NCBI GenBank assembly: GCA_905235525.1
Contig: CAJOLW010000027.1
Span: forward strand, 1-59,982
DNA: 59,982 nt
Direction: 5' to 3'
Origin: an uncultured Bacteroidaceae bacterium
GTDB lineage: Bacteria; Bacteroidota; Bacteroidia; Bacteroidales; Bacteroidaceae
Shown: positions 1 to 59,982 of the stretch, in pieces
Layout: the number at the start of each line of letters is the position of its first letter
How positions within the stretch are numbered: position 1 is the first letter of the stretch
The notes under the pieces: model-generated
The model's database searches: none
Told to the model about the DNA's origin: nothing
Seen by the model: the letters and a program-made list of their open reading frames with translations, nothing else
Program-made: the position numbers and the translations under genes

Positions 1-100
1 AGTTACTCATTTTCAATGAGTTGAGCAAACTTCGAAGCTATTTTTATTCCTATTTTATGTTAAATTATGCAGGTGTGCCATCACTTGCGAAACTTTAGTG

Positions 101-142
101 AAAAAAATAAAAAAAGAGCCTGCGCAATCACTGCGGAGACTC
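101..142 (-). terminator. Rho-independent terminator ending the lysis cassette
   Basis: On the minus strand a stem with 10 of 11 pairs (arms at 142-132 and 126-116) is followed directly by a T-rich tract (positions 115-101). It lies about 80 bases downstream of the last lysis gene and fits as the end of the late operon. Positions 1-100 hold no gene that I can support. Confidence 0.7.
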
Positions 143-223
143 TCCTATATTTGGTCTACAAAACCATTAATACTTATTGAAGACTAATCAAACTAACCAA
201 CTAAAAATTATTATAAAATGAAC

Positions 224-652
224 CTATTTTTGAATCTTAGATCGCAAGATGAGCCATGCCAACCATAGAAGGAAAACAAGGATGGCCAGCGCACCAATAA
301 CAATGAACACTTTACCCCAATATGGGATATAGGGAACAGGTTTGTCCACGGTCACCTTATAAGGGATGGAGTCATGTACTGTTTCGAACAGTGTGTCTGT
401 TTGAAATCTGTCCCGATATTCGTAATGCCACCGATTCTTGTAGACTGTGTCTCCTTTCTGCTGGATATGCGTGGAATCATTTATATAGATGCTATCGCGT
501 TGAAAGATGCTTACATAGAGGGTGTCGTGAACGACGTGTTTCACCTCAACAACCCGTTCACTGCTGCGGCATGCATACAACCCGGATATGACAGTAAGCA
601 CTATGCAAATAATAAAGATTTGCCCTTTGGAGAGTTTTATTTGTCCTGACAT
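224..652 (-). CDS. Candidate unimolecular spanin (u-spanin) of the prophage lysis cassette
   Basis: The protein has 142 residues if started at the ATG that overlaps the end of the glucosaminidase gene. It opens with a hydrophobic segment ending in a lipobox-like LYAC (Cys about residue 27), continues with a polar stretch rich in Asp, Thr, Val and Tyr that could be extended or coiled, and ends with a strong membrane segment (IVIGALAILVFLLWLAWLIL) plus a basic tail. A lipoprotein signal at the N-terminus and a membrane anchor at the C-terminus is the layout of u-spanins, which bridge the outer and inner membranes at the last step of lysis. It follows the holin and endolysin, which is where spanins sit. 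Function is inferred from topology and position only; similar short proteins are common beside endolysin genes in Bacteroides prophages. Confidence 0.55.
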   Translation of the reverse strand: MSGQIKLSKGQIFIICIVLTVISGLYACRSSERVVEVKHVVHDTLYVSIFQRDSIYINDSTHIQQKGDTVYKNRWHYEYRDRFQTDTLFETVHDSIPYKVTVDKPVPYIPYWGKVFIVIGALAILVFLLWLAWLILRSKIQK

Positions 653-1161
653 ATTTCTTCCATGGTTTTGATAAGTGAACGAATCAGTGCCGGATAGGTG
701 GGTGCTGTAGCATACTTGCAACCCACGTTGTCGCAGATGCGGCGGGCGAACTCATAGGGATCATCGCGATAAGGCCAGGCATCAGCATAGCCGGGCTTTT
801 GATAAAGCCGGACATATTCCTTCAGACAGTCTGCAAGAGAATCGAAATCCTTGAAAAGCCTCTTGACGGTGTAGTAGTAACGACCGCTTTTTGTCCTGAC
901 GACAGAAAGAACCTGCTCTGGAGGAGTGAACTTCTTGTTGGGGACGTTGAAATACTCATGAGTCTGAACGAGAACTGTTTTGCCGGCCCAGTTGCTCCCT
1001 TTCGTTATTCCGAAAAGGTTATACTGCCCAACTTTACTCTTGCCCCAGCCCGTCTCGAGAGCAGCCTGTGCTGCCACAAAGAGAGGATTGATGTCCGTGG
1101 CTTCCTTGGCGGCGTTGTAGATATTACGCGCCCATTTCTTCTGTGCTGCTGTTGTTGCCAT
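637..1161 (-). CDS. Phage endolysin, glucosaminidase (GH73/FlgJ type)
   Basis: A 174-residue protein, with the start chosen at ATG 1161 rather than further upstream because the upstream stretch overlaps the holin and lacks the fold. The motif QAALETGWG gives the likely catalytic Glu at residue 36, followed by the NLFGI and YYTVKRLFKDF segments typical of N-acetylglucosaminidase domains that cut peptidoglycan glycan strands. There is no signal peptide, so it would need the holin for export. It is the middle gene of the lysis set: its start lies inside the end of the holin C-terminal frame and its stop overlaps the spanin candidate by 16 bases. Confidence 0.85.
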   Translation of the reverse strand: MATTAAQKKWARNIYNAAKEATDINPLFVAAQAALETGWGKSKVGQYNLFGITKGSNWAGKTVLVQTHEYFNVPNKKFTPPEQVLSVVRTKSGRYYYTVKRLFKDFDSLADCLKEYVRLYQKPGYADAWPYRDDPYEFARRICDNVGCKYATAPTYPALIRSLIKTMEEICQDK

Positions 1162-1363
1162 AATTGTCTGAATTTTGGTTAATATATTCTCCTTTTTCGT
1201 TGAAGTCTTTGAAGCGTTTGATGATGCTTTTGGGCACAATGCGGACGATGGCATTCACATTCTCCATGATGCTGATGGCCTCCCTCACCATCATGAAAGT
1301 GCATAGGTAAGTGCCCATCCATTGCGTGGCTCCGACCGGACTGCCTTGAACGGTGTAGTTCAC
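1124..1363 (-). pseudogene. Phage holin, C-terminal part in a shifted frame
   Basis: This frame opens at a GTG that overlaps the stop of the N-terminal holin frame. It encodes a membrane segment (GTYLCTFMMV) and then EAISIMENVNAIVRIVPK, which matches the C-terminal third of TcdE/phage_holin_4 type holins (ISILEN...VPKWLK pattern). Joining it to the preceding frame by restoring one G in the GG at the stop (TGGTGAAC to TGGGTGAAC) gives a continuous protein of normal holin length, about 158 residues. I therefore read it as the second half of one gene, not a separate gene. Alternatives are a sequence error, a true inactivating deletion, or a translationally coupled two-part holin. Confidence 0.65.
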
Positions 1364-1599
1364 CAGCTTAGGATCATCAGGGCTGCATAGCCTACTATCT
1401 TCTTCAGGAACTTACGCCAGAAGTCCTCGCTGCTGACATCCTTGTGGATGACGTGTTTGGTGATGCCCAGCAGCGTATCAACCACTACTGCCACACCAAT
1501 CCACTTGGCGAATTCCCAGTCTTGGTAGAAGTAGTGGGCGATATCGGCAAAGAATGTCAATGGAACGGATATCATGGAGATGGCGGAAAAGTATTTCAT
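1360..1599 (-). pseudogene. Phage holin, N-terminal part
   Basis: Starts at ATG 1599; a TTG at 1614 is less likely. It encodes two hydrophobic segments (about residues 5-25 and 30-48), the second followed by the DTLLGITKHV...FLKKIVGYAALMIL pattern of the phage_holin_4 (TcdE) family, and then stops at TGA 1360-1362 after only 79 residues. Family members run to about 140 residues, and the missing third is found in the next frame (1124-1363). Holins form the membrane lesion that releases the endolysin; as written this copy would lose its C-terminal part. Confidence 0.7.
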
Positions 1600-1624
1600 A
1601 TTGTTTTTTTGCAAAATTATATAT

Positions 1625-2206
1625 TTACCCTTGTCTCATAAAGGACTTGAACTTCTCATGGATGCCGAGAGCATCTGGAGCTGTGACGGTGAGCATGAGT
1701 GACCATCCATACGATCCCAGTTCTGACGAGACGAATGGGATGATTTCCGACGTACCGACAGCTGAACGTCCTGCATACTCAAAGTCACCCTTCTCTATGT
1801 CTGCCAGAAGCTTCGCATAGATGGTGGTGAGCATCTGTAGAGTGCGATCTGAAGCAATGGCTTGCTCCAGGGCATCGTTGGTGGAACCAAGTTTCATGGC
1901 GACAGTGATCGCGATGCGTTCACCGACCTGCATGGACTGAGTTTTGTCTGAAGAAGTGGTCATCTCGCCATAGTCAACAAAAAGAAAGGATCCTGCAATG
2001 CGGTCAAGTCGTGACTTCAGATCGTCGAATGATTGTCCATAGATGTAGTTTTCAATGGCTGGAATGAGCGAGTGTTCCTGAAGCTGCTCCAGTTGCTGGA
2101 GGAGATCCTGGTATTCGGTCAGAGGACTGTCACCTTTGGTGGCGATGCGTTTAACGCCGGCAAACAGAGGAAATTTGGCAAAGTAGAGGAAAAGGTCGAG
2201 TATCAT
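1625..2206 (-). CDS. Prophage protein of unknown function, connector or tail-completion position
   Basis: A 193-residue soluble protein with no family that I recognise. It has a helical N-terminal third (LQQLEQLQEHSLIPAIENYI) followed by a beta-rich second half. Its start overlaps the stop of the upstream gene by 4 bases (ATGA), so it belongs to the portal operon. Small proteins after the portal and head connectors are often neck or tail-completion proteins. That is inference from position only. Confidence 0.6.
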   Translation of the reverse strand: MILDLFLYFAKFPLFAGVKRIATKGDSPLTEYQDLLQQLEQLQEHSLIPAIENYIYGQSFDDLKSRLDRIAGSFLFVDYGEMTTSSDKTQSMQVGERIAITVAMKLGSTNDALEQAIASDRTLQMLTTIYAKLLADIEKGDFEYAGRSAVGTSEIIPFVSSELGSYGWSLMLTVTAPDALGIHEKFKSFMRQG

Positions 2207-3171
2207 AGGATGGCGTCAATGATGTTAATGGGTAATCCGAGTTCTTCAGCAATCTTTGCGGTACCATAGTCCATGGCGTGAAGCCGGCGAACTGCATCAA
2301 TGGTCTTCTTTCGGAGGATGCGAAGGTAAGTCAACACATTCATCTGCTCCACCTGCTCGACGTTCCCAAGTCCGTCAGCACTTAGGTCATAGAGGGCATC
2401 AGCCGAGTCGGTGGTGATGCGCTTGGATTTCTGTGACTGGAACTTGGTGAGGAGTGAGAATTCTGTCTTGGTGAAGAGAAAATTGCAAATTGCCTGAAAA
2501 TTCATGGTGATGGCCATTAGGGTCTTTGCCGGCAATGTCAGGAACTGGTCTGCCAGACGTTGTGAACCTTCAGAACTGTAAGTACCAGGATAGTAAAGGA
2601 TGGCGGCGAGAAGCGGTTGGGAATCAGGATTGTTGATGAACGTATAGGCATCAATATACTGAAGCGCAGTGAGCGAACAAGTGAGTGCCCCATGGGCTAT
2701 ACGGGCTGTATATCCCTTGTAATTCTGGTCGCCCACTTTTATTTCAGGCAATAGTTGGGCAAAGAAGTTGAGGTCGGCAGTGTATTTGTAATCTACTTTT
2801 TGAAGAGCTGCAGCAATGGGCAACGGGTTGCGGAAAGGATCCACACGGCGACAAGTTTCGTAGTCCTTGTCAGAAAGTCCTTCAAGAATATCTTCATGAT
2901 CTGGATAGCGAATAATCAGTGGAAAACGTACTTGCTCGGCAAGAGCCAAAAGGTCCGCAAGCAGCTCCTCATCTCTGGAAAATTTGTCCAGCTTCCAATG
3001 CATCATGTCACAGATATAGCGAAGACGGAGCATGACTGGCGATATCTTGCCCTGGAAGAGCTCAAGCAGAGACTCTACCAGACACTGAAATTGTCCAGGA
3101 GAGAGATGGTACCAACTATTGGGAATCTCATAGGTGTTTCCTTGATGAATGAGCGTGATGACTGGATTCAT
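2203..3171 (-). CDS. Prophage protein of unknown function in the portal operon
   Basis: A 322-residue protein with ATGA overlaps at both ends to its neighbours. The first 270 residues are mixed helical and beta with no motif that I recognise. The last 45 residues (AVRRLHAMDYGTAKIAEELG) look like a resolvase-like helix-turn-helix, which would fit DNA or protein contact. Position downstream of the portal suggests a structural or assembly role, but nothing in the sequence proves it. Confidence 0.6.
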   Translation of the reverse strand: MNPVITLIHQGNTYEIPNSWYHLSPGQFQCLVESLLELFQGKISPVMLRLRYICDMMHWKLDKFSRDEELLADLLALAEQVRFPLIIRYPDHEDILEGLSDKDYETCRRVDPFRNPLPIAAALQKVDYKYTADLNFFAQLLPEIKVGDQNYKGYTARIAHGALTCSLTALQYIDAYTFINNPDSQPLLAAILYYPGTYSSEGSQRLADQFLTLPAKTLMAITMNFQAICNFLFTKTEFSLLTKFQSQKSKRITTDSADALYDLSADGLGNVEQVEQMNVLTYLRILRKKTIDAVRRLHAMDYGTAKIAEELGLPINIIDAIL

Positions 3172-4055
3172 GGCAACATGATGATTTTGTCGTCAGGATT
3201 GTTAAATGACGTAACGGTGGAGAAATCCGTCTGATTGTTGTCTGCGAGTACTGCGTCTGCAGAGATCAATAATTCATCAGACTCGCTGTCAAGTTGAGCC
3301 GCCAGTTCTATGGCATGAGCGTGTTCGTCAGCACCAGAACGGGAGGTAGTACTGGAATCAAAAAGGTTGCGAATGGAGGAAGGAAACTCCAGCACGTCAA
3401 ATCGACGTAAAGCCTTGGCTATGATTTTCTTGACAAGTGCAAGGCCTAAGAGTGGAAGCAGGGAGTCTTTATTGGCATCAGTGACTTCGCCGTAATAGTA
3501 TCCGATACGTTCACTCAAGCATTCACGCTGAAGAGGGATGGTTCGGAAAAAGAACAGATAAGACATGTCGATGGGGTAGAGTGCATCGAATTGCTCGGCA
3601 TTTCTGATTTTACACATGCTGAGATTGACGTAGTAACGCCCCCTTCTCCATAGCGCAGCGGCTGAACTTTCATCATTCTCTTCAACAGTCTGCAGAGACA
3701 GCCATTGGATGAGCGAATCCATTGCATTGAAGTAGTTTTCCATATAGCCTCTCTTCATGGCTTCCACTTCGTACTTGTAGATGTTGGTCTCACTCTTCTT
3801 GCGAGCGACCGTGTCAAAAATCAACTGGTTGGCAAGGGTCAGGTTAGCCATGGCTGCACGCAAGCTATCCAGGGGTTCTCCTTCAGTGGCGGACACGGCA
3901 GCATAGACTTCCGTTGAGATGACAGCGATGATACGCTTGCGAGCCACGATGGCTGAAGCATTCAGGTCTGGTAAGGTAATGTTCGTCTCTGTGCCAGGTG
4001 CATACTGGATGAACGTGTTGAGATTGCCGAACAAGGTGGTTAGGATATCGGTCAT
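3168..4055 (-). CDS. Prophage protein, probable head-tail connector region, unknown function
   Basis: A 295-residue, mostly helical protein immediately downstream of the portal gene (ATGA overlap) and upstream of another unknown gene (ATGA overlap). It contains YYVNLSMCKIRNAEQFDALYP in the middle and an acidic, Ser/Asp-rich C-terminal tail. The general look is that of Bacteroidetes phage proteins found beside the portal (the DUF6712 type came to mind, but I cannot verify this). A neck or adaptor role is inference. Confidence 0.6.
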   Translation of the reverse strand: MTDILTTLFGNLNTFIQYAPGTETNITLPDLNASAIVARKRIIAVISTEVYAAVSATEGEPLDSLRAAMANLTLANQLIFDTVARKKSETNIYKYEVEAMKRGYMENYFNAMDSLIQWLSLQTVEENDESSAAALWRRGRYYVNLSMCKIRNAEQFDALYPIDMSYLFFFRTIPLQRECLSERIGYYYGEVTDANKDSLLPLLGLALVKKIIAKALRRFDVLEFPSSIRNLFDSSTTSRSGADEHAHAIELAAQLDSESDELLISADAVLADNNQTDFSTVTSFNNPDDKIIMLP

Positions 4056-5530
4056 GACTGTTGCTGGTTTAGTCGGTCTTTGGGTGAAACATCTTCTTGG
4101 CGTGCAGGGACTTCACGGTAGAAGCCGATGCGGTATCCCTGGTCATAGAGATGAGGGAAGTTGACCTGAAGGGCGAGATTGAGAGGTTCTGCACAAATTT
4201 CGTCTTCAGGCGTGAGGGACATAATGTAGATGAGGTAATTGTAGTAACTGTCGCTGCCGGATTTGCTGATGATGCCATCCTTGCTGACGGCACTGATTGC
4301 GGCATCCAGACCGACACTTGAAAGCAGCGCTTCTTCCGTTCGTGTGTCGTAGGAGATGAGCGCATCGATGTATTCCTTGTATTTGAGATCGACAGTCTCT
4401 ATCTTCCATTCCTGAGAATGTCCCTGGGCGTCCATGAAGGAGATGGAGCTGTAAGCTTTGCCCTGATTGTCTTCTCCTGAAAGATAGTCACTGATCTTCC
4501 GAAGTTCCAATTTCAGGTACTTCACCAACGTGGACTCCTTAAATTCTGTGCCAATCTCGATGTCATTGTATGTGAGCAGCTTCTCTTTCTTTGCAAGGCG
4601 TTTTTTGTTTTCCTCACACAACAAAGTTATCTGACGGCGTTTTGCTTCGACCCAGGCATTAGGAATAATAATGTGGATCTTGGCGGCGAGCGAGTTCTTC
4701 AGGAAAGAATTGATGTAGTTGGCAGTGTGGTTACTTCCAACAATGTAGGGTCTCGCTCCTTGATGCGTTTCATTTACACCGTAGAATTCTCCGACAGACT
4801 TCTCGCGATGGTGGGATATGGCGGCGAACTTGTAAGTGTCAACCTCCTCTATGTTGAATTTGGGATATATCTTATAATTTCCCATTCCATAACCCCATCT
4901 ACCCAGAGCGATGTGACGGAAATCTTTATAGTTGATGATATCTGTAGCGACATCTTGCCGTGAAGTGGCCAATCGGCAATGGCGGTTCTCGAGAGCTTCA
5001 AGTCCGGCGACAGGCAATGCACCCTTCACGACATCCTTACCTCTGGAGAAACGCCATTTCACGAAGAAATCGTGGAAGTAGTAGAAATTTTTGATACAGG
5101 TCTTGGCGAACTCCTCAACAGAAGTTTCAACCCCATTTCCCTGCCATGCATGCATCCACCCGTCAACTTCAGGGAGTTGTACATACTCACGCTTGAGTTT
5201 CCCGTCTGATAGCCCGTCTCGATAAACGGCCGGACCATGTCCATAGAGCATGTTGATCTGTTTGGAATAGAGACGTGGTAACAGGCGGTTCTGCCTGATG
5301 TCCCGAGCCACTTCATCACACAAAGCATTGTTGGCACCACGGGCGCAAACGTTAAATCCCTGGATGCCAATCCACACCTGTTCACGAAGAGGTGCAACCA
5401 TTCCTCTCGTGACAAGTGCGCTTGGCGTGTCAAAGAGTTGCCTACCTTCTCCAATCTGAAAGGAGATGATGTTACCATCGGATAGATAGTATCCGGCATT
5501 GCCACATAGTTCTATGCTGTCTTCTGTCAT
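4052..5530 (-). CDS. Phage portal protein
   Basis: 492 residues from ATG 5530; a TTG six bases upstream is less likely because ATG 5530 makes the usual ATGA overlap with the preceding gene. Portal proteins form the dodecameric ring at the capsid vertex through which DNA is packaged. Support: size, position between the terminase and connector-like genes, and segments such as DIRQNRLLPRLYSKQINMLY near the N-terminus, a long helical region with KLELRKISDYL around residue 350, and LNLALQVNFPHLYDQGYRIGFY near the C-terminus, which resemble portal proteins of Bacteroides phages. There is no short catalytic motif to rely on, so the call is mainly synteny plus general resemblance. Confidence 0.65.
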   Translation of the reverse strand: MTEDSIELCGNAGYYLSDGNIISFQIGEGRQLFDTPSALVTRGMVAPLREQVWIGIQGFNVCARGANNALCDEVARDIRQNRLLPRLYSKQINMLYGHGPAVYRDGLSDGKLKREYVQLPEVDGWMHAWQGNGVETSVEEFAKTCIKNFYYFHDFFVKWRFSRGKDVVKGALPVAGLEALENRHCRLATSRQDVATDIINYKDFRHIALGRWGYGMGNYKIYPKFNIEEVDTYKFAAISHHREKSVGEFYGVNETHQGARPYIVGSNHTANYINSFLKNSLAAKIHIIIPNAWVEAKRRQITLLCEENKKRLAKKEKLLTYNDIEIGTEFKESTLVKYLKLELRKISDYLSGEDNQGKAYSSISFMDAQGHSQEWKIETVDLKYKEYIDALISYDTRTEEALLSSVGLDAAISAVSKDGIISKSGSDSYYNYLIYIMSLTPEDEICAEPLNLALQVNFPHLYDQGYRIGFYREVPARQEDVSPKDRLNQQQS

Positions 5531-5844
5531 AACCAAGATATTTTATGTAGTTTGAACCCGTCATTCGGGAAAGCCATGTATCGGATGAGAATGCGATAGC
5601 ACATTCTAGGACGTCCGTCACCGTCTGTGAAGAGAAAGTAGTTCTCACCATCCACTTCAAATCGTTCCTTGGGGAGTTGGGTGCGATACTTGCAATGCTC
5701 CTTCACTACAATTCTGGCTGATGCCTGACGCCTGTTTCTGGAGTAAGGGAAAAAGGCAATCGTGAAGTGTCCTTCGGGCAGTTTGCTGATTTCTCTTGCC
5801 CATTGTAGCGCGTTGATTCCATTAAGAACGATGTTGCTGTCCAT
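5527..5844 (-). CDS. Small prophage protein of unknown function
   Basis: A 105-residue basic protein with no transmembrane segment and no family that I recognise (contains FFPYSRNRRQASARIVVKEH and FLFTDGDGRPRMCYR). Its stop overlaps the portal start by 4 bases, so it is the first gene of the portal operon. The 310 bases upstream are non-coding and presumably hold its promoter. Confidence 0.6.
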   Translation of the reverse strand: MDSNIVLNGINALQWAREISKLPEGHFTIAFFPYSRNRRQASARIVVKEHCKYRTQLPKERFEVDGENYFLFTDGDGRPRMCYRILIRYMAFPNDGFKLHKISWL

Positions 5845-6154
5845 GTTGCGAAATTACACATTAATTTATGCCGAACAAAGGACTTTTGTTGGTTCCTTTC
5901 GTCATAAGTCCGACCTTCTGGACTTGGTGCACAGCAAAGCGATTTCTCAGCGGGGCGTGGGCATAATGAGCGTATAACAAATGCGCTTAACGCTTATACT
6001 TTTGTTGAGTCGCTGATTTCCAAAAACTTAACTTTTTTACCGCTGCAAAAAGGGGGTATTATTATATGTTTTACTCACATTTTTATGTCTTTTTCCGTGA
6101 TTTTTAGGTGTGTTTTCAGCAGTTTTTAGGTGTTTTTAGGGTGTTTTTTGTGAA
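5845..6154. other. Non-coding stretch between portal operon and terminase with short direct repeats
   Basis: No coding frame is convincing here. Three near-copies of TTTTTAGGTGT lie head to tail at 6101-6111, 6123-6133 and 6133-6144, just past the terminase stop. An inverted repeat built on AGCGT...ACGCT lies at about 5970-5996. A TACTTTTG box at 5997-6004 matches the plus-strand -7 consensus but has no clear -33 partner and no gene to drive. The promoter of the portal operon should be here on the minus strand, but I see no clean match. Confidence 0.4.
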
Positions 6155-7909
6155 TTATACCGAGAAATTATCTGGCAAATCGTCAGGGATGGAGGTCAGG
6201 TCATTTCTGGCAATATCGCCATACAATCCCCACAGCAGATATATCATCGCACTAGGAAGTTGAGTGGTCAATCCTGCTTGACGTTTCAGAGGTTCTTTCA
6301 CCTCACTGCTCTTGTCGAGTTCTATTTTTCCGTCAGTCTTTTTCAGAGGAGAGATAAGGATGGCACTGCAAAGGTTCTTGCATTCATTTTCATCTATGCG
6401 GATTTTTGGGAGGTAACTTTTCGTTTCGTTGAACAGCAAGAGGCAAAGCTTGAACTGTTGCCAATGATAGATAGTTGACTGCCCCTCGTTAAAAAGCACA
6501 ACCGAAAATCCATAACTTTCCAAGGCACGTTGCAGGGTGCGTGAATCAGTGGTTATTTGCTCAAGTTCTTCACGTTTCTTGTTGCCAGCTCGGTCGGGAT
6601 AGAGATAGATGGTCTTGTTGACAGCATCGGAACCGAAGAACTGGTAGAACTGCTGGGCGAGCGACTGTTGATCATCTGGAAAATATGCCCAGAACTCTTT
6701 GATGATGTGGAGTTCCCTTCCGTAGTCTTTCTCTTGCGAGACAATGATGGACGAGAAATTGCCTGGATCATATCCGATGTACAGAGGATCCGTTTTGGAG
6801 TAGTGTTTCAGATATCGGGCAGTAAGGATAAAGTGATCTCGTAGGTTGAGACGCATGATGGCATCATAGATGTAGCTGTCTTTGAACTGGTTTCGCTCTC
6901 TGTCATAGGATGCGAAGAACTTGTTGGTCACCTCTTTATGCCTTACGGCACAGATGGCAGTGAGAAACTCATCCATGTCAAGGGTGTCAAGCTGAGTCTT
7001 GAAGAATTTTGGACCGAGAATATCCTTGTTACAGAAAGAAGAGGCACGGAGGTAGAATACCGCATTACGTCTCATGTCTCGTAGGCGTGGCCGCCATATT
7101 TTGAGTTTGTGATGGAGCCGTTCCACCTCCAATCGGATGCTTTCGAGTGCAACGGGATCTTTCAAGTCCCTTACCTTGCACTGCAGGGAATGGATACGAT
7201 AGAGTGCCTGGTTGATTTCCAGAGAAACGGTGATGATTTCTGCAATCAAATCAGGATTGACGTTCTTCTCGTAGTCCTCGAACCAATCGTCTTCTCCGAG
7301 GTCAACACGGGCGGTGTCGCTTACGCCTGTCACCCCTTCATAATAAGGAGATTTCCGAATATCCGCTCCTGCTCCACGTAGAGAGGGGAAAAGTCTTGTC
7401 TTCAGTTTCTCTCCACGATTGTGCTTCATCTCCTCGATGAAGGCATGCACGGCATTGCGTCCGGCTACACTTTCAGGCTGATCACTGCTGACAAGCTGAA
7501 GATGACTGCCATTGCGAAATACAACGGAATGCTTGGCATAGGATAACGGATAGCGTGGCTGCCGGAAATGGCTGGGCAATCGAGATTCACCGACTACATA
7601 GTCCACACCATACTCCAGCATAGGGCGTGTCTTGCCACCCACAACTACAGGCCTGGAGAAGTAAGCCTGGATGTTTGGCCACACGTTAGTGAGCAGTGCA
7701 ACATAGGTTTTATGGACCAGAAAGGAGAGTTCTCCTGGCATGTCATTCATTACACGGATGATCCGCGGCCCCATGATGCCTTCGGTCTTTCCTGTTGCAC
7801 GTCCCCATTCGGCATAGAGCATATTGGGGTCGATGACAGTTGCGAGCAGCTGCACCGAGTTCATGTAGTATTGCTCGAAACCATCGTATGTTTGGTTTTT
7901 GTCACTCAT
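6155..7909 (-). CDS. terL: Phage terminase large subunit
   Basis: A 584-residue packaging motor ATPase and nuclease. Residues 35-43 (WGRATGKTE) are a terminase-type Walker A with Lys41; residues 154-160 (VHAFIEE) give the Walker B strand with catalytic Glu159/160. The RNase H-like nuclease half starts with IGYDPG (Asp381) and has YPDRAGN (Asp439) as a second acidic site. A helical insert between the two halves (about residues 225-285) is rich in Leu, Arg and His. It is preceded by a terS-like gene and followed by the portal operon, the normal packaging order. All residues needed for ATPase and nuclease appear present. Confidence 0.9.
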   Translation of the reverse strand: MSDKNQTYDGFEQYYMNSVQLLATVIDPNMLYAEWGRATGKTEGIMGPRIIRVMNDMPGELSFLVHKTYVALLTNVWPNIQAYFSRPVVVGGKTRPMLEYGVDYVVGESRLPSHFRQPRYPLSYAKHSVVFRNGSHLQLVSSDQPESVAGRNAVHAFIEEMKHNRGEKLKTRLFPSLRGAGADIRKSPYYEGVTGVSDTARVDLGEDDWFEDYEKNVNPDLIAEIITVSLEINQALYRIHSLQCKVRDLKDPVALESIRLEVERLHHKLKIWRPRLRDMRRNAVFYLRASSFCNKDILGPKFFKTQLDTLDMDEFLTAICAVRHKEVTNKFFASYDRERNQFKDSYIYDAIMRLNLRDHFILTARYLKHYSKTDPLYIGYDPGNFSSIIVSQEKDYGRELHIIKEFWAYFPDDQQSLAQQFYQFFGSDAVNKTIYLYPDRAGNKKREELEQITTDSRTLQRALESYGFSVVLFNEGQSTIYHWQQFKLCLLLFNETKSYLPKIRIDENECKNLCSAILISPLKKTDGKIELDKSSEVKEPLKRQAGLTTQLPSAMIYLLWGLYGDIARNDLTSIPDDLPDNFSV

Positions 7910-7922
7910 AGATGAAAAGTTA

Positions 7923-8567
7923 TTAGATATCTTCGATTAGTTCTGCTTCCTCGATGTCAGCATCTCGAAGGAGGCGTTTTTTCTCCACACCTTCAATGGG
8001 AAGTCCTTCAATGAGCCGCAGGTAGAATCCATCATTGCTCTTGGTTGCTATCTCCTTCATCGACTTACGTTCATAACCTAGCTGCTCTGGAGTGATGTCT
8101 GGCGAGATGAGGAAGGTCACTCCAAGGTCGCGGTCTGCCTCTGCAATCTCGGAAGCACGACGACGACATTCGGCTGCAGCGTCATAGCATGATTTGGCAG
8201 TCTTGTAGTCTCGGCGAAGGAGACAGAGCTTGGCGAGGTCTTCGTATTTGTCGGCGAAGTTTGCCTCCCATACCTTGATGGAGACATTGCAATCAACGGA
8301 GAAATAGTTGATGGCCTCATGGATGCGGGCACGGCAGGTGCGCTCCTCAATAGTCACGCCATCTTTTCCTTGTTCGGCAATGATACGGAGTCTGAGTTTT
8401 TTGGCGGCACGACCAATGTTGCGTTCAAACTCGTATATCTCAGCAGCCCATTGAATCTGCTTCAGGAAGAGTTGAATGTCACGGGGAATGCCGTCACCTT
8501 TTCCAGTGGCGAGAAAGGTGGCGATTAGTTCAGGATGGAGGGAATCTAGTCGTGAGAGGTTGTTCAT
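7923..8567 (-). CDS. Prophage protein of unknown function between the terminase subunits
   Basis: A 214-residue helical protein, 13 bases upstream of the large terminase. It has a long basic helical region (FERNIGRAAKKLRLRIIAEQ) and a region with AKLCLLRRDYKTAKSCYDAAAECRRRASE that looks like coiled coil. It may assist packaging or be an additional DNA-binding subunit; the preceding 116-residue protein is the better small-terminase candidate. No motif decides this. Confidence 0.6.
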   Translation of the reverse strand: MNNLSRLDSLHPELIATFLATGKGDGIPRDIQLFLKQIQWAAEIYEFERNIGRAAKKLRLRIIAEQGKDGVTIEERTCRARIHEAINYFSVDCNVSIKVWEANFADKYEDLAKLCLLRRDYKTAKSCYDAAAECRRRASEIAEADRDLGVTFLISPDITPEQLGYERKSMKEIATKSNDGFYLRLIEGLPIEGVEKKRLLRDADIEEAELIEDI

Positions 8568-8584
8568 GAGTGGTGCCAGTTTGA

Positions 8585-8935
8585 TTATACCCCGAAAAGC
8601 TGGAAACGGAGGTCAAGTTCTTGTCGTTCTTCTTTTCTGGTCTCCAGCAACTCGATGGCATCAGGATCTCCACGTTCAGCTTGCTTGGCAAGTTCTGCAT
8701 CGATATTGTATTCTCCCAAGGCACGACCACGGTGATAAGCCTCGTAGAGGTCATCGCCAGGCATCTCCAGCCTGAGCATCATTGCCAGTCGTTTCTCTCC
8801 CTTCAGGTTAAGAAGCCGGCAAATGCGTTCAGGTTTGTAACCAAGTGAACCGAACGTGAGGACCTGGTTGACGCATTCAATAGGCAGCGATACCTGTGAA
8901 AGAGGTGTCGCTTCGGTAGTGGTCAGTTCTGACAT
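8585..8935 (-). CDS. Putative phage terminase small subunit
   Basis: A 116-residue protein. Residues about 30-55 (GYKPERICRLLNLKGEKR) form a helix-turn-helix-like segment, followed by YHRGRALGEYNIDAELAKQA and GDPDAIELLETRK, the pattern of small terminase subunits and related phage DNA-binding proteins in which a helical hairpin follows the DNA-binding domain. It sits two genes upstream of terL. Its start overlaps the end of the methyltransferase gene by 13 bases. The role, binding pac or cos DNA and regulating the motor, is inferred from family and context. Confidence 0.55.
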   Translation of the reverse strand: MSELTTTEATPLSQVSLPIECVNQVLTFGSLGYKPERICRLLNLKGEKRLAMMLRLEMPGDDLYEAYHRGRALGEYNIDAELAKQAERGDPDAIELLETRKEERQELDLRFQLFGV

Positions 8936-10254
8936 AGAATCAGTTGTTTAGTTTCTTCAGCATTCCAACATTTTCCCTCTCGCTCTAGTGTGACCGATTG
9001 TTCAGGAAACATCGCCATGAAGCGTCTGACAGAAGCTGCCACATACTTGGGGTCTATTTCCATTCCATATCCTATTCGGTCAGTTTGTTGGCAAGCCATG
9101 ATGGTGGATCCTGAACCAGAGAACATGTCAACTACAATATCACCGCTACTGGTGGAATTGCAGATAGGATAAGCCATCAGGGCAACAGGCTTCATCGTTG
9201 GATGAATCTTGTTGGCACGTGGCTTGTCAAAGTTCCAGACAGTTGTCTGCTTGCGATCGGAATTCCAGAAGTGTGCAGCACCTGGTTTCCATCCGTATAG
9301 GCAAGGCTCGTGTTGCCACTGGTAATCTTGCCTGCCCATCACGAGCGAATCCTTCACCCAGATGCAGCATTGTGCAATCTTGAAACCAGCTTCGCGAATG
9401 GAATGCCGGAAGTTCTCTCCTTCTGAATCGGCATGGAACACATAGAATGATCCACCTGGCTTGACAATGGAAAACATGACTTCGAACACCTGTTTGAGAA
9501 AGCGTGAGAACAAGTCATTCTCCATGGAGTCGTTTTCGATTTTGAGTTTGTCTCCGCTGCCTCCTTCATAATCAACATTGTAGGGAGGGTCGGTGAGAAT
9601 CATATCTGCATAACGGTTGTTCATGAGGATCATGACATCTCGTTTTGCACGGCAATCTCCGCACATCAGACGGTTGTTTCCAAGATGAAAGATGTCGCCA
9701 GGCTTGACGAACACCTCATTCTCTTGCAGTGGAATGTTAAAGTCGGCAGAATCGTCCTTCACTTCCAGCCGGTCACTTTCTGTCGCAAAGAGCGGTGAGG
9801 CATTTCCCATGGAGAAGTCGACCTTCCTTACTTCGTAGCCAAGATTGAATCTCTCCAAAGTATCCGCATCGATGTGATACTTCTGAAAAATAAGTGTGTC
9901 TGGGTTTTTCTGGGCGAACTCGGAATTGTAGGCGGCAATCTCCTCCACAGCTTCAGTCTTGTCAGAAGCTTGGATTTCCTCATAGGGAATTTCGGGGATG
10001 CTGAAGCCTGCCTTGCGAAGTGCCTGTAGTGCCTTTTTGCGTTGGTGGGCGTCAATAATCCACAACTTGCCGTCTGGATCTTTCCACACTTTGAATGAAT
10101 ACTTGAAACCGCGCGTGATGATGAGCATCTGGAGTTTCGATAATTTGTCAGGGTCAGACTTTTTGAAGTCTTCTTGTAGTTCGTGGAAGGAATCCAGCGG
10201 GGCAGTCGGTAGATTGCCCAAATTAAATACTTCTATAAACTTCTCCATTGTCAT
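8923..10254 (-). CDS. ParB-like domain fused to a beta-class DNA methyltransferase
   Basis: 443 residues. The N-terminal part (about 1-130) resembles ParB/Srx-type nuclease-like domains (KLQMLIITRGFKYSFKVW, then a DPDGKLWIIDAHQRKKAL segment). The C-terminal part is an amino-methyltransferase: TDPPYNVDY (residues 221-229, DPPY at 222-225) and VVDMFSGSGSTI (FSGSGS at 378-383) for S-adenosylmethionine binding, in the beta-class order. It would methylate adenine N6 or cytosine N4; the recognition site cannot be read. No restriction enzyme is adjacent, so a solitary phage methyltransferase protecting phage DNA or marking it for packaging is likely. It lies between virion genes and the terminase genes and overlaps the upstream stop by 4 bases. 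Confidence 0.88.
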   Translation of the reverse strand: MTMEKFIEVFNLGNLPTAPLDSFHELQEDFKKSDPDKLSKLQMLIITRGFKYSFKVWKDPDGKLWIIDAHQRKKALQALRKAGFSIPEIPYEEIQASDKTEAVEEIAAYNSEFAQKNPDTLIFQKYHIDADTLERFNLGYEVRKVDFSMGNASPLFATESDRLEVKDDSADFNIPLQENEVFVKPGDIFHLGNNRLMCGDCRAKRDVMILMNNRYADMILTDPPYNVDYEGGSGDKLKIENDSMENDLFSRFLKQVFEVMFSIVKPGGSFYVFHADSEGENFRHSIREAGFKIAQCCIWVKDSLVMGRQDYQWQHEPCLYGWKPGAAHFWNSDRKQTTVWNFDKPRANKIHPTMKPVALMAYPICNSTSSGDIVVDMFSGSGSTIMACQQTDRIGYGMEIDPKYVAASVRRFMAMFPEQSVTLEREGKCWNAEETKQLILCQN

Positions 10255-10631
10255 TTAGTTTGGGTTGCTTGTTGCTCGAGAATCATTTTGAACATCTCAT
10301 CTCTTTCCCTATACCGTTGCAGGTTCAGACGATCAGATGCTCGTCGAACTTTCCGGTCAGCACGCTTGATGTAGCTCTTGTATCGCCTGATGCTGTCAAG
10401 AACATTCTTGTGGCGATTGAGGAACTCTGCAGGGTCACGTCTGAAGAGGGCGAGGAGCTCTGAAAACTCAGAACGGGATGAAAGAAGTGGATGCTTGAAG
10501 AGGAAACGACCTGTGTCGTTATATGATTGCAGCTCGTCGAATGCCTGCAAGTTCCTGACCCTCAATTCCGCCATTTGGGAAACTGCTTTTGGGGTAGGTT
10601 CCTTGTCAAGCAGTTCGTCGAGCTGCTTCAT
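10251..10631 (-). CDS. C-terminal half of the repeat-containing phage protein (reached by -1 frameshift or one-base error)
   Basis: From ATG 10631 this gives 126 residues of basic, helical protein (KSYIKRADRKVRRASDRLNL) with no known family. The frame stays open upstream of that ATG for 38 more sense codons (ending RILTWRK before the Met) with no ATG, GTG or TTG until the run of nine A residues at 10746-10754 inside the preceding gene. That stretch reads like real protein. I therefore take this as the second half of the gene at 10733-11185, joined by a -1 shift on A-AAA-AAC, giving a product of about 310 residues. A stand-alone gene starting at 10631 is possible but leaves the upstream coding unexplained. 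Confidence 0.65.
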   Translation of the reverse strand: MKQLDELLDKEPTPKAVSQMAELRVRNLQAFDELQSYNDTGRFLFKHPLLSSRSEFSELLALFRRDPAEFLNRHKNVLDSIRRYKSYIKRADRKVRRASDRLNLQRYRERDEMFKMILEQQATQTK

Positions 10632-10699
10632 TTTACGCCATGTCAGGATGCGATCATTGTAGAGGATGGTCGCTGTCTGGACATCTGCGTTAGCAAGGT

Positions 10700-10754
10700 T
10701 ATCCCAATCGATGTTGGGATATTCTTGCTCTTTCAGGACTGGTCGTTTTTTTTT
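10700..10754 (-). promoter_or_regulatory. Candidate -1 programmed frameshift site (A-AAA-AAC) with downstream stem-loop
   Basis: On the minus strand the in-frame sequence CCA-AAA-AAA-AAC contains the slippery heptamer A-AAA-AAC (10751-10745) in exactly the phase needed for a -1 slip out of the 10733-11185 frame. The zero frame stops three codons later (TGA 10735-10733). A perfect 8-bp hairpin (TATCCCAA, loop of 6, TTGGGATA) lies at 10721-10700, 23 bases beyond the heptamer. That is further than usual for a stimulator. An AAGG lies about 15 bases upstream. The alternative is one A missing from a run of ten. Confidence 0.5.
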
Positions 10755-11185
10755 GGATCACTTGTGCCTTCAGCTGGTGCAGAATTTAAAACAGGTTCTT
10801 CAGCTTTCGTTGAAGGCTGCTGTTTCTTCGGCTGCTGTTTCTTCGGCTGCTGTTTCTTCGGCTGCTGTTTCTTCGGCTGCTGTTTCTTCGGCTGCTGCTT
10901 CTTCGGCTGCTGCTTCTTCGGCTGCTGCTTCTTCGGCTGCTGCTTTTGTTGCTGTGCTGGCAAAATCATTTCTTTTTTTCGTCTGTTTGCAACAATTTCC
11001 TCTGCTGTCGCCACGTCGAGCAGGGCATAGAGTATTTCTTCCGCATAACGGGAAGGGTTTCTACTATACCGCCCAATGTCAGGAGATGAAGGAACTCTGA
11101 CAGCCAAAAGAGTTAAGTCTTTCTCTGCAGCAGATCGAGAGGAAAGCTTATTTGACAAGCAGATTTTTTCTTTTGTTGAATACAT
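10733..11185 (-). CDS. Phage protein with (KKQQP)8 tandem repeat, N-terminal half
   Basis: 150 residues from ATG 11185, 11 bases after the stop of the preceding virion gene. Residues 1-75 are a small helical domain (RYAEEILYALLDVATAEEIVANRRKK), followed by a low-complexity Lys/Gln/Pro region with eight perfect KKQQP units and a short acidic-polar tail ending at TGA 10733. The repeat resembles flexible linkers or DNA-contacting tails. I do not recognise the family. The frame ends at a slippery A run, and the downstream frame continues the protein (see 10251-10631). Position between capsid-related and DNA-modification genes suggests a virion or packaging accessory, which is inference. Confidence 0.7.
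   Translation of the reverse strand: MYSTKEKICLSNKLSSRSAAEKDLTLLAVRVPSSPDIGRYSRNPSRYAEEILYALLDVATAEEIVANRRKKEMILPAQQQKQQPKKQQPKKQQPKKQQPKKQQPKKQQPKKQQPKKQQPKKQQPSTKAEEPVLNSAPAEGTSDPKKNDQS
10815..10934 (-). repeat. Eight tandem 15-bp repeats coding KKQQP
   Basis: Plus-strand unit GGCTGCTGTTTCTTC repeats eight times without interruption. The five copies at lower coordinates read TTT and the three at higher coordinates read CTT at one position, a synonymous AAA/AAG change in the coded lysine. A further partial unit follows. The block pattern implies stepwise expansion from two variants. The repeat is open in several frames on both strands, which creates false ORFs. Confidence 0.9.
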
Positions 11186-11196
11186 AGTAATGAGCA

Positions 11197-12132
11197 TTAA
11201 GAACGTGAAACTTCTACGAGAGTGTTTTGATCCAGGACACGAAGCGTGAGTGCATGTCCAACAGCAGCTGTCCACGCTGTGCCTTCTGCCAAGATGAATG
11301 TCGTGTTACCCACCACCTTCTTGGGTTTCGTTGTACCAGCACCTACAAGTGTGATGTATCGTCCCTTGTCCGATGTGGTGAGACCAGATACATCGGTGAT
11401 TTCAACATTTGTGGTGGCACCATCGACAATCGAATAGTTATTGGATCCAGGAATGGTGGCAATTTCAGTTGCTGTAGGGGCTACTTCTGTTGAGTAAGTG
11501 ACCGATGGATTGCCAAGGTACTTGAGTGGGAGGTCAACAGATTGACGGACGAATGTGAGTTGGGTGAAACGCCCATCAGCATCATCGTGAGTCTCTGTAT
11601 TGTTGAGAATGACAGGACGTTCCAACTCACCGAGGATGAACCACTGGCTCTCTTTCACATGCTTATACAAGATGATGAATTTACCACCGGCAAACTGTTC
11701 AACAAAATTCGAAATTTGGTCGCGGTCGCCTCCTGCGACGATGACAAAGTTGTTGCTGCCCGAGGTCGTGATATCACCTTTCTCTGTCGATGACGAGAGC
11801 GTTGGGATGGTGTGTGCCTCGATGTAATGTGGAATCTCTCCAGTCTTCAAAGTCATTGGTGAGACTTCACGATTCCCATTTGGCTGCGGAAAGTCAACGG
11901 AACGATCAATCTGGTCGATGGAGACGAGGAACACCTGATAAGCGATTGCGGACCCGTGAGTGTCTCGGTCAGTTACGTCATCGATGTGTCCAATCGCCAT
12001 CATGCCAGCGAGAGAAACGCCTGCGGCAATGATGTTGTCTGAAAAAGAGTGGCTAACCGCCATTACGCAGAAGATGAAGGCAAGCAGGCCAAAAAAGAAA
12101 AGAAACACTTTACGTGTGTGATGAGTTTTCAT
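11197..12132 (-). CDS. Probable phage virion protein (tail tube or capsid decoration) with N-terminal hydrophobic segment
   Basis: 311 residues, directly downstream of the major capsid gene. After an N-terminal basic and hydrophobic stretch (KVFLFFFGLLAFIFCVM) the protein is beta-rich, with IGHIDDVTDRDTHGSAIAY, a KTGEIPHYIEAHTIPTL segment and RFTQLTFVRQSVDLPLKYLG, followed by an Ig-like C-terminal region of short strands. This composition suits a major tail or decoration protein. A membrane-like N-terminus is odd for such a protein; a second in-frame ATG at 12063 would remove it, and I cannot decide between the two starts because neither has a strong ribosome binding site. Confidence 0.6.
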   Translation of the reverse strand: MKTHHTRKVFLFFFGLLAFIFCVMAVSHSFSDNIIAAGVSLAGMMAIGHIDDVTDRDTHGSAIAYQVFLVSIDQIDRSVDFPQPNGNREVSPMTLKTGEIPHYIEAHTIPTLSSSTEKGDITTSGSNNFVIVAGGDRDQISNFVEQFAGGKFIILYKHVKESQWFILGELERPVILNNTETHDDADGRFTQLTFVRQSVDLPLKYLGNPSVTYSTEVAPTATEIATIPGSNNYSIVDGATTNVEITDVSGLTTSDKGRYITLVGAGTTKPKKVVGNTTFILAEGTAWTAAVGHALTLRVLDQNTLVEVSRS

Positions 12133-12218
12133 ATTTCTGGTAAATTATAGAATTGTGAATAATGAGGTGAAGGTGACCTCGCACTGTCCTTGGTGACAGT
12201 GCGAGGCAGTGAGAGAGC

Positions 12219-14204
12219 CTATCGTCCACCAGGCACGTTAGGCTGAAGGGCTTTGTTGATGGTGCGTGTACCACCCACACGACGTTCAAGGTCGACGAAC
12301 TTGCCGTCGGAACGGAGAATGACGAGGATGTAGTCGCCAACCTGTGTAGGTACCCATGCCTCGGTGAGGTTCTCGAACTTGCCACTCTTGGCAATGGTGC
12401 TTGGATAAGTGGCATCACCAATCTCGATGCAGTAAGCAACACCAGCTTTGGCATGCTCAATGTCAGTGATGGCAGTAGCTGCTGTGTTCTCGCCTGTGAG
12501 TTGCCAGAATCCATCATTGCCATCGACCTTGACTGCATCTGCTGCGATAGAGTGAACAGGAAGATTCATGAAAATCTGCTGCCATTCGTAAGCATTGGCA
12601 TCCATGTCTGCCTTGCTTGAGAACTTGCGACCTGTGAATGCAGCACCACAGCCTTCCTTCCAAGTTGACCAGGCACGAATCATCTCCATCTGCTCCTCCA
12701 TTTTGATGCTGAGCATCTCACCAGGGATGTATTCGATGAACTGGAGGTTGCCAGGAATATCGAAGAGCATAAGCTTCATCTGGCCGAGATAAGGCAACCA
12801 CTTAACGTGGATTGTGGTGTCTGGTACCACGTTGAGATAACCTTCAGGACCCGTGAAGTCGATGTCCTTGCCATATTTTGCACGCACGTTCTTGATCCAC
12901 CAGGATTGGTGCAGCTTGTTCAGATAGAGCACATGCTGGTCGAGGTCCATGTCCTCTGAAAGCGAGCTTACCACATCTGAACAGAACTCCTGCACACAGT
13001 CAAGCATGTTGGCAGAAGTGTAGCTTCGGTATGCTTCGTCATCATGTGGTTTGATGCTGAAATCATGCACGTAGCGAAGCAATGTGTAGATGATGCCAGT
13101 ACCAGCGTTGAGGTAACTGCCGGCAACACCTGCTTCAGGCTTCACATAGATGCCACGCATACGGCGCTTGTTCTGCTCCACTTGTGCTGTTTCCATCTCA
13201 TGGAGGATGCAGTACTCAATCATTGTCCACTTGATGGGGTCACTACCTTCCTTGTTGAGGTAGGCGACGTACATACGCTCCAGTTCCTTCATCGGACCGA
13301 ATTTGAGCTTGATCATGGCATCGTCAACGTAACCCATCTCGTTTTCAATCTTCATGTCGCCCTTATAGACTTCCCCTGCCTGATAGCCTTGAGAAAGTTC
13401 ACCAAAGAAGGTGTTGAAGAGCAGATCGCGGTCTTGTACACCATAGCGCACAGGGAAGAATTGCGTGAGGTCACGCTTCTTCAGCACACGTGCGATGAGG
13501 GCGTCCTGACGGAGAACGATGAACTGATCACCTACACCTGCGTTCACGACGCCTTCGTAGTTGTTGGAGAACTGACCTGTCTCCAGCAGCTTCACATCGA
13601 GAAGGTTGTTGGCGTGGAGGTAAGCGTAACGATTGGCCAGTGCCTTCGAATAGGCACGTGCCTCCTTGCGGAACTGCTTGCCTGTCTCTTCGTCTGCCTC
13701 AGACATCGCTTTCCACTGGCGTGGATTGGCTGCAATAACGTTCCAACGCTGTTTCATGTCGAACATCGGATGCTCAACACCGAAAAGGTAATGAGGCGTG
13801 TTGCCAAAGCCATTGATGCTGATGGGCGAGGTGGTGACATTCGTTGAAGGTGAATCTTCAGCAGCATGTTGTGACATCTGACGCATCTGCGCACCCATGT
13901 TGTTAATGGCTTCCACCACTGTTTCAAGCGTGACGTTTTCAGTGGTTTCTGCATTCTCTGCAGGGGTGTTCGGATTGGCAGAAACGGTCACGGCATAGAG
14001 ATTGTTGAGCAGCTGCTGTGTTTCAGCATTTTGTTGTCGGGCTGCATTCTCCGCATTGAGGTCATCCTTCAGCGTGGACTGGTACTTCTTTTGGTACTCC
14101 ACACAGAGCTGCTGGAACTCTTCGCTGGTGAGCGACTTTTCCTCGTACTTCTTGGTGAAACCAAGCATCTCGAGGACGGATTTCAGTTTTTGAATAAAAT
14201 TCAT
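12219..14204 (-). CDS. Major capsid protein, HK97-fold type with long N-terminal and C-terminal extensions
   Basis: A 661-residue protein. Residues 1-130 are polar and helical (Gln, Glu and Asn rich, LKDDLNAENAARQQ), like a scaffold or delta domain that the head protease would remove. The body contains FFPVRYGVQDRDLLFNTFFGELSQGYQAGEVYKG and KMEEQMEMIRAWSTWKEGCGAAFTG, the look of large Bacteroidetes phage capsid proteins. The last 100 residues form a separate beta domain (AKAGVAYCIEIG, VPTQVGDYILVILRSDGK) that may decorate the capsid surface. It follows the head protease gene by 12 bases, the usual order, and precedes a further virion gene. Longer than typical HK97 proteins (300-400 residues) because of the two extra domains. 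Confidence 0.75.
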   Translation of the reverse strand: MNFIQKLKSVLEMLGFTKKYEEKSLTSEEFQQLCVEYQKKYQSTLKDDLNAENAARQQNAETQQLLNNLYAVTVSANPNTPAENAETTENVTLETVVEAINNMGAQMRQMSQHAAEDSPSTNVTTSPISINGFGNTPHYLFGVEHPMFDMKQRWNVIAANPRQWKAMSEADEETGKQFRKEARAYSKALANRYAYLHANNLLDVKLLETGQFSNNYEGVVNAGVGDQFIVLRQDALIARVLKKRDLTQFFPVRYGVQDRDLLFNTFFGELSQGYQAGEVYKGDMKIENEMGYVDDAMIKLKFGPMKELERMYVAYLNKEGSDPIKWTMIEYCILHEMETAQVEQNKRRMRGIYVKPEAGVAGSYLNAGTGIIYTLLRYVHDFSIKPHDDEAYRSYTSANMLDCVQEFCSDVVSSLSEDMDLDQHVLYLNKLHQSWWIKNVRAKYGKDIDFTGPEGYLNVVPDTTIHVKWLPYLGQMKLMLFDIPGNLQFIEYIPGEMLSIKMEEQMEMIRAWSTWKEGCGAAFTGRKFSSKADMDANAYEWQQIFMNLPVHSIAADAVKVDGNDGFWQLTGENTAATAITDIEHAKAGVAYCIEIGDATYPSTIAKSGKFENLTEAWVPTQVGDYILVILRSDGKFVDLERRVGGTRTINKALQPNVPGGR

Positions 14205-14216
14205 AACTCACAAAAA

Positions 14217-14609
14217 TTAAAGGTTGTACAAATTATGTTTAAGTTGCTGATTTTCGGAATGTCGTACTCCCATCTGATAGGCTTCCGCCACGGCATCGAC
14301 AAAGGTGGATACACCATCGGCAAGACCTACGTCGATGGACTCTTGAGTAAAATAGACCTCACCTCGCATTACGGGTGCGTCGTCATCCTGTTGTGACAGT
14401 GCTTGACGCTGCGACCTGACGGTTGTCAGGAACTCATCATTCATAGGGTTGAGCACACGTTGGATGAACTCTTCAGGCTTCCCATTCTTCAGATCATCTG
14501 GCATCTTGTTCTTAAGGTCAGACTTGGTGGCACGTGCTTCAATCAGTTTGATGCCAAGCTTCTCGTAATAACCCTCAAAGTCGTGGAAACTGACCATAGT
14601 GCGATACAA
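14217..14609 (-). pseudogene. Phage head protease (S49/SppA-like), C-terminal part in a shifted frame
   Basis: Encodes TMVSFHDFEGYYEKLGIKLIEA, which is the segment that directly follows the glycine-rich turn in S49-family phage proteases (pattern GT-MVSF-D-YYEKLGIK), then RGEVYFTQESIDVGLADGV, the family's 'A...GLiDgi' region. It has no natural N-terminus: it begins inside the coding region of the upstream frame. Restoring one G (ATC-GCA to ATC-GGC-ACT at about 14603) fuses it to 14543-15193 into one protease of about 340 residues. Confidence 0.7.
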
Positions 14610-15193
14610 CCGGCAAAGTCATACTGTGTGGTGGCGAGCACCCTGTTTCCATGACAGCCAATATGATAGGCGGCGGAACAGCAGCTCTCCTCGTACAGAG
14701 TGAGGATTGGTTTGGTGCAATGCTGGAGAGTCTCACTCAGGCGGTCAAGGTACCACGCTTCTCCGCCTGGTGAGTTAATATGAAGAAAATGACATGAAAT
14801 GGATGGGTTCTGTTCAGCTGCAAGCACGTCCAGTTCCAGCTGCTTGCTGGATGCCCACCAAAGGCTGTCGGCAAAGATGGGTCCCCAGATGCGATGATAT
14901 GCCACTGACTCCTGTGGCAGTTCTGGTGAATCGAACTCGTCCGTGACGTTGATGCTCTTGGTGGCATCATCCTGGTAAAGTTTCGCCTTTAGGACTGCCA
15001 ATGCTTTTTTTGCCTCTTGCTTGTATGTGGGAGGATCAATGAAGAAGAACTCTTTTACGGACGGCATGATTGCCTTGCCGTTCGGTTGTGGGTTCTGATG
15101 CATGGCAAAGGCAAGCATCATCAACTGGCGATATCCCTCCGATGTAATCCAGAGGGGACGCTCAGAGAAAAGAAATTGGATTAAATCGTGCAT
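14543..15193 (-). pseudogene. Phage head maturation protease (S49/SppA-like), N-terminal part
   Basis: Start chosen at ATG 15193, which has AAAGG five bases upstream. The 216-residue frame holds the S49 fold: HINSPGGEAWYL (substrate-binding strand and oxyanion Gly) and ESCCSAAYHIGCHGNRV, where the Ser before AAY is the likely nucleophile. After DFAGCI the frame departs from the family and soon stops (14543), while the expected continuation is in the next frame at 14217-14609. These ClpP/SppA-like proteases trim scaffold and capsid protein during prohead maturation and sit just upstream of the capsid gene, as here. The break may be a real mutation or a one-base error. Confidence 0.75.
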
Positions 15194-15247
15194 ATACCTT
15201 TGAATTTTTCCCAAAGGTATATATATAATAATGTGTGTCAAATGACA

Positions 15248-15589
15248 CTAAACAAGGGGATTACGGAGCATTCTACAACTCATATAGAGGCGTGTCCGGT
15301 TGAGATATGGTTGCAGATACACTCTCGCCGGAACATCTTCGGTACCGATCTGGTGCTGTTTCTGTGAGGAATCTTTCAGAGTCACGATGACAGAACGTGG
15401 CTGTGAAAAGAACGAAAGGGTGTCCTTGTCAGGGGTGTCAACCACGAAAACATGGTCACAAATGAAGATGATACCGCCATCTTCGTCTGAAGAAGTTGGC
15501 TCGAATGAAAAAGTGTCGGCATTGAAGACAAAAGGCTGAACGGAATGAAAAATGGGCGACACTGTGATGGTGGACAGGAATTCTCTCAT
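15248..15589 (-). CDS. Small prophage protein of unknown function
   Basis: 113 residues from ATG 15589 (a TTG at 15601 is less likely). It is beta-rich with an acidic middle (FEPTSSDEDGGIIFICDHVFVV) and a basic end (VYLQPYLNRTRLYMSCRM). No family recognised. It sits between the first gene of the late operon and the head protease, 54 bases before the protease start, and presumably belongs to the same transcript. Confidence 0.55.
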   Translation of the reverse strand: MREFLSTITVSPIFHSVQPFVFNADTFSFEPTSSDEDGGIIFICDHVFVVDTPDKDTLSFFSQPRSVIVTLKDSSQKQHQIGTEDVPARVYLQPYLNRTRLYMSCRMLRNPLV

Positions 15590-15631
15590 AATAAAAGACA
15601 AAAAAGGGAGTTTGGTTTGTATTAAAACATG

Positions 15632-16180
15632 TTAAATTCTGGTATTTTTTTTGTATCTCCGCTTTTTTTGTGGAGAAATTCGGTTGACATAGCGTGCATA
15701 GTTCTTCAGCAGTGCATCCTCCGTAATGGAGGTCAGACCATACTGTTGCATGAACCTCTCGACCATCTCGAGACGTGTGATCTTCTTCTCACGAGCTTCC
15801 CGCTCGTTCTTCATCAAGGTGCGTCGAAAGTCAAGGTTGAACACTTCTCTTAGCTCCGCTTCTATCTCACTGACGGCACGGCGGGACAAGTAGTTGAAGT
15901 AGGCAGGATCTTTCCACTTGCCACCATCCATGCCAGCACGGCGTGAAGGCAGGAAGATGGTCAGATTGCCATCCTCCAGTTGTGGTGCGGCATTGGCACG
16001 TGGTCGAGACATATTCTCCCACACGGTGCAGTATACGCATGAGCCAGGAGGGAACATCACGGCACCTGTTTCCTGATGGTGGTTGAATTTTCTGCTGGCA
16101 TACTCCGCCAGATAGGGTTCGACGTGAATCGTCGTGACAATTTTTGATAGCCTTTTGTTTCGTTCCATGTTTTGTTCCAT
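15632..16180 (-). CDS. Conserved Bacteroidetes mobile-element protein, possible replication or DNA-binding factor
   Basis: 182 residues, with a second in-frame Met at 16168. The N-terminal part (IHVEPYLAEYASRKF) and the C-terminal signature MQQYGLTSITEDALLKNYAR followed by a very basic tail resemble a protein that recurs in Bacteroides phages and conjugative elements, known to me only as a hypothetical. It is the first gene after the promoter at 16232-16263 and directly borders the iteron-like repeat region, so binding to those repeats is an obvious idea. That is inference; no enzyme motif is visible. Confidence 0.65.
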   Translation of the reverse strand: MEQNMERNKRLSKIVTTIHVEPYLAEYASRKFNHHQETGAVMFPPGSCVYCTVWENMSRPRANAAPQLEDGNLTIFLPSRRAGMDGGKWKDPAYFNYLSRRAVSEIEAELREVFNLDFRRTLMKNEREAREKKITRLEMVERFMQQYGLTSITEDALLKNYARYVNRISPQKKRRYKKNTRI

Positions 16181-16188
16181 TTTTTTCG

Positions 16189-16527
16189 ACCTACAGACCT
16201 ACAAACCTACAAGCGGATCTGTAAATCGTTGCAAATATACTAAAATTCAATTGATTATACAAATAAATAAAAGGAAAATCTTGGGTGTTTGGAAGATGTC
16301 TTACTGACCGACAAAACCTACAAACACCTATAAATCGTTCTCCATCCTTTCAGAATCCATTCTGCCCTCTGAAACCTACAAACCTACAAAAACCTACACA
16401 TTTCCTACAAACCTACGAAACGAACCTACACGCATATAATACCATTTTATTTTGAAAATCAAATAATTATATAAATAATAGATAAAATGGAAAAATGAAT
16501 TTGTAGGTTTGTAGGTTTGTAGGAAGG
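16189..16527. repeat. Iteron-like ACCTACAAA repeats around an AT-rich core, candidate phage origin
   Basis: CCTACA units occur at about 16190, 16198 and 16206, again at 16317, and in a cluster at 16374-16430 (at least nine direct copies on the plus strand). Three copies in the opposite orientation (TTTGTAGG) lie at 16500-16523. Between the two orientations is a 60-base AT-rich block (16440-16500) bordered by CCATTTTAT and ATAAAATGG. Clusters of short repeats beside an easily melted stretch, next to a primase-helicase gene, is the layout of iteron origins. Spacing is irregular, so operator function is possible too. It is not a CRISPR array, since there are no spacers of constant length. Confidence 0.5.
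16232..16263 (-). promoter_or_regulatory. Bacteroidetes-type promoter for the prophage late operon
   Basis: On the plus strand it reads CAAATATA (16232-16239), 20 bases, then CAAA (16260-16263). On the minus strand this is TTTG, N20, TATATTTG, an exact match to the Bacteroidetes -33/-7 pattern. It lies about 50 bases upstream of the 182-residue gene and within the repeat region, so repeat-binding proteins could control it. Confidence 0.7.
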
Positions 16528-16635
16528 TTTTTTTACGAAAATTTTTTTCAAAAAGTTGCAAATCAAGGCTTATTCTGAAAATTTGGGGGGTGCGGGGGAT
16601 TTTGCACTGCGAAAAGTGGTATATGCAGTATTTTG

Positions 16636-16708
16636 CACTATATAGCTCAATAGGATAGAGTAACGTCTGATAAGCGTTGGATCCGGGTTCGAATCCTGGT
16701 ATTGAATA
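16636..16708 (+). tRNA. tRNA-Ile(GAT)-like element with a poor acceptor stem, probably degenerate
   Basis: A perfect anticodon arm (AACGT, loop CTGATAA, GCGTT; anticodon GAT) and a good T arm (CCGGG, TTCGAAT, CCTGG) are present, with a 4-bp D stem. The acceptor stem (CACTATA against TATTGAA) has only four of seven pairs, and the base normally at position 26 seems absent. It lies on the strand opposite to the flanking phage genes and is followed by its own terminator (16731-16762), so it is probably transcribed. It may be a decayed phage tRNA, a tRNA-like regulatory RNA or an old integration scar. Confidence 0.45.
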
Positions 16709-16730
16709 TTCATATCACAACATATATCCG

Positions 16731-16762
16731 CACCAGGCTGTAGATTCAGCCTGGTGTTTTTT
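16731..16762 (+). terminator. Rho-independent terminator after the tRNA-like element
   Basis: A perfect 10-bp stem (CACCAGGCTG, loop TAGATT, CAGCCTGGTG) followed by six T residues on the plus strand. It points away from the tRNA-like element and against the primase operon. A second GC-rich hairpin (GCCGTGCC...GGCACGGC, about 16782-16810) without a T run follows and could end the primase transcript from the other side. Confidence 0.8.
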
Positions 16763-16840
16763 GGGGGGGGAACATCAATAATGCCGTGCCTGGCTGTGAA
16801 GTTCGGCACGGCACGGAATGAAAGAATTGGTGTGAGCGTG

Positions 16841-19800
16841 TTAATATGGAAAATTCTGATCGGCTGAAGGGACGAATGGTAGTTGGGGGTCCGTGAGCCC
16901 CTGACTTGACGGCTCTGACGGGGTCATGTCAGTGGAATCCTCACTAGTCGAATTGGGGGGGGGAGTTGAGCGTCTGAAGTCCATGTTGTAGAGATCAAGA
17001 AACTTGTCGTAGTTGAGCACTGTGGCAGAAGTCATCACCCCTTTTGTTTCAGCTTGACGCTGAACGCTGCCGGTCTGTTGGTTGTAGACCTTCTCGACCA
17101 CCTCTTCCCACTCGAAGCGGTGGGAGGAAATCTGTCCAATATAAGATGGATGAGAGCGCAGGTTCTGGTCGATGGTGGATTTTGTCGTGCGCTCAGTGTT
17201 GAAAGAAGAACGGTCGTAGTAGGAGAAAATGGTGGCTGTGCGGAGGAAGAGCACGTTGGTGCCTGGTTCGAAAGCGATGGTGACCTTGTTCCCCTGGGCA
17301 TTGATAAGCGTACAGCTTCTTGGCTGCTCGATGGTGAAGTCTCTTCCCTCAATGATGGTGCCTGTATCGATCATCGTATTCATGGCGGTGAAGAAGTTGG
17401 CGAGTTTGTCCGTCGTCTGGATAAGCGACATCTGGAAGTCTATCTTCTTGACGGATAGTTCGAAAAATTCCTCATAGGTGAAGGGAAGTTTCAAACTGGT
17501 GTACTGCTCGACGAGCTTCACTGTGCCCAGGAAGAACGACATGGTTTTCATGATGCGATCCATTTGTCCGGAAACGACGGCATTGCGTGTAAGTTCTTTG
17601 TATGCTTCCTTGCGGAGGCTTGGAAAATGATCCATGAAGAGGGGACGCAAAGCCAGTACTTCCAGTAAGACGTTAGACAGTCCCACGTAGTTCGGATCTT
17701 CGATTCGTTTCAGTTTCTCAAAGAGTCGCACTTCCTCTGGTGTGCGTGACTTTGTGGGGTATGGTACCTCGCAGATGATGACACGGTTCATCAGGGCGTT
17801 GTCATCTCGTTGAGGAGTGTCCTGCCCGCAGATGACTACCGGTGCGTACACCTTGTCTTCTTCAATTTCTTTGCTGCCAGCAGCTTTGCGCTTCTGCTTT
17901 CCGTCTCCATCATAGACGATGGCCTTCAGGGCTTGGAACTTATAGTCACTGATCTCATTGTTTTTGTATTCCTCCAGAACCACTGGCACATCGCGGAAGG
18001 TGCTCATGATGGTGGATAGGGCTGCATCGGTACCAGTGTTGAGGTTGAAAGCGGCAACCGATGGCGAGACAAATAGCGAACGGATGGAAATGGCTATCTG
18101 TGTTTTTCCGGAACCTGTAGGTCCCATGAAGAAGGGTGCCGTGAAGAGTCGTTCCAGACAGTGGATGTTGCTTCTGAAGGCGCACATGATAGCATAGATG
18201 ATTGCCCATTTTCCATTGTCGTTCACTTTGTACACCTCGTTCATCAGGGACGCCCACTGGTCAAACGTGACCTGTTTATCCATGGGAACTTCCCGATAGA
18301 CGAGTTGTGAGATAAGATCATACCTGCTCTTTTTCTTCTCGCTGCCGGCATAGATGGTTGAAAATGCCGGCAAGTAATAGTTTTTCTTTTCATGCATCAC
18401 CACACCCAGCTCGTCAGCCTGGCTGAAGGTGGGTACCCCGTCGACGAAGTGGAAGATGCCATTGGCGAAGGCGAAGAACTGTTGGCTGGGCAGACGTGAA
18501 GTGCCACTGTCCTGTTGATTCCCGTAGATTTCCACTTCTGAGCAGATGACATATCGACGGCTCATGTATTCTCGTATTTTCGTCCAGTGGCTTTCTTCCC
18601 CATTCGTGAAGTTAACGGCATCAAGGTTGATGAGGATTTCTTCAATGGTGGACTTCTTCAGCAATGATTTCGACAGCACCTCGATGTATATGGGCGTATC
18701 ATAGTAACGCCTGTCGATGCGCAGTACTCGCTTGTTCTGCTCGTAGTCGTCATTGTATATGTGGAGGAGAGGAGTCATGAAGAAATCGCCCACTTGAGTC
18801 ACGCCGTTGCCGTTCTTGTTGCGAAACATGTAACAAAGCGGTTTGCCTCCTTTACCGAGGCGTGGGAAGAATCCGCATTCCTTCCACATCTTTTTGTACT
18901 CATCGTTTTCTTCCACATAGTCGGGCAAATCGTCTCCATAGTCGAAGTCGTCACCGATGTCCTCGCTTTGGCTGCTGATGGCAAGTTTAGATTTCCGTTT
19001 GGCAAGAAGCGGTTTGCGGATCTCGTCGAACTGACCACGGGTGATGTGCAGCAGAGAGCAGTAGTTTCCCCGATTGATCGTGATGACGGCATCGGCCACA
19101 TAGATGGTCAGTTCAATGCAGCGGAGCACCAGTGGGGTATGGTCACCATCGAAGCCGGCCAGGAATCCGCCATGCAATGCAATGTAGTAATCAAGGAAAG
19201 ATGGATTGGCATCACCATCAGGAACACTCATGTTGGTGATGCCCAATCGGAAGAAATCCGCCAGGGCGTGAAGGTATTCGGACTCGTTGCCTTGTCGGTC
19301 AATGTTGCACCCCTGACTATCACAGACGAAGTAACCATAAATACTCCTCAGTCTCTCGATATCGGACATCTCTGGCACCCCCGAAATGTAGAGGATGGCA
19401 CTGTCACCATAACTGTCCAGGAATGCTTGAAAGTCGTGAGTGATGACAGCAGGCTTGTTCTGCTCGATGTGATCCTTGAGTACGTCAAGGCCATAGATGC
19501 CAGGTTTCATCTCAGACTCAGCAGGCAAGGCATCCACACCCCTGCGGATGTCACGCACTTTCTCTTGCATCATTGGTACACCCCGCCTGAAGCTTTTGCT
19601 CACTTCTGCTGTATAGCTCATGCGCAGCGATACATCCCCGACACAAGCGACGAGCCCTAAGATCTGGTTGATGGCTTCAGCCTCCACAATGGAATCTTTA
19701 TTGCCATGGGGAATGAGGGTCTTTCGGAAATAGGATGGGAATGACATTGTATTCTCCTTCAGCCATTCGGCTGTCTTTGCGCCGGTCTTACGGGCGAACT

Positions 19801-20818
19801 CGTCTGGATCCATTCCCTTGGGAAGTCTGATGCACCGAACTGTGGATCCAGCCTTCAACAGAAGCTCGCAGTTCTTCAACGAGGCTTTCAGTCCTGCAGT
19901 ATCTGCATCATAAACCATAACCACTGATTGAGTGAACCGTGTAATGAGTCTCACTTGCTGGTCAGTAAATGCCGTTCCACTGCCACCAATCACGTTTTCC
20001 ACTCCAACTCTGTGCAACGATAGTACATCGAACTGACCCTCGACAAGATATACGAAGCCTTGTCTCCCAATGGCTTTTCGTGCCTGGTACAGGCCAAATA
20101 GGTGATCCCCTTTGGTGAAGATGGGTGTGGATCCTGTATTTACATATTTGCCAACTTTCTCTTTTGGTGTGACAATGCGTCCGGAGAAGCCAATGATACG
20201 TCCCTGCAGATTATAGAAGGGAAACATTACCCTGTCGCGGAACACGTCATATTTCTGTCCGTTTTCGGTGGTGGCCACCACGCCGACTTCTTTCAGTCTA
20301 TCCACAGAATATCCCTTCTCTGTCAGAGTTCTCAACGCTGTATTGCCTTCTGGTGCATAGCCAACCCAGAATTCCGCCAGCGTTTTGTCATCCACACTAT
20401 ACCCACGCTGCTGAAGGAATGTCTCTGCTTGATTCAGATTCTGTTTATAAAAATCGGCAACCGCATTCATGGCCACAAGCATTGCTTCACGTTGCTGCAG
20501 GTTTTTCTTTTCCTCATCGGTCAGTTCCTTGTTAGGGAACTCCAGTCCAGCCTTATCACAACACCATTTCAACGCCTCTGCGAAGTCAAGGTTTAGATGA
20601 TGCTGCACAAATGCAATCACGTCACCATGTGCCCCACACACGAAACAATGGTATGTCTGCCTCACTCCACTCACCACCATTGATGGATGGCTGTCATCAT
20701 GAAATGGACAGATGCCTTTCCAATTCACTCCTGCGCGCTGCAGAGTGATGAACTCGCCTATTACATTCACGATGTTCAGCGATGATTTCACACGCTCAAT
20801 GAATTCTTTTTTAATCAT
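16841..20818 (-). CDS. Phage primase-helicase, DnaG-type primase fused to an AAA+ ATPase
   Basis: 1325 residues. Residues 37-61 form a CHC2 zinc finger (Cys37, His40, Cys58, Cys61). A DnaG catalytic core follows, with the Toprim signature YLVEG (Glu260) and YDADTAG (Asp304, Asp306) and PKGMDPDEF around 335. Residues about 400-620 hold a second, less familiar region, then an acidic linker (FDYGDDLPDYVEEND). The C-terminal part has Walker A GPTGSGKT (899-906) and a Walker B-like VPVVLEE near 945, as in phage helicase domains. One protein would both lay primers and unwind the fork, T7 gp4-like in logic. It is downstream of the early regulatory genes and next to the candidate origin. The C-terminal 40 residues are Pro/Ser/Thr rich. 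Confidence 0.9.
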   Translation of the reverse strand: MIKKEFIERVKSSLNIVNVIGEFITLQRAGVNWKGICPFHDDSHPSMVVSGVRQTYHCFVCGAHGDVIAFVQHHLNLDFAEALKWCCDKAGLEFPNKELTDEEKKNLQQREAMLVAMNAVADFYKQNLNQAETFLQQRGYSVDDKTLAEFWVGYAPEGNTALRTLTEKGYSVDRLKEVGVVATTENGQKYDVFRDRVMFPFYNLQGRIIGFSGRIVTPKEKVGKYVNTGSTPIFTKGDHLFGLYQARKAIGRQGFVYLVEGQFDVLSLHRVGVENVIGGSGTAFTDQQVRLITRFTQSVVMVYDADTAGLKASLKNCELLLKAGSTVRCIRLPKGMDPDEFARKTGAKTAEWLKENTMSFPSYFRKTLIPHGNKDSIVEAEAINQILGLVACVGDVSLRMSYTAEVSKSFRRGVPMMQEKVRDIRRGVDALPAESEMKPGIYGLDVLKDHIEQNKPAVITHDFQAFLDSYGDSAILYISGVPEMSDIERLRSIYGYFVCDSQGCNIDRQGNESEYLHALADFFRLGITNMSVPDGDANPSFLDYYIALHGGFLAGFDGDHTPLVLRCIELTIYVADAVITINRGNYCSLLHITRGQFDEIRKPLLAKRKSKLAISSQSEDIGDDFDYGDDLPDYVEENDEYKKMWKECGFFPRLGKGGKPLCYMFRNKNGNGVTQVGDFFMTPLLHIYNDDYEQNKRVLRIDRRYYDTPIYIEVLSKSLLKKSTIEEILINLDAVNFTNGEESHWTKIREYMSRRYVICSEVEIYGNQQDSGTSRLPSQQFFAFANGIFHFVDGVPTFSQADELGVVMHEKKNYYLPAFSTIYAGSEKKKSRYDLISQLVYREVPMDKQVTFDQWASLMNEVYKVNDNGKWAIIYAIMCAFRSNIHCLERLFTAPFFMGPTGSGKTQIAISIRSLFVSPSVAAFNLNTGTDAALSTIMSTFRDVPVVLEEYKNNEISDYKFQALKAIVYDGDGKQKRKAAGSKEIEEDKVYAPVVICGQDTPQRDDNALMNRVIICEVPYPTKSRTPEEVRLFEKLKRIEDPNYVGLSNVLLEVLALRPLFMDHFPSLRKEAYKELTRNAVVSGQMDRIMKTMSFFLGTVKLVEQYTSLKLPFTYEEFFELSVKKIDFQMSLIQTTDKLANFFTAMNTMIDTGTIIEGRDFTIEQPRSCTLINAQGNKVTIAFEPGTNVLFLRTATIFSYYDRSSFNTERTTKSTIDQNLRSHPSYIGQISSHRFEWEEVVEKVYNQQTGSVQRQAETKGVMTSATVLNYDKFLDLYNMDFRRSTPPPNSTSEDSTDMTPSEPSSQGLTDPQLPFVPSADQNFPY

Positions 20819-20827
20819 GATTCATTC

Positions 20828-21253
20828 TCATTTCGATGACTGTACGTTCTGGTCTTCAAACAAATCGAGTTGACGGCTCTCGAAAGCTTCCTGAAGAGTC
20901 ACTCCGAAATACTCCGTAAGCTTCATGTATTCTTCTTTACTGACGACCTTCGTTCCGTGATAAAGTTCCCACCACCTTCGTTGACCAATCCCTGTCTCAT
21001 TATAGAACTTTCGCGAAGGCTGGAAGTCTTCAATGTTCCGGAACCTCAGCTTCAACATGGACTTGACAATATTCCGTTTTGCGCTTGGACCGACACTCCA
21101 TCGTTGTCGTAAGATGAATAATCGCACCGACATAACACTTCTGCCCAAGGCGTCTGACATATCTTTCAGGGACGAGATTCCGAGATGATTGCGGACAAAG
21201 TCGATGTCATCATCCGTCCACTTTTTAATAACGTGTCGTTTTTCCTGTTTCAT
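20828..21253 (-). CDS. Prophage DNA-binding protein with SANT/HTH-like N-terminus
   Basis: 141 residues. The N-terminal WTDDDIDFVRNHLGISSLKD and ALGRSVMSVRLFILRQRW make a Myb/SANT-like helix-turn-helix often seen in phage regulators. A second region (TKVVSKEEYMKLTEYFGVTL) resembles the end of a Cro/C1-type domain. It precedes the primase gene by 9 bases and follows a small gene by 2 bases. It probably regulates the early operon or helps replication; target unknown. Confidence 0.65.
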   Translation of the reverse strand: MKQEKRHVIKKWTDDDIDFVRNHLGISSLKDMSDALGRSVMSVRLFILRQRWSVGPSAKRNIVKSMLKLRFRNIEDFQPSRKFYNETGIGQRRWWELYHGTKVVSKEEYMKLTEYFGVTLQEAFESRQLDLFEDQNVQSSK

Positions 21254-21255
21254 AA

Positions 21256-21429
21256 TTAATGAGGTATTTTATTGGTTTCACCTCCTGTCAGGCGCTCCCT
21301 CAGTCGCGTCAGTTTGCATTCTGGCTCTTCTTTTACGATTCCCAGTTGCACCATAGCATATCCATCAGTAGTGATGAGTTTAAGACACGTCCCCCACCAA
21401 CATTCATTTGCATGCCTAACGTATTCCAT
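21256..21429 (-). CDS. Small early-operon protein (57 residues), unknown function
   Basis: An uninterrupted 58-codon frame from ATG 21429 to TAA 21256, preceded by AAAGGA, fills the space between the 91- and 141-residue genes exactly, ending 2 bases before the next ATG. It contains CWWGTCLKLITTDGYAMV and a basic end (KLTRLRERLTGGE). It is too short for most gene finders but has the spacing, ribosome binding site and amino-acid balance of a real gene. Confidence 0.6.
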   Translation of the reverse strand: MEYVRHANECWWGTCLKLITTDGYAMVQLGIVKEEPECKLTRLRERLTGGETNKIPH

Positions 21430-21440
21430 TCCTTTTTTAG

Positions 21441-21716
21441 TTACTTGAAATCTAAGTCGAGTTCTGGAATGCGATCATTGAAAGGGAGCCCCTTCAGAAC
21501 AGTATATCCACCATGCACAAGGCAAAGGAATGGAATTAGATTTCTTTCTTCTTTGTCGTGGCAATACGCATGGCCTTTTTTGTCATAGACTACAGGAAGT
21601 TCATCTTTTTGACGGTGACACAGACACCATACAACCTCTCCTTTTTTGCACTTGAAACTGTCAATCGTAACGGCTTGAGGCATAGCCTGCTCAAAATCTC
21701 TAATTTTCATGATCAT
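21441..21716 (-). CDS. Small early prophage protein, possible zinc-binding fold
   Basis: 91 residues, overlapping the upstream gene by ATGA. Several Cys and His residues (KCKKGEVVWCLCHRQ, AYCHDKEE, CLVHGG) hint at metal binding, but no clean C-x2-C pair set is visible apart from CLCH. No family recognised. It lies in the leftward early operon between the operator region and the primase gene. Confidence 0.55.
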   Translation of the reverse strand: MIMKIRDFEQAMPQAVTIDSFKCKKGEVVWCLCHRQKDELPVVYDKKGHAYCHDKEERNLIPFLCLVHGGYTVLKGLPFNDRIPELDLDFK

Positions 21717-21913
21717 TCTGTTCTTGTAACATCAACAGTCTTTTCTTCTCTATTATGTTTCGTTCTGTATTTACGGTCTAATTCATACCCGAGGTTAGAT
21801 GTTGTAGAACGCACAACGGACAAACGTCGTACAGGAAAACGGGCAATGTCGCCAACTTCCATTTGAGCCAATGTGGATCTGACAGGAGTCTTGTCTGAAT
21901 AAATTTTTTCCAT
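21713..21913 (-). CDS. First gene of the leftward early operon, small basic protein
   Basis: 66 residues starting 43 bases from the -7 box at 21956-21963. Contains TLAQMEVGDIARFPVRRLSVVRS followed by a basic tail (ELDRKYRTKHNREEK). The 'mevGd...fp' pattern is common in small Bacteroidetes phage proteins near the immunity region. Its function is unknown; the position suggests a Cro-like or antirepressor role, which the sequence does not prove. Confidence 0.55.
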   Translation of the reverse strand: MEKIYSDKTPVRSTLAQMEVGDIARFPVRRLSVVRSTTSNLGYELDRKYRTKHNREEKTVDVTRTE

Positions 21914-21955
21914 TTTTTATTTACTACTTGATAATTATTTATTAACTTTCGGGTG

Positions 21956-21998
21956 CAAAGTTAAGAAAATCTTTACAAACAGGCAAGTAAATATTTAC
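21956..21998 (-). promoter_or_regulatory. Early leftward promoter with overlapping palindromic operator
   Basis: CAAAGTTA at 21956-21963 is a perfect minus-strand -7 box (TAACTTTG). A CAAG 20 bases away (21984-21987) serves as a 3-of-4 -33 box. Overlapping that box is the perfect 12-bp palindrome GTAAATATTTAC (21987-21998), with a further half-like TTTAC at 21972-21976. It lies between the divergent repressor and early operon, so it is the likely operator of the 22022-22339 repressor. Confidence 0.55.
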
Positions 21999-22021
21999 TA
22001 TTTTATAAAAATTTTTTGACT

Positions 22022-22339
22022 ATGGTTCATATTGGAAACAAAATCAGTCAGTTGATGAGGAAAGAAAAAATTGACTCACCAACTTTGGGACGAATGATAG
22101 GAATGAGCAAGCAAGCTGTTTACCAGAATTTGCAAAAGAGGGATTTGAACACATCGTTTCTCAGAAAAATTTCCACAGCTTTAGATGTGCCCTTGACTTA
22201 TTTCGTTTCAGAAGACTCAGAACCGCTGTCACTAACAGAAAAAGAAGAACTGATAAGACTGCGCGGTCAGGTTGAGTTACTTCGTGAAATGGCAGGAGTC
22301 CCTAAAAAAGATGCCCAAGATCAACAAAATGCAAGCTAA
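22022..22339 (+). CDS. Phage C1-type repressor with HTH_3 domain
   Basis: 105 residues from ATG 22022. Residues 4-60 form a Cro/C1-type helix-turn-helix (GNKISQLMRKEK, LGRMIGMSKQAVYQNLQ, LRKISTALDVPLTYFV). Residues 68-90 (LTEKEELIRLRGQVELLREM) look like a short coiled coil for dimer formation. There is no peptidase domain, so it is not a LexA-like self-cleaving repressor. It is the only plus-strand gene of the prophage and faces the early operon across a 108-base regulatory gap holding a palindromic operator. It is also the gene nearest the right attachment scar. Confidence 0.8.
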   Translation: MVHIGNKISQLMRKEKIDSPTLGRMIGMSKQAVYQNLQKRDLNTSFLRKISTALDVPLTYFVSEDSEPLSLTEKEELIRLRGQVELLREMAGVPKKDAQDQQNAS

Positions 22340-22497
22340 TTCCCCTATGGGGAAAAGAATTGTAAATCGGGACAGAATCGGGACAAAAAGAACAAAATAT
22401 TAACATTCATTTTCGCATCGTTCTATTGATAATCAAAGGATTGTATTTAATGGAAGCGAACAAGAAAATTCAATCCCCTCCATCTCCACTACGTTCC

Positions 22498-22529
22498 AAT
22501 GGTCGGGAATTGAACCCGACCATTTTTTA
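22498..22529 (+). terminator. Hairpin terminator downstream of the repressor side
   Basis: A perfect 10-bp stem (AATGGTCGGG, loop AATTGAA, CCCGACCATT) followed by T residues on the plus strand. On the minus strand the loop reads TTCAATT between GGG and CCC, so it also mimics a T arm. It lies between the first two att-like copies. Confidence 0.55.
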
Positions 22530-22542
22530 CTTCTTTTGCCCC

Positions 22543-22597
22543 TCCATCTCCACAAAAAAAGGCGCAACTTCGGTTGTGCCTTTTTTTGTGGAGATGG
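22543..22597. repeat. Long palindrome: att-like ends flanking a bidirectional terminator
   Basis: CCATCTCCAC plus seven A residues and GGC on one side is mirrored by GCC, seven T residues and GTGGAGATGG on the other, around a CAAC-TTCG-GTTG core: a near-perfect stem of about 25 bp. The core (GGCGCAACTTCGGTTGTGCC) is the exact reverse complement of the terminator core at 28580-28599. Confidence 0.8.
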
Positions 22598-22617
22598 GTG
22601 GATTGAACCCGACATTG

Positions 22618-22872
22618 TTAACAATTTGCCCCTCCATCTCCACTTACGTTGATGACAAGGATCTCATCTGCCATGTCGATCTTCCGTTTGTGCATATCGT
22701 CAAGCATTTCCTTTGTACCTGGTTTCCACACCTCTTCATCACCTGAATGTCCGAATAGGCCGACACTAATGACAATGCAGCCTTCAAGCGTCAATCGTTT
22801 CTGGGTTTCGATGAACTGCTCCTTGAAACGAGTGCTTCCGCATAGAGTGATGACCTTGTAGTTCTGTACCAT
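22618..22872 (-). pseudogene. Truncated nucleoside deoxyribosyltransferase-like gene cut at an att copy
   Basis: The first 76 residues (YKVITLCGSTRFKEQF, SVGLFGHSGDEEVWKPGTKEMLDDMHKRKIDMADEILVINV) match the N-terminal half of a small conserved protein resembling nucleoside 2-deoxyribosyltransferases and DUF4406, which normally continues with a glycine-rich turn and a helix (..GYIG.STR.EI.YA). Here the reading frame runs into the att-like sequence GTGGAGATGGAGGGG at 22643 and stops eight codons later. Integration or excision at the tmRNA-like site cut the gene. Its 3' part is not in the window. Confidence 0.75.
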
Positions 22873-22877
22873 ATCAT

Positions 22878-23357
22878 TCAGTCCTTAAAATCCCAGAATC
22901 CCGTGCCCGTTTCAGGGTCAAACTTCCGACCGATAGCCCCGCCAATGGTGGGACGTAGTTCTATTTCGGCTGTATAGAGAACCGTCGTGGCTTTCAGATG
23001 TCCCCCTGCCATTCCATGCAGACCATCCTGGTACCCTCCCACGATGTTATCAACATCGCGGTTCCCTCCCTTGAATGAAAACAGGGCATGGGTATGGTGG
23101 AATAGTTGACCATTATCGTCTCTTACCACATTACCATTGAGTGATACAAGTTCAAGCATACCTTCTAATCGCTCTGTCTCAAAACTTCCAGTCTCAGGGA
23201 TGAACACTTGAAGTTCCGCACTCTGACAGCCACCAATACCAGAGAAAACCGCAGATGGTATTGATTCCTTTTCGCAGATTCCGAGAAGGGTGCTGATTAT
23301 TTCATCCCCTCGATCCATACGGACATAGTAGTTATCGCCAATCTTTCTGTATTCCAT
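22878..23357 (-). CDS. PPC/DUF296 domain protein
   Basis: 159 residues from ATG 23357. Nearly the whole chain is one PPC (plants and prokaryotes conserved, DUF296) domain: YYVRMDRGDEIISTLLGICEKE, FSGIGGCQSAELQVF, ELVSLNGNVV, then LFHHTHALFS with the conserved His pair, and GGHLKATTVLYTAEIEL. These domains form trimers and in bacteria often bind a metal at the His cluster; their biochemical role is not settled. It starts the minus-strand pair with the truncated gene 5 bases downstream. It may be island cargo or a chromosomal gene caught between scars. Confidence 0.8.
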   Translation of the reverse strand: MEYRKIGDNYYVRMDRGDEIISTLLGICEKESIPSAVFSGIGGCQSAELQVFIPETGSFETERLEGMLELVSLNGNVVRDDNGQLFHHTHALFSFKGGNRDVDNIVGGYQDGLHGMAGGHLKATTVLYTAEIELRPTIGGAIGRKFDPETGTGFWDFKD

Positions 23358-24069
23358 AATCAATCGTTTATGTATCTGTAAACTGCCAATGTGGGTAGAA
23401 TCACCAACAGTAACAACGTAATCTCAACTAATGTGTATGAGCTGTAAGTGTTATCTCTACTTGCTGAATCATTCCTTATCTCGTTGAAATTAAATAAATC
23501 GCTCACGCTCGACAAAACTCGAACAAGTTCGGCTCAGTTCTCGCTTAATCGCGATTTTCGCCACAAAATTACTAAAAATCGGCTTAAATCTGACATTTTG
23601 CAAGTGAATGTATGTTATTTCGGCAAGAAAATTGGTGCTCACCACTTTCTTCTGATGAAAATTGAGTAATTTTGTCCCCTGATGGAAAGAATAATGATTT
23701 TTATGACACAATTAGAAGAGCCGCTCGATCCAAAGGGACGCTTGCCAGAGCAAGAACATTTTCCACGACTACATGCGTTTCTGACGATACAAGGGCAGGA
23801 AAGTGATGTCTGCGACTAAGCGAGGGCAGAGTGATGCTTGCATAGACTCTGCCGAGCGGGACAGACTCGACCGAAGGTCAAGTCCATCGAGCGAAGGCGA
23901 TATGTGGAGTTTTCACTGCTATTCATTCAATAAGGCAGCAATCTGCACCATAACAGGCGGCGAAAGTGACAAAACGCAATACTTTTGCCCGCCTTTTTGT
24001 ATTTTTAATGCGTAAATCGCTCGTATTTCGCAAAATGTTTGTACCTTAGTACCCGTTATAACACTTTTA
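23358..24069. other. Intergenic stretch without a convincing gene
   Basis: Positions 23490-23560 are a run of overlapping CTCG/CGAG words with CGAAC-AA-GTTCG palindromes. A plus-strand -7 box TAATTTTG is at 23667-23674. A short frame at 23682-23819 (45 residues, containing LDPKGRLPEQEHFPRLHAFL) follows it but matches nothing that I know and may be a gene start left by decay. Positions 23800-23920 are rich in GCGAGGGCAGAG/CTCTGCC-type inverted words and could fold. Nothing here is strong enough to call. Confidence 0.35.
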
Positions 24070-24243
24070 ATGCGCATAATTATGTCGAACGAAGAGAAAA
24101 AGGAAAGGATGGCAAGGAACTACGCCATTAACTCGAAGAAGACTCCGAGGACAAGGAGGGCGGCATTTGCTGTTGCCCATGCCGGTGTTATCATCATCAC
24201 CGACCCCAAGTTAAAGGAAAGACTAACCACCTATGTAGACTGA
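24070..24243 (+). CDS. Small basic protein of unknown function
   Basis: 57 residues from ATG 24070, or 53 from ATG 24082 in the same frame. The N-terminal half is very basic and charged (NEEKKERMARNYAINSKKTPRTRRAA), followed by a short hydrophobic segment (FAVAHAGVIIITDP) and LKERLTTYVD. The codon pattern is consistent, and a TACCTTAG near-match to the -7 box lies at 24051-24058. It may be a real small gene of the island, 119 bases upstream of the esterases. Confidence 0.4.
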   Translation: MRIIMSNEEKKERMARNYAINSKKTPRTRRAAFAVAHAGVIIITDPKLKERLTTYVD

Positions 24244-24362
24244 TGGCAAAGACTCGTTTACTGCTTGACACCTGTCAAAAGCATAGCACAAAGTTCTTAT
24301 GCCTCTGTCTATAGAGTCATGTAGAAGCCGAATACTTAACGTTTAATCATATTTATACTGAA

Positions 24363-26075
24363 ATGAGAAAGGTGTTCTTTAAATTCTGGATGCTCGCCCT
24401 GCCAATGATGCTGGGCTTGGCATCGTGCTCGGACGACACGGACAATTCGAGTGTGGCCGAGCCGGAGCAGGAAGTGAACGAGTTTCTTGACGAAGAGAAA
24501 GGGCACGAGCGAATGCAGGCTCTCTACGGCGAGAACAAGAAGATTACCGACGACAACTATGACAAGTCGCTGGCCGTGAAGTGCATCAACGGCACCTTCG
24601 TGGGCAAGCGGACGGACGGGGTTGTCGCCTACAAGGGCATCCCGTTCGTGAGCCAGCAGCCCGTGGGCGAACTGCGCTGGAAGGCACCGGTGGACTATGT
24701 TGCGGACGACGGCATCTACGAGGCATATTACAATGGCAAAAGCCCTTGCCAAGTGGAATATATCTGGCAGATGGCCTCTTACTACGTTCAGGGTGAGGAC
24801 TGCCTGTACCTGAACGTCTGGAAGGCAGAGGGAGCGTCTGCGGCCACAAAGCCAGTCATCGTATGGATTCACGGCGGCGCTTTCGAAGTGGGCGGGACGT
24901 CCGAGCCACGCGAGGAAGGCTGCAACTTCGTCAGGGAGAATCCCGATGTCATCCTGGTATCACTCGAGTACAGGCTTGGCGTATTCGGATTCCTCCATCT
25001 GTCGCACCTGCCAGACGGTGCTGCCTATCCCGATGCGCAGAACTTAGGACTTCTGGACCAGATGATGGGCTTGAAGTGGGTTCACGAGAATATCGCGGCC
25101 TTCGGTGGTGATCCTGACAACGTGACCATCATGGGCGAGTCGGCCGGTGCCGGCAGTGTGACCCTGCTGCCACTGATGGCAGGTTCACACCAATATTTCA
25201 ATAAGGTTATCGCCGAGAGTGGTTCGCCCGTTTTTACGCGTTCTACGGAACAGGCCATCGCCTGCACGGATGAGCTGATGGCGGCGCTCGGCTGCAAGAC
25301 CGTTGCCGACTTGCAGAAACTGGATGTGCAGAAATTTGTAGCCACGGCGTCAGATTTGCTCGACCTGCGTGTGTGGGCGGAAAGAGATGGAAATTTGCTG
25401 CCTCTTGACCCATACGAAGCATACGCCAACGGGGCGGCAAAGGACATCACGTTACTGCATGGCTGCAACAAGGATGAGATGGGCTATTTCATCTATGACG
25501 CCGGACTGGATGTCTGGAATCCGTGGGCTGCAGACCGCAAGGCTAAGAAACTGGCACAGTTGACGAGCGAGGAGAAAGCATTGGTGGAGGACTACTGTCA
25601 GAACGTAAAGGACGTCACCAAAGGGTATTCCAGCACCAGTCGTCTGTTTGATCAGATTACATTCATCGCGCCGCTCTTCCGTCTGTCGGAGAATCAGGCC
25701 AAGGCCGGCGGTAGAGTTTACACCTACTTCTTCACACCCGAATCCTCTTATTCATTATTGAAATGTAGTCATGCCATAGAACTTTCTACGGTGTTCAACC
25801 ATCCAGAGGAGACCATCGTTACGGGCAGGATCTTTGATCAGACCTTCGCCCGCACCCTGCGTAAGATGTGGGTACAGTTCGCCAAGACCGGCAACCCGTC
25901 GCTCAGCGCATCCGACTCGCCCAACGGCAAGGCAAAGGAGTGGCCGCTCTACAATCTGGAAGACAAGCCGCTGATGATTTTTGACGAGTTCAATATCCAT
26001 CCCGAAAAGGAATCTCAGAGAAATATCCTCGACTGGGAGCGCACCTACTTCTTGACTAAGTATTATTGTATTTAA
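24363..26075 (+). CDS. Carboxylesterase type B, lipoprotein (first of a tandem pair)
   Basis: 570 residues. A lipoprotein signal ends in LASC (Cys22), so the enzyme should be anchored in the outer membrane or periplasm. The alpha/beta-hydrolase of the carboxylesterase/lipase type has the oxyanion turn IHGGAF (169-174), the nucleophile elbow GESAG with Ser260, acidic residue Glu372 in HGCNKDE, and His470 in KCSHAIEL, so the triad is complete. The substrate is an ester that I cannot specify; with the downstream paralogue, feruloyl, acetyl or xenobiotic esters are all possible. DNA is visibly richer in G and C than the flanking chromosome, which suggests transfer. Its stop is 8-11 bases from the start of the second copy. 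Confidence 0.88.
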   Translation: MRKVFFKFWMLALPMMLGLASCSDDTDNSSVAEPEQEVNEFLDEEKGHERMQALYGENKKITDDNYDKSLAVKCINGTFVGKRTDGVVAYKGIPFVSQQPVGELRWKAPVDYVADDGIYEAYYNGKSPCQVEYIWQMASYYVQGEDCLYLNVWKAEGASAATKPVIVWIHGGAFEVGGTSEPREEGCNFVRENPDVILVSLEYRLGVFGFLHLSHLPDGAAYPDAQNLGLLDQMMGLKWVHENIAAFGGDPDNVTIMGESAGAGSVTLLPLMAGSHQYFNKVIAESGSPVFTRSTEQAIACTDELMAALGCKTVADLQKLDVQKFVATASDLLDLRVWAERDGNLLPLDPYEAYANGAAKDITLLHGCNKDEMGYFIYDAGLDVWNPWAADRKAKKLAQLTSEEKALVEDYCQNVKDVTKGYSSTSRLFDQITFIAPLFRLSENQAKAGGRVYTYFFTPESSYSLLKCSHAIELSTVFNHPEETIVTGRIFDQTFARTLRKMWVQFAKTGNPSLSASDSPNGKAKEWPLYNLEDKPLMIFDEFNIHPEKESQRNILDWERTYFLTKYYCI

Positions 26076-26083
26076 TAAGCTAT

Positions 26084-27787
26084 ATGATGAAAAAGATTTT
26101 GAACTGGGGGATGGCCGCTATCCTCGTTTACGGCGCAAGCGTTTTTACGGCATGTTCAAGCAATAACGACAACATCGTGCCTGAGCCGGAACAACCGAAG
26201 GACGAGTTGGCTGAACAGAAAGAGAAACTTCAGACCCAGTATGGCGAGAACAAACAGATTACCGACGGCAACTATGACAAGGCGCTGGCGGTGAAGTGTA
26301 TCAACGGCACCTTTGTGGGTAAGCGGATGGACGGGGTTGTTGCCTACAAAGGCATCCCGTTCGTGGGACAGCAGCCTGTGGGCGAACTGCGCTGGAAGGC
26401 ACCGGTTGACTATGTGGCGGATGAGAGCGTGTATGAGGCATATTACAATGCGAAAAGTCCCTATCAGCGAGAGGAATCCAGCGAAATGGCTTCCCTTTAC
26501 ATTCAGGGTGAGGACTGCTTGTACCTGAACATCTGGAAGACAGAAGGCTCGTCTGCCGCCACGAAGCCAGTGATGGTGTGGATTCACGGTGGTGCCTTCG
26601 AGATGGGCGGAACAGTTGATCCTATGTATGATGGTCAGAAGTTCATACAAGAGAACCCGGATGTTATTTTTGTTTCTATTGAATACAGGCTTGGCATTTT
26701 CGGTTTTCTCCATCTGTCGCATCTGCCCGACGGTGCTGACTATCCCGATGCACAGAACTTAGGACTTCTGGACCAGATGATGGCGCTGAAATGGATTCAT
26801 GAGAATATAGCCAACTTTGGTGGCAATCCAGACAACGTTACTATCTTCGGTGAATCCGCCGGTGCTGGCAGCGTGACCCTGTTGCCGCTGATGGCAGGCT
26901 CACACCAGTACTTCAAGCGTGTCATAGCTCAAAGTGGTGGCCCAGTCTTTACGCGTTCAACTGAGGAGGCCATCGCCTGCACGGATGAACTAATGGCGGC
27001 GCTCGGCTGCAAGACCGTTGCCGACCTGCAGAAGGTTGATATTGAGAAGTTTTTGCAGGCGACAACTGCCGTCATACTGCGTGTGTGGCCAGAACGTGAC
27101 GGACGCCTCCTGCCTCTGGACCCATATGAGGCTTATGTCAATGGTGCGGCAGCGGACATCGACCTGATGCATGGCTGTAACAAGGATGAGATGGGTTATT
27201 TCATTTTCGGTTTCGGAGCGGATTACTGGAACTCTTTTGCTGCTGACCGCAAGGCGAAGAAACTGGCACAGTTGACGGACGAGGAGAAGGTGCTGGTAGA
27301 GAGCTATTGCCAGGATGTGAAGGACGCTACTGTAGAATATACTGCCACCAGTCGTCTGTGCGACCAGATAGCGTTTATTGCACCGCTCATCCGTCTGTCG
27401 GAAAACCAGACTAAGGGTGGGGGAAAGTCATATACTTATTTCTTCACCCCGGAATCCTCTTCGCCGCTGTTGAGATGCGGGCATTCGGTGGAGGTTCCGG
27501 TAGTCTTCAATCATCAGGAAATGACCTTGGCGATGGGATGGTCCTTTGATGAGACCTTCGCCCGAACCCTGCGCAAGATGTGGGTGCAGTTCGCCAAGAC
27601 CGGCAACCCGTCGCTCAGCGCGTCCGAGTCGCCCGACGGCAAGGCTAAGGAGTGGCCGCTCTACAATCTGGAAGACAAGCCGCTGATGATATTCGACGAG
27701 TTTAACATCCACTCTGAGAAAGAGTCTCAGAGAAAAATACTCGACTGGGAGCGCACCTATTTCCTGACCAAGTATTACTGTATATAG
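26084..27787 (+). CDS. Carboxylesterase type B, lipoprotein (second of a tandem pair)
   Basis: About 567 residues, starting at ATG 26084 or 26087 rather than the TTG at 26066. Lipoprotein signal ends in FTAC. The domain plan and most residues match the first copy (IHGGAF, GESAG, HGCNKDE, CGHSVEVPVVF), so the pair arose by duplication; the signal peptides and the stretch around residues 130-140 differ most. Long blocks at the 3' ends are nearly identical at DNA level, so the duplication is recent or maintained by conversion. The two are co-transcribed. Divergence around the acyl pocket may give different substrate ranges, which is inference. Confidence 0.88.
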   Translation: MMKKILNWGMAAILVYGASVFTACSSNNDNIVPEPEQPKDELAEQKEKLQTQYGENKQITDGNYDKALAVKCINGTFVGKRMDGVVAYKGIPFVGQQPVGELRWKAPVDYVADESVYEAYYNAKSPYQREESSEMASLYIQGEDCLYLNIWKTEGSSAATKPVMVWIHGGAFEMGGTVDPMYDGQKFIQENPDVIFVSIEYRLGIFGFLHLSHLPDGADYPDAQNLGLLDQMMALKWIHENIANFGGNPDNVTIFGESAGAGSVTLLPLMAGSHQYFKRVIAQSGGPVFTRSTEEAIACTDELMAALGCKTVADLQKVDIEKFLQATTAVILRVWPERDGRLLPLDPYEAYVNGAAADIDLMHGCNKDEMGYFIFGFGADYWNSFAADRKAKKLAQLTDEEKVLVESYCQDVKDATVEYTATSRLCDQIAFIAPLIRLSENQTKGGGKSYTYFFTPESSSPLLRCGHSVEVPVVFNHQEMTLAMGWSFDETFARTLRKMWVQFAKTGNPSLSASESPDGKAKEWPLYNLEDKPLMIFDEFNIHSEKESQRKILDWERTYFLTKYYCI

Positions 27788-27798
27788 AAATGAACAAT

Positions 27799-28070
27799 AT
27801 GAAACAGACAAATCACATGAGTATCAAGAAGCGGATGCTATCGTTCATACAGTTTTGAGTGTTATCATCGGCATAGGCATGCTTGCCAGTTGCACAAGCA
27901 ATGATGACACCCCGAGTGGCGGAGGCTCCACTTTCGGTAAGGCCGACCTGATTATCAAGAATGCGAAGATTTTTACTTCGGACCAGAACAATCCGCAGGC
28001 CACCGCATTGGTGGTGAAGGATGGCAAGTTTGTATATGTAGGCAACGAGGATGGTCTTGCTGAATATCTT
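27799..28070 (+). pseudogene. Amidohydrolase (YtcJ-like) lipoprotein, N-terminal fragment
   Basis: After a signal peptide ending in LASC the frame reads KADLIIKNAKIFTSDQNNPQ and LVVKDGKFVYVGNEDGLAEY, the unmistakable beginning of YtcJ/DUF amidohydrolases, which normally exceed 500 residues. The reading then crosses into reversed integrase sequence at about 28061-28080. It is also broken once in the signal peptide: ATG 27799 leads to TGA after CAG-TTT, while the lipobox is in the next frame, repaired by one extra T at the TTTT near 27855. Originally it was probably the third gene of the esterase operon. No metal-binding residues remain. Confidence 0.75.
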
Positions 28071-28405
28071 CAAGGAGGAGATTCTTGTCAAATCCGACGA
28101 GTATGTATTTCAGGGTCATGTACCTCTTGTGTGTGTCATGCGACCAATGTTTTGTGGCAAGTCCATCGGCAAGCCACTCATCATACACATCCCAAAAGGT
28201 TTTGGTCACGTTTGACAGTAGATGACTGTTCATTCCATTTGTCGATGCTTGCACATAAGCCACATCGAAGCCCCACCTCGTTCTTCTTAGAGTTCCATCG
28301 GACACGACACATGACCGGACCAACAGCGTCAACCTTGTTTCTGTCGGCCTTTGGTATCTGGATGAATACCCTTGTATTGTATTTTATCTCAAACTTCGAT
28401 TTCAT
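28071..28405 (-). pseudogene. Tyrosine integrase, N-terminal fragment with a frameshift
   Basis: From ATG 28405 the product begins KSKFEIKYNTRVFIQIPK and VGPVMCRVRWNSKKNEVGLRCG, the arm-binding domain of Bacteroidetes-type integrases. The following core-binding domain (LLSNVTKTFWDVYDEWLADG, THKRYMTLKYILVGFDKN) is in another frame, so a one-base shift lies at about 28210-28245. Sequence stops at about 28071, where it joins the amidohydrolase fragment; the catalytic domain (Arg, His-x-x-Arg, Tyr) is gone. It starts about 150 bases from the right att copy, as expected for the integrase of the island. Confidence 0.75.
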
Positions 28406-28556
28406 GGCGCGAAGGTATGAAAAATGATTGGAACAAACAAGCGAGAATCCCTTGGTTTGAAGGCGTTTCAGAAGTTTAACATACTTTATTTTTAGGAAAA
28501 ACCAAATCTGTGAAACTTGATTTTTTCTGTGAGATTTAGAGCAAATGACTGGTCTA

Positions 28557-28572
28557 TTCCCTCCATCTCCAC
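28557..28572 (+). repeat. Right-most tmRNA-3'-end-like att copy
   Basis: TTCCCTCCATCTCCAC matches the copies at 22475-22643 and is directly followed by a terminator, as a tmRNA 3' end would be. It marks the right boundary of the island relic and the start of unbroken chromosome. Confidence 0.65.
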
Positions 28573-28573
28573 A

Positions 28574-28607
28574 AAAAAAGGCACAACCGAAGTTGCGCCT
28601 TTTTTTG
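28574..28607. terminator. Bidirectional terminator at the island-chromosome border
   Basis: Seven A residues, GGCACAAC, CGAA, GTTGCGCC, then seven T residues: a stem of 8 GC-rich pairs (one wobble) extended by the A and T tracts. It would end plus-strand transcription from the att side and minus-strand transcription of the antiporter, whose stop codon is at 28609-28611. Its core is the mirror image of the one inside the 22543-22597 palindrome. Confidence 0.8.
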
Positions 28608-28608
28608 T

Positions 28609-30528
28609 TTATGACCACATTTGGGGATTGGAAACGGCGGCTTGGGAGAAGAAATCTTGCATTTTTTGTTTCTCACCAGCCACGATGATGATGTCATCTT
28701 CCTGAATGACGAGGTTGGGGTCGGGGTTGGTGTAGAAGTCTTCGGAAGGGCGAACAAGCCCCATGACGATGCAGTTTCCTTTCTCTCGGATGCCTGACTT
28801 GATGATGCTCTTGCCACAGAGAGGGGAGTCGGCGGTGATGGTGAAGTTGTCCAGCACGATGTTGGTGTTTACGGCGTCCTCTTCTGTTGGTGCAAGGCTG
28901 GTCTCCAGCATTTTCTGGAAGGCTGCCACATCGGTGTCGGAGCCAGCCAGGATGATGCGGTCGCCTGGATAGAGGCAATGACTGCCACCGGGGATGTTGA
29001 TGTTGATACCTCCACGGATGATGCGCACGATGTTGGCGCCTGTGATGTTGCGGATGTTGAGGTCTTTCAGGGCTTTGCCGGCAAAGGCTGAATTCGGGGG
29101 AACGACAACTTCTGCTATATTTATTTCGAGGCTGATGAGCGAGTCTTCCACTTCACGCTCCAATCCGCGTTTGGACTCGGCAAGTCGTTCACGTGCATAG
29201 AGGTTTTCGTTGAAGAGTCGGAGGAACTGGTTGATGCCGGGTGCCATGGCGATATGCAGGAAGACCAGTTTGAAGATTCTTATGGCGGGCGATGCCCATT
29301 CGTGACTCTTGCTTGATTGGTTTTGGCGTTTCTCCGTATAACTGTCGAGCATCTTCTTGGTACTTTCGCTCATGTGGTTCTCAAGGAAGGCAAGGGTGGG
29401 GTATGCCAGTTTCATGATGTATGGCGTGAGGAAGGTGGTGATGACGCTGACTGCCACAACGATGGGGTAGAGGCTGGAGTCGGTCACGTGCAGGTTCTGT
29501 CCGAGGCTGGCGATGATGAAGGCGAACTCACCTATCTGAACCAGTGAGAAACCTGTCTGCAATGCCACTCTCAGGGGCTGTCCGGAAAGGAGTGTGCCCA
29601 GACTGGCAAAGATGATCTGTCCGAAGATGACCACGAGGGTGATGATGGCGATGGGCAGCCAGTATTGCAGCAACAGGGCGGGGTCTATCATCATACCGAC
29701 GGATACGAAGAAGATGGAACCAAAGATGTTCTTCATGGGCTGCACCAGGTGCTCGATGCGTTCTGCATCAATGGTCTCTGCCAGCACCGAACCCATCACG
29801 AAGGCACCCAGCGCACTGCTGAATCCTGCCTGCACTGCCAACAGCACCATGCCAAGGCAGAGTCCGATGGAGAAGATGGTGAGTGTCTCGTCATTGAGGT
29901 GCTTTTTGAATCTTTTCAGAAATGTGGGGATGAGGGTGATGCCCAATACGAACCAAAGGGCGATGTACATGACGAGTTTGCCTACTTGCCAAAGCAGTTC
30001 TTTTCCCTCAAACTCGTTCTTGACGGCAATGGAGGTGAGCAACACCATGAGCACCACGGCGAAGAGGTCTTCCACAATGAGGATGCCGAAGCATACGCCG
30101 GCGAAGCGGTGGCTGCGAAGCCCTGCCTCTTCGATGGCTTTGAAGACGATGGTGGTGGATGACATGCAGAGCATGCCGCCAAGGAAGATGGCATTCATGT
30201 TGTTCCATCCGAGCAGGTAGGCTGTTGCCATGCCGGCAACCATCATACCTACGACAATGACGCCGGCACCGATGACTGCGGTGCTTCCTACCTTGAGCAG
30301 TTTCTTGAAGGAGAATTCGAGACCGAGACTGAACAGGAGGAACAGCACACCAATTTCTCCCCAAGTCTCGGCATTCTCTTCGTTGTTGATCCACGACTCG
30401 CCCAACACGTGCGGCCCCACGAGCATACCTGCCACAATGTAACCCAGCACGACGGGCTGTTTCAGCAATTTGAACAGCAGGCTGGTGATGCCCGCCGTCA
30501 ACATAATAATACAAAGGTCTTCTATCAT
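28609..30528 (-). CDS. CPA2-family cation:proton antiporter with two RCK_C (TrkA-C) domains
   Basis: 639 residues. The first 390 form a Na+/H+ exchanger-type membrane domain of about 12 segments, opening with LCIIMLTAGITSLLFKLLKQPVVLGYIVAGMLVGPHVLG and including the FSSALGAFVMGSVLAE and GFSLVQIGEFAFI motifs of KefB-like proteins. The cytoplasmic tail has two RCK_C domains (about 455-540, with AGKALKDLNIRNITGANIV, and 555-630, with GKSIIKSGIREKGNCIV) that usually sense ligands or gate transport. It lacks a full TrkA-N NAD-binding domain. It probably exchanges K+ or Na+ for protons. The start overlaps the stop of the symporter gene by ATGA, so they are co-transcribed. Confidence 0.9.
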   Translation of the reverse strand: MIEDLCIIMLTAGITSLLFKLLKQPVVLGYIVAGMLVGPHVLGESWINNEENAETWGEIGVLFLLFSLGLEFSFKKLLKVGSTAVIGAGVIVVGMMVAGMATAYLLGWNNMNAIFLGGMLCMSSTTIVFKAIEEAGLRSHRFAGVCFGILIVEDLFAVVLMVLLTSIAVKNEFEGKELLWQVGKLVMYIALWFVLGITLIPTFLKRFKKHLNDETLTIFSIGLCLGMVLLAVQAGFSSALGAFVMGSVLAETIDAERIEHLVQPMKNIFGSIFFVSVGMMIDPALLLQYWLPIAIITLVVIFGQIIFASLGTLLSGQPLRVALQTGFSLVQIGEFAFIIASLGQNLHVTDSSLYPIVVAVSVITTFLTPYIMKLAYPTLAFLENHMSESTKKMLDSYTEKRQNQSSKSHEWASPAIRIFKLVFLHIAMAPGINQFLRLFNENLYARERLAESKRGLEREVEDSLISLEINIAEVVVPPNSAFAGKALKDLNIRNITGANIVRIIRGGININIPGGSHCLYPGDRIILAGSDTDVAAFQKMLETSLAPTEEDAVNTNIVLDNFTITADSPLCGKSIIKSGIREKGNCIVMGLVRPSEDFYTNPDPNLVIQEDDIIIVAGEKQKMQDFFSQAAVSNPQMWS

Positions 30529-31928
30529 GATTTTATATCTTTTTCTTCATTGCTATCCTTATTATCTTCCTCATCCAAATTGTCGTTCCACAGATAGTGC
30601 TGGGTCTCTTTGGCTATGACCCCTGACAGCAGCAGGAGCGAAATCAGGTTGGGCACTGCCATCAGCGCGTTCATGATGTCTGACAGGTTCCACACCAGTG
30701 CCAGACTCATGGTGGCGCCTGCAAACACCAGCAGGATATACACCATGCGGTATAAGACGATGCTGCGTCTGCCTGCCAGATATTCCATGGCTCTTTCGCC
30801 GTAGTAACTCCAACATAAGATGGTGGAGAAGGAAAATGTGACGATGCCGAAGGTCAGGATGGGGGTGCCCACGTAGGGAATCATGCCGAAGGCCTTCTTG
30901 GTCAGCATGGCGCCATCCTCCTGCGAGATTTCAGGATAGGCGATGATGCTCGACACGATGACCAGCCCTGTGATGGCGCAAATGATGACGGTGTCCCAGA
31001 ATGTGCCTGTGGATGATACCAATGCCTGGCGCACGGGATTCTTCGTCTGGGCGGCTGCTGCCACAATGGGGGCGGAACCCAGACCCGACTCGTTGGAGAA
31101 GAGTCCGCGGGCAATTCCGTAGCGGGCTGCCAGCATCACTACGGTGCCTGCCGTGCCCCCTCCTGCTGCCTTGAGGGAGAATGCCTCGTTGAAAATCAGC
31201 GAGACGGCTTCGCCCAGATAAATGTGGTTGACGCATAGGATATAGAGGCACCCCAGCACATAGAGCAATGCCATCAGCGGAACCAGTGTCATGCACCATC
31301 GGGCGATGCTCTTCACGCCGCCAATCACCACAAAGCCCACGAGTGTGGCAAGCAGGAAGCCTGTAATCATCTTCGTTATGTCGGGTGACACCCATTTTTC
31401 CATCACCAATGAGAGGTTTTCACTGATGGTATTTGCCTGCACCGTGTTGCCGATGCCGAAAGAGGCTATTGCTGCAAATAAGCAGAACAACACTCCTAAC
31501 CACTTCATGTTTAATCCGTTTTGCAGGGCATACATGGGACCGCCCATCATTCTGCCGTCTTGTGTCTTCTCGCGGTACTTGATGGCAAGCAGTCCCTCGC
31601 CATATTTAGTGGCGATGCCGAACACGCCTGTGAGCCAGCACCACAGCACGGCACCGGGACCGCCCAAACTGACAGCGGTTGCCACACCGATGATGTTGCC
31701 TGTGCCGATGGTTGCAGCCAAAGAGGTTGCCAAGGCACCGAACTGGCTCACGTCGCCTGTCGCGTCCTTGTCTTTCTTCACCGACAGTTTGATGGCTGTC
31801 CAAATTTTACGTTGTGGAAATTTGAGCCGGATGGTAAGGAATAGGTGGGTGCCAAGCAACAAAATAATCATGGGCCATCCCCATACGATTCCACCGATAT
31901 CTTCCGTGAGTTGAAGTAGTTGTTCCAA
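30525..31928 (-). CDS. Sodium:alanine/glycine symporter (AGCS family)
   Basis: 467 residues, starting at a TTG (31928); a stop lies just upstream in frame and the next Met is inside the first membrane segment. The family patterns are clear: RLKFPQ near residue 35, FGALATSLAATIGTGNIIGVATAVSLGGPGAVLWCW for substrate and Na+ binding, and LFSNESGLGSAPIVAAAAQTKNPVRQALVSSTGTFWDT in the second half. It takes up small neutral amino acids with Na+. It is paired with the CPA2 antiporter downstream, which could restore the Na+ or proton gradient. The C-terminal tail is strongly acidic and charged. Confidence 0.9.
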   Translation of the reverse strand: MEQLLQLTEDIGGIVWGWPMIILLLGTHLFLTIRLKFPQRKIWTAIKLSVKKDKDATGDVSQFGALATSLAATIGTGNIIGVATAVSLGGPGAVLWCWLTGVFGIATKYGEGLLAIKYREKTQDGRMMGGPMYALQNGLNMKWLGVLFCLFAAIASFGIGNTVQANTISENLSLVMEKWVSPDITKMITGFLLATLVGFVVIGGVKSIARWCMTLVPLMALLYVLGCLYILCVNHIYLGEAVSLIFNEAFSLKAAGGGTAGTVVMLAARYGIARGLFSNESGLGSAPIVAAAAQTKNPVRQALVSSTGTFWDTVIICAITGLVIVSSIIAYPEISQEDGAMLTKKAFGMIPYVGTPILTFGIVTFSFSTILCWSYYGERAMEYLAGRRSIVLYRMVYILLVFAGATMSLALVWNLSDIMNALMAVPNLISLLLLSGVIAKETQHYLWNDNLDEEDNKDSNEEKDIKS

Positions 31929-32022
31929 GATTTAAAGTTTAAAGATGATGGTTGGAATGAAAGAAGGGACTGCTTCCATATGGCCACAGCCCCTTCTTAT
32001 GATAGACAAGGAAAAAGTCTCC

Positions 32023-32511
32023 TTAATAGGTGCGATAGAGGAGCCAAGCGTCGGGGTAGGTGCCACGAAGTTGGTCGCGGGATGCAACGGCTGAAGCACG
32101 GTCGTCGAATGAAGATGCGATGACACGGTACATGCCTGTTTCGGGGTTCTGAGCCACTTGTGCGGAGTAGCCTTTGGAAACGAGGGTGTTGCGCAGGTTG
32201 TTTGCGTTGTCAACACTGCTGAAAGAACCACATACGACGTTGAATGCCTTGAGAGTGCCGCCGTTCATGACAGTGAGACGCTCCTGGCGGTCGTTCTCAG
32301 TGTTGGCTACTGTGGCAGTGGTGACTGGCGTGGTGACAACAGGAGTCACAGTGACAGGCGCTGTCTCAACTTGGTCGGTCGTGTTGGCTTGTGCCATCTC
32401 TTGTGCCTTGGCTTTCTCGTAGGCTTTCTTGTAACTGCTTTCAGATGATTTGCACGATACGAAAGCAAGGGCTGCAACAAGTGCTAATCCCATCAAAATA
32501 CTTTTTCTCAT
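32023..32511 (-). CDS. SPOR-domain lipoprotein
   Basis: 162 residues. The signal peptide ends in FVSC (Cys20), so it is a lipoprotein. A Lys/Ala/Glu helical stretch and a Thr/Val-rich linker (TAPVTVTPVVTTPVTTATV) lead to a SPOR domain at about residues 85-160 (LKAFNVVCGSFSSVDNANNLRNTLVSKGY, GMYRVIASSFDDRASA, LRGTYPDAWLLY), which binds denuded peptidoglycan at division sites. A clean promoter (32562-32592) precedes it; it is transcribed alone. Confidence 0.9.
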   Translation of the reverse strand: MRKSILMGLALVAALAFVSCKSSESSYKKAYEKAKAQEMAQANTTDQVETAPVTVTPVVTTPVTTATVANTENDRQERLTVMNGGTLKAFNVVCGSFSSVDNANNLRNTLVSKGYSAQVAQNPETGMYRVIASSFDDRASAVASRDQLRGTYPDAWLLYRTY

Positions 32512-32561
32512 AATTTTCTCTTTTTATAATTAGATGGTTGAATGATGTCGTGGATTTCCCA

Positions 32562-32592
32562 CAAAGATAGGGCATATTTGGCACATTGCAAA
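32562..32592 (-). promoter_or_regulatory. Promoter of the SPOR lipoprotein gene
   Basis: CAAAGATA (32562-32569), 19 bases, CAAA (32589-32592): on the minus strand TTTG-N19-TATCTTTG, a full Bacteroidetes consensus, about 50 bases before the ATG. Confidence 0.8.
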
Positions 32593-32631
32593 GGAGATGT
32601 ATGTAAAAAAAAGTTAAACATCCGAAAATGT

Positions 32632-32662
32632 GTTGCTTTTTGGGGATTATGTCTTATATTTG
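32632..32662 (+). promoter_or_regulatory. Promoter of the YtxH operon
   Basis: TATATTTG at 32655-32662 is a perfect -7 box; GTTG at 32632-32635 is a 3-of-4 -33 box at 19 bases. The first ATG of the operon is 57 bases downstream. It diverges from the SPOR promoter 40 bases away. Confidence 0.5.
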
Positions 32663-32718
32663 CCCCGAAAATTGAAATAATTAACATTATTTACCAACCT
32701 TTAAAAACGTATCAGACT

Positions 32719-32961
32719 ATGACAAGAGGTGATGGTTTTGCATTGGCTACTGCTTTTGTGGGTGGTGCCATAGCGGGAGCAGCGATAGGTCTTCTTTTTG
32801 CTCCTGAAAAGGGTGAAGACCAACGTGCCAAGATAAAGGAAGCCCTTGAGAAGCGTGGCATTAAACTTGACAAGGAGACTTTCGAGAATCTTGTGGATGA
32901 AATCAAGAACATTGGCAGGAAACGGGAGTGTGTGCCTGCTGAGGATTTTGATGCTGAATAA
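32719..32961 (+). CDS. YtxH-domain protein
   Basis: 80 residues. One N-terminal membrane segment with the glycine-rich YtxH signature (GGAIAGAAIGLLFAPEKGEDQR), then a charged helix (KIKEALEKRGIKLDKETFENLVDEIK). Start placed at ATG 32719 because it lies 57 bases after the -7 box and opens the conserved domain; an upstream in-frame extension would cross the promoter. First of three genes with small envelope proteins; such operons are usually stress- or envelope-related in Gram-negative bacteria, with no defined activity. Confidence 0.85.
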   Translation: MTRGDGFALATAFVGGAIAGAAIGLLFAPEKGEDQRAKIKEALEKRGIKLDKETFENLVDEIKNIGRKRECVPAEDFDAE

Positions 32962-32970
32962 GGTATAGGC

Positions 32971-33417
32971 ATGGGTGCACCCAATAGAATGACAGAAGAC
33001 ATCCGCAGGTTGGCCTATCGTGTGGAACGGTATCTGCGCCTTGAAGCGACAGAGCGTTTGACGATGGTGACGACGCTTGTGGTTTTGGCTGCCGCGACGA
33101 TGGCGTTGGCGACAAGTGCCATTTTCTTCTTGAGCACAGGGACTGTAAAGGCTTTGACTCTGTGGACGGGAAGCGAGATGCTGAGTTACTACATCGTTGC
33201 GGGTGTGCTATTGCTGATTATCTTGCTGATTTTCCTGTTGCGGAAGCCTCTGATTGAGAATCCGTTTGTGAAGATGTTCAGCGAGCAATTGCTGGATGTT
33301 CCGACCGTAACGGAGCAGATGATGGGGAAGAATGGCAAGGACGAAAACATCCGCAAGTTGGCGGAAAGTCTTGTTCGGGAGTTGGACGAATATGAAGAGG
33401 AAGGAGGTGAAGAATGA
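32971..33417 (+). CDS. Holin-X/DUF1469-type membrane protein (phage_holin_3_6 family)
   Basis: 148 residues (a second Met at 32989 is a possible start, but 32971 has the AAGG-like leader). Amphipathic N-terminal helix (DIRRLAYRVERYLRLEATERLTM), two membrane segments (VVLAAATMALATSAIFFLS and YYIVAGVLLLIILLIFLL), then a charged C-terminal tail. Despite the holin name of the family, it is a chromosomal envelope protein commonly linked to YtxH genes. Its stop overlaps the next gene by ATGA. Confidence 0.75.
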   Translation: MGAPNRMTEDIRRLAYRVERYLRLEATERLTMVTTLVVLAAATMALATSAIFFLSTGTVKALTLWTGSEMLSYYIVAGVLLLIILLIFLLRKPLIENPFVKMFSEQLLDVPTVTEQMMGKNGKDENIRKLAESLVRELDEYEEEGGEE

Positions 33418-33662
33418 GAAAAAGTAGATACACTTCATTGGAGGATATCCGCACTGAGAAGGAACGCACAAGGAGGCAGATTGACTTTAGTGTGGATAAG
33501 TTGAAGAATGATGTTGCCGATTATTTCGTGTATCATCCCGAGAACTTTTTCCTCGACTCTTCCAACAAATACATGAACTTTGTGGGGTATGCCATTTCTG
33601 CCTATAGAACTGCGACGGCCTTCCGCAATGTGTTTGGCATCTTTTCAAAGAAAAGGAAATAG
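33414..33662 (+). CDS. Small conserved protein, third gene of the YtxH operon
   Basis: 82 residues with no membrane span strong enough to call. The N-terminal half is highly charged (LEDIRTEKERTRRQIDFSVDKLKND), the end is aromatic and basic (YAISAYRTATAFRNVFGIFSKKRK). ATGA overlap with the gene before it. This trio order (YtxH, holin-X, small charged protein) is one that I associate with Bacteroidales; function unknown. Confidence 0.7.
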   Translation: MRKSRYTSLEDIRTEKERTRRQIDFSVDKLKNDVADYFVYHPENFFLDSSNKYMNFVGYAISAYRTATAFRNVFGIFSKKRK

Positions 33663-33682
33663 CGCAAGGGTAAGTGAAAAGT

Positions 33683-33739
33683 AAGTGAAAAATCTGAGTT
33701 TCTCCCATCCAAAGGGGTGGTAATATAGATTTTTCACTT
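33683..33739. terminator. Long inverted repeat between the YtxH operon and recR
   Basis: AAGTGAAAAATCT (33683-33695) and AGATTTTTCACTT (33727-33739) are perfect 13-bp arms around a 31-base spacer holding TTTCTCCC...GGGGTGG. Further TTTTCAC copies follow to 33760. It may act as a terminator or a cruciform. Similar TTTTCACTT words occur before the GH31 gene (59402-59430). Confidence 0.45.
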
Positions 33740-33768
33740 TTCACTCTTCACTTTTCACTTTTTTTCCG

Positions 33769-33776
33769 TACCTTTG
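33769..33776 (+). promoter_or_regulatory. -7 box of the recR promoter
   Basis: TACCTTTG matches TAnnTTTG exactly and lies 32 bases before the recR ATG. The -33 position is a TTCA/TTTCAC run without a clear TTTG. Confidence 0.5.
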
Positions 33777-33808
33777 CATTTGATTTCTGAAAAAGGGAAA
33801 GAAGAGAA

Positions 33809-34426
33809 ATGAACGAGCAGTATTCGTCAGCATTGCTGGAACGTGCCGTAGATGAGTTTTCGAAATTGCCAGGTGTCGGACGTAAGACAGCGATGCGGCT
33901 GGTGTTGCATATGCTGCGTTTGGATGTCGGCAAAATTGATGCTTTCACGGATGCCGTATCGACATTGTGCCACGAAGTGCATTATTGTGAGGTGTGTCAC
34001 AACATCAGCGATGACGATGTTTGCCAGATTTGTTCGAATCCGCATCGTGACGCTTCCATCATTTGTGTGGTGGAAAATGTGCAAGACGTGATGGCAATAG
34101 AGCAGACACAGCAGTATCATGGATTGTACCATGTACTTGGCGGTGTGATTTCGCCGATGGATGGTGTGGGACCGAGTCAATTGGAAATAGATAGTTTGGT
34201 GGAGCGTGTGGATAAGGGAGGAGTGGACGAGGTGATTTTTGCCTTGAGTTCGACGATGGAGGGGGATGCCACCAACTTTTACATCTTCCGGAAGTTGTCG
34301 ATGTATCCCAACCTGAAATTGACGGTGCTGGCAAGAGGAATGAGCATCAATGATGAACTGCAGTACACGGATGAGGTGACGCTAGGACGTTCGTTGGTCA
34401 ATCGTGTGCCATTCACGGGTAAATGA
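33809..34426 (+). CDS. recR: Recombination mediator protein RecR
   Basis: 205 residues, the normal length. Helix-hairpin-helix ([17 protein letters not shown], 20-36), a four-Cys zinc finger (Cys60, Cys63, Cys72, Cys75), and a Toprim domain ([16 protein letters not shown], then [16 protein letters not shown]). RecR works with RecO and RecF to load RecA onto gapped DNA. A consensus -7 box lies 32 bases upstream. The gene may be followed by coupled translation of the membrane protein, since an ATG overlaps its stop. Confidence 0.97.
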
Positions 34427-34482
34427 AATCCTCTTCCGATTCTTTCTGCTTGAGGGAAAGATGTCAAAGTATTTTTAAGATT

Positions 34483-34935
34483 ATGGTAAAATATATACAG
34501 AAGTTATTAAAGGCTTTGAAGATAGAGATGGTGGTGGTGTGGCTGACCATAGTGGCTGCGGTCGTATTGGGTCAATTGGATGTGATTCCGAATGGCGTGG
34601 TGTTGCCTCATTCTCCTGAAGAATTTAAATTGAACACAATAGCAATTGTGCTGACCATTGTAGGCATTCCTGTGGCCATTCGTTTGTTTACATTGAACAC
34701 GACGAAGGGATTGCGGCGTATGAACAATGAGGAAGCCTTGCGCTCTTATCATATTTGGAGTGTCGTGAGAGTCATCATCTTGTGTGTGGCGGCAGTGTTC
34801 AGTGTTGCAGTCTATTACGTTGCCACAAGTGTTAGTGGTGCATTTTGTGCCCTGGTGGCATTTTGTGTTACTTTTTACTGTTGGCCATCGGAGGAGAAGA
34901 TATCTTCATATTTGGAGGGCGTGAATAAAGAATAG
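34483..34935 (+). CDS. Integral membrane protein of unknown function
   Basis: 150 residues from ATG 34483; an in-frame ATG at 34423 overlaps the recR stop and would add 20 polar residues. Four membrane segments (about 12-32, 50-68, 92-112, 114-130) with IGIPVAIRLFTLNTTKGLRRMNNEEALRSY in the middle loop. It ends one base before the glycosyltransferase start. I recognise no family; the conserved neighbourhood in Bacteroidales (recR, this, GT2) suggests an envelope role only. Confidence 0.75.
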   Translation: MVKYIQKLLKALKIEMVVVWLTIVAAVVLGQLDVIPNGVVLPHSPEEFKLNTIAIVLTIVGIPVAIRLFTLNTTKGLRRMNNEEALRSYHIWSVVRVIILCVAAVFSVAVYYVATSVSGAFCALVAFCVTFYCWPSEEKISSYLEGVNKE

Positions 34936-36105
34936 ATGAAACTTTCGATAGTCATAGTCAATTATAATGTCCGCTTTTATCTGGAGCAGTGTTTGCTCTC
35001 GGTGGAGAAAGCGTTGACAGGTGTGTGTGGCGAGGTGTTTGTGGTTGACAATAACAGCAGCGATGACTCGATGTCGTATTTGCAGAGCAAGTTTCCGTGG
35101 GTGCGCTATATCGAGAATAAGGAGAACGTCGGTTTTTCGTGTGCGAACAATCAGGCGATACGAGAGGTGAGGGGAGAGTATGTGCTGTTGTTGAATCCTG
35201 ACACATTCATTGGAGAACGTACCTTGAGGGAGTGCATCGATTTTATGGACAAGAATCCTCAGGCGGGTATGTGTGGTGTGGGAATGCTGAAAGCAGATGG
35301 CTCTTTTGCCCCAGAATCCCGTAGAGGGGTGCCGACACCGTTTGTTGCTTTTTGCAAGATGTCAGGTTTGGGTGCGCTGTTTCCGAAGAGTCGTCTGTTT
35401 GGTGGGTACTATATGCAGTATCTCAACAAGCACTCTATCAATCCTATTGAGATTGTGAGCGGTGCCTTTATGTTTATCCGCAAGGAGGCTCTGGACAAGG
35501 TGGGTTTGCTGGACGAGGCGTTCTTTATGTATGGTGAGGATATTGATTTGAGTTATCGTGTATTGAAGGCTGGTTATCAGAACTATTACATTCCAACTCA
35601 GATACTACATTATAAGGGTGAGAGTACGAAGAAGGACTCGATCAAGTATGTGAATGCCTTTCATAAGGCGATGGTGATTTTCTTTAAGAAGCACTTTGCA
35701 CAGTATAGCGTCATCTACTCGGCTTTCATCACACTGACGGTGGTTATGAGGGGAACGATGTCATATCTTATGCAAAAGACTTATGCGTGGTCGCACAAGA
35801 AACCCAAGATGAAACGGCAGAAATTCTTGATTGTGAGCGATGGATGCAATTTGTCGGATATGAAGAATATAGCGGAGAAGCATCAGTTTAGGTATGACGT
35901 GTTCCATTCCAGGTTGGGTGATATGCCCAGTACCGATGTGCTGTACAGAGATTACGACTACATCGTGTTTGACACGAGCCGTTACCCGTACAGTTCCATC
36001 TTGGAGTTTTTCCGACACGATGAGCCCTATCGACATCGTCCGCTTATCGCTACTTATATTCCTTCCAACAAGACAATCATGACGATTAAGGGGGCAATCA
36101 ATTAG
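34936..36105 (+). CDS. Glycosyltransferase family 2, rhamnosyltransferase-like, with extra C-terminal domain
   Basis: 389 residues. The first 260 are a GT-A domain: LSIVIVNYNVRFYLEQCLLSV, VDNNSSDDS, NVGFSCANNQAI, LLLNPDT (the DXD-like site), and MYGEDIDLSYRVLKAGY as acceptor and base region. Residues 275-300 may be membrane-associated. The last 90 (KFLIVSDGCNLSDMKNIAEKH, DYIVFDTSRYPY) look like a small Rossmann-like domain. It probably adds a sugar to a cell-surface glycan. Translation likely couples to the upstream membrane protein, since the start follows that stop directly. Confidence 0.85.
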   Translation: MKLSIVIVNYNVRFYLEQCLLSVEKALTGVCGEVFVVDNNSSDDSMSYLQSKFPWVRYIENKENVGFSCANNQAIREVRGEYVLLLNPDTFIGERTLRECIDFMDKNPQAGMCGVGMLKADGSFAPESRRGVPTPFVAFCKMSGLGALFPKSRLFGGYYMQYLNKHSINPIEIVSGAFMFIRKEALDKVGLLDEAFFMYGEDIDLSYRVLKAGYQNYYIPTQILHYKGESTKKDSIKYVNAFHKAMVIFFKKHFAQYSVIYSAFITLTVVMRGTMSYLMQKTYAWSHKKPKMKRQKFLIVSDGCNLSDMKNIAEKHQFRYDVFHSRLGDMPSTDVLYRDYDYIVFDTSRYPYSSILEFFRHDEPYRHRPLIATYIPSNKTIMTIKGAIN

Positions 36106-36172
36106 GGCTTGGAGTTAAGGGTTGAGGGTTTAGAATTAGTTATATAAAATAGAATCAAAACAACAGACATAT

Positions 36173-37024
36173 ATGTTACGTATTGCAGTACAATCAAAAG
36201 GGCGTCTCTTTGAAGACACCATGGACTTGCTGAAAGAAACAGGCATTAAGGTGAGTTCAAGCAAACGCACCTTGCTGGTGCAGGCATCCAACTTTCCTTT
36301 GGAGGTTCTTTTCCTCCGTGATGATGACATTCCCCAGACTGTAGCAGATGGTGTGGCGGATGTCGGTATTGTGGGTGAAAATGAATTTGTGGAGCGCAAT
36401 GAGAATGCTGATATCGTAAAGCGTTTGGGTTTCAGTAAGTGCCGTATCTCACTGGCGATACCCAAGGCTATTGACTATCCGGGTGTGGAGTGGTTCAATG
36501 GCAAGAAAATAGCCACTTCTTATCCTGTCATCCTCCGTAAGTTTATGGAGGAAAAAGGTGTGAAGACTGAAATCCATGTCATTCAGGGATCAGTGGAGAT
36601 TGCACCGGGTATTGGCTTGGCTGATGGTATTTTCGACATTGTAAGTTCAGGCTCCACATTGGTTAGCAATAACTTGAAGGAGGTGGAAGTGGTGATGCAG
36701 AGCGAAGCGCTTCTCATCGGTAATAAGAATCTTGATGATGAAAAGAAGAACATATTGGATGATCTCCTTTTCCGTATCAACTCTGTTCTTATTGCCGAAG
36801 ATAAGAAATATGTGCGTATGAATGCTCCGAAGGCTCGTCTGGCTGAGATTGTGAAAGTATTGCCGGGCTTGAAGAGTCCAACCATTATTCCTTTGGCTGA
36901 CGAGGATTGGTGTTCTGTTCATGCAGTGCTCGACGAGAAGCATTTCTGGGAAATTGTGGGCCAGTTGAAGGCTTTGGGTGCTGAAGGCATTCTGGTGACA
37001 CCAATTGAAAAGATGATACTCTAA
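36173..37024 (+). CDS. hisG: ATP phosphoribosyltransferase, long form
   Basis: 283 residues, the length of long HisG proteins that carry their own C-terminal ACT-like regulatory domain and need no HisZ. Catalytic region: LRIAVQSKGRLFEDTMDLLKETGIK, DDIPQTVADGVADVGIVGENEF, ADGIFDIVSSGSTLVSNNL (PRPP loop). The C-terminal domain (about 205-283) ends in PIEKMIL and gives histidine feedback. First step of histidine synthesis and first gene of the his operon; no leader peptide rich in His codons is visible upstream. Confidence 0.97.
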   Translation: MLRIAVQSKGRLFEDTMDLLKETGIKVSSSKRTLLVQASNFPLEVLFLRDDDIPQTVADGVADVGIVGENEFVERNENADIVKRLGFSKCRISLAIPKAIDYPGVEWFNGKKIATSYPVILRKFMEEKGVKTEIHVIQGSVEIAPGIGLADGIFDIVSSGSTLVSNNLKEVEVVMQSEALLIGNKNLDDEKKNILDDLLFRINSVLIAEDKKYVRMNAPKARLAEIVKVLPGLKSPTIIPLADEDWCSVHAVLDEKHFWEIVGQLKALGAEGILVTPIEKMIL

Positions 37025-37091
37025 CTTGATGGGCCATTCGTTCCCAGTTGGTAAATGGTTGAATGGTACATGACTAAAAGGTAACTGTAAG

Positions 37092-38372
37092 ATGAACATC
37101 ATAAAATATCCCAATAGAACTGAGTGGACGTCCTTGCTCGAACGTCCACATCGTGATGCTTCCGAACTGCGCGAGACGGTGCAGACCGTACTCGACCAGA
37201 TTCGGCTGTATGGCGATTCGGCAGTAAAAGCCTTTGAGGAGAAGTTCGACAAGGTTCGACTCGACTCGTTGGCTGTTTCCGAAGCGGAAATGGTTGAAGC
37301 CGAAGGATTGGTGTCTGAAGATTTGAAAGAGGCACTGAAATTGGCTCATGCCAACATCGAGAAGTTCCATGCGTCACAGAAGTTTGAGGGTGAGAAGGTG
37401 GAGACGGCTCCTGGGGTGGTGTGCTGGCAGAAGTCGGTGGCTATCGAAAAGGTGGGTCTCTACATTCCTGGCGGTACGGCACCGCTCTTCTCGACTGTGC
37501 TGATGTTGGCTACCCCTGCCAAGATTGCGGGATGTAAGGAGATTGTGCTCTGCACTCCCCCTAACCGTGAGGGCAAGGTGAATCCTGCCATTCTGATGGC
37601 TGCCAAGATTGCCGGCGTGAACAGAATCTTCAAGGCTGGTGGTGTACAGGCGATTGGGGCGATGGCATACGGAACAGAATCTGTGCCGAAGGTGAGTAAG
37701 ATTTTCGGCCCTGGCAATCAGTTTGTCATGGCTGCCAAGCAACAGGTGAGTCTGCATGAGGTGGCAATAGATATGCCCGCAGGTCCTTCTGAAGTGGCTG
37801 TGGTGGCTGACGACACGGCAAATCCTGTATTTGTGGCTGCTGATTTGCTTTCTCAGGCTGAGCACGGTGTGGATTCGCAGGTGATTCTTATCACGAACTC
37901 AGAGGCATTGGCTGAAAGGGTGAACGAAGAGGTGGACAGACAATTGGCTTTGTTGCCCCGTAAAGAGATTGCAGAGAAGTCCTTGGAATATTCTAAACTC
38001 ATTATTGTGAAGAATATGGACGAGGTGCTGGAAATGACCAATGAATATGCTCCTGAACACCTGATTCTTGCGATTAAGGATTATACATCCTTTGCTGATA
38101 AGGTGGTGAATGCTGGCAGCGTTTTCCTCGGCAACTACTCTTGCGAGTCGGCTGGCGATTATGCTTCTGGTACCAACCATACACTGCCTACTTCTGGCTA
38201 TGCCAAGGCATATAGCGGCGTGAACCTTGATTCGTTCTGCCGTAAGATTACTTTCCAAGAGTTGACAGCGGAGGGCATTCGGACCATCGGACCTGCTGTG
38301 GAACGGATGGCTGCGGCTGAACAACTGGATGCTCACAAGAATGCAATGACAGTAAGACTTCAATCGTTATGA
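37092..38372 (+). CDS. hisD: Histidinol dehydrogenase
   Basis: 426 residues, normal length. Hallmarks: [77 protein letters not shown] (zinc and catalytic His region) and [20 protein letters not shown]. It oxidises histidinol to histidine in the last two steps. It overlaps hisC by ATGA. Confidence 0.98.
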
Positions 38373-39406
38373 AACCTCTACAAGAATTGGTGCGTCCCAA
38401 CATCTGGGCTCTCAAACCATACAGTTGTGCCCGCGACGAGTTCAAAGGCGTGAAAGCAGATGCTTTCCTCGATGCCAACGAGAACCCTTATCCCAATGGT
38501 GTGAATCGCTATCCAGACCCCTTGCAGGAGGAATTGAAACAAGCGATTTCTCCGATGAAGGGTGTGCCGGTTGGCAACATCTTTCTGGGCAATGGAAGTG
38601 ATGAGGCGATAGATCTGCCTTATCGCATCTTCTGCCGTCCTGGTAAGGACAATGTGGTGGCAATCGACCCTACATACGGCATGTACGAAGTGTGTGCCGA
38701 TGTGAATGATGTGGAATACCGCAAGGTGTCGCTTGATGAGAACTATGACCTTGATCCCGATGCTTTGCTGGCAGCGTGTGACGAGAACACGAAAATCATC
38801 TTTATCTGCTCACCTAACAACCCGACGGGCAATGCTTTCCAGCGTGAGAAGATAGAGAAAGTCATCACAAACTTTCAAGGCATCGTGATTGTGGATGAGG
38901 CTTACAGCGACTTTTCTGCTCAGAAGCCTTTCCGTTTCGACATTCAGAAGTATCCCAACCTGATTGTTCTTGCCACTTTCTCAAAAGCGTGGGGAGCAGC
39001 AGGCATCCGTCTGGGTATGGCATTTGCCAACACCGACATTATTGCTTTGTTCAATAAGGTGAAATATCCTTACAACGTGAATGTGCTCACCCAGAAGAAA
39101 GGATTGGAAATTTTGAGCAATGTGACGCTGCTGCAACGCCACATCACCATGATATTGGAGGAGCGTGTGACACTCATCAAGTCGCTGAGCCTCCTGCCCA
39201 TCTGCAAGAAGGTTTACCCCACTGATGCCAACTTCATTCTGGTTCGTGTGACGGATGCGGATAGCATCTATAGGTATCTGGTGCAGAAGGGGGTTGTTGT
39301 ACGCAACCGTAATCGTGTACATCTTTGTGGCGATTGTCTCCGCATCACGGTGGGCACGAGGGATGAGAATACAAAACTGCTTTCAGCACTGAGGCAATAC
39401 GTATAG
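38369..39406 (+). CDS. hisC: Histidinol-phosphate aminotransferase
   Basis: 345 residues. PLP fold-type I aminotransferase with [19 protein letters not shown] near the start, NPTGN (137-141 region), [11 protein letters not shown], and the PLP lysine in [16 protein letters not shown]. Ends with the substrate Arg region [10 protein letters not shown]. It converts imidazole-acetol phosphate to histidinol phosphate. Translationally coupled to hisD and followed 35 bases later by hisB. Confidence 0.97.
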
Positions 39407-39441
39407 CCATAGAACTTTAACTCTTCAATCCTTCAATTCTT

Positions 39442-40533
39442 ATGAAGCAAGCACTTTTCATTGACCGTGACGGCACTATCCTTGTGGAGCCAGCCGACGA
39501 ACAGATTGACTCTTTTGAGAAGTTTCAGTTTGTTCCAGGTGTGATTCGTAACCTTAACTTCATCCGCACCAAACTTGACTTTGAATTTGTGATGGTGAGT
39601 AATCAGGATGGGTTAGGTTACCCTGAAGAAGACTTTTGGCCTACGCATCATCTCATGCTGAATACGTTAAAAGGGGAGGGGGTTACGTTTGATGAGATTC
39701 TTATCGATCGCTCTTTCCCTGCCGACAATCTGCCTACCCGCAAGCCGGGTACGGGCATGTTGGGCAAGTACATGACGGGAGAATATGATTTGGTTAACAG
39801 TTATGTGATTGGCGACCGTGAGACGGACAAACAACTGGCACAGAACCTTGGTTGTAAGTACCTTATTCTGGGTGACAATGTACAGTCGTGGGATGAAATT
39901 ACGGAAATCCTCTTTGCTGGAGAGCGTACGGCGTCTGTACGTCGCACGACGAAAGAGACAGATATTGACATCAGCCTGAATCTTGACGGAACAGGGGAGT
40001 GTGATATCAATACGGGGCTTGGTTTCTTTGACCACATGCTTGAGCAGATAGGTAAACATGGTTCCATTGACCTGCGAATCCATGTAAAGGGTGACCTCAA
40101 TGTGGATGAACACCATACCATCGAAGATACTGGTATAGCCCTTGGTGAGTGTATTGCGAAGGCTTTGGGCGACAAACGTGGCATTGAACGCTATGGCTTT
40201 GACCTCAATGGTACAGCCGACACGTATGGCTACACCCTTCCTATGGATGATTGTCTCTGTCAGGTGGCACTTGACTTTGGTGGCCGTGCATGGCTCGTGT
40301 GGGATGCAGAATTCAAGCGCGAGCGGGTAGGGGACATGCCTACCGAGATGTTCCTCCACTTTTTCAAGTCCTTCAGTGATGCTGCCCGTATGAATCTTAA
40401 CATTAAGGCTGAAGGTGAGAATGAACATCACAAAATAGAAGGCATCTTCAAGGCACTGGCTCGTAGCATCAAGATGGCGGTCAAGCGCGACATCTACAAA
40501 TTCCAGTTGCCCAGCAGCAAGGGGGTTCTATAA
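39442..40533 (+). CDS. hisB: Bifunctional histidinol-phosphatase / imidazoleglycerol-phosphate dehydratase
   Basis: 363 residues. The N-terminal 165 are a HAD-type phosphatase: FIDRDGTI with nucleophile Asp (residue 8) and acid Asp, SNQDGLG, KPGTGML, and VIGDRETD. Residues 168-363 are the dehydratase with two His-rich metal motifs ([14 protein letters not shown] and [10 protein letters not shown]) and the second pair EHHKIEG near the end. This fused form, steps 6 and 8 of the pathway, is known from enteric bacteria and Bacteroidetes. Last gene of the operon, followed by a terminator at 40591-40617. Confidence 0.97.
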
Positions 40534-40547
40534 GAATGTCTATGACC

Positions 40548-40617
40548 ATACCCGAGGGATACAAAGTGTTGTACCCAAGGATAACGATGAAAGCGTACCT
40601 CTCGGGTACGCTTTTTT
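40548..40617 (+). terminator. his operon terminator made of three GTACCC...GGGTAC palindromes
   Basis: Three related 15-base units lie at 40548-40562, 40571-40585 and 40595-40609. The last forms an 8-bp hairpin (AGCGTACC...GGTACGCT) followed by T7. The same unit family appears at 47931-47991 (see there). Confidence 0.75.
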
Positions 40618-40703
40618 TATTCCAGAAAGGAACAAAAAAAATGTATCAGAAACCTCACGGTGTCCGATACATTAATGCTATAAAAACGAATGTCTAAATG
40701 ATG

Positions 40704-40776
40704 AGCGGAAAACGAGACTCGAACTCGCGACCCCAACCTTGGCAAGGTTGTGCTCTACCAACTGAGCTATTTCCGC
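40704..40776 (-). tRNA. tRNA-Gly(GCC), copy 1
   Basis: Full cloverleaf: acceptor GCGGAAA, D arm AGCTCAGTTGGTAGAGC, anticodon arm CAACC-TTGCCAA-GGTTG with GCC anticodon, T loop TTCGAGT. CCA is not encoded. Identical to the copies at 40850 and 41170. Confidence 0.97.
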
Positions 40777-40849
40777 AGATGTGATTCCAATTTTCGCAAA
40801 CAGGAACCACTGAAAATCCCTTAATTTATTATGAACCATTATTTCTGAG

Positions 40850-40922
40850 AGCGGAAAACGAGACTCGAACTCGCGACCCCAACCTTGGCAAGGTTGTGCT
40901 CTACCAACTGAGCTATTTCCGC
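40850..40922 (-). tRNA. tRNA-Gly(GCC), copy 2
   Basis: Same 73 bases as the other two Gly copies, complete cloverleaf with GCC anticodon. Fourth gene of the tRNA cluster in transcription order. Confidence 0.97.
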
Positions 40923-40978
40923 AAATGATATTGCTTTTTACATAAAGAACTCTCGCTTGGGTTCCTTCGTTTTTTGAG

Positions 40979-41060
40979 TGAAGAGGAGGAGACTCGAACT
41001 CCCACGGGCTGAGCCCACTACCCCCTCAAAGTAGCGCGTCTACCATTCCGCCACCTCTCC
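40979..41060 (-). tRNA. tRNA-Leu(GAG)
   Basis: Acceptor GGAGAGG pairs with CCTCTTC (one wobble); anticodon loop TTGAGGG gives GAG. The long variable arm (GTGGGCTCAGCCCGT) marks a class II tRNA. Discriminator A, CCA not encoded. Confidence 0.95.
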
Positions 41061-41067
41061 ATTCTAG

Positions 41068-41148
41068 TGCCCACGACAAGAATCGAACTTGCACGTCTCT
41101 CAACACTCGCACCTGAAACGAGCGCGTCTACCATTCCGCCACGTGGGC
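41068..41148 (-). tRNA. tRNA-Leu(CAG)
   Basis: Acceptor GCCCACG pairs with CGTGGGC; anticodon loop TTCAGGT gives CAG; class II variable arm (GTGTTGAGAGACGT). Discriminator A. It is 8 bases from the Leu(GAG) gene. Confidence 0.95.
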
Positions 41149-41169
41149 ATCACCTTTTTGTCAAAGAAG

Positions 41170-41242
41170 AGCGGAAAACGAGACTCGAACTCGCGACCCC
41201 AACCTTGGCAAGGTTGTGCTCTACCAACTGAGCTATTTCCGC
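41170..41242 (-). tRNA. tRNA-Gly(GCC), copy 3 (promoter-proximal)
   Basis: Same sequence as the copies at 40704 and 40850. It is the first gene after the promoter at 41265-41295, so the cluster reads Gly-Leu(CAG)-Leu(GAG)-Gly-Gly. Confidence 0.97.
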
Positions 41243-41264
41243 ATGTTCCCTTGTTTTGCGAGTG

Positions 41265-41295
41265 CAAAGGTACTACTTTTTCTTGAACCGACAAA
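41265..41295 (-). promoter_or_regulatory. Promoter of the tRNA cluster
   Basis: CAAAGGTA (41265-41272), 19 bases, CAAA (41292-41295): TTTG-N19-TACCTTTG on the minus strand, a full consensus match 22 bases before the first tRNA. Confidence 0.8.
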
Positions 41296-41394
41296 ACATT
41301 TCAAGAAAAAAATGTCTTGGATATGCTTTTTCTTTTCCGCATCTTGGTATACACCTATTTATATATATAATGAAAGAAAGGGGAAAAAGCGTTT

Positions 41395-41895
41395 CTATCT
41401 GATTCTGTCCAATGAACGAACCAGCGCTTCGTCTTTGCGTATGCCTTGAATGGCAAGGCAGTTGAAGATGATGCTTAGCACTGGAAAGATGGAGATGAAT
41501 TTGAGGTGGAAGGTGGGTAGGATACACTCAGAGCCTTCTCCGCACAATGACTCAAGTTTCACTTGATAAACATAGGCAAAGAAGATGTAGGCTGCCACGT
41601 AACCCACCAAAAGGATGGTGCTGATGATGGTGAGTCTCAGTTGGCGCATACGTTTGCGGAAAAGCATGATGCTCATGCTGGACAGAAACATGACCAGAAT
41701 GAGCAATATGCCTAAGCACCAAGGACCGCTGGTGGAATCCAGTGCCTTGAACTGCCCTTCGGCGCCAAACGTGAAATTGCTGAAACGTGCAACAACCGTT
41801 TCTGCCACTGTCCATTCCCCGATTGTGGAAATAAGTCCAACGAACGAAAGGATGAGTACCAATGCCAGATAAACTGTCTGTATCCGCTGAATCAT
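41395..41895 (-). CDS. DUF4293 membrane protein
   Basis: 166 residues with four membrane segments: about 5-22, 62-82 (WCLGILLILVMFLSSMSIML), 90-110 and 130-150. The N-terminal MIQRIQTVYLALVLILSF is the signature of the DUF4293 family, confined to Bacteroidetes and regularly next to the rpoZ and bamD genes, as here. No biochemical function is known. Confidence 0.88.
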   Translation of the reverse strand: MIQRIQTVYLALVLILSFVGLISTIGEWTVAETVVARFSNFTFGAEGQFKALDSTSGPWCLGILLILVMFLSSMSIMLFRKRMRQLRLTIISTILLVGYVAAYIFFAYVYQVKLESLCGEGSECILPTFHLKFISIFPVLSIIFNCLAIQGIRKDEALVRSLDRIR

Positions 41896-41898
41896 ATC

Positions 41899-42234
41899 TT
41901 AGAGATTTCTGTCGGTTTCCTTAGATGGGTTACGGAAGTAAACCTTATCCTCGAGGAACTCTTGAGTTGCGATAAGAGTGGGTTTGGGGAGACGTTCGTA
42001 ATAGCGAGAAATTTGAATTTGTTCCTCGTTCTCGAACACTTCCTCGAGTGTGTCAGTGTGTGCACCAAACTCAACCAACTTTTTGCTAAGTTCATCTTTC
42101 ATCTCTGCTGCAATCTGATTCGAACGCTTAGAAATAATGGCAACGCTTTCATATACATTGTTGGTGTCACGACATAAGTCCATCAAGTTGCGTGTCACAG
42201 TTGTCGTTGGTGCATTTGTTTTCTTGAAATCCAT
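41899..42234 (-). CDS. rpoZ: RNA polymerase omega subunit, Bacteroidetes type
   Basis: 111 residues. The core NVYESVAIISKRSNQIAAEMKDELSKKLVEF is the Rpb6/omega helical motif that clamps the beta' C-terminus; the C-terminal ERLPKPTLIATQEFLEDKVYFRNP is specific to the Bacteroidetes version. It lies 24 bases after bamD and ends 3 bases before the DUF4293 start; the three genes form one operon. Confidence 0.9.
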   Translation of the reverse strand: MDFKKTNAPTTTVTRNLMDLCRDTNNVYESVAIISKRSNQIAAEMKDELSKKLVEFGAHTDTLEEVFENEEQIQISRYYERLPKPTLIATQEFLEDKVYFRNPSKETDRNL

Positions 42235-42258
42235 AGTTTTATATTTGTTTTGCTTATT

Positions 42259-43101
42259 TTAGTTTACTTTTCGTTCTTCTTTTGTTTTCACTCGGGTTGA
42301 GCAACGTTTGTAGATTTGGTCGGCCTCTTTCATGTACTTGCTGTCTGGAAATTCATTCTTGAAACCATAGTATTCGTCGATGGCTTGCTGAAAACGTTCC
42401 TCACTTTTACTCAGAACGCTTCGCTGCGCCAATTCGTATCTACTACGTAAAATCATCATGTAGAGATCTTCACGAAGTCGTGTGTAAGGGAACGATTTCA
42501 AGGCATTTTCTGCAGTAATGATGCATGCCTCATAGTTGCTGCCACCAGTTTGACAATTGCCAACATACGTTCCTAAGTTGTAATAAAGTTGAACATTTTC
42601 GAATTCCTTCTGTACGAGACGGTTCTGCAAATCATATATCATGTCGTTCACGTCTTCACGTAAGTCTGAATATGGGTGGAACTCAAGGAAGTCTTGTAGT
42701 TTCTCCAGGGCGGCATATGTAGAGGATTGGTCAAGGCGTGGGTCAGGACTTTGCATGTACGATGCCCTGCCGCTGTAGAAACGTGCTAACTCGGTATATT
42801 CTCCCTTCGTGTATGTCTTGGTATATCGATCTAAATACATGGTGGCAGTTTCGTAGTCACGCAAATTGTAAAAGCACATGCCCAGCATAAAGAGTGACTC
42901 CTCTCCACGGTCAGACCCCTTCATGACCATAATGAGTTCTTCTAATAACTGGTATGCTCTTGTGTATTGCCCCGAAAAATAATACTCCTTCGCGGCCTCA
43001 TATTTGTAACCATAATCAGTCGATTTCAGCAATGAGTTGTACGAGTTGCAGGAACTTAACATCAGTACCGAAATCAACGCAATTGTAAGTGCTTTCTTCA
43101 T
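42259..43101 (-). CDS. bamD: Outer membrane assembly lipoprotein BamD
   Basis: 280 residues. Lipoprotein signal with LSSC (Cys18), then five TPR-like repeats: YEAAKEYYFSGQYTRAYQLLEEL, ESLFMLGMCFYNLRDYETATMYLDRY, the FLEFHPYSDL turn, and AIDEYYGFKNEFPDSKYMKEAD. It is the periplasmic partner of BamA in inserting beta-barrel proteins. A CAAAGTTA box at 43122-43129 (minus-strand -7) is 21 bases upstream. First gene of the bamD-rpoZ-DUF4293 operon. Confidence 0.93.
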   Translation of the reverse strand: MKKALTIALISVLMLSSCNSYNSLLKSTDYGYKYEAAKEYYFSGQYTRAYQLLEELIMVMKGSDRGEESLFMLGMCFYNLRDYETATMYLDRYTKTYTKGEYTELARFYSGRASYMQSPDPRLDQSSTYAALEKLQDFLEFHPYSDLREDVNDMIYDLQNRLVQKEFENVQLYYNLGTYVGNCQTGGSNYEACIITAENALKSFPYTRLREDLYMMILRSRYELAQRSVLSKSEERFQQAIDEYYGFKNEFPDSKYMKEADQIYKRCSTRVKTKEERKVN

Positions 43102-43121
43102 CCTTTATGATATTTCAAGTG

Positions 43122-43129
43122 CAAAGTTA
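43122..43129 (-). promoter_or_regulatory. -7 box of the bamD operon promoter
   Basis: CAAAGTTA is a perfect minus-strand TAACTTTG. The expected -33 site 20 bases away reads CAGT, a weak match. Confidence 0.5.
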
Positions 43130-43226
43130 CAAAGTTTTTCATGAAGAATCAGTAACGGAAGGGGATTATTTCACTTTTCTTTAGAAAAAAGCGACAGATT
43201 TAGGAAATATTTACGGATAGAAATCG

Positions 43227-43234
43227 TAATTTTG
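43227..43234 (+). promoter_or_regulatory. -7 box of the uvrB promoter
   Basis: TAATTTTG matches the consensus, 20 bases before the uvrB ATG. No clear -33 TTTG; no LexA-like operator that I can name. Confidence 0.5.
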
Positions 43235-43254
43235 CAGTTCAAAAGGGAAAACAG

Positions 43255-45282
43255 ATGGATTTTCAACTTATTTCGAAGTTTCAGCCGACAGGTGACCAGC
43301 CACAGGCGATAGAGCAATTGACGCAGGGGGTAAAGGATGGTGTGCCTGCACAGGTGCTGTTGGGTGTGACGGGGTCGGGCAAGACCTTTACGATGGCAAA
43401 TGTCATCCAGAATGTGGGTAAACCCACCCTCATTTTCAGTCACAACAAGACGTTGGCACATCAACTTTACACGGAAATGAAGGCGTTTTTCCCTAACAAT
43501 GCGGTGGAGTATTATGTCAGTTACTATGATTATTATCAGCCGGAAGCATATATCCCATCTACAGGCACTTATATAGAAAAGGATCTTGCTATTAACGAGG
43601 ATCTTGATCGCCGTCGTTTGGCTGCTACGTCAGCATTGCTGTCTGGCCGGAAGGATGTCATTATCGTTTCTTCGGTTTCATGTATCTATGGCATGGGTGC
43701 TCCCACCAGTTATGCCGAGAATATTCTTACTATTCAAGTGGATCAAGAACTGCCACAAGAGGTCTTGCGCCGCAAGTTGGTTGATATGCTCTACACCAAC
43801 AACGACCTTGCTTCTGCGGAAGAATTGGAACGTGGCCAGTTTCGAGTGAAAGGAGAAACTGTAGATGTGTATCTTGCTTATGATGAGAAGATTTTGCGCA
43901 TTTGTTATTTCGATGATACAATTGACGATATTCAGGAATTAGATGTGCAGACACTCTATCCCATCACATCCTACAAGGAATACAAAATCTATCCTGCCAA
44001 CCTTTTCATGACGACAAAAGAACAAACTCAAAAGGCTATTCATGATATAGAGGAAGACCTGCAAAAACGTATTGTTTATTATGACGAGCGTGGCGATATG
44101 GAGAAGGCGAAACAGATAGAACTTCGTGTGAACAACGATTTGGAATGGATACGTGAAACGGGGCATTGTTCTGGCATCGAAAACTACTCACGTTATTTTG
44201 ATGGACGTGAGGCTGGCGAACGTCCCTATTGCCTTTTGGATTTCTTTCCAGACGATTATCTTCTTATTGTCGATGAGAGTCATCAATCCATTCCACAGGT
44301 GAAGGCCATGTGGGGAGGCGATCGTCGTAGAAAGGAAAATTTGGTGGAGTATGCTTTCCGTCTGCCTGCCGCATTAGATAACCGCCCCCTTCGTTTAGAA
44401 GAGTTTGAAGAACTGACTCCCCAAACTATTTATGTTTCAGCCACTCCTGCTGAATATGAGTTGGAACGTGCTGAAGGTGTAATCGTTGAGCAATTAATTC
44501 GTCCGACGGGATTGCTTGATCCTCCTATCGAAGTGCGTCCCAAACTCAATTTCATGGACGACCTTATTGAAGAGATACACCAACGCAATGAGGCGGGGGA
44601 GCGCACTCTCGTCATCACTTCCACAAAACGTCAAGCAGAAGAAGTGTCGAGTTTCTTTAATAGCGTAGGCATCAACGCTAACTATATCCATTCCGATGTC
44701 GATACTTTTGACCGTGTTGACATCATCAATGATTTCCGAGCAGGCACCTACGATGTGCTCATCGGCATCAACCTCCTGCGTGAAGGTCTTGATATTCCCG
44801 AAGTGTCGCTCGTTGCCATTCTTGATGCTGATTATCAAGGATTTCTGCGTGACCATCGTTCACTCGTCCAAATCATCGGACGTGCTGCCCGTAACGTGCA
44901 TGGACTCGCCATCATGTATGCTGAGACCATCACCGAGACCATGCAGCAGACCATTGATGAAACCAACCGCCGTCGCAAGAAGCAAATGGCATATAATGAA
45001 GAGCATGGCATCACACCCACCCAAATTCAGAAGGCACAAATTGCCATTGCCCATCATAAGCCTGTTGATTATATCGGTACAGCCTATATAGAGGAAAATG
45101 CTTCCCTCGCTGCCGAATCAGAGGTCGATACCATTTATAACGCCATGTCACCAGACGAGTTGCGCCGTGCCATTGACCGTAATCGTAAACTGATGAAAGA
45201 GGCTGCCAAGACACTTGATTTCCTGAAGGCAGAAGAATATAAACAGGAAATTATCAGGTTGGAGGATTTACTGAACAAGTAG
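43255..45282 (+). CDS. uvrB: Excinuclease ABC subunit B
   Basis: 675 residues, full length. Walker A GVTGSGKT (37-44, Lys43), the beta-hairpin YYDYYQPEAYIPSTGTYIEKD (about 92-112) that probes damaged strands, DESH (Walker B), helicase motifs V and VI (GINLLREGLDIPEVSLV, QIIGRAARN), and the C-terminal UVR domain that contacts UvrC (KLMKEAAKTLDFLKAEEYKQEI). The last 29 bases overlap the end of queH on the other strand. Confidence 0.98.
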   Translation: MDFQLISKFQPTGDQPQAIEQLTQGVKDGVPAQVLLGVTGSGKTFTMANVIQNVGKPTLIFSHNKTLAHQLYTEMKAFFPNNAVEYYVSYYDYYQPEAYIPSTGTYIEKDLAINEDLDRRRLAATSALLSGRKDVIIVSSVSCIYGMGAPTSYAENILTIQVDQELPQEVLRRKLVDMLYTNNDLASAEELERGQFRVKGETVDVYLAYDEKILRICYFDDTIDDIQELDVQTLYPITSYKEYKIYPANLFMTTKEQTQKAIHDIEEDLQKRIVYYDERGDMEKAKQIELRVNNDLEWIRETGHCSGIENYSRYFDGREAGERPYCLLDFFPDDYLLIVDESHQSIPQVKAMWGGDRRRKENLVEYAFRLPAALDNRPLRLEEFEELTPQTIYVSATPAEYELERAEGVIVEQLIRPTGLLDPPIEVRPKLNFMDDLIEEIHQRNEAGERTLVITSTKRQAEEVSSFFNSVGINANYIHSDVDTFDRVDIINDFRAGTYDVLIGINLLREGLDIPEVSLVAILDADYQGFLRDHRSLVQIIGRAARNVHGLAIMYAETITETMQQTIDETNRRRKKQMAYNEEHGITPTQIQKAQIAIAHHKPVDYIGTAYIEENASLAAESEVDTIYNAMSPDELRRAIDRNRKLMKEAAKTLDFLKAEEYKQEIIRLEDLLNK

Positions 45283-45865
45283 TTGAACCTGTTCTTCGTA
45301 TGCTAAATTCGCAACCGCAGTATTGTTGGTTGTAGAAATTGTATTCACGGAGCAGTTGGTTGCGGCGGTCTTGTAGTCCACCTTTACGCCAGTTTTGAGG
45401 CCAGAAAAGGGTGTTCTTCACGCCTTGTTGGGCGATAAGACCTGCCTGATTGATTTGCTCGATACTCTTCCAGCGGGAAGAGGCGAGGGTGGTGGCGAAG
45501 TAGGTAATTCCGAGTTTTTGGGCTTGTAGAGCGGTGGCAGTAAGTCGGATGCGAAAGCACTGGAGGCAACGGGAGCCGCGTTCTGGTTCCTGTTCGAGAC
45601 CTCGAATTTGCTGAAGCCAACTTTCGTGGTCGTAATCACCATCTATCCAGCGGATGCCAAGACTGTCAGCATGGCGTTTGCTTTCGTTTTTGCGGATGTC
45701 GTATTCCTTACGTGGATAGATGTTAGGGTTGAAATAGAAGATGGTAGGGCAGATGTCGTGTTGCAGCATCCACTCCACGATGGCAGAGGAGCAGGGAGCG
45801 CAACAGGCATGGAGAAGCACATTTTGAAGTCCGTCGGGGATGATGATATCGTTTCCTTTCTTCAT
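45254..45865 (-). CDS. queH: Epoxyqueuosine reductase QueH
   Basis: 203 residues. HACCAPC (Cys21, Cys22, Cys25) and SRCLQCF (Cys100, Cys103) are the cysteine sets of the DUF208/QueH family, which bind an iron-sulfur cluster and reduce epoxyqueuosine to queuosine in tRNA; WCPQ-type and YCGCEFS segments follow. The C-terminal part includes LFWPQNWRKGG. It replaces the cobalamin-dependent QueG. The 3' end overlaps uvrB by 29 bases tail-to-tail; the last 10 residues are therefore constrained by both genes. Confidence 0.93.
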   Translation of the reverse strand: MKKGNDIIIPDGLQNVLLHACCAPCSSAIVEWMLQHDICPTIFYFNPNIYPRKEYDIRKNESKRHADSLGIRWIDGDYDHESWLQQIRGLEQEPERGSRCLQCFRIRLTATALQAQKLGITYFATTLASSRWKSIEQINQAGLIAQQGVKNTLFWPQNWRKGGLQDRRNQLLREYNFYNQQYCGCEFSIRRTGSTTCSVNPPT

Positions 45866-45883
45866 GTTTGAGGTGACAGCCCT

Positions 45884-46816
45884 CTATTTGCGGAGGCTGT
45901 ATTTAACGTTCATTTTCACGAAAGGCTTGACATGGTCGTGCATTGTCATGTAGGTGTGGTTGTGGCCACTCTGGCGCAGACGGCCGTAGAAGGGAACTGT
46001 TATGCCCGTTCCGAAGTTGAGAGAAATCTCTTTGCTGGCTTGTACGGTGGCGAAGAAGCCAAATCGCTCCGACACTTGACTGATTTCCATCTTTGGGGGC
46101 AAGTCATCGGTCTTGGGACGCAGGTATATTTTGTCAGTCTCTAACTCCATGCCCACAGCGCATCGAACGGCTGGCGAGGCTTGGTAGTAGAGGTAGTTGT
46201 TGGTTTCCAGACAATTGATACTCCATCTGTTGTCAAAACGGTGGGTGTAGATGATGACGGGATAGAGTGGCCACGATACCGAGGTGCCAATCAGATACAT
46301 GGCACCCACCGCCAGATAGGTTTTCTGATTGCGGGTGATGCTGAAAATGCCGCCCAGCATGCCCGAAGCGTTCTCATAGCCATAGCGGGAGAAGTTTCCT
46401 GTTCCTGTAGCCATGAGTGTCAGTGGTTTGTGGAATGCGATGGTATTGTAGGAGGCCGTGAGGCTTCCACCATAGTGATGGTGTGATGTCGGCAGGTTGA
46501 AAGGCTGACTTACAATCGCTTTTGAGGCTCTCAGTTCTTTGTTGCTGAAGTTGTAGAATGGAGAGAATGAAAGTGAGTACAGTTGATTGCCTAACAGTTT
46601 CACATTAGCCCTGATTCGGGCATTCACACCGTGTTTCATGCGTCCGTCCTCCAGCCGTTCGTTGTCGCGCGACTCCCAGTGGTAGTCGGTGTTGGTGGCG
46701 CCATCCACGGTGGCACTGATGCTGAAAGTTTCCCGTGGGTCGTTGAATTGCGCGTGGAGTGCAGCAATGGTGAAGAACATGGAAAAAAGGAGTGTGATGT
46801 GTCGTTTGTGTGTCAT
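45884..46816 (-). CDS. Putative outer-membrane beta-barrel protein
   Basis: 310 residues. Signal peptide (ITLLFSMFFTIAALHAQ, cleavage after Ala), then a chain of alternating strands with aromatic girdles (LYSLSFSPFYNFSNKEL, KTYLAVGAMYLIGTSVSWPLYPVIIYTHRF, LNFGTGITVPFYGRLR) ending in VKMNVKYSLRK, whose last strand is typical of BamA-inserted barrels. It resembles DUF6268-like families, but I cannot confirm which. It is 18 bases from queH but probably not functionally linked. Confidence 0.65.
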   Translation of the reverse strand: MTHKRHITLLFSMFFTIAALHAQFNDPRETFSISATVDGATNTDYHWESRDNERLEDGRMKHGVNARIRANVKLLGNQLYSLSFSPFYNFSNKELRASKAIVSQPFNLPTSHHHYGGSLTASYNTIAFHKPLTLMATGTGNFSRYGYENASGMLGGIFSITRNQKTYLAVGAMYLIGTSVSWPLYPVIIYTHRFDNRWSINCLETNNYLYYQASPAVRCAVGMELETDKIYLRPKTDDLPPKMEISQVSERFGFFATVQASKEISLNFGTGITVPFYGRLRQSGHNHTYMTMHDHVKPFVKMNVKYSLRK

Positions 46817-46887
46817 GTTGAGCCTAAAATATATCTTTAGAAACGCTTTCTCTGTGGTTTTATTGTGTACAACCGTATGAAAAAGCG

Positions 46888-46895
46888 TAACTTTG
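46888..46895 (+). promoter_or_regulatory. -7 box of the BASS-family transporter promoter
   Basis: TAACTTTG is a perfect match 32 bases before ATG 46928 and so decides that start: upstream in-frame starts at 46865 or 46877 would precede the promoter. A partial -33 (ATTG, 46862-46865) lies 22 bases away. Confidence 0.6.
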
Positions 46896-46927
46896 TACTC
46901 AATTTCAAAAAAGAGAGATTGTTTGAG

Positions 46928-47881
46928 ATGAATGTCATCAGATTTGTGAAGAATTGGATGCTACCGCTGGCGATGCTGGTGGGTGTGGCTGCATATTATC
47001 TATATGTGAATATTCCAGCATTGGATGGAACTCATGCAGTGGTGAACCGTCTGATTGGCTATGTGCAACCTGCACTGCTGTTCTGCATGCTGTTTGTGAG
47101 TTTCTGTCGCATGAGCATCCGAGAGTTGAGACCCAGAGGATGGATGCTGAAGATGCTGGCGGTTCAGGTTGTGAGTTATGTGGCGATGGGAGCCGTTGTT
47201 GTCATGATGCCGCAGATAGCAGGTCGGGTAGTGCTGGAGAGTGCGATGATTTGTATGATTTGCCCTACGGCGACGGCTGCTGCTGTGGTGACGACACGTC
47301 TGCATGGCAATGCCAATGTGGTGGTCAGTTACACGTGCCTCATCAATCTGGCAGTGTCGTTGGTTGTGCCAGCCATGGTGCCATTTCTGCACGAAGGGAG
47401 TGTGGCTGACATGGACTTTGAGACGGCTTTCCTGCTTATTCTCGGCAAGGTGTTCCCGCTGCTCATCATGCCGCTCGTCGTGGCTTGGTTGGTGCGTCAT
47501 CTATTCCCACGGTTCCACCGTTTCATCTTGCATCAACCGAACTTGGCATTCAACCTCTGGGCGGTGTCGTTATCGTTGGCTATCGGCGTGTCGGTGAAAG
47601 CCTTGGTACATAGTGAGGAAGGGGTGTGGGAAATGTTGGGCATCGCTCTGGTGTCGTTACTCTGCTGTGTGGTGCAGTTTGTGCTGGGTCGTTTGATTGG
47701 GCGTAGGCATGGTGAACCTGTGGCTGGCACACAGGCTCTTGGACAGAAAAATACGGTGTTTGCCATCTGGATGGGCTATACGTTTATGAACCCTGTGACA
47801 GCCTTGGCAGGGGGATTTTATTCTATATGGCATAACGTGGTGAACTCGTGGCAATTGTGGCGGGAGAGGAAAAAAACGTGA
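46928..47881 (+). CDS. BASS-type (bile acid:sodium symporter-like) transporter
   Basis: 317 residues with about nine to ten membrane segments, starting WMLPLAMLVGVAAYYLYVNI. The segment MICMICPTATAAAVVTTRLHGNANVVVSYTCLINLAVSLVVPAMVP fits the conserved crossover region of the BASS/SBF and arsenite-permease-like fold, and NTVFAIWMGYTFMNPVTALAGGFYSIWHN the second one. The substrate is unknown; family members carry organic anions such as bile acids, pantoate or ketoacids with sodium. It stands alone, ending at a repeat-built terminator. Confidence 0.75.
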   Translation: MNVIRFVKNWMLPLAMLVGVAAYYLYVNIPALDGTHAVVNRLIGYVQPALLFCMLFVSFCRMSIRELRPRGWMLKMLAVQVVSYVAMGAVVVMMPQIAGRVVLESAMICMICPTATAAAVVTTRLHGNANVVVSYTCLINLAVSLVVPAMVPFLHEGSVADMDFETAFLLILGKVFPLLIMPLVVAWLVRHLFPRFHRFILHQPNLAFNLWAVSLSLAIGVSVKALVHSEEGVWEMLGIALVSLLCCVVQFVLGRLIGRRHGEPVAGTQALGQKNTVFAIWMGYTFMNPVTALAGGFYSIWHNVVNSWQLWRERKKT

Positions 47882-47930
47882 GGTGAGACAGGGCTGATTA
47901 GTGAGGAAGGACGAATGTAAAAAAGAAGGC

Positions 47931-47998
47931 GTACCCCTCGGGTACGGCACGGTGTACCCCTCGGGTACGCCTCACCGTACCCGAGGGGTACGTTTTTT
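47931..47998. terminator. Bidirectional terminator of three GTACCCCTCGGGTAC palindromic units
   Basis: Units at 47931-47945 and 47954-47968 are identical; the unit at 47977-47991 is their exact reverse complement, so the second and third form a perfect 15-bp stem with an 8-base loop followed by T6. An A run at 47919-47926 gives a T run for the other strand. It separates the convergent transporter and YgiQ genes. The same family lies after hisB (40548-40617). Confidence 0.85.
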
Positions 47999-49835
47999 AT
48001 TTTTTGCTGAAAAGGCGCTGGATGAGGTCAGAGCGCCCCATCTGGCGGAGAAGGCGGAGAATGGCTTGACGTTCGGAGGGCTTGTACCAGAAGAAGAACT
48101 GGCGTTGGGCTAACTTGTCTTTCTGTGTCTTGGCGGAGAAAACGGGCTGAAGTGTGTAGGGATGAATACCCGTGTACCATGTCTCGGTCGAGACAGTCAT
48201 GGGGGTGGGGGTGAAGTCCTGTACTTGTTCGAGTTGGAAATTGAGGTCTTTGGTCAAGACCGCCAATTCTGCCATGTCCTCAGCGGTGCAGCCGGGGTGA
48301 CTGCTGATGAAATAGGGGATGAGTTGCTGGCGTAGGTTCTTGCGACGGTTGATGTCGTCGAACATTCGCTTGAAGTCGTAGAAAAGACGGAAAGATGGTT
48401 TGCGCATGAGTGAGAGCACACGGTCGGAAGTGTGTTCGGGGGCTACTTTGAGACGACCACTCACATGCTTGGTGATGAGTTCTTCAGTGTATTGCCGATT
48501 GATTCTGTTGGTGCGCTCGTCGCCTGTGTCGTGAAGCAGGAGGTCGTAGCGGACTCCTGAACCAATGAAACTCTTCTTGATGCCGGGCAGGGCATCGACA
48601 GCATGATAGATGTCGAGCAGTTGGGAGTGGTCGGTGTTGAGATTTTTGCAGATGTTAGGATGGATGCAGGAGGGACGTTTGCACTGGTGGCAAAGGTCAA
48701 GGTTCTTGCCGTGCATGGCGTACATGTTGGCAGAGGGTCCGCCAAGGTCGCTGAGGTAACCTTTGAAATCGGGCAGGTGGGTGATGGCCTTGACTTCGCG
48801 GAGGATGCTCTCTTTGCTGCGCGAGGTGATGAACTTGCCTTGATGGGCGGAGATGGTGCAGAAGGCGCATCCGCCAAAACAACCTCGGTGCAGGCATACG
48901 GAGAATTTGATCATCTCGTAAGCAGGGATGCGTTTGCCTTTGTATTTCGGATGCGGCAAACGGGTGTAAGGGAGGTCAAACGAGCGGTCAAGTTCGTCTT
49001 GGGTGAGGGGCTGATAGGGTGGGTTGACCACCGCAAATCTGCCATCCACCTCCTGAATGATGCGCTGTGCGGCATATTTGTTTGACTCTTCTTCGATATG
49101 TCGGAAATTTTCGGCTTGAGCCTTCTTGTTGCGAAGACACTCTTCGTGGCTGTGCAGAAGGATGTCATCAGGACGGATACCGCCAGGGATATCCGTTTTG
49201 TTTAAGAGCGACACCGTTTGCCTTTGTGGGAAACGTGCCATCAGGTTTCTGAACATCTTCACATCAATCTCACAGTCCTGTTCCACCAACAGTTGGGCTA
49301 ACGACACCATTGGTTTTTCACCCATGCCATAGATGAGAAGGTCAGCACCAGATGGATGCAGGATGGTGGGCATGAGGCGGTCTTGCCAGTAGTCGTAGTG
49401 AGTGAGACGGCGAAGGCTTGCCTCAATACCACCAATGACAACAGGTGTGTCGGGATAGAGTTCTTTCAGAATGCGTGTGTAAACGATGGTGGGATATTCG
49501 GGGCGGAGGTCGTGACGACCGTCGGGCGAATAGGCATCCTCTGAGCGGAGACGTTTGTTGGCGGTGTATTTGTTCACCATCGAATCCATGGCACCAGGGG
49601 CGATGCCGAAAAAGAGGCGTGGACGCCCGAGTTTTTTGAAATCACGGAAATCACCACGCCAGTCGGGTTGAGGGACAATAGCCACGTTCAGTCCTTCCGC
49701 CTCAAGAATACGACCGATGACCGCCGCGGCAAAGGAAGGGTGGTCAACGTAAGCATCGGCTGAAAAGAGGATGACATCAAGATGATTCCAGCCGAGGCGG
49801 TCGATTTCTTTTTTGGTAGTGGGAAGGAAGGACAT
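47997..49835 (-). CDS. YgiQ family radical SAM protein
   Basis: 612 residues. The N-terminal UPF0313 domain (FLPTTKKEIDRLGWNHLDVILFSADAYVDHPSF) is followed by the radical SAM cluster Cys319-x3-Cys323-x2-Cys326 (RGCFGGCAFC) and the YgiQ-type body (SHPGCTAEDMAELAVLTKDLNFQLEQVQDFTPTPMT). The C-terminal part is shorter than the Lys-rich tail of some relatives. It binds a 4Fe-4S cluster and AdoMet; the reaction is not established. Its stop codon lies in the terminator shared with the transporter. It is probably co-transcribed with the upstream exported-protein gene 20 bases away. Confidence 0.92.
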   Translation of the reverse strand: MSFLPTTKKEIDRLGWNHLDVILFSADAYVDHPSFAAAVIGRILEAEGLNVAIVPQPDWRGDFRDFKKLGRPRLFFGIAPGAMDSMVNKYTANKRLRSEDAYSPDGRHDLRPEYPTIVYTRILKELYPDTPVVIGGIEASLRRLTHYDYWQDRLMPTILHPSGADLLIYGMGEKPMVSLAQLLVEQDCEIDVKMFRNLMARFPQRQTVSLLNKTDIPGGIRPDDILLHSHEECLRNKKAQAENFRHIEEESNKYAAQRIIQEVDGRFAVVNPPYQPLTQDELDRSFDLPYTRLPHPKYKGKRIPAYEMIKFSVCLHRGCFGGCAFCTISAHQGKFITSRSKESILREVKAITHLPDFKGYLSDLGGPSANMYAMHGKNLDLCHQCKRPSCIHPNICKNLNTDHSQLLDIYHAVDALPGIKKSFIGSGVRYDLLLHDTGDERTNRINRQYTEELITKHVSGRLKVAPEHTSDRVLSLMRKPSFRLFYDFKRMFDDINRRKNLRQQLIPYFISSHPGCTAEDMAELAVLTKDLNFQLEQVQDFTPTPMTVSTETWYTGIHPYTLQPVFSAKTQKDKLAQRQFFFWYKPSERQAILRLLRQMGRSDLIQRLFSKK

Positions 49836-49855
49836 GTTTTTGTTAGTGTTGCTAA

Positions 49856-52675
49856 TTATTCCATGAATGCCAAGAATGCTTTCATGAGTGCGTTGATTTT
49901 TTTATGCTCGGTGATGGATTCGAGGGGAAAACCGAGACGGACGAAACGTTGTTGCTGGGCGATGCCTGCGCAATTCCCATTGGAGTAGGTAAGGATGGCA
50001 ATGGCTTGACCCGATGGAGCCAGCACAGACGGGGATGGCACACTATAACTATGTGGGTTCATGTCACGGTAAATGTCGAAGGTGAGTCCACAACCCGATA
50101 GGGTTTTCAGTGATTTATTTGGGAGGGCTGCAACTGTAGTTCCTCCAATGGAAGGGCATCCTGCATTGGCTGCACTCATCAACACTTTGCCACCTTGGTT
50201 GTAGAACTGCTCAATCAGAGAATTCATACGGCTGTCAAACTGCCTTTGAGTACCGTAGATGAGGTCGATGATAGGGTAGGAGGATAGTGTCACTTTCCCC
50301 CTTGTGAGTGCCTTTTCGCTACATGAGGTGAAGGAGTGGTTTCCGCTGAGCATGATGGCGCGTCCGTGGATGACGGGATAGTCGAAGGTGTTGCCCATCA
50401 TGAGTTTGCCTTCCAATTCGTCGCCGCTCATGCCGAGTCCGTCAGAGGCTTCGCTACCCGCCTTGGAACGGTCGAAACTGCGTTGGTATCCACAGAATCC
50501 TGTATATGCACCATAGGGTACTCCAGGGTCAGCATTGAGGTCAAAGCCACAAGTTGTGGCAGTATTGATAACTTGTGGCCCTTCGAGTCTTGTGAAGGCA
50601 TTCACAATGAGGACGGTACTCTTGTTTTTGGAGGAGATGCCACATGAAAGCACTTCAGAGGGGAAACTTTCTCCACCGTCATTGAGGGCTGTGACTTTGA
50701 AGGAATAAACTTCGTCGGGGTTCAGTTCAATCGTATGGCTTGTGCCTTTTACGAGGATGCCATTGTCAAAACCTTGATGTCCACGGCGTGTATAGAGGAT
50801 GTATTCCTTGGCTTTTGCCGTTGGCTCAAGTGGGTCATCCACAGGCGACCACGAAAGGGTGGCAGTGTTTCTTTGTTCATCCAGCGTGATGGCAAAATCC
50901 TCGACAGGCAAGGGCTGAATCACATAGTCGCGCTTGTAGAGGGTGGCAATGTATTTGACGATAGTTTTATAAACCGAACGAGAGAGGTCGAACTTAAAGT
51001 GTGGATCGTAGGCAAGACGCATGTCGGCAAAGTTCTGGTGGGAGAGCATCTCGAGGATGCAGGCTGGAGGCATCGGAGCACGTGCCTCGCCATAGTTGCG
51101 GTTCCAGAGTTGGCGCACTTGCCAGTTATATTTCTTCAAGTCGGTGGTGAAGTTGGTGAGGAACATGCTGATGAGGTCTCTCGACACAAATCGGTCCATG
51201 CCTGCTCCCGTCTTGCCCTCGTTGAAATCGGTCATATAGACACCTAACGAACCGACAAATGCATCATCGGTCTTTACACCAGCATCAGTGTGAAAAGCCA
51301 CTGAGAGATCGAGTGGAACTTTCAGTCCATCCTCACGTTGGGGATTGTAGATGGAGCCTCCCGACAGGTGATTAATGGCTGCCGAACGGGCATTGATGTC
51401 GTTATTGTAGTCATTGTCACCAAATGGTTCGGTGTGAATCTTGTAGGGAAATCCATACCACTGCACACTGTATTTGGCGGCTTCTGCCCATCGGGGAAGT
51501 CCAGATGGGCGTACAGAAAAGTTACGTCCTTCTGGCACGATATTTCCCATACCACCTCCGAAGCGTACAGCATCGGCGGTGATGATGCCTTTGTGGTTGC
51601 TCTGGTTGGATAGTGCCACCATACCGTAATCGTGTTCACCTTCGTCAAACTCAAACGTGCCGAGATACACCCATGTCCCCCCTCCGATTTGTTGATTCAC
51701 CTTAAACTTGGTGAGACCTCCCTTGTGGTGAACCGTATAGGTGGCATCATCAATAGAATTCTCATACGACTGATAGGTGACATACACAGCATACTTTCCT
51801 TCTTCTGGAATATTAGGAATCCATTGCGCCAGCCCTTCATCCTTAGCGGAAGATACAGTTGGAACATAGCGTGCTGTTCCGTCTGTGAAAGGCGAGTCGC
51901 ATGCTTCGTAGATGTCTTTGATTTGTGCAAACCCCTGTCTTTCAGTGGTGCTCCATTTGGCATTCTTTTGTTTGCGGCGAAAAGACTCGATGTAAGTCCC
52001 GTTGCGGTGTGGATGGTCATTGTCGACAATGACTTCATGGGTTTGGTAGTCACGTTCGCGAGGTGTAAAGACGGTAGCACCTGCATTTTGTAGCATTGGG
52101 ATGATGAAAGGCACAACAAATGTCTGTGAGAACAAATCCTCGGTGGTGCAGAAGAGGCGAGGGCGTTGCCAATACCAGTCGTTCTTCTCAGCACGGTAGT
52201 AGCGTCCGTGACTTTGCCACAGTGCGATGTGATTTCCCTCCAGTCCTTTTTCGGCAGTGTAGGGGCGGGAGATGTTCTTTACCCAAGGCTCTCCCTTGTA
52301 AGTTTCGTCCAAGAGTCGGGAGGAGTCTTTCTTTCCCTGTCTGAAGAAGTTGGGCACAAGGTCTTCGATGGGGCGCCCGTCAGTCTCCACCGTCACTTGA
52401 TAGCCTTTCTGTGAGAAGGAGAGGAAAGAGCCTATTTCCCTATATATTTTCTCTACCACTTCGGGCGTGAAGTGCTGTTCTTGAAAGCCACCTCCCAGTA
52501 CAATACGAATGCGCTCTTCCTTGCTGTCAATGTCGCAAGACACCACTGTTGAAGGTTTGATGTTCGCATCGTAACGGGTGTAGTTCTCTGCCCACGTTGT
52601 CAGTTGACTTTGTAGGTTTTGTGAGTTCCCGTAGCAAGGTAGTGCCAGCAATAAGATAAATAGTATTGTTCTCAT
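49856..52675 (-). CDS. Exported N-acetylmuramoyl-L-alanine amidase-like protein with golvesin-like and FnIII domains
   Basis: About 939 residues from ATG 52675 (a TTG at 52687 is less likely). Signal peptide TILFILLLALPCYG. Numbered from the TTG, the amidase_3-type zinc ligands can be traced: His160 in LWQSHGRYY, Glu211 in TPRERDY, and His466 in VAFHTDAG, with a golvesin/xanthan-lyase-type beta domain (about 275-380, GKYAVYVTYQSYENS, DEGEHDYGMVALSNQS) between the second and third. Then come an FnIII domain (about 615-700) and a C-terminal flavodoxin-like region. Bacteroides relatives are annotated xanthan lyase, but the ligand pattern suggests peptidoglycan or polymer amide hydrolysis. It follows the T9SS plug gene by 14 bases. 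Confidence 0.75.
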   Translation of the reverse strand: MRTILFILLLALPCYGNSQNLQSQLTTWAENYTRYDANIKPSTVVSCDIDSKEERIRIVLGGGFQEQHFTPEVVEKIYREIGSFLSFSQKGYQVTVETDGRPIEDLVPNFFRQGKKDSSRLLDETYKGEPWVKNISRPYTAEKGLEGNHIALWQSHGRYYRAEKNDWYWQRPRLFCTTEDLFSQTFVVPFIIPMLQNAGATVFTPRERDYQTHEVIVDNDHPHRNGTYIESFRRKQKNAKWSTTERQGFAQIKDIYEACDSPFTDGTARYVPTVSSAKDEGLAQWIPNIPEEGKYAVYVTYQSYENSIDDATYTVHHKGGLTKFKVNQQIGGGTWVYLGTFEFDEGEHDYGMVALSNQSNHKGIITADAVRFGGGMGNIVPEGRNFSVRPSGLPRWAEAAKYSVQWYGFPYKIHTEPFGDNDYNNDINARSAAINHLSGGSIYNPQREDGLKVPLDLSVAFHTDAGVKTDDAFVGSLGVYMTDFNEGKTGAGMDRFVSRDLISMFLTNFTTDLKKYNWQVRQLWNRNYGEARAPMPPACILEMLSHQNFADMRLAYDPHFKFDLSRSVYKTIVKYIATLYKRDYVIQPLPVEDFAITLDEQRNTATLSWSPVDDPLEPTAKAKEYILYTRRGHQGFDNGILVKGTSHTIELNPDEVYSFKVTALNDGGESFPSEVLSCGISSKNKSTVLIVNAFTRLEGPQVINTATTCGFDLNADPGVPYGAYTGFCGYQRSFDRSKAGSEASDGLGMSGDELEGKLMMGNTFDYPVIHGRAIMLSGNHSFTSCSEKALTRGKVTLSSYPIIDLIYGTQRQFDSRMNSLIEQFYNQGGKVLMSAANAGCPSIGGTTVAALPNKSLKTLSGCGLTFDIYRDMNPHSYSVPSPSVLAPSGQAIAILTYSNGNCAGIAQQQRFVRLGFPLESITEHKKINALMKAFLAFME

Positions 52676-52689
52676 TGATGATACCAAAC

Positions 52690-53889
52690 TTAATGTCCTT
52701 TATAGTTGATTTTTTGGAATCCTACTAACTTGTCATATTTCAGACCAAACGGACGATGATACACATATACTTCGTATTCATTTTCTGTTTGGTAGAAATC
52801 TCCTTCACAAGGTCGAGTCAGCCCCACCTCTTCATCTTCTCGCTTATACATATATATGTAATTGTAGGTTCCTTGTTTTAATGGTACCGCTATTTCATAC
52901 TGATGGTCGAGAAGATTATAGTCCATCTTGTACGCTTCCTCCATACGGTTGTTTGTCAGGTCGCCAAACAGATACACCTCCCCTCCTGCCAATTGAGGCA
53001 TCTGTAAAGTGAAATGTGTGAAGAAATAGTCGCTTTCAGTGTCATTGGCGATGTTTTCATCATTGTGCACATAATAACGCCCGTTCTGATCTTCATCGTA
53101 CAAATAATTGATTCGTTGTTTGTCAGCATAAAGTGTTGCGTGATAATAGGGATCTGCGTACTCCATGTGTTCCACCCGCATGGTTGGCACATATTCGTCC
53201 AATATTTCAAAACGACGATATTCATTACCAGCCGTGAAGATAAGGGAACGGTTATGGTTAAATATGAGTTTGTTTACCTGCATCAATGTGGGGCGTATAT
53301 CCTCCACATGGTTGTCCCATCGGCGGTTTTGTCGTACGATATATTTGAAATCATTGACAGGATTGCTTATCTGGTAGCCACTGTAGTTGATTGTAAAGTT
53401 CAGTTGCTGATGGCTTTCGTAAGTGTCAAAGTCCGTGTTCGTGGTCACATCAATTTCTACACCAACATGAGGTTCGATGATGGAAAAACATGCCTGTGCG
53501 ACAGGTTCATCCTCACCATCCTCATAGATGTTGACACGATAATTGCCCGATACCAATAATTGAGTGTCTGTATTAGGTAGCGTTAACGAATAATGACAGT
53601 ATTTCATTTCCGTACCAATAGCAGGTTCATAGTCTTTAATGTATCCAGTTTCAAACCCTGTCATGTATTCACTCGTCAGCAAGTCACTTTGTGCCCAAGT
53701 AGCATTACAATGTGTAATGGTATAGGTGTATCGTTGATAGTTGGGTTGTAAGTCATCGAAACTGATATCTACATGATGCCCTCGGCTCAAGAGCATAACT
53801 GATGGAGCATCTCTATCTCCATCCACTTTCACCTGCAAAGTTTTAATGTGTGGTGAAAAGCAAATGTTTTCTTGAGCAAAGCCCGCCAT
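52690..53889 (-). CDS. Type IX secretion system plug protein (DUF5103)
   Basis: 399 residues from ATG 53889, but this start gives no signal peptide, only MAGFAQ before the mature sequence. The upstream sequence codes a good signal (MHSVIRYIIALAT from ATG 53930) in the next frame; inserting one G at the GGG of 53890-53892 joins them as MHSVIRYIIALATGMAGFAQ. The body is the DUF5103 fold: LSRGHHVDISFDDLQPNYQRYTYTITHCNATW, YHATLYADKQRINYL, GEVYLFGDLTNN and the PFGLKYDKLVGF end. Plug proteins close the outer-membrane SprA channel of the type IX system. The rest of that system is not in view. Either a sequence error or a null mutation at the signal. Confidence 0.85.
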   Translation of the reverse strand: MAGFAQENICFSPHIKTLQVKVDGDRDAPSVMLLSRGHHVDISFDDLQPNYQRYTYTITHCNATWAQSDLLTSEYMTGFETGYIKDYEPAIGTEMKYCHYSLTLPNTDTQLLVSGNYRVNIYEDGEDEPVAQACFSIIEPHVGVEIDVTTNTDFDTYESHQQLNFTINYSGYQISNPVNDFKYIVRQNRRWDNHVEDIRPTLMQVNKLIFNHNRSLIFTAGNEYRRFEILDEYVPTMRVEHMEYADPYYHATLYADKQRINYLYDEDQNGRYYVHNDENIANDTESDYFFTHFTLQMPQLAGGEVYLFGDLTNNRMEEAYKMDYNLLDHQYEIAVPLKQGTYNYIYMYKREDEEVGLTRPCEGDFYQTENEYEVYVYHRPFGLKYDKLVGFQKINYKGH

Positions 53890-53930
53890 CCCGTGGCTAA
53901 CGCAATGATATATCGGATGACACTATGCAT
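53890..53930 (-). pseudogene. Out-of-frame signal peptide of the T9SS plug gene
   Basis: ATG 53930 opens MHSVIRYIIALAT, a standard signal-peptide core, then runs on in the wrong frame past GGG 53892-53890. One added G restores reading into the mature protein with a cleavage site AGFA-Q. This explains why the downstream frame has no export signal. Confidence 0.6.
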
Positions 53931-53957
53931 GCTCTCTAATCTCTAAACTCTCAACTA

Positions 53958-56138
53958 TTACTTCACCTCTACGTTCACTTTCCCTTTTATGTCATTCACG
54001 TTCGCACCCACATTCAACGTGTAAGTTCCCTCCGTGAGTGTCCACCCGTGCTTCGTCTCATCATAGTAGGAGAGTTCCTCTTTCGGAATCGTAATGCGCA
54101 GAGTTTCACTTTCGCCTGGTTGGAGTAGTTTGGTCTTGGCAAAACCTTTTAGTTCTTTTGTAGGACGTTCTACGCTACCCTTGGGGGCTGTGGCATATAC
54201 CTGCACAATTTCTTTGCCAGCGACCTTGCCAGTGTTAGTTACAGTGGTTTGGATAATAATGTTGTGGTTTGCTACTGTGGAAATGGGCTTATTATAGGCA
54301 AACGTTGTGTAACTTAATCCGAAGCCAAAGGGGAAGAGTGGTTTCACGTTGTTGGTGACAAAATGACGGTAGCCCACAAAGATGCCCTCCTTGTAATAGA
54401 CTTGGTTATCCACACCAGGGTATGCCTCCTTGCCGAATTTCACATAGGGATAATCCTCGTATCTTGTAGCAAAGGTGACAGGCAACTTGCCACTGGGACA
54501 AACCTTGCCGCTCAACACATTCACCAATGATGTACCCGATTCGCTACCTAAATACCAACAATGGGTAAGTGCCGCCACCTGATTGAGCCAGGGCATGGCG
54601 TATGGATTGCCACCAAATGTCACCACCACAATGTTTTTTTGAATCTTAGCCAATTCCGAGATTAGTTCGTTCTGTCCATAAGAAAGGTTGTATGATTCAC
54701 GATCCCCATTCTCACAGTCCTGACGTGTGTTCTTGTTCAAACCTCCGATGAAGATGATAAGGTCAGCCTCCTTTGCTTTTTCAAGTGCCTCAGCCTTGAG
54801 GAATGCTTGTTTTTCAGGGTCTATCCTGTCCACCCTGTCATAGATGGCACGTCCTGAATAGTACCCCTGCGCATGGTCGATTTTGTCACCATACATGGTT
54901 TGAAGTGCTTCGAGAGGAGAAATGTCACGTAGTGTTTTGAGTTCAGAAGAACCACCGCCTTGTGTGAGAGAACGCGTTGCATTCTCGCCTACCACGAGAA
55001 TCTTCTTGTATTTGGAAGCATCCAATGGCAGGATGTTCTTATCATTCTTTAACAAGACAATACCTTCTTCTCCTATTTCACGACATACATCGTAATGGTT
55101 TTCAGAACATTGCGAACCAATTACTTTCTTCGGATTCATTGCGGTGCGGAAGATGGTGCGAAGTACTCTGCTTGCTTTTTCGTCCAGCACCGACATGGGT
55201 ACAGTCCCTTCCTCAATGAGTTTTTCGAAAGGATTGGCAAGATAGTAGTTCTCATAACCAAATTCACTTTCTTTCGTCTTGCCGTCCGTGTAGGTGCCCA
55301 TCTCAATATCGAGTCCACCCAATGCAGCCTCCATTGTGTTGGTAGTGCCTCCCCAGTCACTGATGAGTGCACCGTCCCAGTTCCATTCTTTTTTCAGAAT
55401 GCCGTTCAAAAGTTCATCGTTGTGGCAGCAGTGTACCCCTTTCCACATATTGTATGAGCCCATAATGGTATAGACATGTGCTTTCTCCACCGCCTTTTGG
55501 AACGGACGCAGATAAATCTCGCGCATGGCACGGTCAGACACATTCACATTGACGCCGAAGCGGTTGGTTTCTTGGTCGTTCAGCACAAAGTGCTTCAGAC
55601 AGCAGGCAATGCCGTTTGCCTGTGCCGCCTTGATGTAAGGTACTACTATCTCACCTGCTAAATAGGGATCTTCGCCCATATACTCAAACGCACGTCCGTT
55701 CAGTGGGGTGCGTTGGATGTTCACACCAGGACCTAACATGATGTCCTTGCCACGGAAAGCAAACTCCTCGCTCACCGCATTGCCGTATGCTGTTGACATA
55801 TCTCTGTTCCATGTTGCAGCCAGACATGTCAGCGATGGGAACGCCACGATATAGTCATTTGTCCATTTGGCAGGACTCCACGTATTCCATTCCAGTTCCT
55901 CTCGTACACCATGAGGACCATCGTCCATGTTCAGTTGACGGATGCCTAATCGGGGTACGCCAGCACTGGTGAACTTGCTCTGTGCGTGTAGAAGTTGAAT
56001 CTTCTCATGTGTTGTCATACGACTCAGCGCATCCTTCACTCGCTCTTCCAAAGGAGCGTTAGGGTCAAGATAGGTTTGTGCTTGTGCTGTCATTGCTGCC
56101 ATTGCCATCAGCACCGCGAGGATAGTGGTTCTTTTCAT
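53958..56138 (-). CDS. Glycoside hydrolase family 3 beta-glucosidase, secreted
   Basis: 726 residues with signal peptide (TILAVLMAMAAMTAQAQ). GH3 N-terminal barrel: LNMDDGPHGVRE, LGPGVNIQRTPLNGRAFEYMGEDP, CLKHFVLNDQE, and nucleophile Asp261 in GALISDWGG. The C-terminal sandwich has the ALPLFPFGFGLSYTTF-type end followed by an FnIII-like domain (LQPGESETLRITIPKEEL). It removes glucose from the non-reducing end of beta-glucans. With the GH31 enzyme upstream on the same strand it could act on xyloglucan oligosaccharides after alpha-xylose removal; no SusC/SusD pair is in the window, so this is inference. Confidence 0.93.
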   Translation of the reverse strand: MKRTTILAVLMAMAAMTAQAQTYLDPNAPLEERVKDALSRMTTHEKIQLLHAQSKFTSAGVPRLGIRQLNMDDGPHGVREELEWNTWSPAKWTNDYIVAFPSLTCLAATWNRDMSTAYGNAVSEEFAFRGKDIMLGPGVNIQRTPLNGRAFEYMGEDPYLAGEIVVPYIKAAQANGIACCLKHFVLNDQETNRFGVNVNVSDRAMREIYLRPFQKAVEKAHVYTIMGSYNMWKGVHCCHNDELLNGILKKEWNWDGALISDWGGTTNTMEAALGGLDIEMGTYTDGKTKESEFGYENYYLANPFEKLIEEGTVPMSVLDEKASRVLRTIFRTAMNPKKVIGSQCSENHYDVCREIGEEGIVLLKNDKNILPLDASKYKKILVVGENATRSLTQGGGSSELKTLRDISPLEALQTMYGDKIDHAQGYYSGRAIYDRVDRIDPEKQAFLKAEALEKAKEADLIIFIGGLNKNTRQDCENGDRESYNLSYGQNELISELAKIQKNIVVVTFGGNPYAMPWLNQVAALTHCWYLGSESGTSLVNVLSGKVCPSGKLPVTFATRYEDYPYVKFGKEAYPGVDNQVYYKEGIFVGYRHFVTNNVKPLFPFGFGLSYTTFAYNKPISTVANHNIIIQTTVTNTGKVAGKEIVQVYATAPKGSVERPTKELKGFAKTKLLQPGESETLRITIPKEELSYYDETKHGWTLTEGTYTLNVGANVNDIKGKVNVEVK

Positions 56139-56224
56139 TGTTATTCCTTATGATATATGGTTATTCCTTATTACATATATATGTATAGGCTGTGTCCTGC
56201 TCCCGTTTCGGAGCCTTCGGTTTG

Positions 56225-56232
56225 CAAAAATA
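56225..56232 (-). promoter_or_regulatory. -7 box of the GH3 promoter
   Basis: CAAAAATA matches the minus-strand CAAAnnTA pattern, 87 bases before the GH3 ATG. No clear -33 partner. The region 56139-56360 is otherwise empty. Confidence 0.4.
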
Positions 56233-56360
56233 CGGAAAAATACCAGAACCCGTGCATACTCCCTCGCATTATTTCTCCAAAACCCGCAAAAAAACTTTGC
56301 AGTCAGCAACTTTTGACAGGAATCCCCCGCGCTGTCATGGGGCGAAGCAGGAGTCTGCAT

Positions 56361-59300
56361 TTAGTTTGCATTGCTCAGATTCACGCTCAGGGCTTTCCCT
56401 GTGTAGTTCACAAGCGTGCCGTGTGCCTTTTCCGAAATGAATGGTTGTGCATTATTGGGTGTAACGAGCACAATGTTGAAGCGTCGTTGCTTCAGCATCC
56501 CCTCAAACTTACCCTTCCGTTCTCCGATGGTCACGGTCTTAGTGGCATCGTCATACAGGATGTTGATGGAACTGTATGCTCCCTGCTCATAGTTGTAGTT
56601 GGTGCCCTCATCCTCGTAGAGTTCAAAATGTCCGTCACGTCCTGCATAGATGTACAGGTCGATGAGTTCCGCAGGCTTCTCGTCGCTCCATTCCATGTCG
56701 GGACCGATAGGTAGAATGGCACCTTCTGGCACAAACACGGGGATGCGTTCGTAAGGAGCATCGACGAATAATTTACGATTTGATAATTTACTATTTACAT
56801 CTTGGCTATCGCTACCAATGACCTTCTTGCCCGTGTAGAGGTCATACCACCCACATTCCTTTGGGAAATACACCTCCCTGTTCCGTGCTTGATAAGTGCT
56901 CACAGGACAAGCCATCAGAGCAGGACCGAACATCCATTGGTCTTTGATGTCATACACCTCGCTGTCCCCATTGAAATCCATCACCAGCGCACGCATCATT
57001 GTGTAGTCGTGCAGATGCACCCATCCTGCCATTGAGTAGAGGTATGGCATCATCCGATAGCGCAGACGGTGATACCACACAATGCTCTCATAGGCTGGAT
57101 GCCCTTCGGGAGCGATGTTCCATACCTCGCGTAGTGGCCACTGACCATGTGCCCGATAGATGGGGATGAAACACCCAAATTGATTCCAACGTGTTTGCAG
57201 TTCGCGCCATTCTTTTAAGTCTTCATTCTCTTGATGTGTTTGGTCGAAGATTTGCTGGGCTCTTACGTAGCGGTTTTCCACGCAGAATCCTCCTTGATCC
57301 ATTCCCCAGAAGGGAAGGCCTGAAAGTGAGTAATTCATGCCCGCTGTCATTTGAGCACGCATATCTTCCCAACGGGTACCTATGTCACCGCTCCATGTGG
57401 CTGTGGAGTAACGCTGTTCACCTGCAAAGCCGCTGCGAGTGAGCAGGAAAACCCGTGGCTCACCCTTCTTCCTTGCCGTCTGTTTCCATGTACCGCGCTG
57501 TCCGTTGTAGATGGCATCGGCATTTACGATACTGTAGGCATTGAAATACTCTGTCGAGGTGCCCAAAGCCGTCGAACCGCACAGCGCCTTGCGATACCAC
57601 ATCGGGGTGCAGTCTCTCACGTTTGGTTCTGAGGCATCCATCCACCATGCGTCGATGCTGCGGTTATATTTTGAATAGAGATGTTCGTCCATCTGCTGCC
57701 AGAAGAGCTTTCTCGCCCCCTCCGAATAGGCATCGTAGAACGAGCCAACATAGCCGGGACCCACCCAGTCGCGTATGTCATCCTTCACTGCCTGTCCGTA
57801 CATCCATCCCTTGCTGTCCAGTTCCTTGTAGTGCTCGGTGTTGCAGTAGAACTTCGGCCACACGCTGATCATGAACCTGCCGTTCATCTGATGCACCTTG
57901 TCCAGCATTCCCTGAGGGTCGGGGAAGCGTGTCTCGTCAAACTCATGGCTGCCCCATTGGTCGTCCTTCCAATAGTTCCAGTCCTGCACGATGTTGTCAA
58001 TCGGGATGTGACGCTCCCTGAATGTTGCCAGCGTGCCCGTCAGTTCGTCAGCCGTCTTGTAGCGTTCACGGCTCTGCCAGAAGCCCAGCACCCACTTCGG
58101 ATATACAGGTGCCTTGCCTGTCAGTGTGCGGTAGCCGCTGATGACCTCGTCCATATTCTTGCCTGCAATCACATAGTAATCCATGTCGCGGCTCATCTCG
58201 CTCCAGATGCTCAGCCGTCCCTGTTCCTCTGCCGTGCGTGGTGCAGCCACGCGCAGTCCGCAGTAACTCACGCCCCCGTCGGGTTGCCATTCAATGCGCA
58301 GAGCCGTCTTTTCACCCTGCTTCAGGGACATCGTGAACTTATACGCATTCGGGTTCCATGCTGTGCGCCAGCGCTCCGCCACCACTTCCTTGCCGCCTAT
58401 ATACACCTTGATATAGCCTGCATAGTAAAGGATGAACTGGTAGTTGCTCGTCACGGGTGCCTCGATGCTACCTTCATACACCACCTTCGCACCTTCCAGA
58501 CGGAAGCCCTTCGGCAGGTTCTGGATGCCTCCCTTGTCGGTCTTGCCAATCTCGGAGTGGTCGGGTAGGGCATACTCGAAATACAGCGAATCCTCCTCGC
58601 GCACCAGTTGCCTGCCGCCCCTGTCCGTATAGGTGCCCGTCAGGTGTCCCTCCTTGCCCTCCTTGTCGTAGAGACGGAACGCGCGGTTCAGTTGCAGGTA
58701 GTCCTCAGGGTTACCGAAGCGGCAGTACGAATAACTGTCCCACAGCACGCCGTAGTTCTTGTTCGACACCACAAACGGCACTGCCACCTTCGTGTTATAC
58801 TGGAACAAATCCTCGTTCTTGCCCTTCATGTTCAATTCTTCCGACTGGTGCTGTCCCAACCCGTAGAAAGCCTCGTCTGCAGGGCTGTCGAAGAGCAGCC
58901 GCCAACTCAACCCCCACTGCTGTTCCTCGGTGGGTAGTCCACTGCCCAGTTCCCGTTCTGGCACATGAAATTCCTTGAATGTCTTTCCCTGCACCGCCTC
59001 CTTCAGCAGCACCTGTCCAGTCGCATCGTAGAACACGATTCTTCCGTCGCTCTTCGCCACCACGGCACGCATCTTCCTCGTCTTCACCGTCACATTTTCC
59101 GTCTCCTCCTTCACTTCGCACCAAGGCGTTTCTCCTCCTCGTTTCACCCCCCTTTCCCTCATCTCCTTCAGCACGATGAGGCTCGGTTCCTTCTCGGGAA
59201 GCACCTCTTCGCTGGTGGCACGTACACGGATGATGCCGTCATCCACCACCTGCAGACGCACCACACGTGCTTCACCCCTGTCAGGACGGATGGTCACGAC

Positions 59301-59381
59301 ATTGCCCGACTGATTCACCACTGCGGCATACCCAACGATGCCCCACACAAAACACACGATGCTCAAATAGAATTGTTTCAT
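56361..59381 (-). CDS. Glycoside hydrolase family 31 alpha-xylosidase/alpha-glucosidase with PA14 insert
   Basis: 1006 residues. N-terminal hydrophobic signal (FYLSIVCFVWGIVGYAA). The beta-sandwich N-domain (IRPDRGEARVVRLQVVDDGIIRVRAT) is interrupted by a PA14-like module at about 240-390 (FEYALPDHSEIGKTDKGGIQ, FILYYAGYIKVYIGGKEV, WNPNAYKFTMSLKQGEKT), which extends the substrate pocket in the Bacteroides xyloglucan alpha-xylosidase. The catalytic barrel has nucleophile Asp582 in WWMDASEP and acid/base Asp666 in WSGDIG. It most likely removes alpha-1,6-xylose from xyloglucan oligosaccharides, but alpha-glucosidase activity cannot be excluded. It has its own consensus promoter (59446-59477). 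Confidence 0.92.
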   Translation of the reverse strand: MKQFYLSIVCFVWGIVGYAAVVNQSGNVVTIRPDRGEARVVRLQVVDDGIIRVRATSEEVLPEKEPSLIVLKEMRERGVKRGGETPWCEVKEETENVTVKTRKMRAVVAKSDGRIVFYDATGQVLLKEAVQGKTFKEFHVPERELGSGLPTEEQQWGLSWRLLFDSPADEAFYGLGQHQSEELNMKGKNEDLFQYNTKVAVPFVVSNKNYGVLWDSYSYCRFGNPEDYLQLNRAFRLYDKEGKEGHLTGTYTDRGGRQLVREEDSLYFEYALPDHSEIGKTDKGGIQNLPKGFRLEGAKVVYEGSIEAPVTSNYQFILYYAGYIKVYIGGKEVVAERWRTAWNPNAYKFTMSLKQGEKTALRIEWQPDGGVSYCGLRVAAPRTAEEQGRLSIWSEMSRDMDYYVIAGKNMDEVISGYRTLTGKAPVYPKWVLGFWQSRERYKTADELTGTLATFRERHIPIDNIVQDWNYWKDDQWGSHEFDETRFPDPQGMLDKVHQMNGRFMISVWPKFYCNTEHYKELDSKGWMYGQAVKDDIRDWVGPGYVGSFYDAYSEGARKLFWQQMDEHLYSKYNRSIDAWWMDASEPNVRDCTPMWYRKALCGSTALGTSTEYFNAYSIVNADAIYNGQRGTWKQTARKKGEPRVFLLTRSGFAGEQRYSTATWSGDIGTRWEDMRAQMTAGMNYSLSGLPFWGMDQGGFCVENRYVRAQQIFDQTHQENEDLKEWRELQTRWNQFGCFIPIYRAHGQWPLREVWNIAPEGHPAYESIVWYHRLRYRMMPYLYSMAGWVHLHDYTMMRALVMDFNGDSEVYDIKDQWMFGPALMACPVSTYQARNREVYFPKECGWYDLYTGKKVIGSDSQDVNSKLSNRKLFVDAPYERIPVFVPEGAILPIGPDMEWSDEKPAELIDLYIYAGRDGHFELYEDEGTNYNYEQGAYSSINILYDDATKTVTIGERKGKFEGMLKQRRFNIVLVTPNNAQPFISEKAHGTLVNYTGKALSVNLSNAN

Positions 59382-59445
59382 TTGTTTCGGTAACTTATAC
59401 TTTTCACTTTTGTTTTTAACTTTTCACTTGTGGCTTAATTCGTTG

Positions 59446-59477
59446 CAAAGTTACGGCACAAAAATGAAACAGCCAAA
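59446..59477 (-). promoter_or_regulatory. Promoter of the GH31 gene
   Basis: CAAAGTTA (59446-59453), 20 bases, CAAA (59474-59477): a full minus-strand consensus TTTG-N20-TAACTTTG, 64 bases before the ATG. Confidence 0.8.
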
Positions 59478-59553
59478 TAAGTTTAAGAAAATCTAAAAAA
59501 TGGAGATTATTCTCTATTGGGGGCATAAATCGTGGACTTTTCTACGTTTTGCA

Positions 59554-59643
59554 ACTCGTTTGTGGGCAAGACTTATGTTCGTTTACGGGCAAGACTTACA
59601 CTCGTTTGTGGAATACACTTGCATGCGCTTGTGGGAGTCACGA
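59554..59643. repeat. Four degenerate tandem repeats of about 22-23 bp
   Basis: Units at 59554-59575, 59576-59598, 59599-59621 and 59622-59643 share the pattern ACTCGTTTGTGGGCAAGACTTA with increasing divergence. They lie in an otherwise empty intergenic region between the GH31 promoter and a plus-strand promoter. Purpose unknown; regulator binding is one option. Confidence 0.6.
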
Positions 59644-59713
59644 ACTTTCATCAATTAATTTCCTGTATAGAAAGAAATAATATGGTGTTTTTGATGATAA
59701 TAAGGTTATTAAT

Positions 59714-59744
59714 TTTGTTGCCAAATCATTTTTGATTACTTTTG
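59714..59744 (+). promoter_or_regulatory. Strong plus-strand promoter for a gene to the right of the window
   Basis: TTTG (59714-59717), 19 bases, TACTTTTG (59737-59744): a perfect consensus. The remaining 238 bases hold no convincing start, only an open frame with no protein-like features, so the gene it drives is probably off the right edge, after a long leader. Confidence 0.75.
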
Positions 59745-59982
59745 CAACAGATTATTACCACTCAATCTGCTCAATCGTTCCACTGGAACTTGTCTTTTTC
59801 ATTCCAGCGACGCGCATTTCTGTGTGATATTGGAAAAAAAGTGGAGAAATGTTTGGAAATATTGCAGGGAATTGCTTATCTTCGCCAACGAATAAAAGCA
59901 CGAGCGACAAGAAATGCACCGATTTTCATGCTTGTGTGGAGTTCAACTTTAACATCTAACGGCGTACCAAAACCTGAATGAT

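Follow-up and report, generated by a model that had tools for sequence, protein, structure and literature searches.

A conserved run of nine adenines, and its probable use for transcriptional slippage, in a putative tail assembly chaperone gene of Bacteroidota phages

Frameshifting in the tail assembly chaperone genes of tailed phages is a textbook ribosomal event, and in the G/GT arrangement it takes the form of a two-product gene lying right behind the tube gene (PMC5009743). Two products can also be obtained from one gene by slippage of RNA polymerase, and bacterial genes for which this has been described include Thermus dnaX, Shigella mxiE and spa13, Citrobacter tssM and IS elements (PMC1088944, PMC4256274, PMC5009743); a run length of nine is that at which selection against slippage becomes visible in a large share of bacterial genomes (PMC1088944), and runs of this length are known to matter for slippage (PMC1088944, PMC5009743). 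In phages, slippage has been suggested for the methyltransferase of CPt10 (PMC2853527) and for two Acinetobacter prophage proteins, one of them a tape measure protein (PMC6095929); in the accessible parts of these papers, both cases concern single genomes, with neither a conserved run length nor a tail chaperone. The paper on the P. gingivalis phages, which are predicted to be siphoviruses, mentions frameshifts once in its accessible text, for spanins, and reports prophage particles for P. gingivalis ATCC 49417 (PMC10367356). In a literature search largely confined to papers outside subscription, we found no description of slippage or frameshifting in the gene reported here, in which the layout of the tail chaperone genes is apparently run by the polymerase.

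The gene lies in a contig of an uncultured Bacteroidaceae bacterium (GCA_905235525.1, contig CAJOLW010000027.1, positions 1–59,982), and this whole stretch of 59,982 nucleotides is referred to below as the window. The two-frame layout that an initial annotation had described at 10251–11185 was found as described; the strand, which that annotation did not give, is the minus strand. The features of the locus are as follows.

11197–12132, minus strand: probable major tail-tube protein (P0004), the gene directly upstream, with a lambda gpV-like fold.
10733–11185, minus strand: zero-frame ORF (N part), from ORF reading, comprising N-terminal domain and repeat linker and ending with a stop three codons beyond the run.
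10970–11185, minus strand: conserved N-terminal domain of 72 aa (MYSTKEK...NRRKKE), placed by the N-domain HMM.
10814–10948, minus strand: low-complexity linker (QKQQP)(KKQQP)8, in relatives replaced by other repeats or coiled-coil-like stretches.
10746–10754, minus strand: run of nine As on the coding strand, the proposed RNA polymerase slippage site, whose last six As form an in-phase A-AAA-AAC with the next C.
10254–10757, stop 10253–10251, minus strand: C part (P0001) in the −1 frame, 168 codons, with no start codon ahead of its conserved block.
10251–10631, minus strand: ORF of 126 aa that an annotator would call, whose starting ATG lies within the C part; a probable mis-start, judged by C-part conservation and the start-codon count.
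10700–10721, minus strand: 8 bp hairpin, unconserved among relatives and, from folding and pairing counts, probably outside the signal.
8923–10254, minus strand: DNA N6/N4 methylase (PF01555), an inconstant downstream neighbour.

The zero frame opens with the ATG at 11185 and reads CCA AAA AAA AAC across the run, then GAC CAG TCC and the stop codon TGA (10735–10733), which places A-AAA-AAC in phase, as the initial annotation had it. No other stretch of As or Ts in the 59,982 bases reaches a length of nine; on the plus strand the run reads T9. In the −1 frame, translation could run from 10757 as far as the stop codon at 10253–10251 and, again as proposed, 38 codons lie between the heptamer and the first ATG of this frame (10631); that this stretch is protein-like is borne out by residues W18, V26, A29 and R36, all of them ahead of the ATG and invariant in 20 homologs. 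The (KKQQP)8 repeat on which the gene had been described as a repeat protein is likewise present, preceded by one QKQQP, and is the window phage's own version of a linker whose length ranges from 13 to 255 residues across 86 loci. From phage to phage the linker is made of KKQQP, EEAPA or GEGNEPPAD repeats or of coiled-coil-like stretches; a short 84% match to the repeat stretch was seen at another place in the same genome (G000:C44:15239–15283, locus L002). The warning that other one-base breaks occur in the window was also well founded, with at least one being present: the prohead protease gene (14220–15241, minus strand) is divided over two frames close to 14,600, its halves matching consecutive parts of the phrog_53 profile. 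Either the sequence is in error here or the prophage is decaying.

Among annotated phage records, 20 contained a relative of the C part, and 18 of these were P. gingivalis phages; a single-sequence search gave 16 IMG/VR loci. For the wider search we used an alignment of 20 C parts as the profile, which returned 27 loci in GTDB genomes and, in IMG/VR, 94 relatives of which the best 80 were taken; within the order, 12 of 393 genomes, including that of the window, had a match. The split gene thus found belongs to phages of Bacteroides, Prevotella and Porphyromonas. A total of 136 loci were analysed (the IMG/VR share being drawn from the best 80 of 94 relatives), and removal of 34 duplicates by means of a 450-base signature left 102 distinct loci. 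The N domain was located by HMM in 96 of these; there was no N match in L024, L034, L105, L108, L135 and L136, and all of these six except L136 show A9 in a −1 overlap. Locus L045 was excluded from the tree and the clusters for a stop inside C, and L058 from the start-codon count. As the 96 loci are not independent of one another, cluster counts are also given. The nine P. gingivalis phage records inspected list the two parts as separate hypothetical proteins and place the start of the second within the conserved C part.

The run scored in each locus was the longest stretch of at least seven As between the N and C domains, with no length set in advance. Nine As with a −1 relation of N to C were found in 86 of the 96 loci, and in 43 of 51 clusters (80% C-part identity; L045 excluded) this was the sole arrangement; the comparison with homologous prophages that had been suggested as a check on the initial annotation thus found nine As and both frames conserved. 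Overall, the run was A8 in five loci, A9 in 88 and A10 in three. The ten departures comprised A8 with a +1 relation (four loci), A10 with −1 (two), A9 with +1 (two), A8 with −1 (one) and A10 in frame (one), where A8/+1 and A10 in frame are the outcomes expected when one A is lost or gained from A9/−1. Inspection by eye of four more distant loci (L143–L146) again showed A9, together with an ORF resembling N that stands in the −1 relation. Such runs are rare in the surroundings, with 12 other A9 or T9 runs in 751,823 flanking bases. The length is kept in every codon phase: the run starts at codon position 1, 2 or 3 in 17, 28 and 41 of the 86 A9/−1 loci, and when the three classes are mapped on a tree built from 95 C parts they require 8, 11 and 13 changes, of which well-supported branches alone force at least 7, 7 and 8. 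A homopolymer of about nine As whose length is kept whatever the frame, as would be expected of a slippage site, is therefore what we observed.

Two of the departures deserve a separate description. Locus L058, with A10 and with N and C in one frame, is the sister of the A9 locus L057 in the C-part tree, and is either an assembly error or a natural reversal, in which case slippage there would give the short form. Loci L048 and L111, which are related, share GGGG-A8-G with a +1 relation and perhaps stem from a lineage that uses the loss of one A.

Codon choice around the run was counted over all run lengths, since sets restricted to A9 in a fixed phase would force the result by definition. Where the run ends AAA AAA AAN, the preceding base is A in 43 of 44 loci (the exception, L095, has A8); this base is no part of the heptamer and in most loci is a wobble position open to any base, and the relevant four-fold codons elsewhere in the same ORFs end in A in 22–30% of cases. 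Of the 39 runs starting at codon position 3, in which a final AAA would bring the length to ten, 38 have AAG as their last Lys codon; of the 20 starting at position 1, in which AAG would limit the run to eight, 19 have AAA. The background elsewhere is 1351 AAA and 1297 AAG Lys codons. These codon counts are the same fact as the length count and not independent of it; what they indicate is that neutral codon choice would not maintain nine.

With regard to the C part, we looked for a start of its own. Between the last in-frame stop and the [FY]PxIxW block there is no ATG, GTG or TTG in the C frame in 88 of 95 loci; an upstream ATG is present in five loci and a GTG or TTG in two, and a separate start for C is accordingly not the general arrangement. 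The C part is predicted to be all-helical (pLDDT 90.9), and its model had no fold match in the PDB (best E 1.6) or among viral models (best E 1.0). In five distant genomes (L147–L151) it is contained in an unbroken ORF of ∼240–300 residues that lacks any stretch of seven or more As; one of these loci, L148, is the place of L022. As these single-ORF homologs align with the C part (hhalign E 1.7e-12), a long form does occur naturally. Their N-terminal end and the N domain, when compared, gave an hhalign probability of 0.5%, which does not support homology. All three single-ORF homologs tested matched PHROG 21662 (phrog_21662). P0004 belongs to the family phrog_19897, which is also matched by the gene ahead of one single-ORF homolog; in two more, the gene in that place is similar by eye.

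From the comparison of sequences we regard a conserved frameshift at the nine-A run as almost certain. The idea of the initial annotation that a −1 shift completes one product therefore stands, the same layout being present in 86 of 96 loci, whilst its choice of A-AAA-AAC as the signal is less well supported, because it is nine As in any phase that are kept. Its caution that a missing A might account for the break is removed as a general cause, as 85 of the 95 other N-domain loci share A9/−1. A sequencing or assembly error, or a decaying gene short of one A, would find a parallel in the broken prohead protease gene of the same prophage; the layout is, however, also present in named genomes, e.g. 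Prevotella multiformis DSM 16608, Hoylesella marshii DSM 16973 and Prevotella amnii DSM 23384, leaving this explanation with next to no probability as a general account. Phase variation at the DNA level, in which mutation of the run length would switch the long form on and off, is suggested by the fact that homopolymers of nine mutate readily, by the A10 of L058 with both parts in one frame, and by the A8 or A10 of other loci. It predicts a mixture of on and off states, yet 88 of 96 runs have nine As and in 95 of 96 loci N and C are out of frame; the run-length distribution tells against this proposal, which we consider highly improbable. In our view the shift is probably made by RNA polymerase slippage and not by the ribosome, as the conservation of nine in any phase, the wobble-base codon bias, and the scarcity of SD-like motifs together with an unconserved hairpin are more readily explained by slippage than by a ribosomal heptamer.

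Programmed −1 ribosomal frameshifting on an in-phase A-AAA-AAC, A-AAA-AAG or A-AAA-AAA would yield the same two products. Every A9 run, whatever its phase, holds an in-phase A-AAA-AAN slippery heptamer, and so a ribosomal shift is possible in any single phage; in addition, G follows the run in 82 of the 86 A9/−1 loci, and low-level −1 ribosomal shifts are described for lambda-type chaperones (PMC5009743). A heptamer needs six or seven As, however, and all 96 runs have eight to ten. Heptamers ending in AAG are stronger than those ending in AAA, and despite this all but one of the runs that start at position 1 end in AAA. Furthermore, six loci require a +1 shift, two of which (L053 and L055, closely related) have A9. 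Neither a conserved downstream structure nor an upstream SD-like stimulator, as would be expected of a ribosomal site, was found among the relatives: an SD-like motif lies within 20 bases upstream in only 14 of 96 loci, and although the perfect 8 bp hairpin seen initially is indeed present at 10721–10700 (z = −3.63 for the 50 bases that contain it), it is probably not a stimulator, its eight pairs occurring in relatives at about chance frequency (75 distinct segments from 92 loci). The hairpin-forming motif lies anywhere from 9 to 103 bases from the run across relatives, and over the 50 bases that follow the run folding is marginally more stable than in shuffled sequences (mean z −0.61 in 86 loci; control stretches −0.19 and 0.18), a weak excess that counts against the slippage account. 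Some phage frameshift sites lack stimulators (PMC5009743), so a missing stimulator is not decisive against the ribosome; taking these points together, we judge ribosomal frameshifting to be unlikely. Ribosomes have been reported to slide along poly-lysine AAA tracts irrespective of phase, and sliding of this kind on the A run would match the phase independence of the data; in an E. coli cell-free system little product was obtained at A9 or A10 whilst it was robust at A11 (PMC4363877), and such sliding seems very unlikely here.

As for the role of the protein, the genomic neighbourhood provides the main indications. The P0004 model, made from an alignment of 45 (pLDDT 85.2), has chains of lambda gpV as its best PDB fold matches (8iyk, E 8.3e-5; 7t4f, 6.7e-4; 8iyd, 1.3e-3), with mostly phage tail, tube and Hcp chains thereafter; TM-scores by model length are 0.2–0.3, and two matches have E < 0.001. 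In every one of the 91 testable loci a member of its family lies upstream of N; the distance is at most 150 bases in 81 of them and at most 300 in 88. Since this neighbour is predicted to fold like a tail-tube protein, the gene would occupy the usual position of a tail assembly chaperone, next after the tail-tube gene, a fit that is subject to the low TM-scores. The initial annotation had deemed the frameshifted product new for its place between capsid and methyltransferase genes; this argument is weakened, because the adjoining gene is tube-like by its model and a methyltransferase match lies downstream in only 42 of 93 loci. Two nested products from one start, the G/GT layout, fit the arrangement of the gene in 86 of 96 loci, the products being predicted. 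That the frameshift is real and the protein something other than a chaperone, e.g. a scaffold, head–tail or packaging helper, would agree with the packaging genes for terminase and portal that follow in the annotated P. gingivalis phage records, and with a tape measure gene that is not adjacent, as a chaperone would have it, but ∼13 kb downstream in BK068099, the one record read whole; in the genome of the window, a search run with no positive control found no tape measure gene. N and C parts had no usable match in PHROGs, Pfam, NCBIfam, the PDB or viral models, where it should be considered that chaperone families are divergent, so that a missing match tells little. Given that the C part has no fold match, the chaperone role is argued from position and layout. 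With a tube-family gene upstream in every testable locus and one start for two nested products set against it, a non-chaperone role is possible but doubtful, and the gene is likely to specify a tail assembly chaperone.

Two further observations concern the neighbouring genes. In the window and in several relatives, the tube-like P0004 has a hydrophobic, signal-like N-terminal helix, which is odd for a tail-tube protein. Additionally, genes of P. gingivalis phages listed as 'acr candidate', such as that at 17334–17657 of BK068099 (L023), lie between methyltransferase and terminase, in the place of P0011, and by this position may rather be small terminase subunits.

If the gene is a chaperone gene that yields two forms through transcriptional slippage, an account that as a whole we find somewhat more convincing than not, most transcripts would retain nine As and give the short N product, with N domain and linker. 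In a fraction of transcripts RNA polymerase would slip on A9, adding one A or dropping two, which would bring the C part into frame and give a long N-linker-C protein. The products would be two forms of the tail assembly chaperone, with N corresponding to lambda G and C to the lambda T domain, which deals with the tube protein. We lean, by a small measure, towards the broader view that, throughout a large group of Bacteroidota phages, polymerase slippage on a kept run of nine As has taken the place of the ribosomal G/GT frameshift, such that the chaperone ratio is set at transcription, with some distant relatives having the C part in one unbroken frame. These findings would amend the records of P. 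gingivalis, Prevotella and Bacteroides phages in which the gene is listed as a pair of 'hypothetical' ORFs. They would also provide a natural reference length for slippage by the polymerases of Bacteroidota, nearly a hundred loci being natural instances of a single run length.

Compared with known systems, the gene resembles lambda G/GT in its place directly behind the probable tail-tube gene and in having a short zero-frame and a longer −1 product, both predicted here. It differs in that a nine-A run in any phase is conserved in place of a heptamer, a long repeat linker precedes the shift, the tape measure gene is not adjacent (in BK068099), and no sequence or fold match was found. The relatives in PHROG 21662, to which the database assigns no function, are distant homologs of the C part, and unlike the window gene they consist of one unbroken ORF with no A run of seven or more. 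The gene also resembles the bacterial slippage genes, in which nine As (Thermus dnaX) or eleven (Citrobacter tssM) allow one gene to give two products (PMC1088944, PMC4256274, PMC5009743). Whereas several of those are backed by RNA or protein experiments, the present case is known from sequence alone, and concerns what would be a virion-assembly gene of phages, kept throughout a large phage group.
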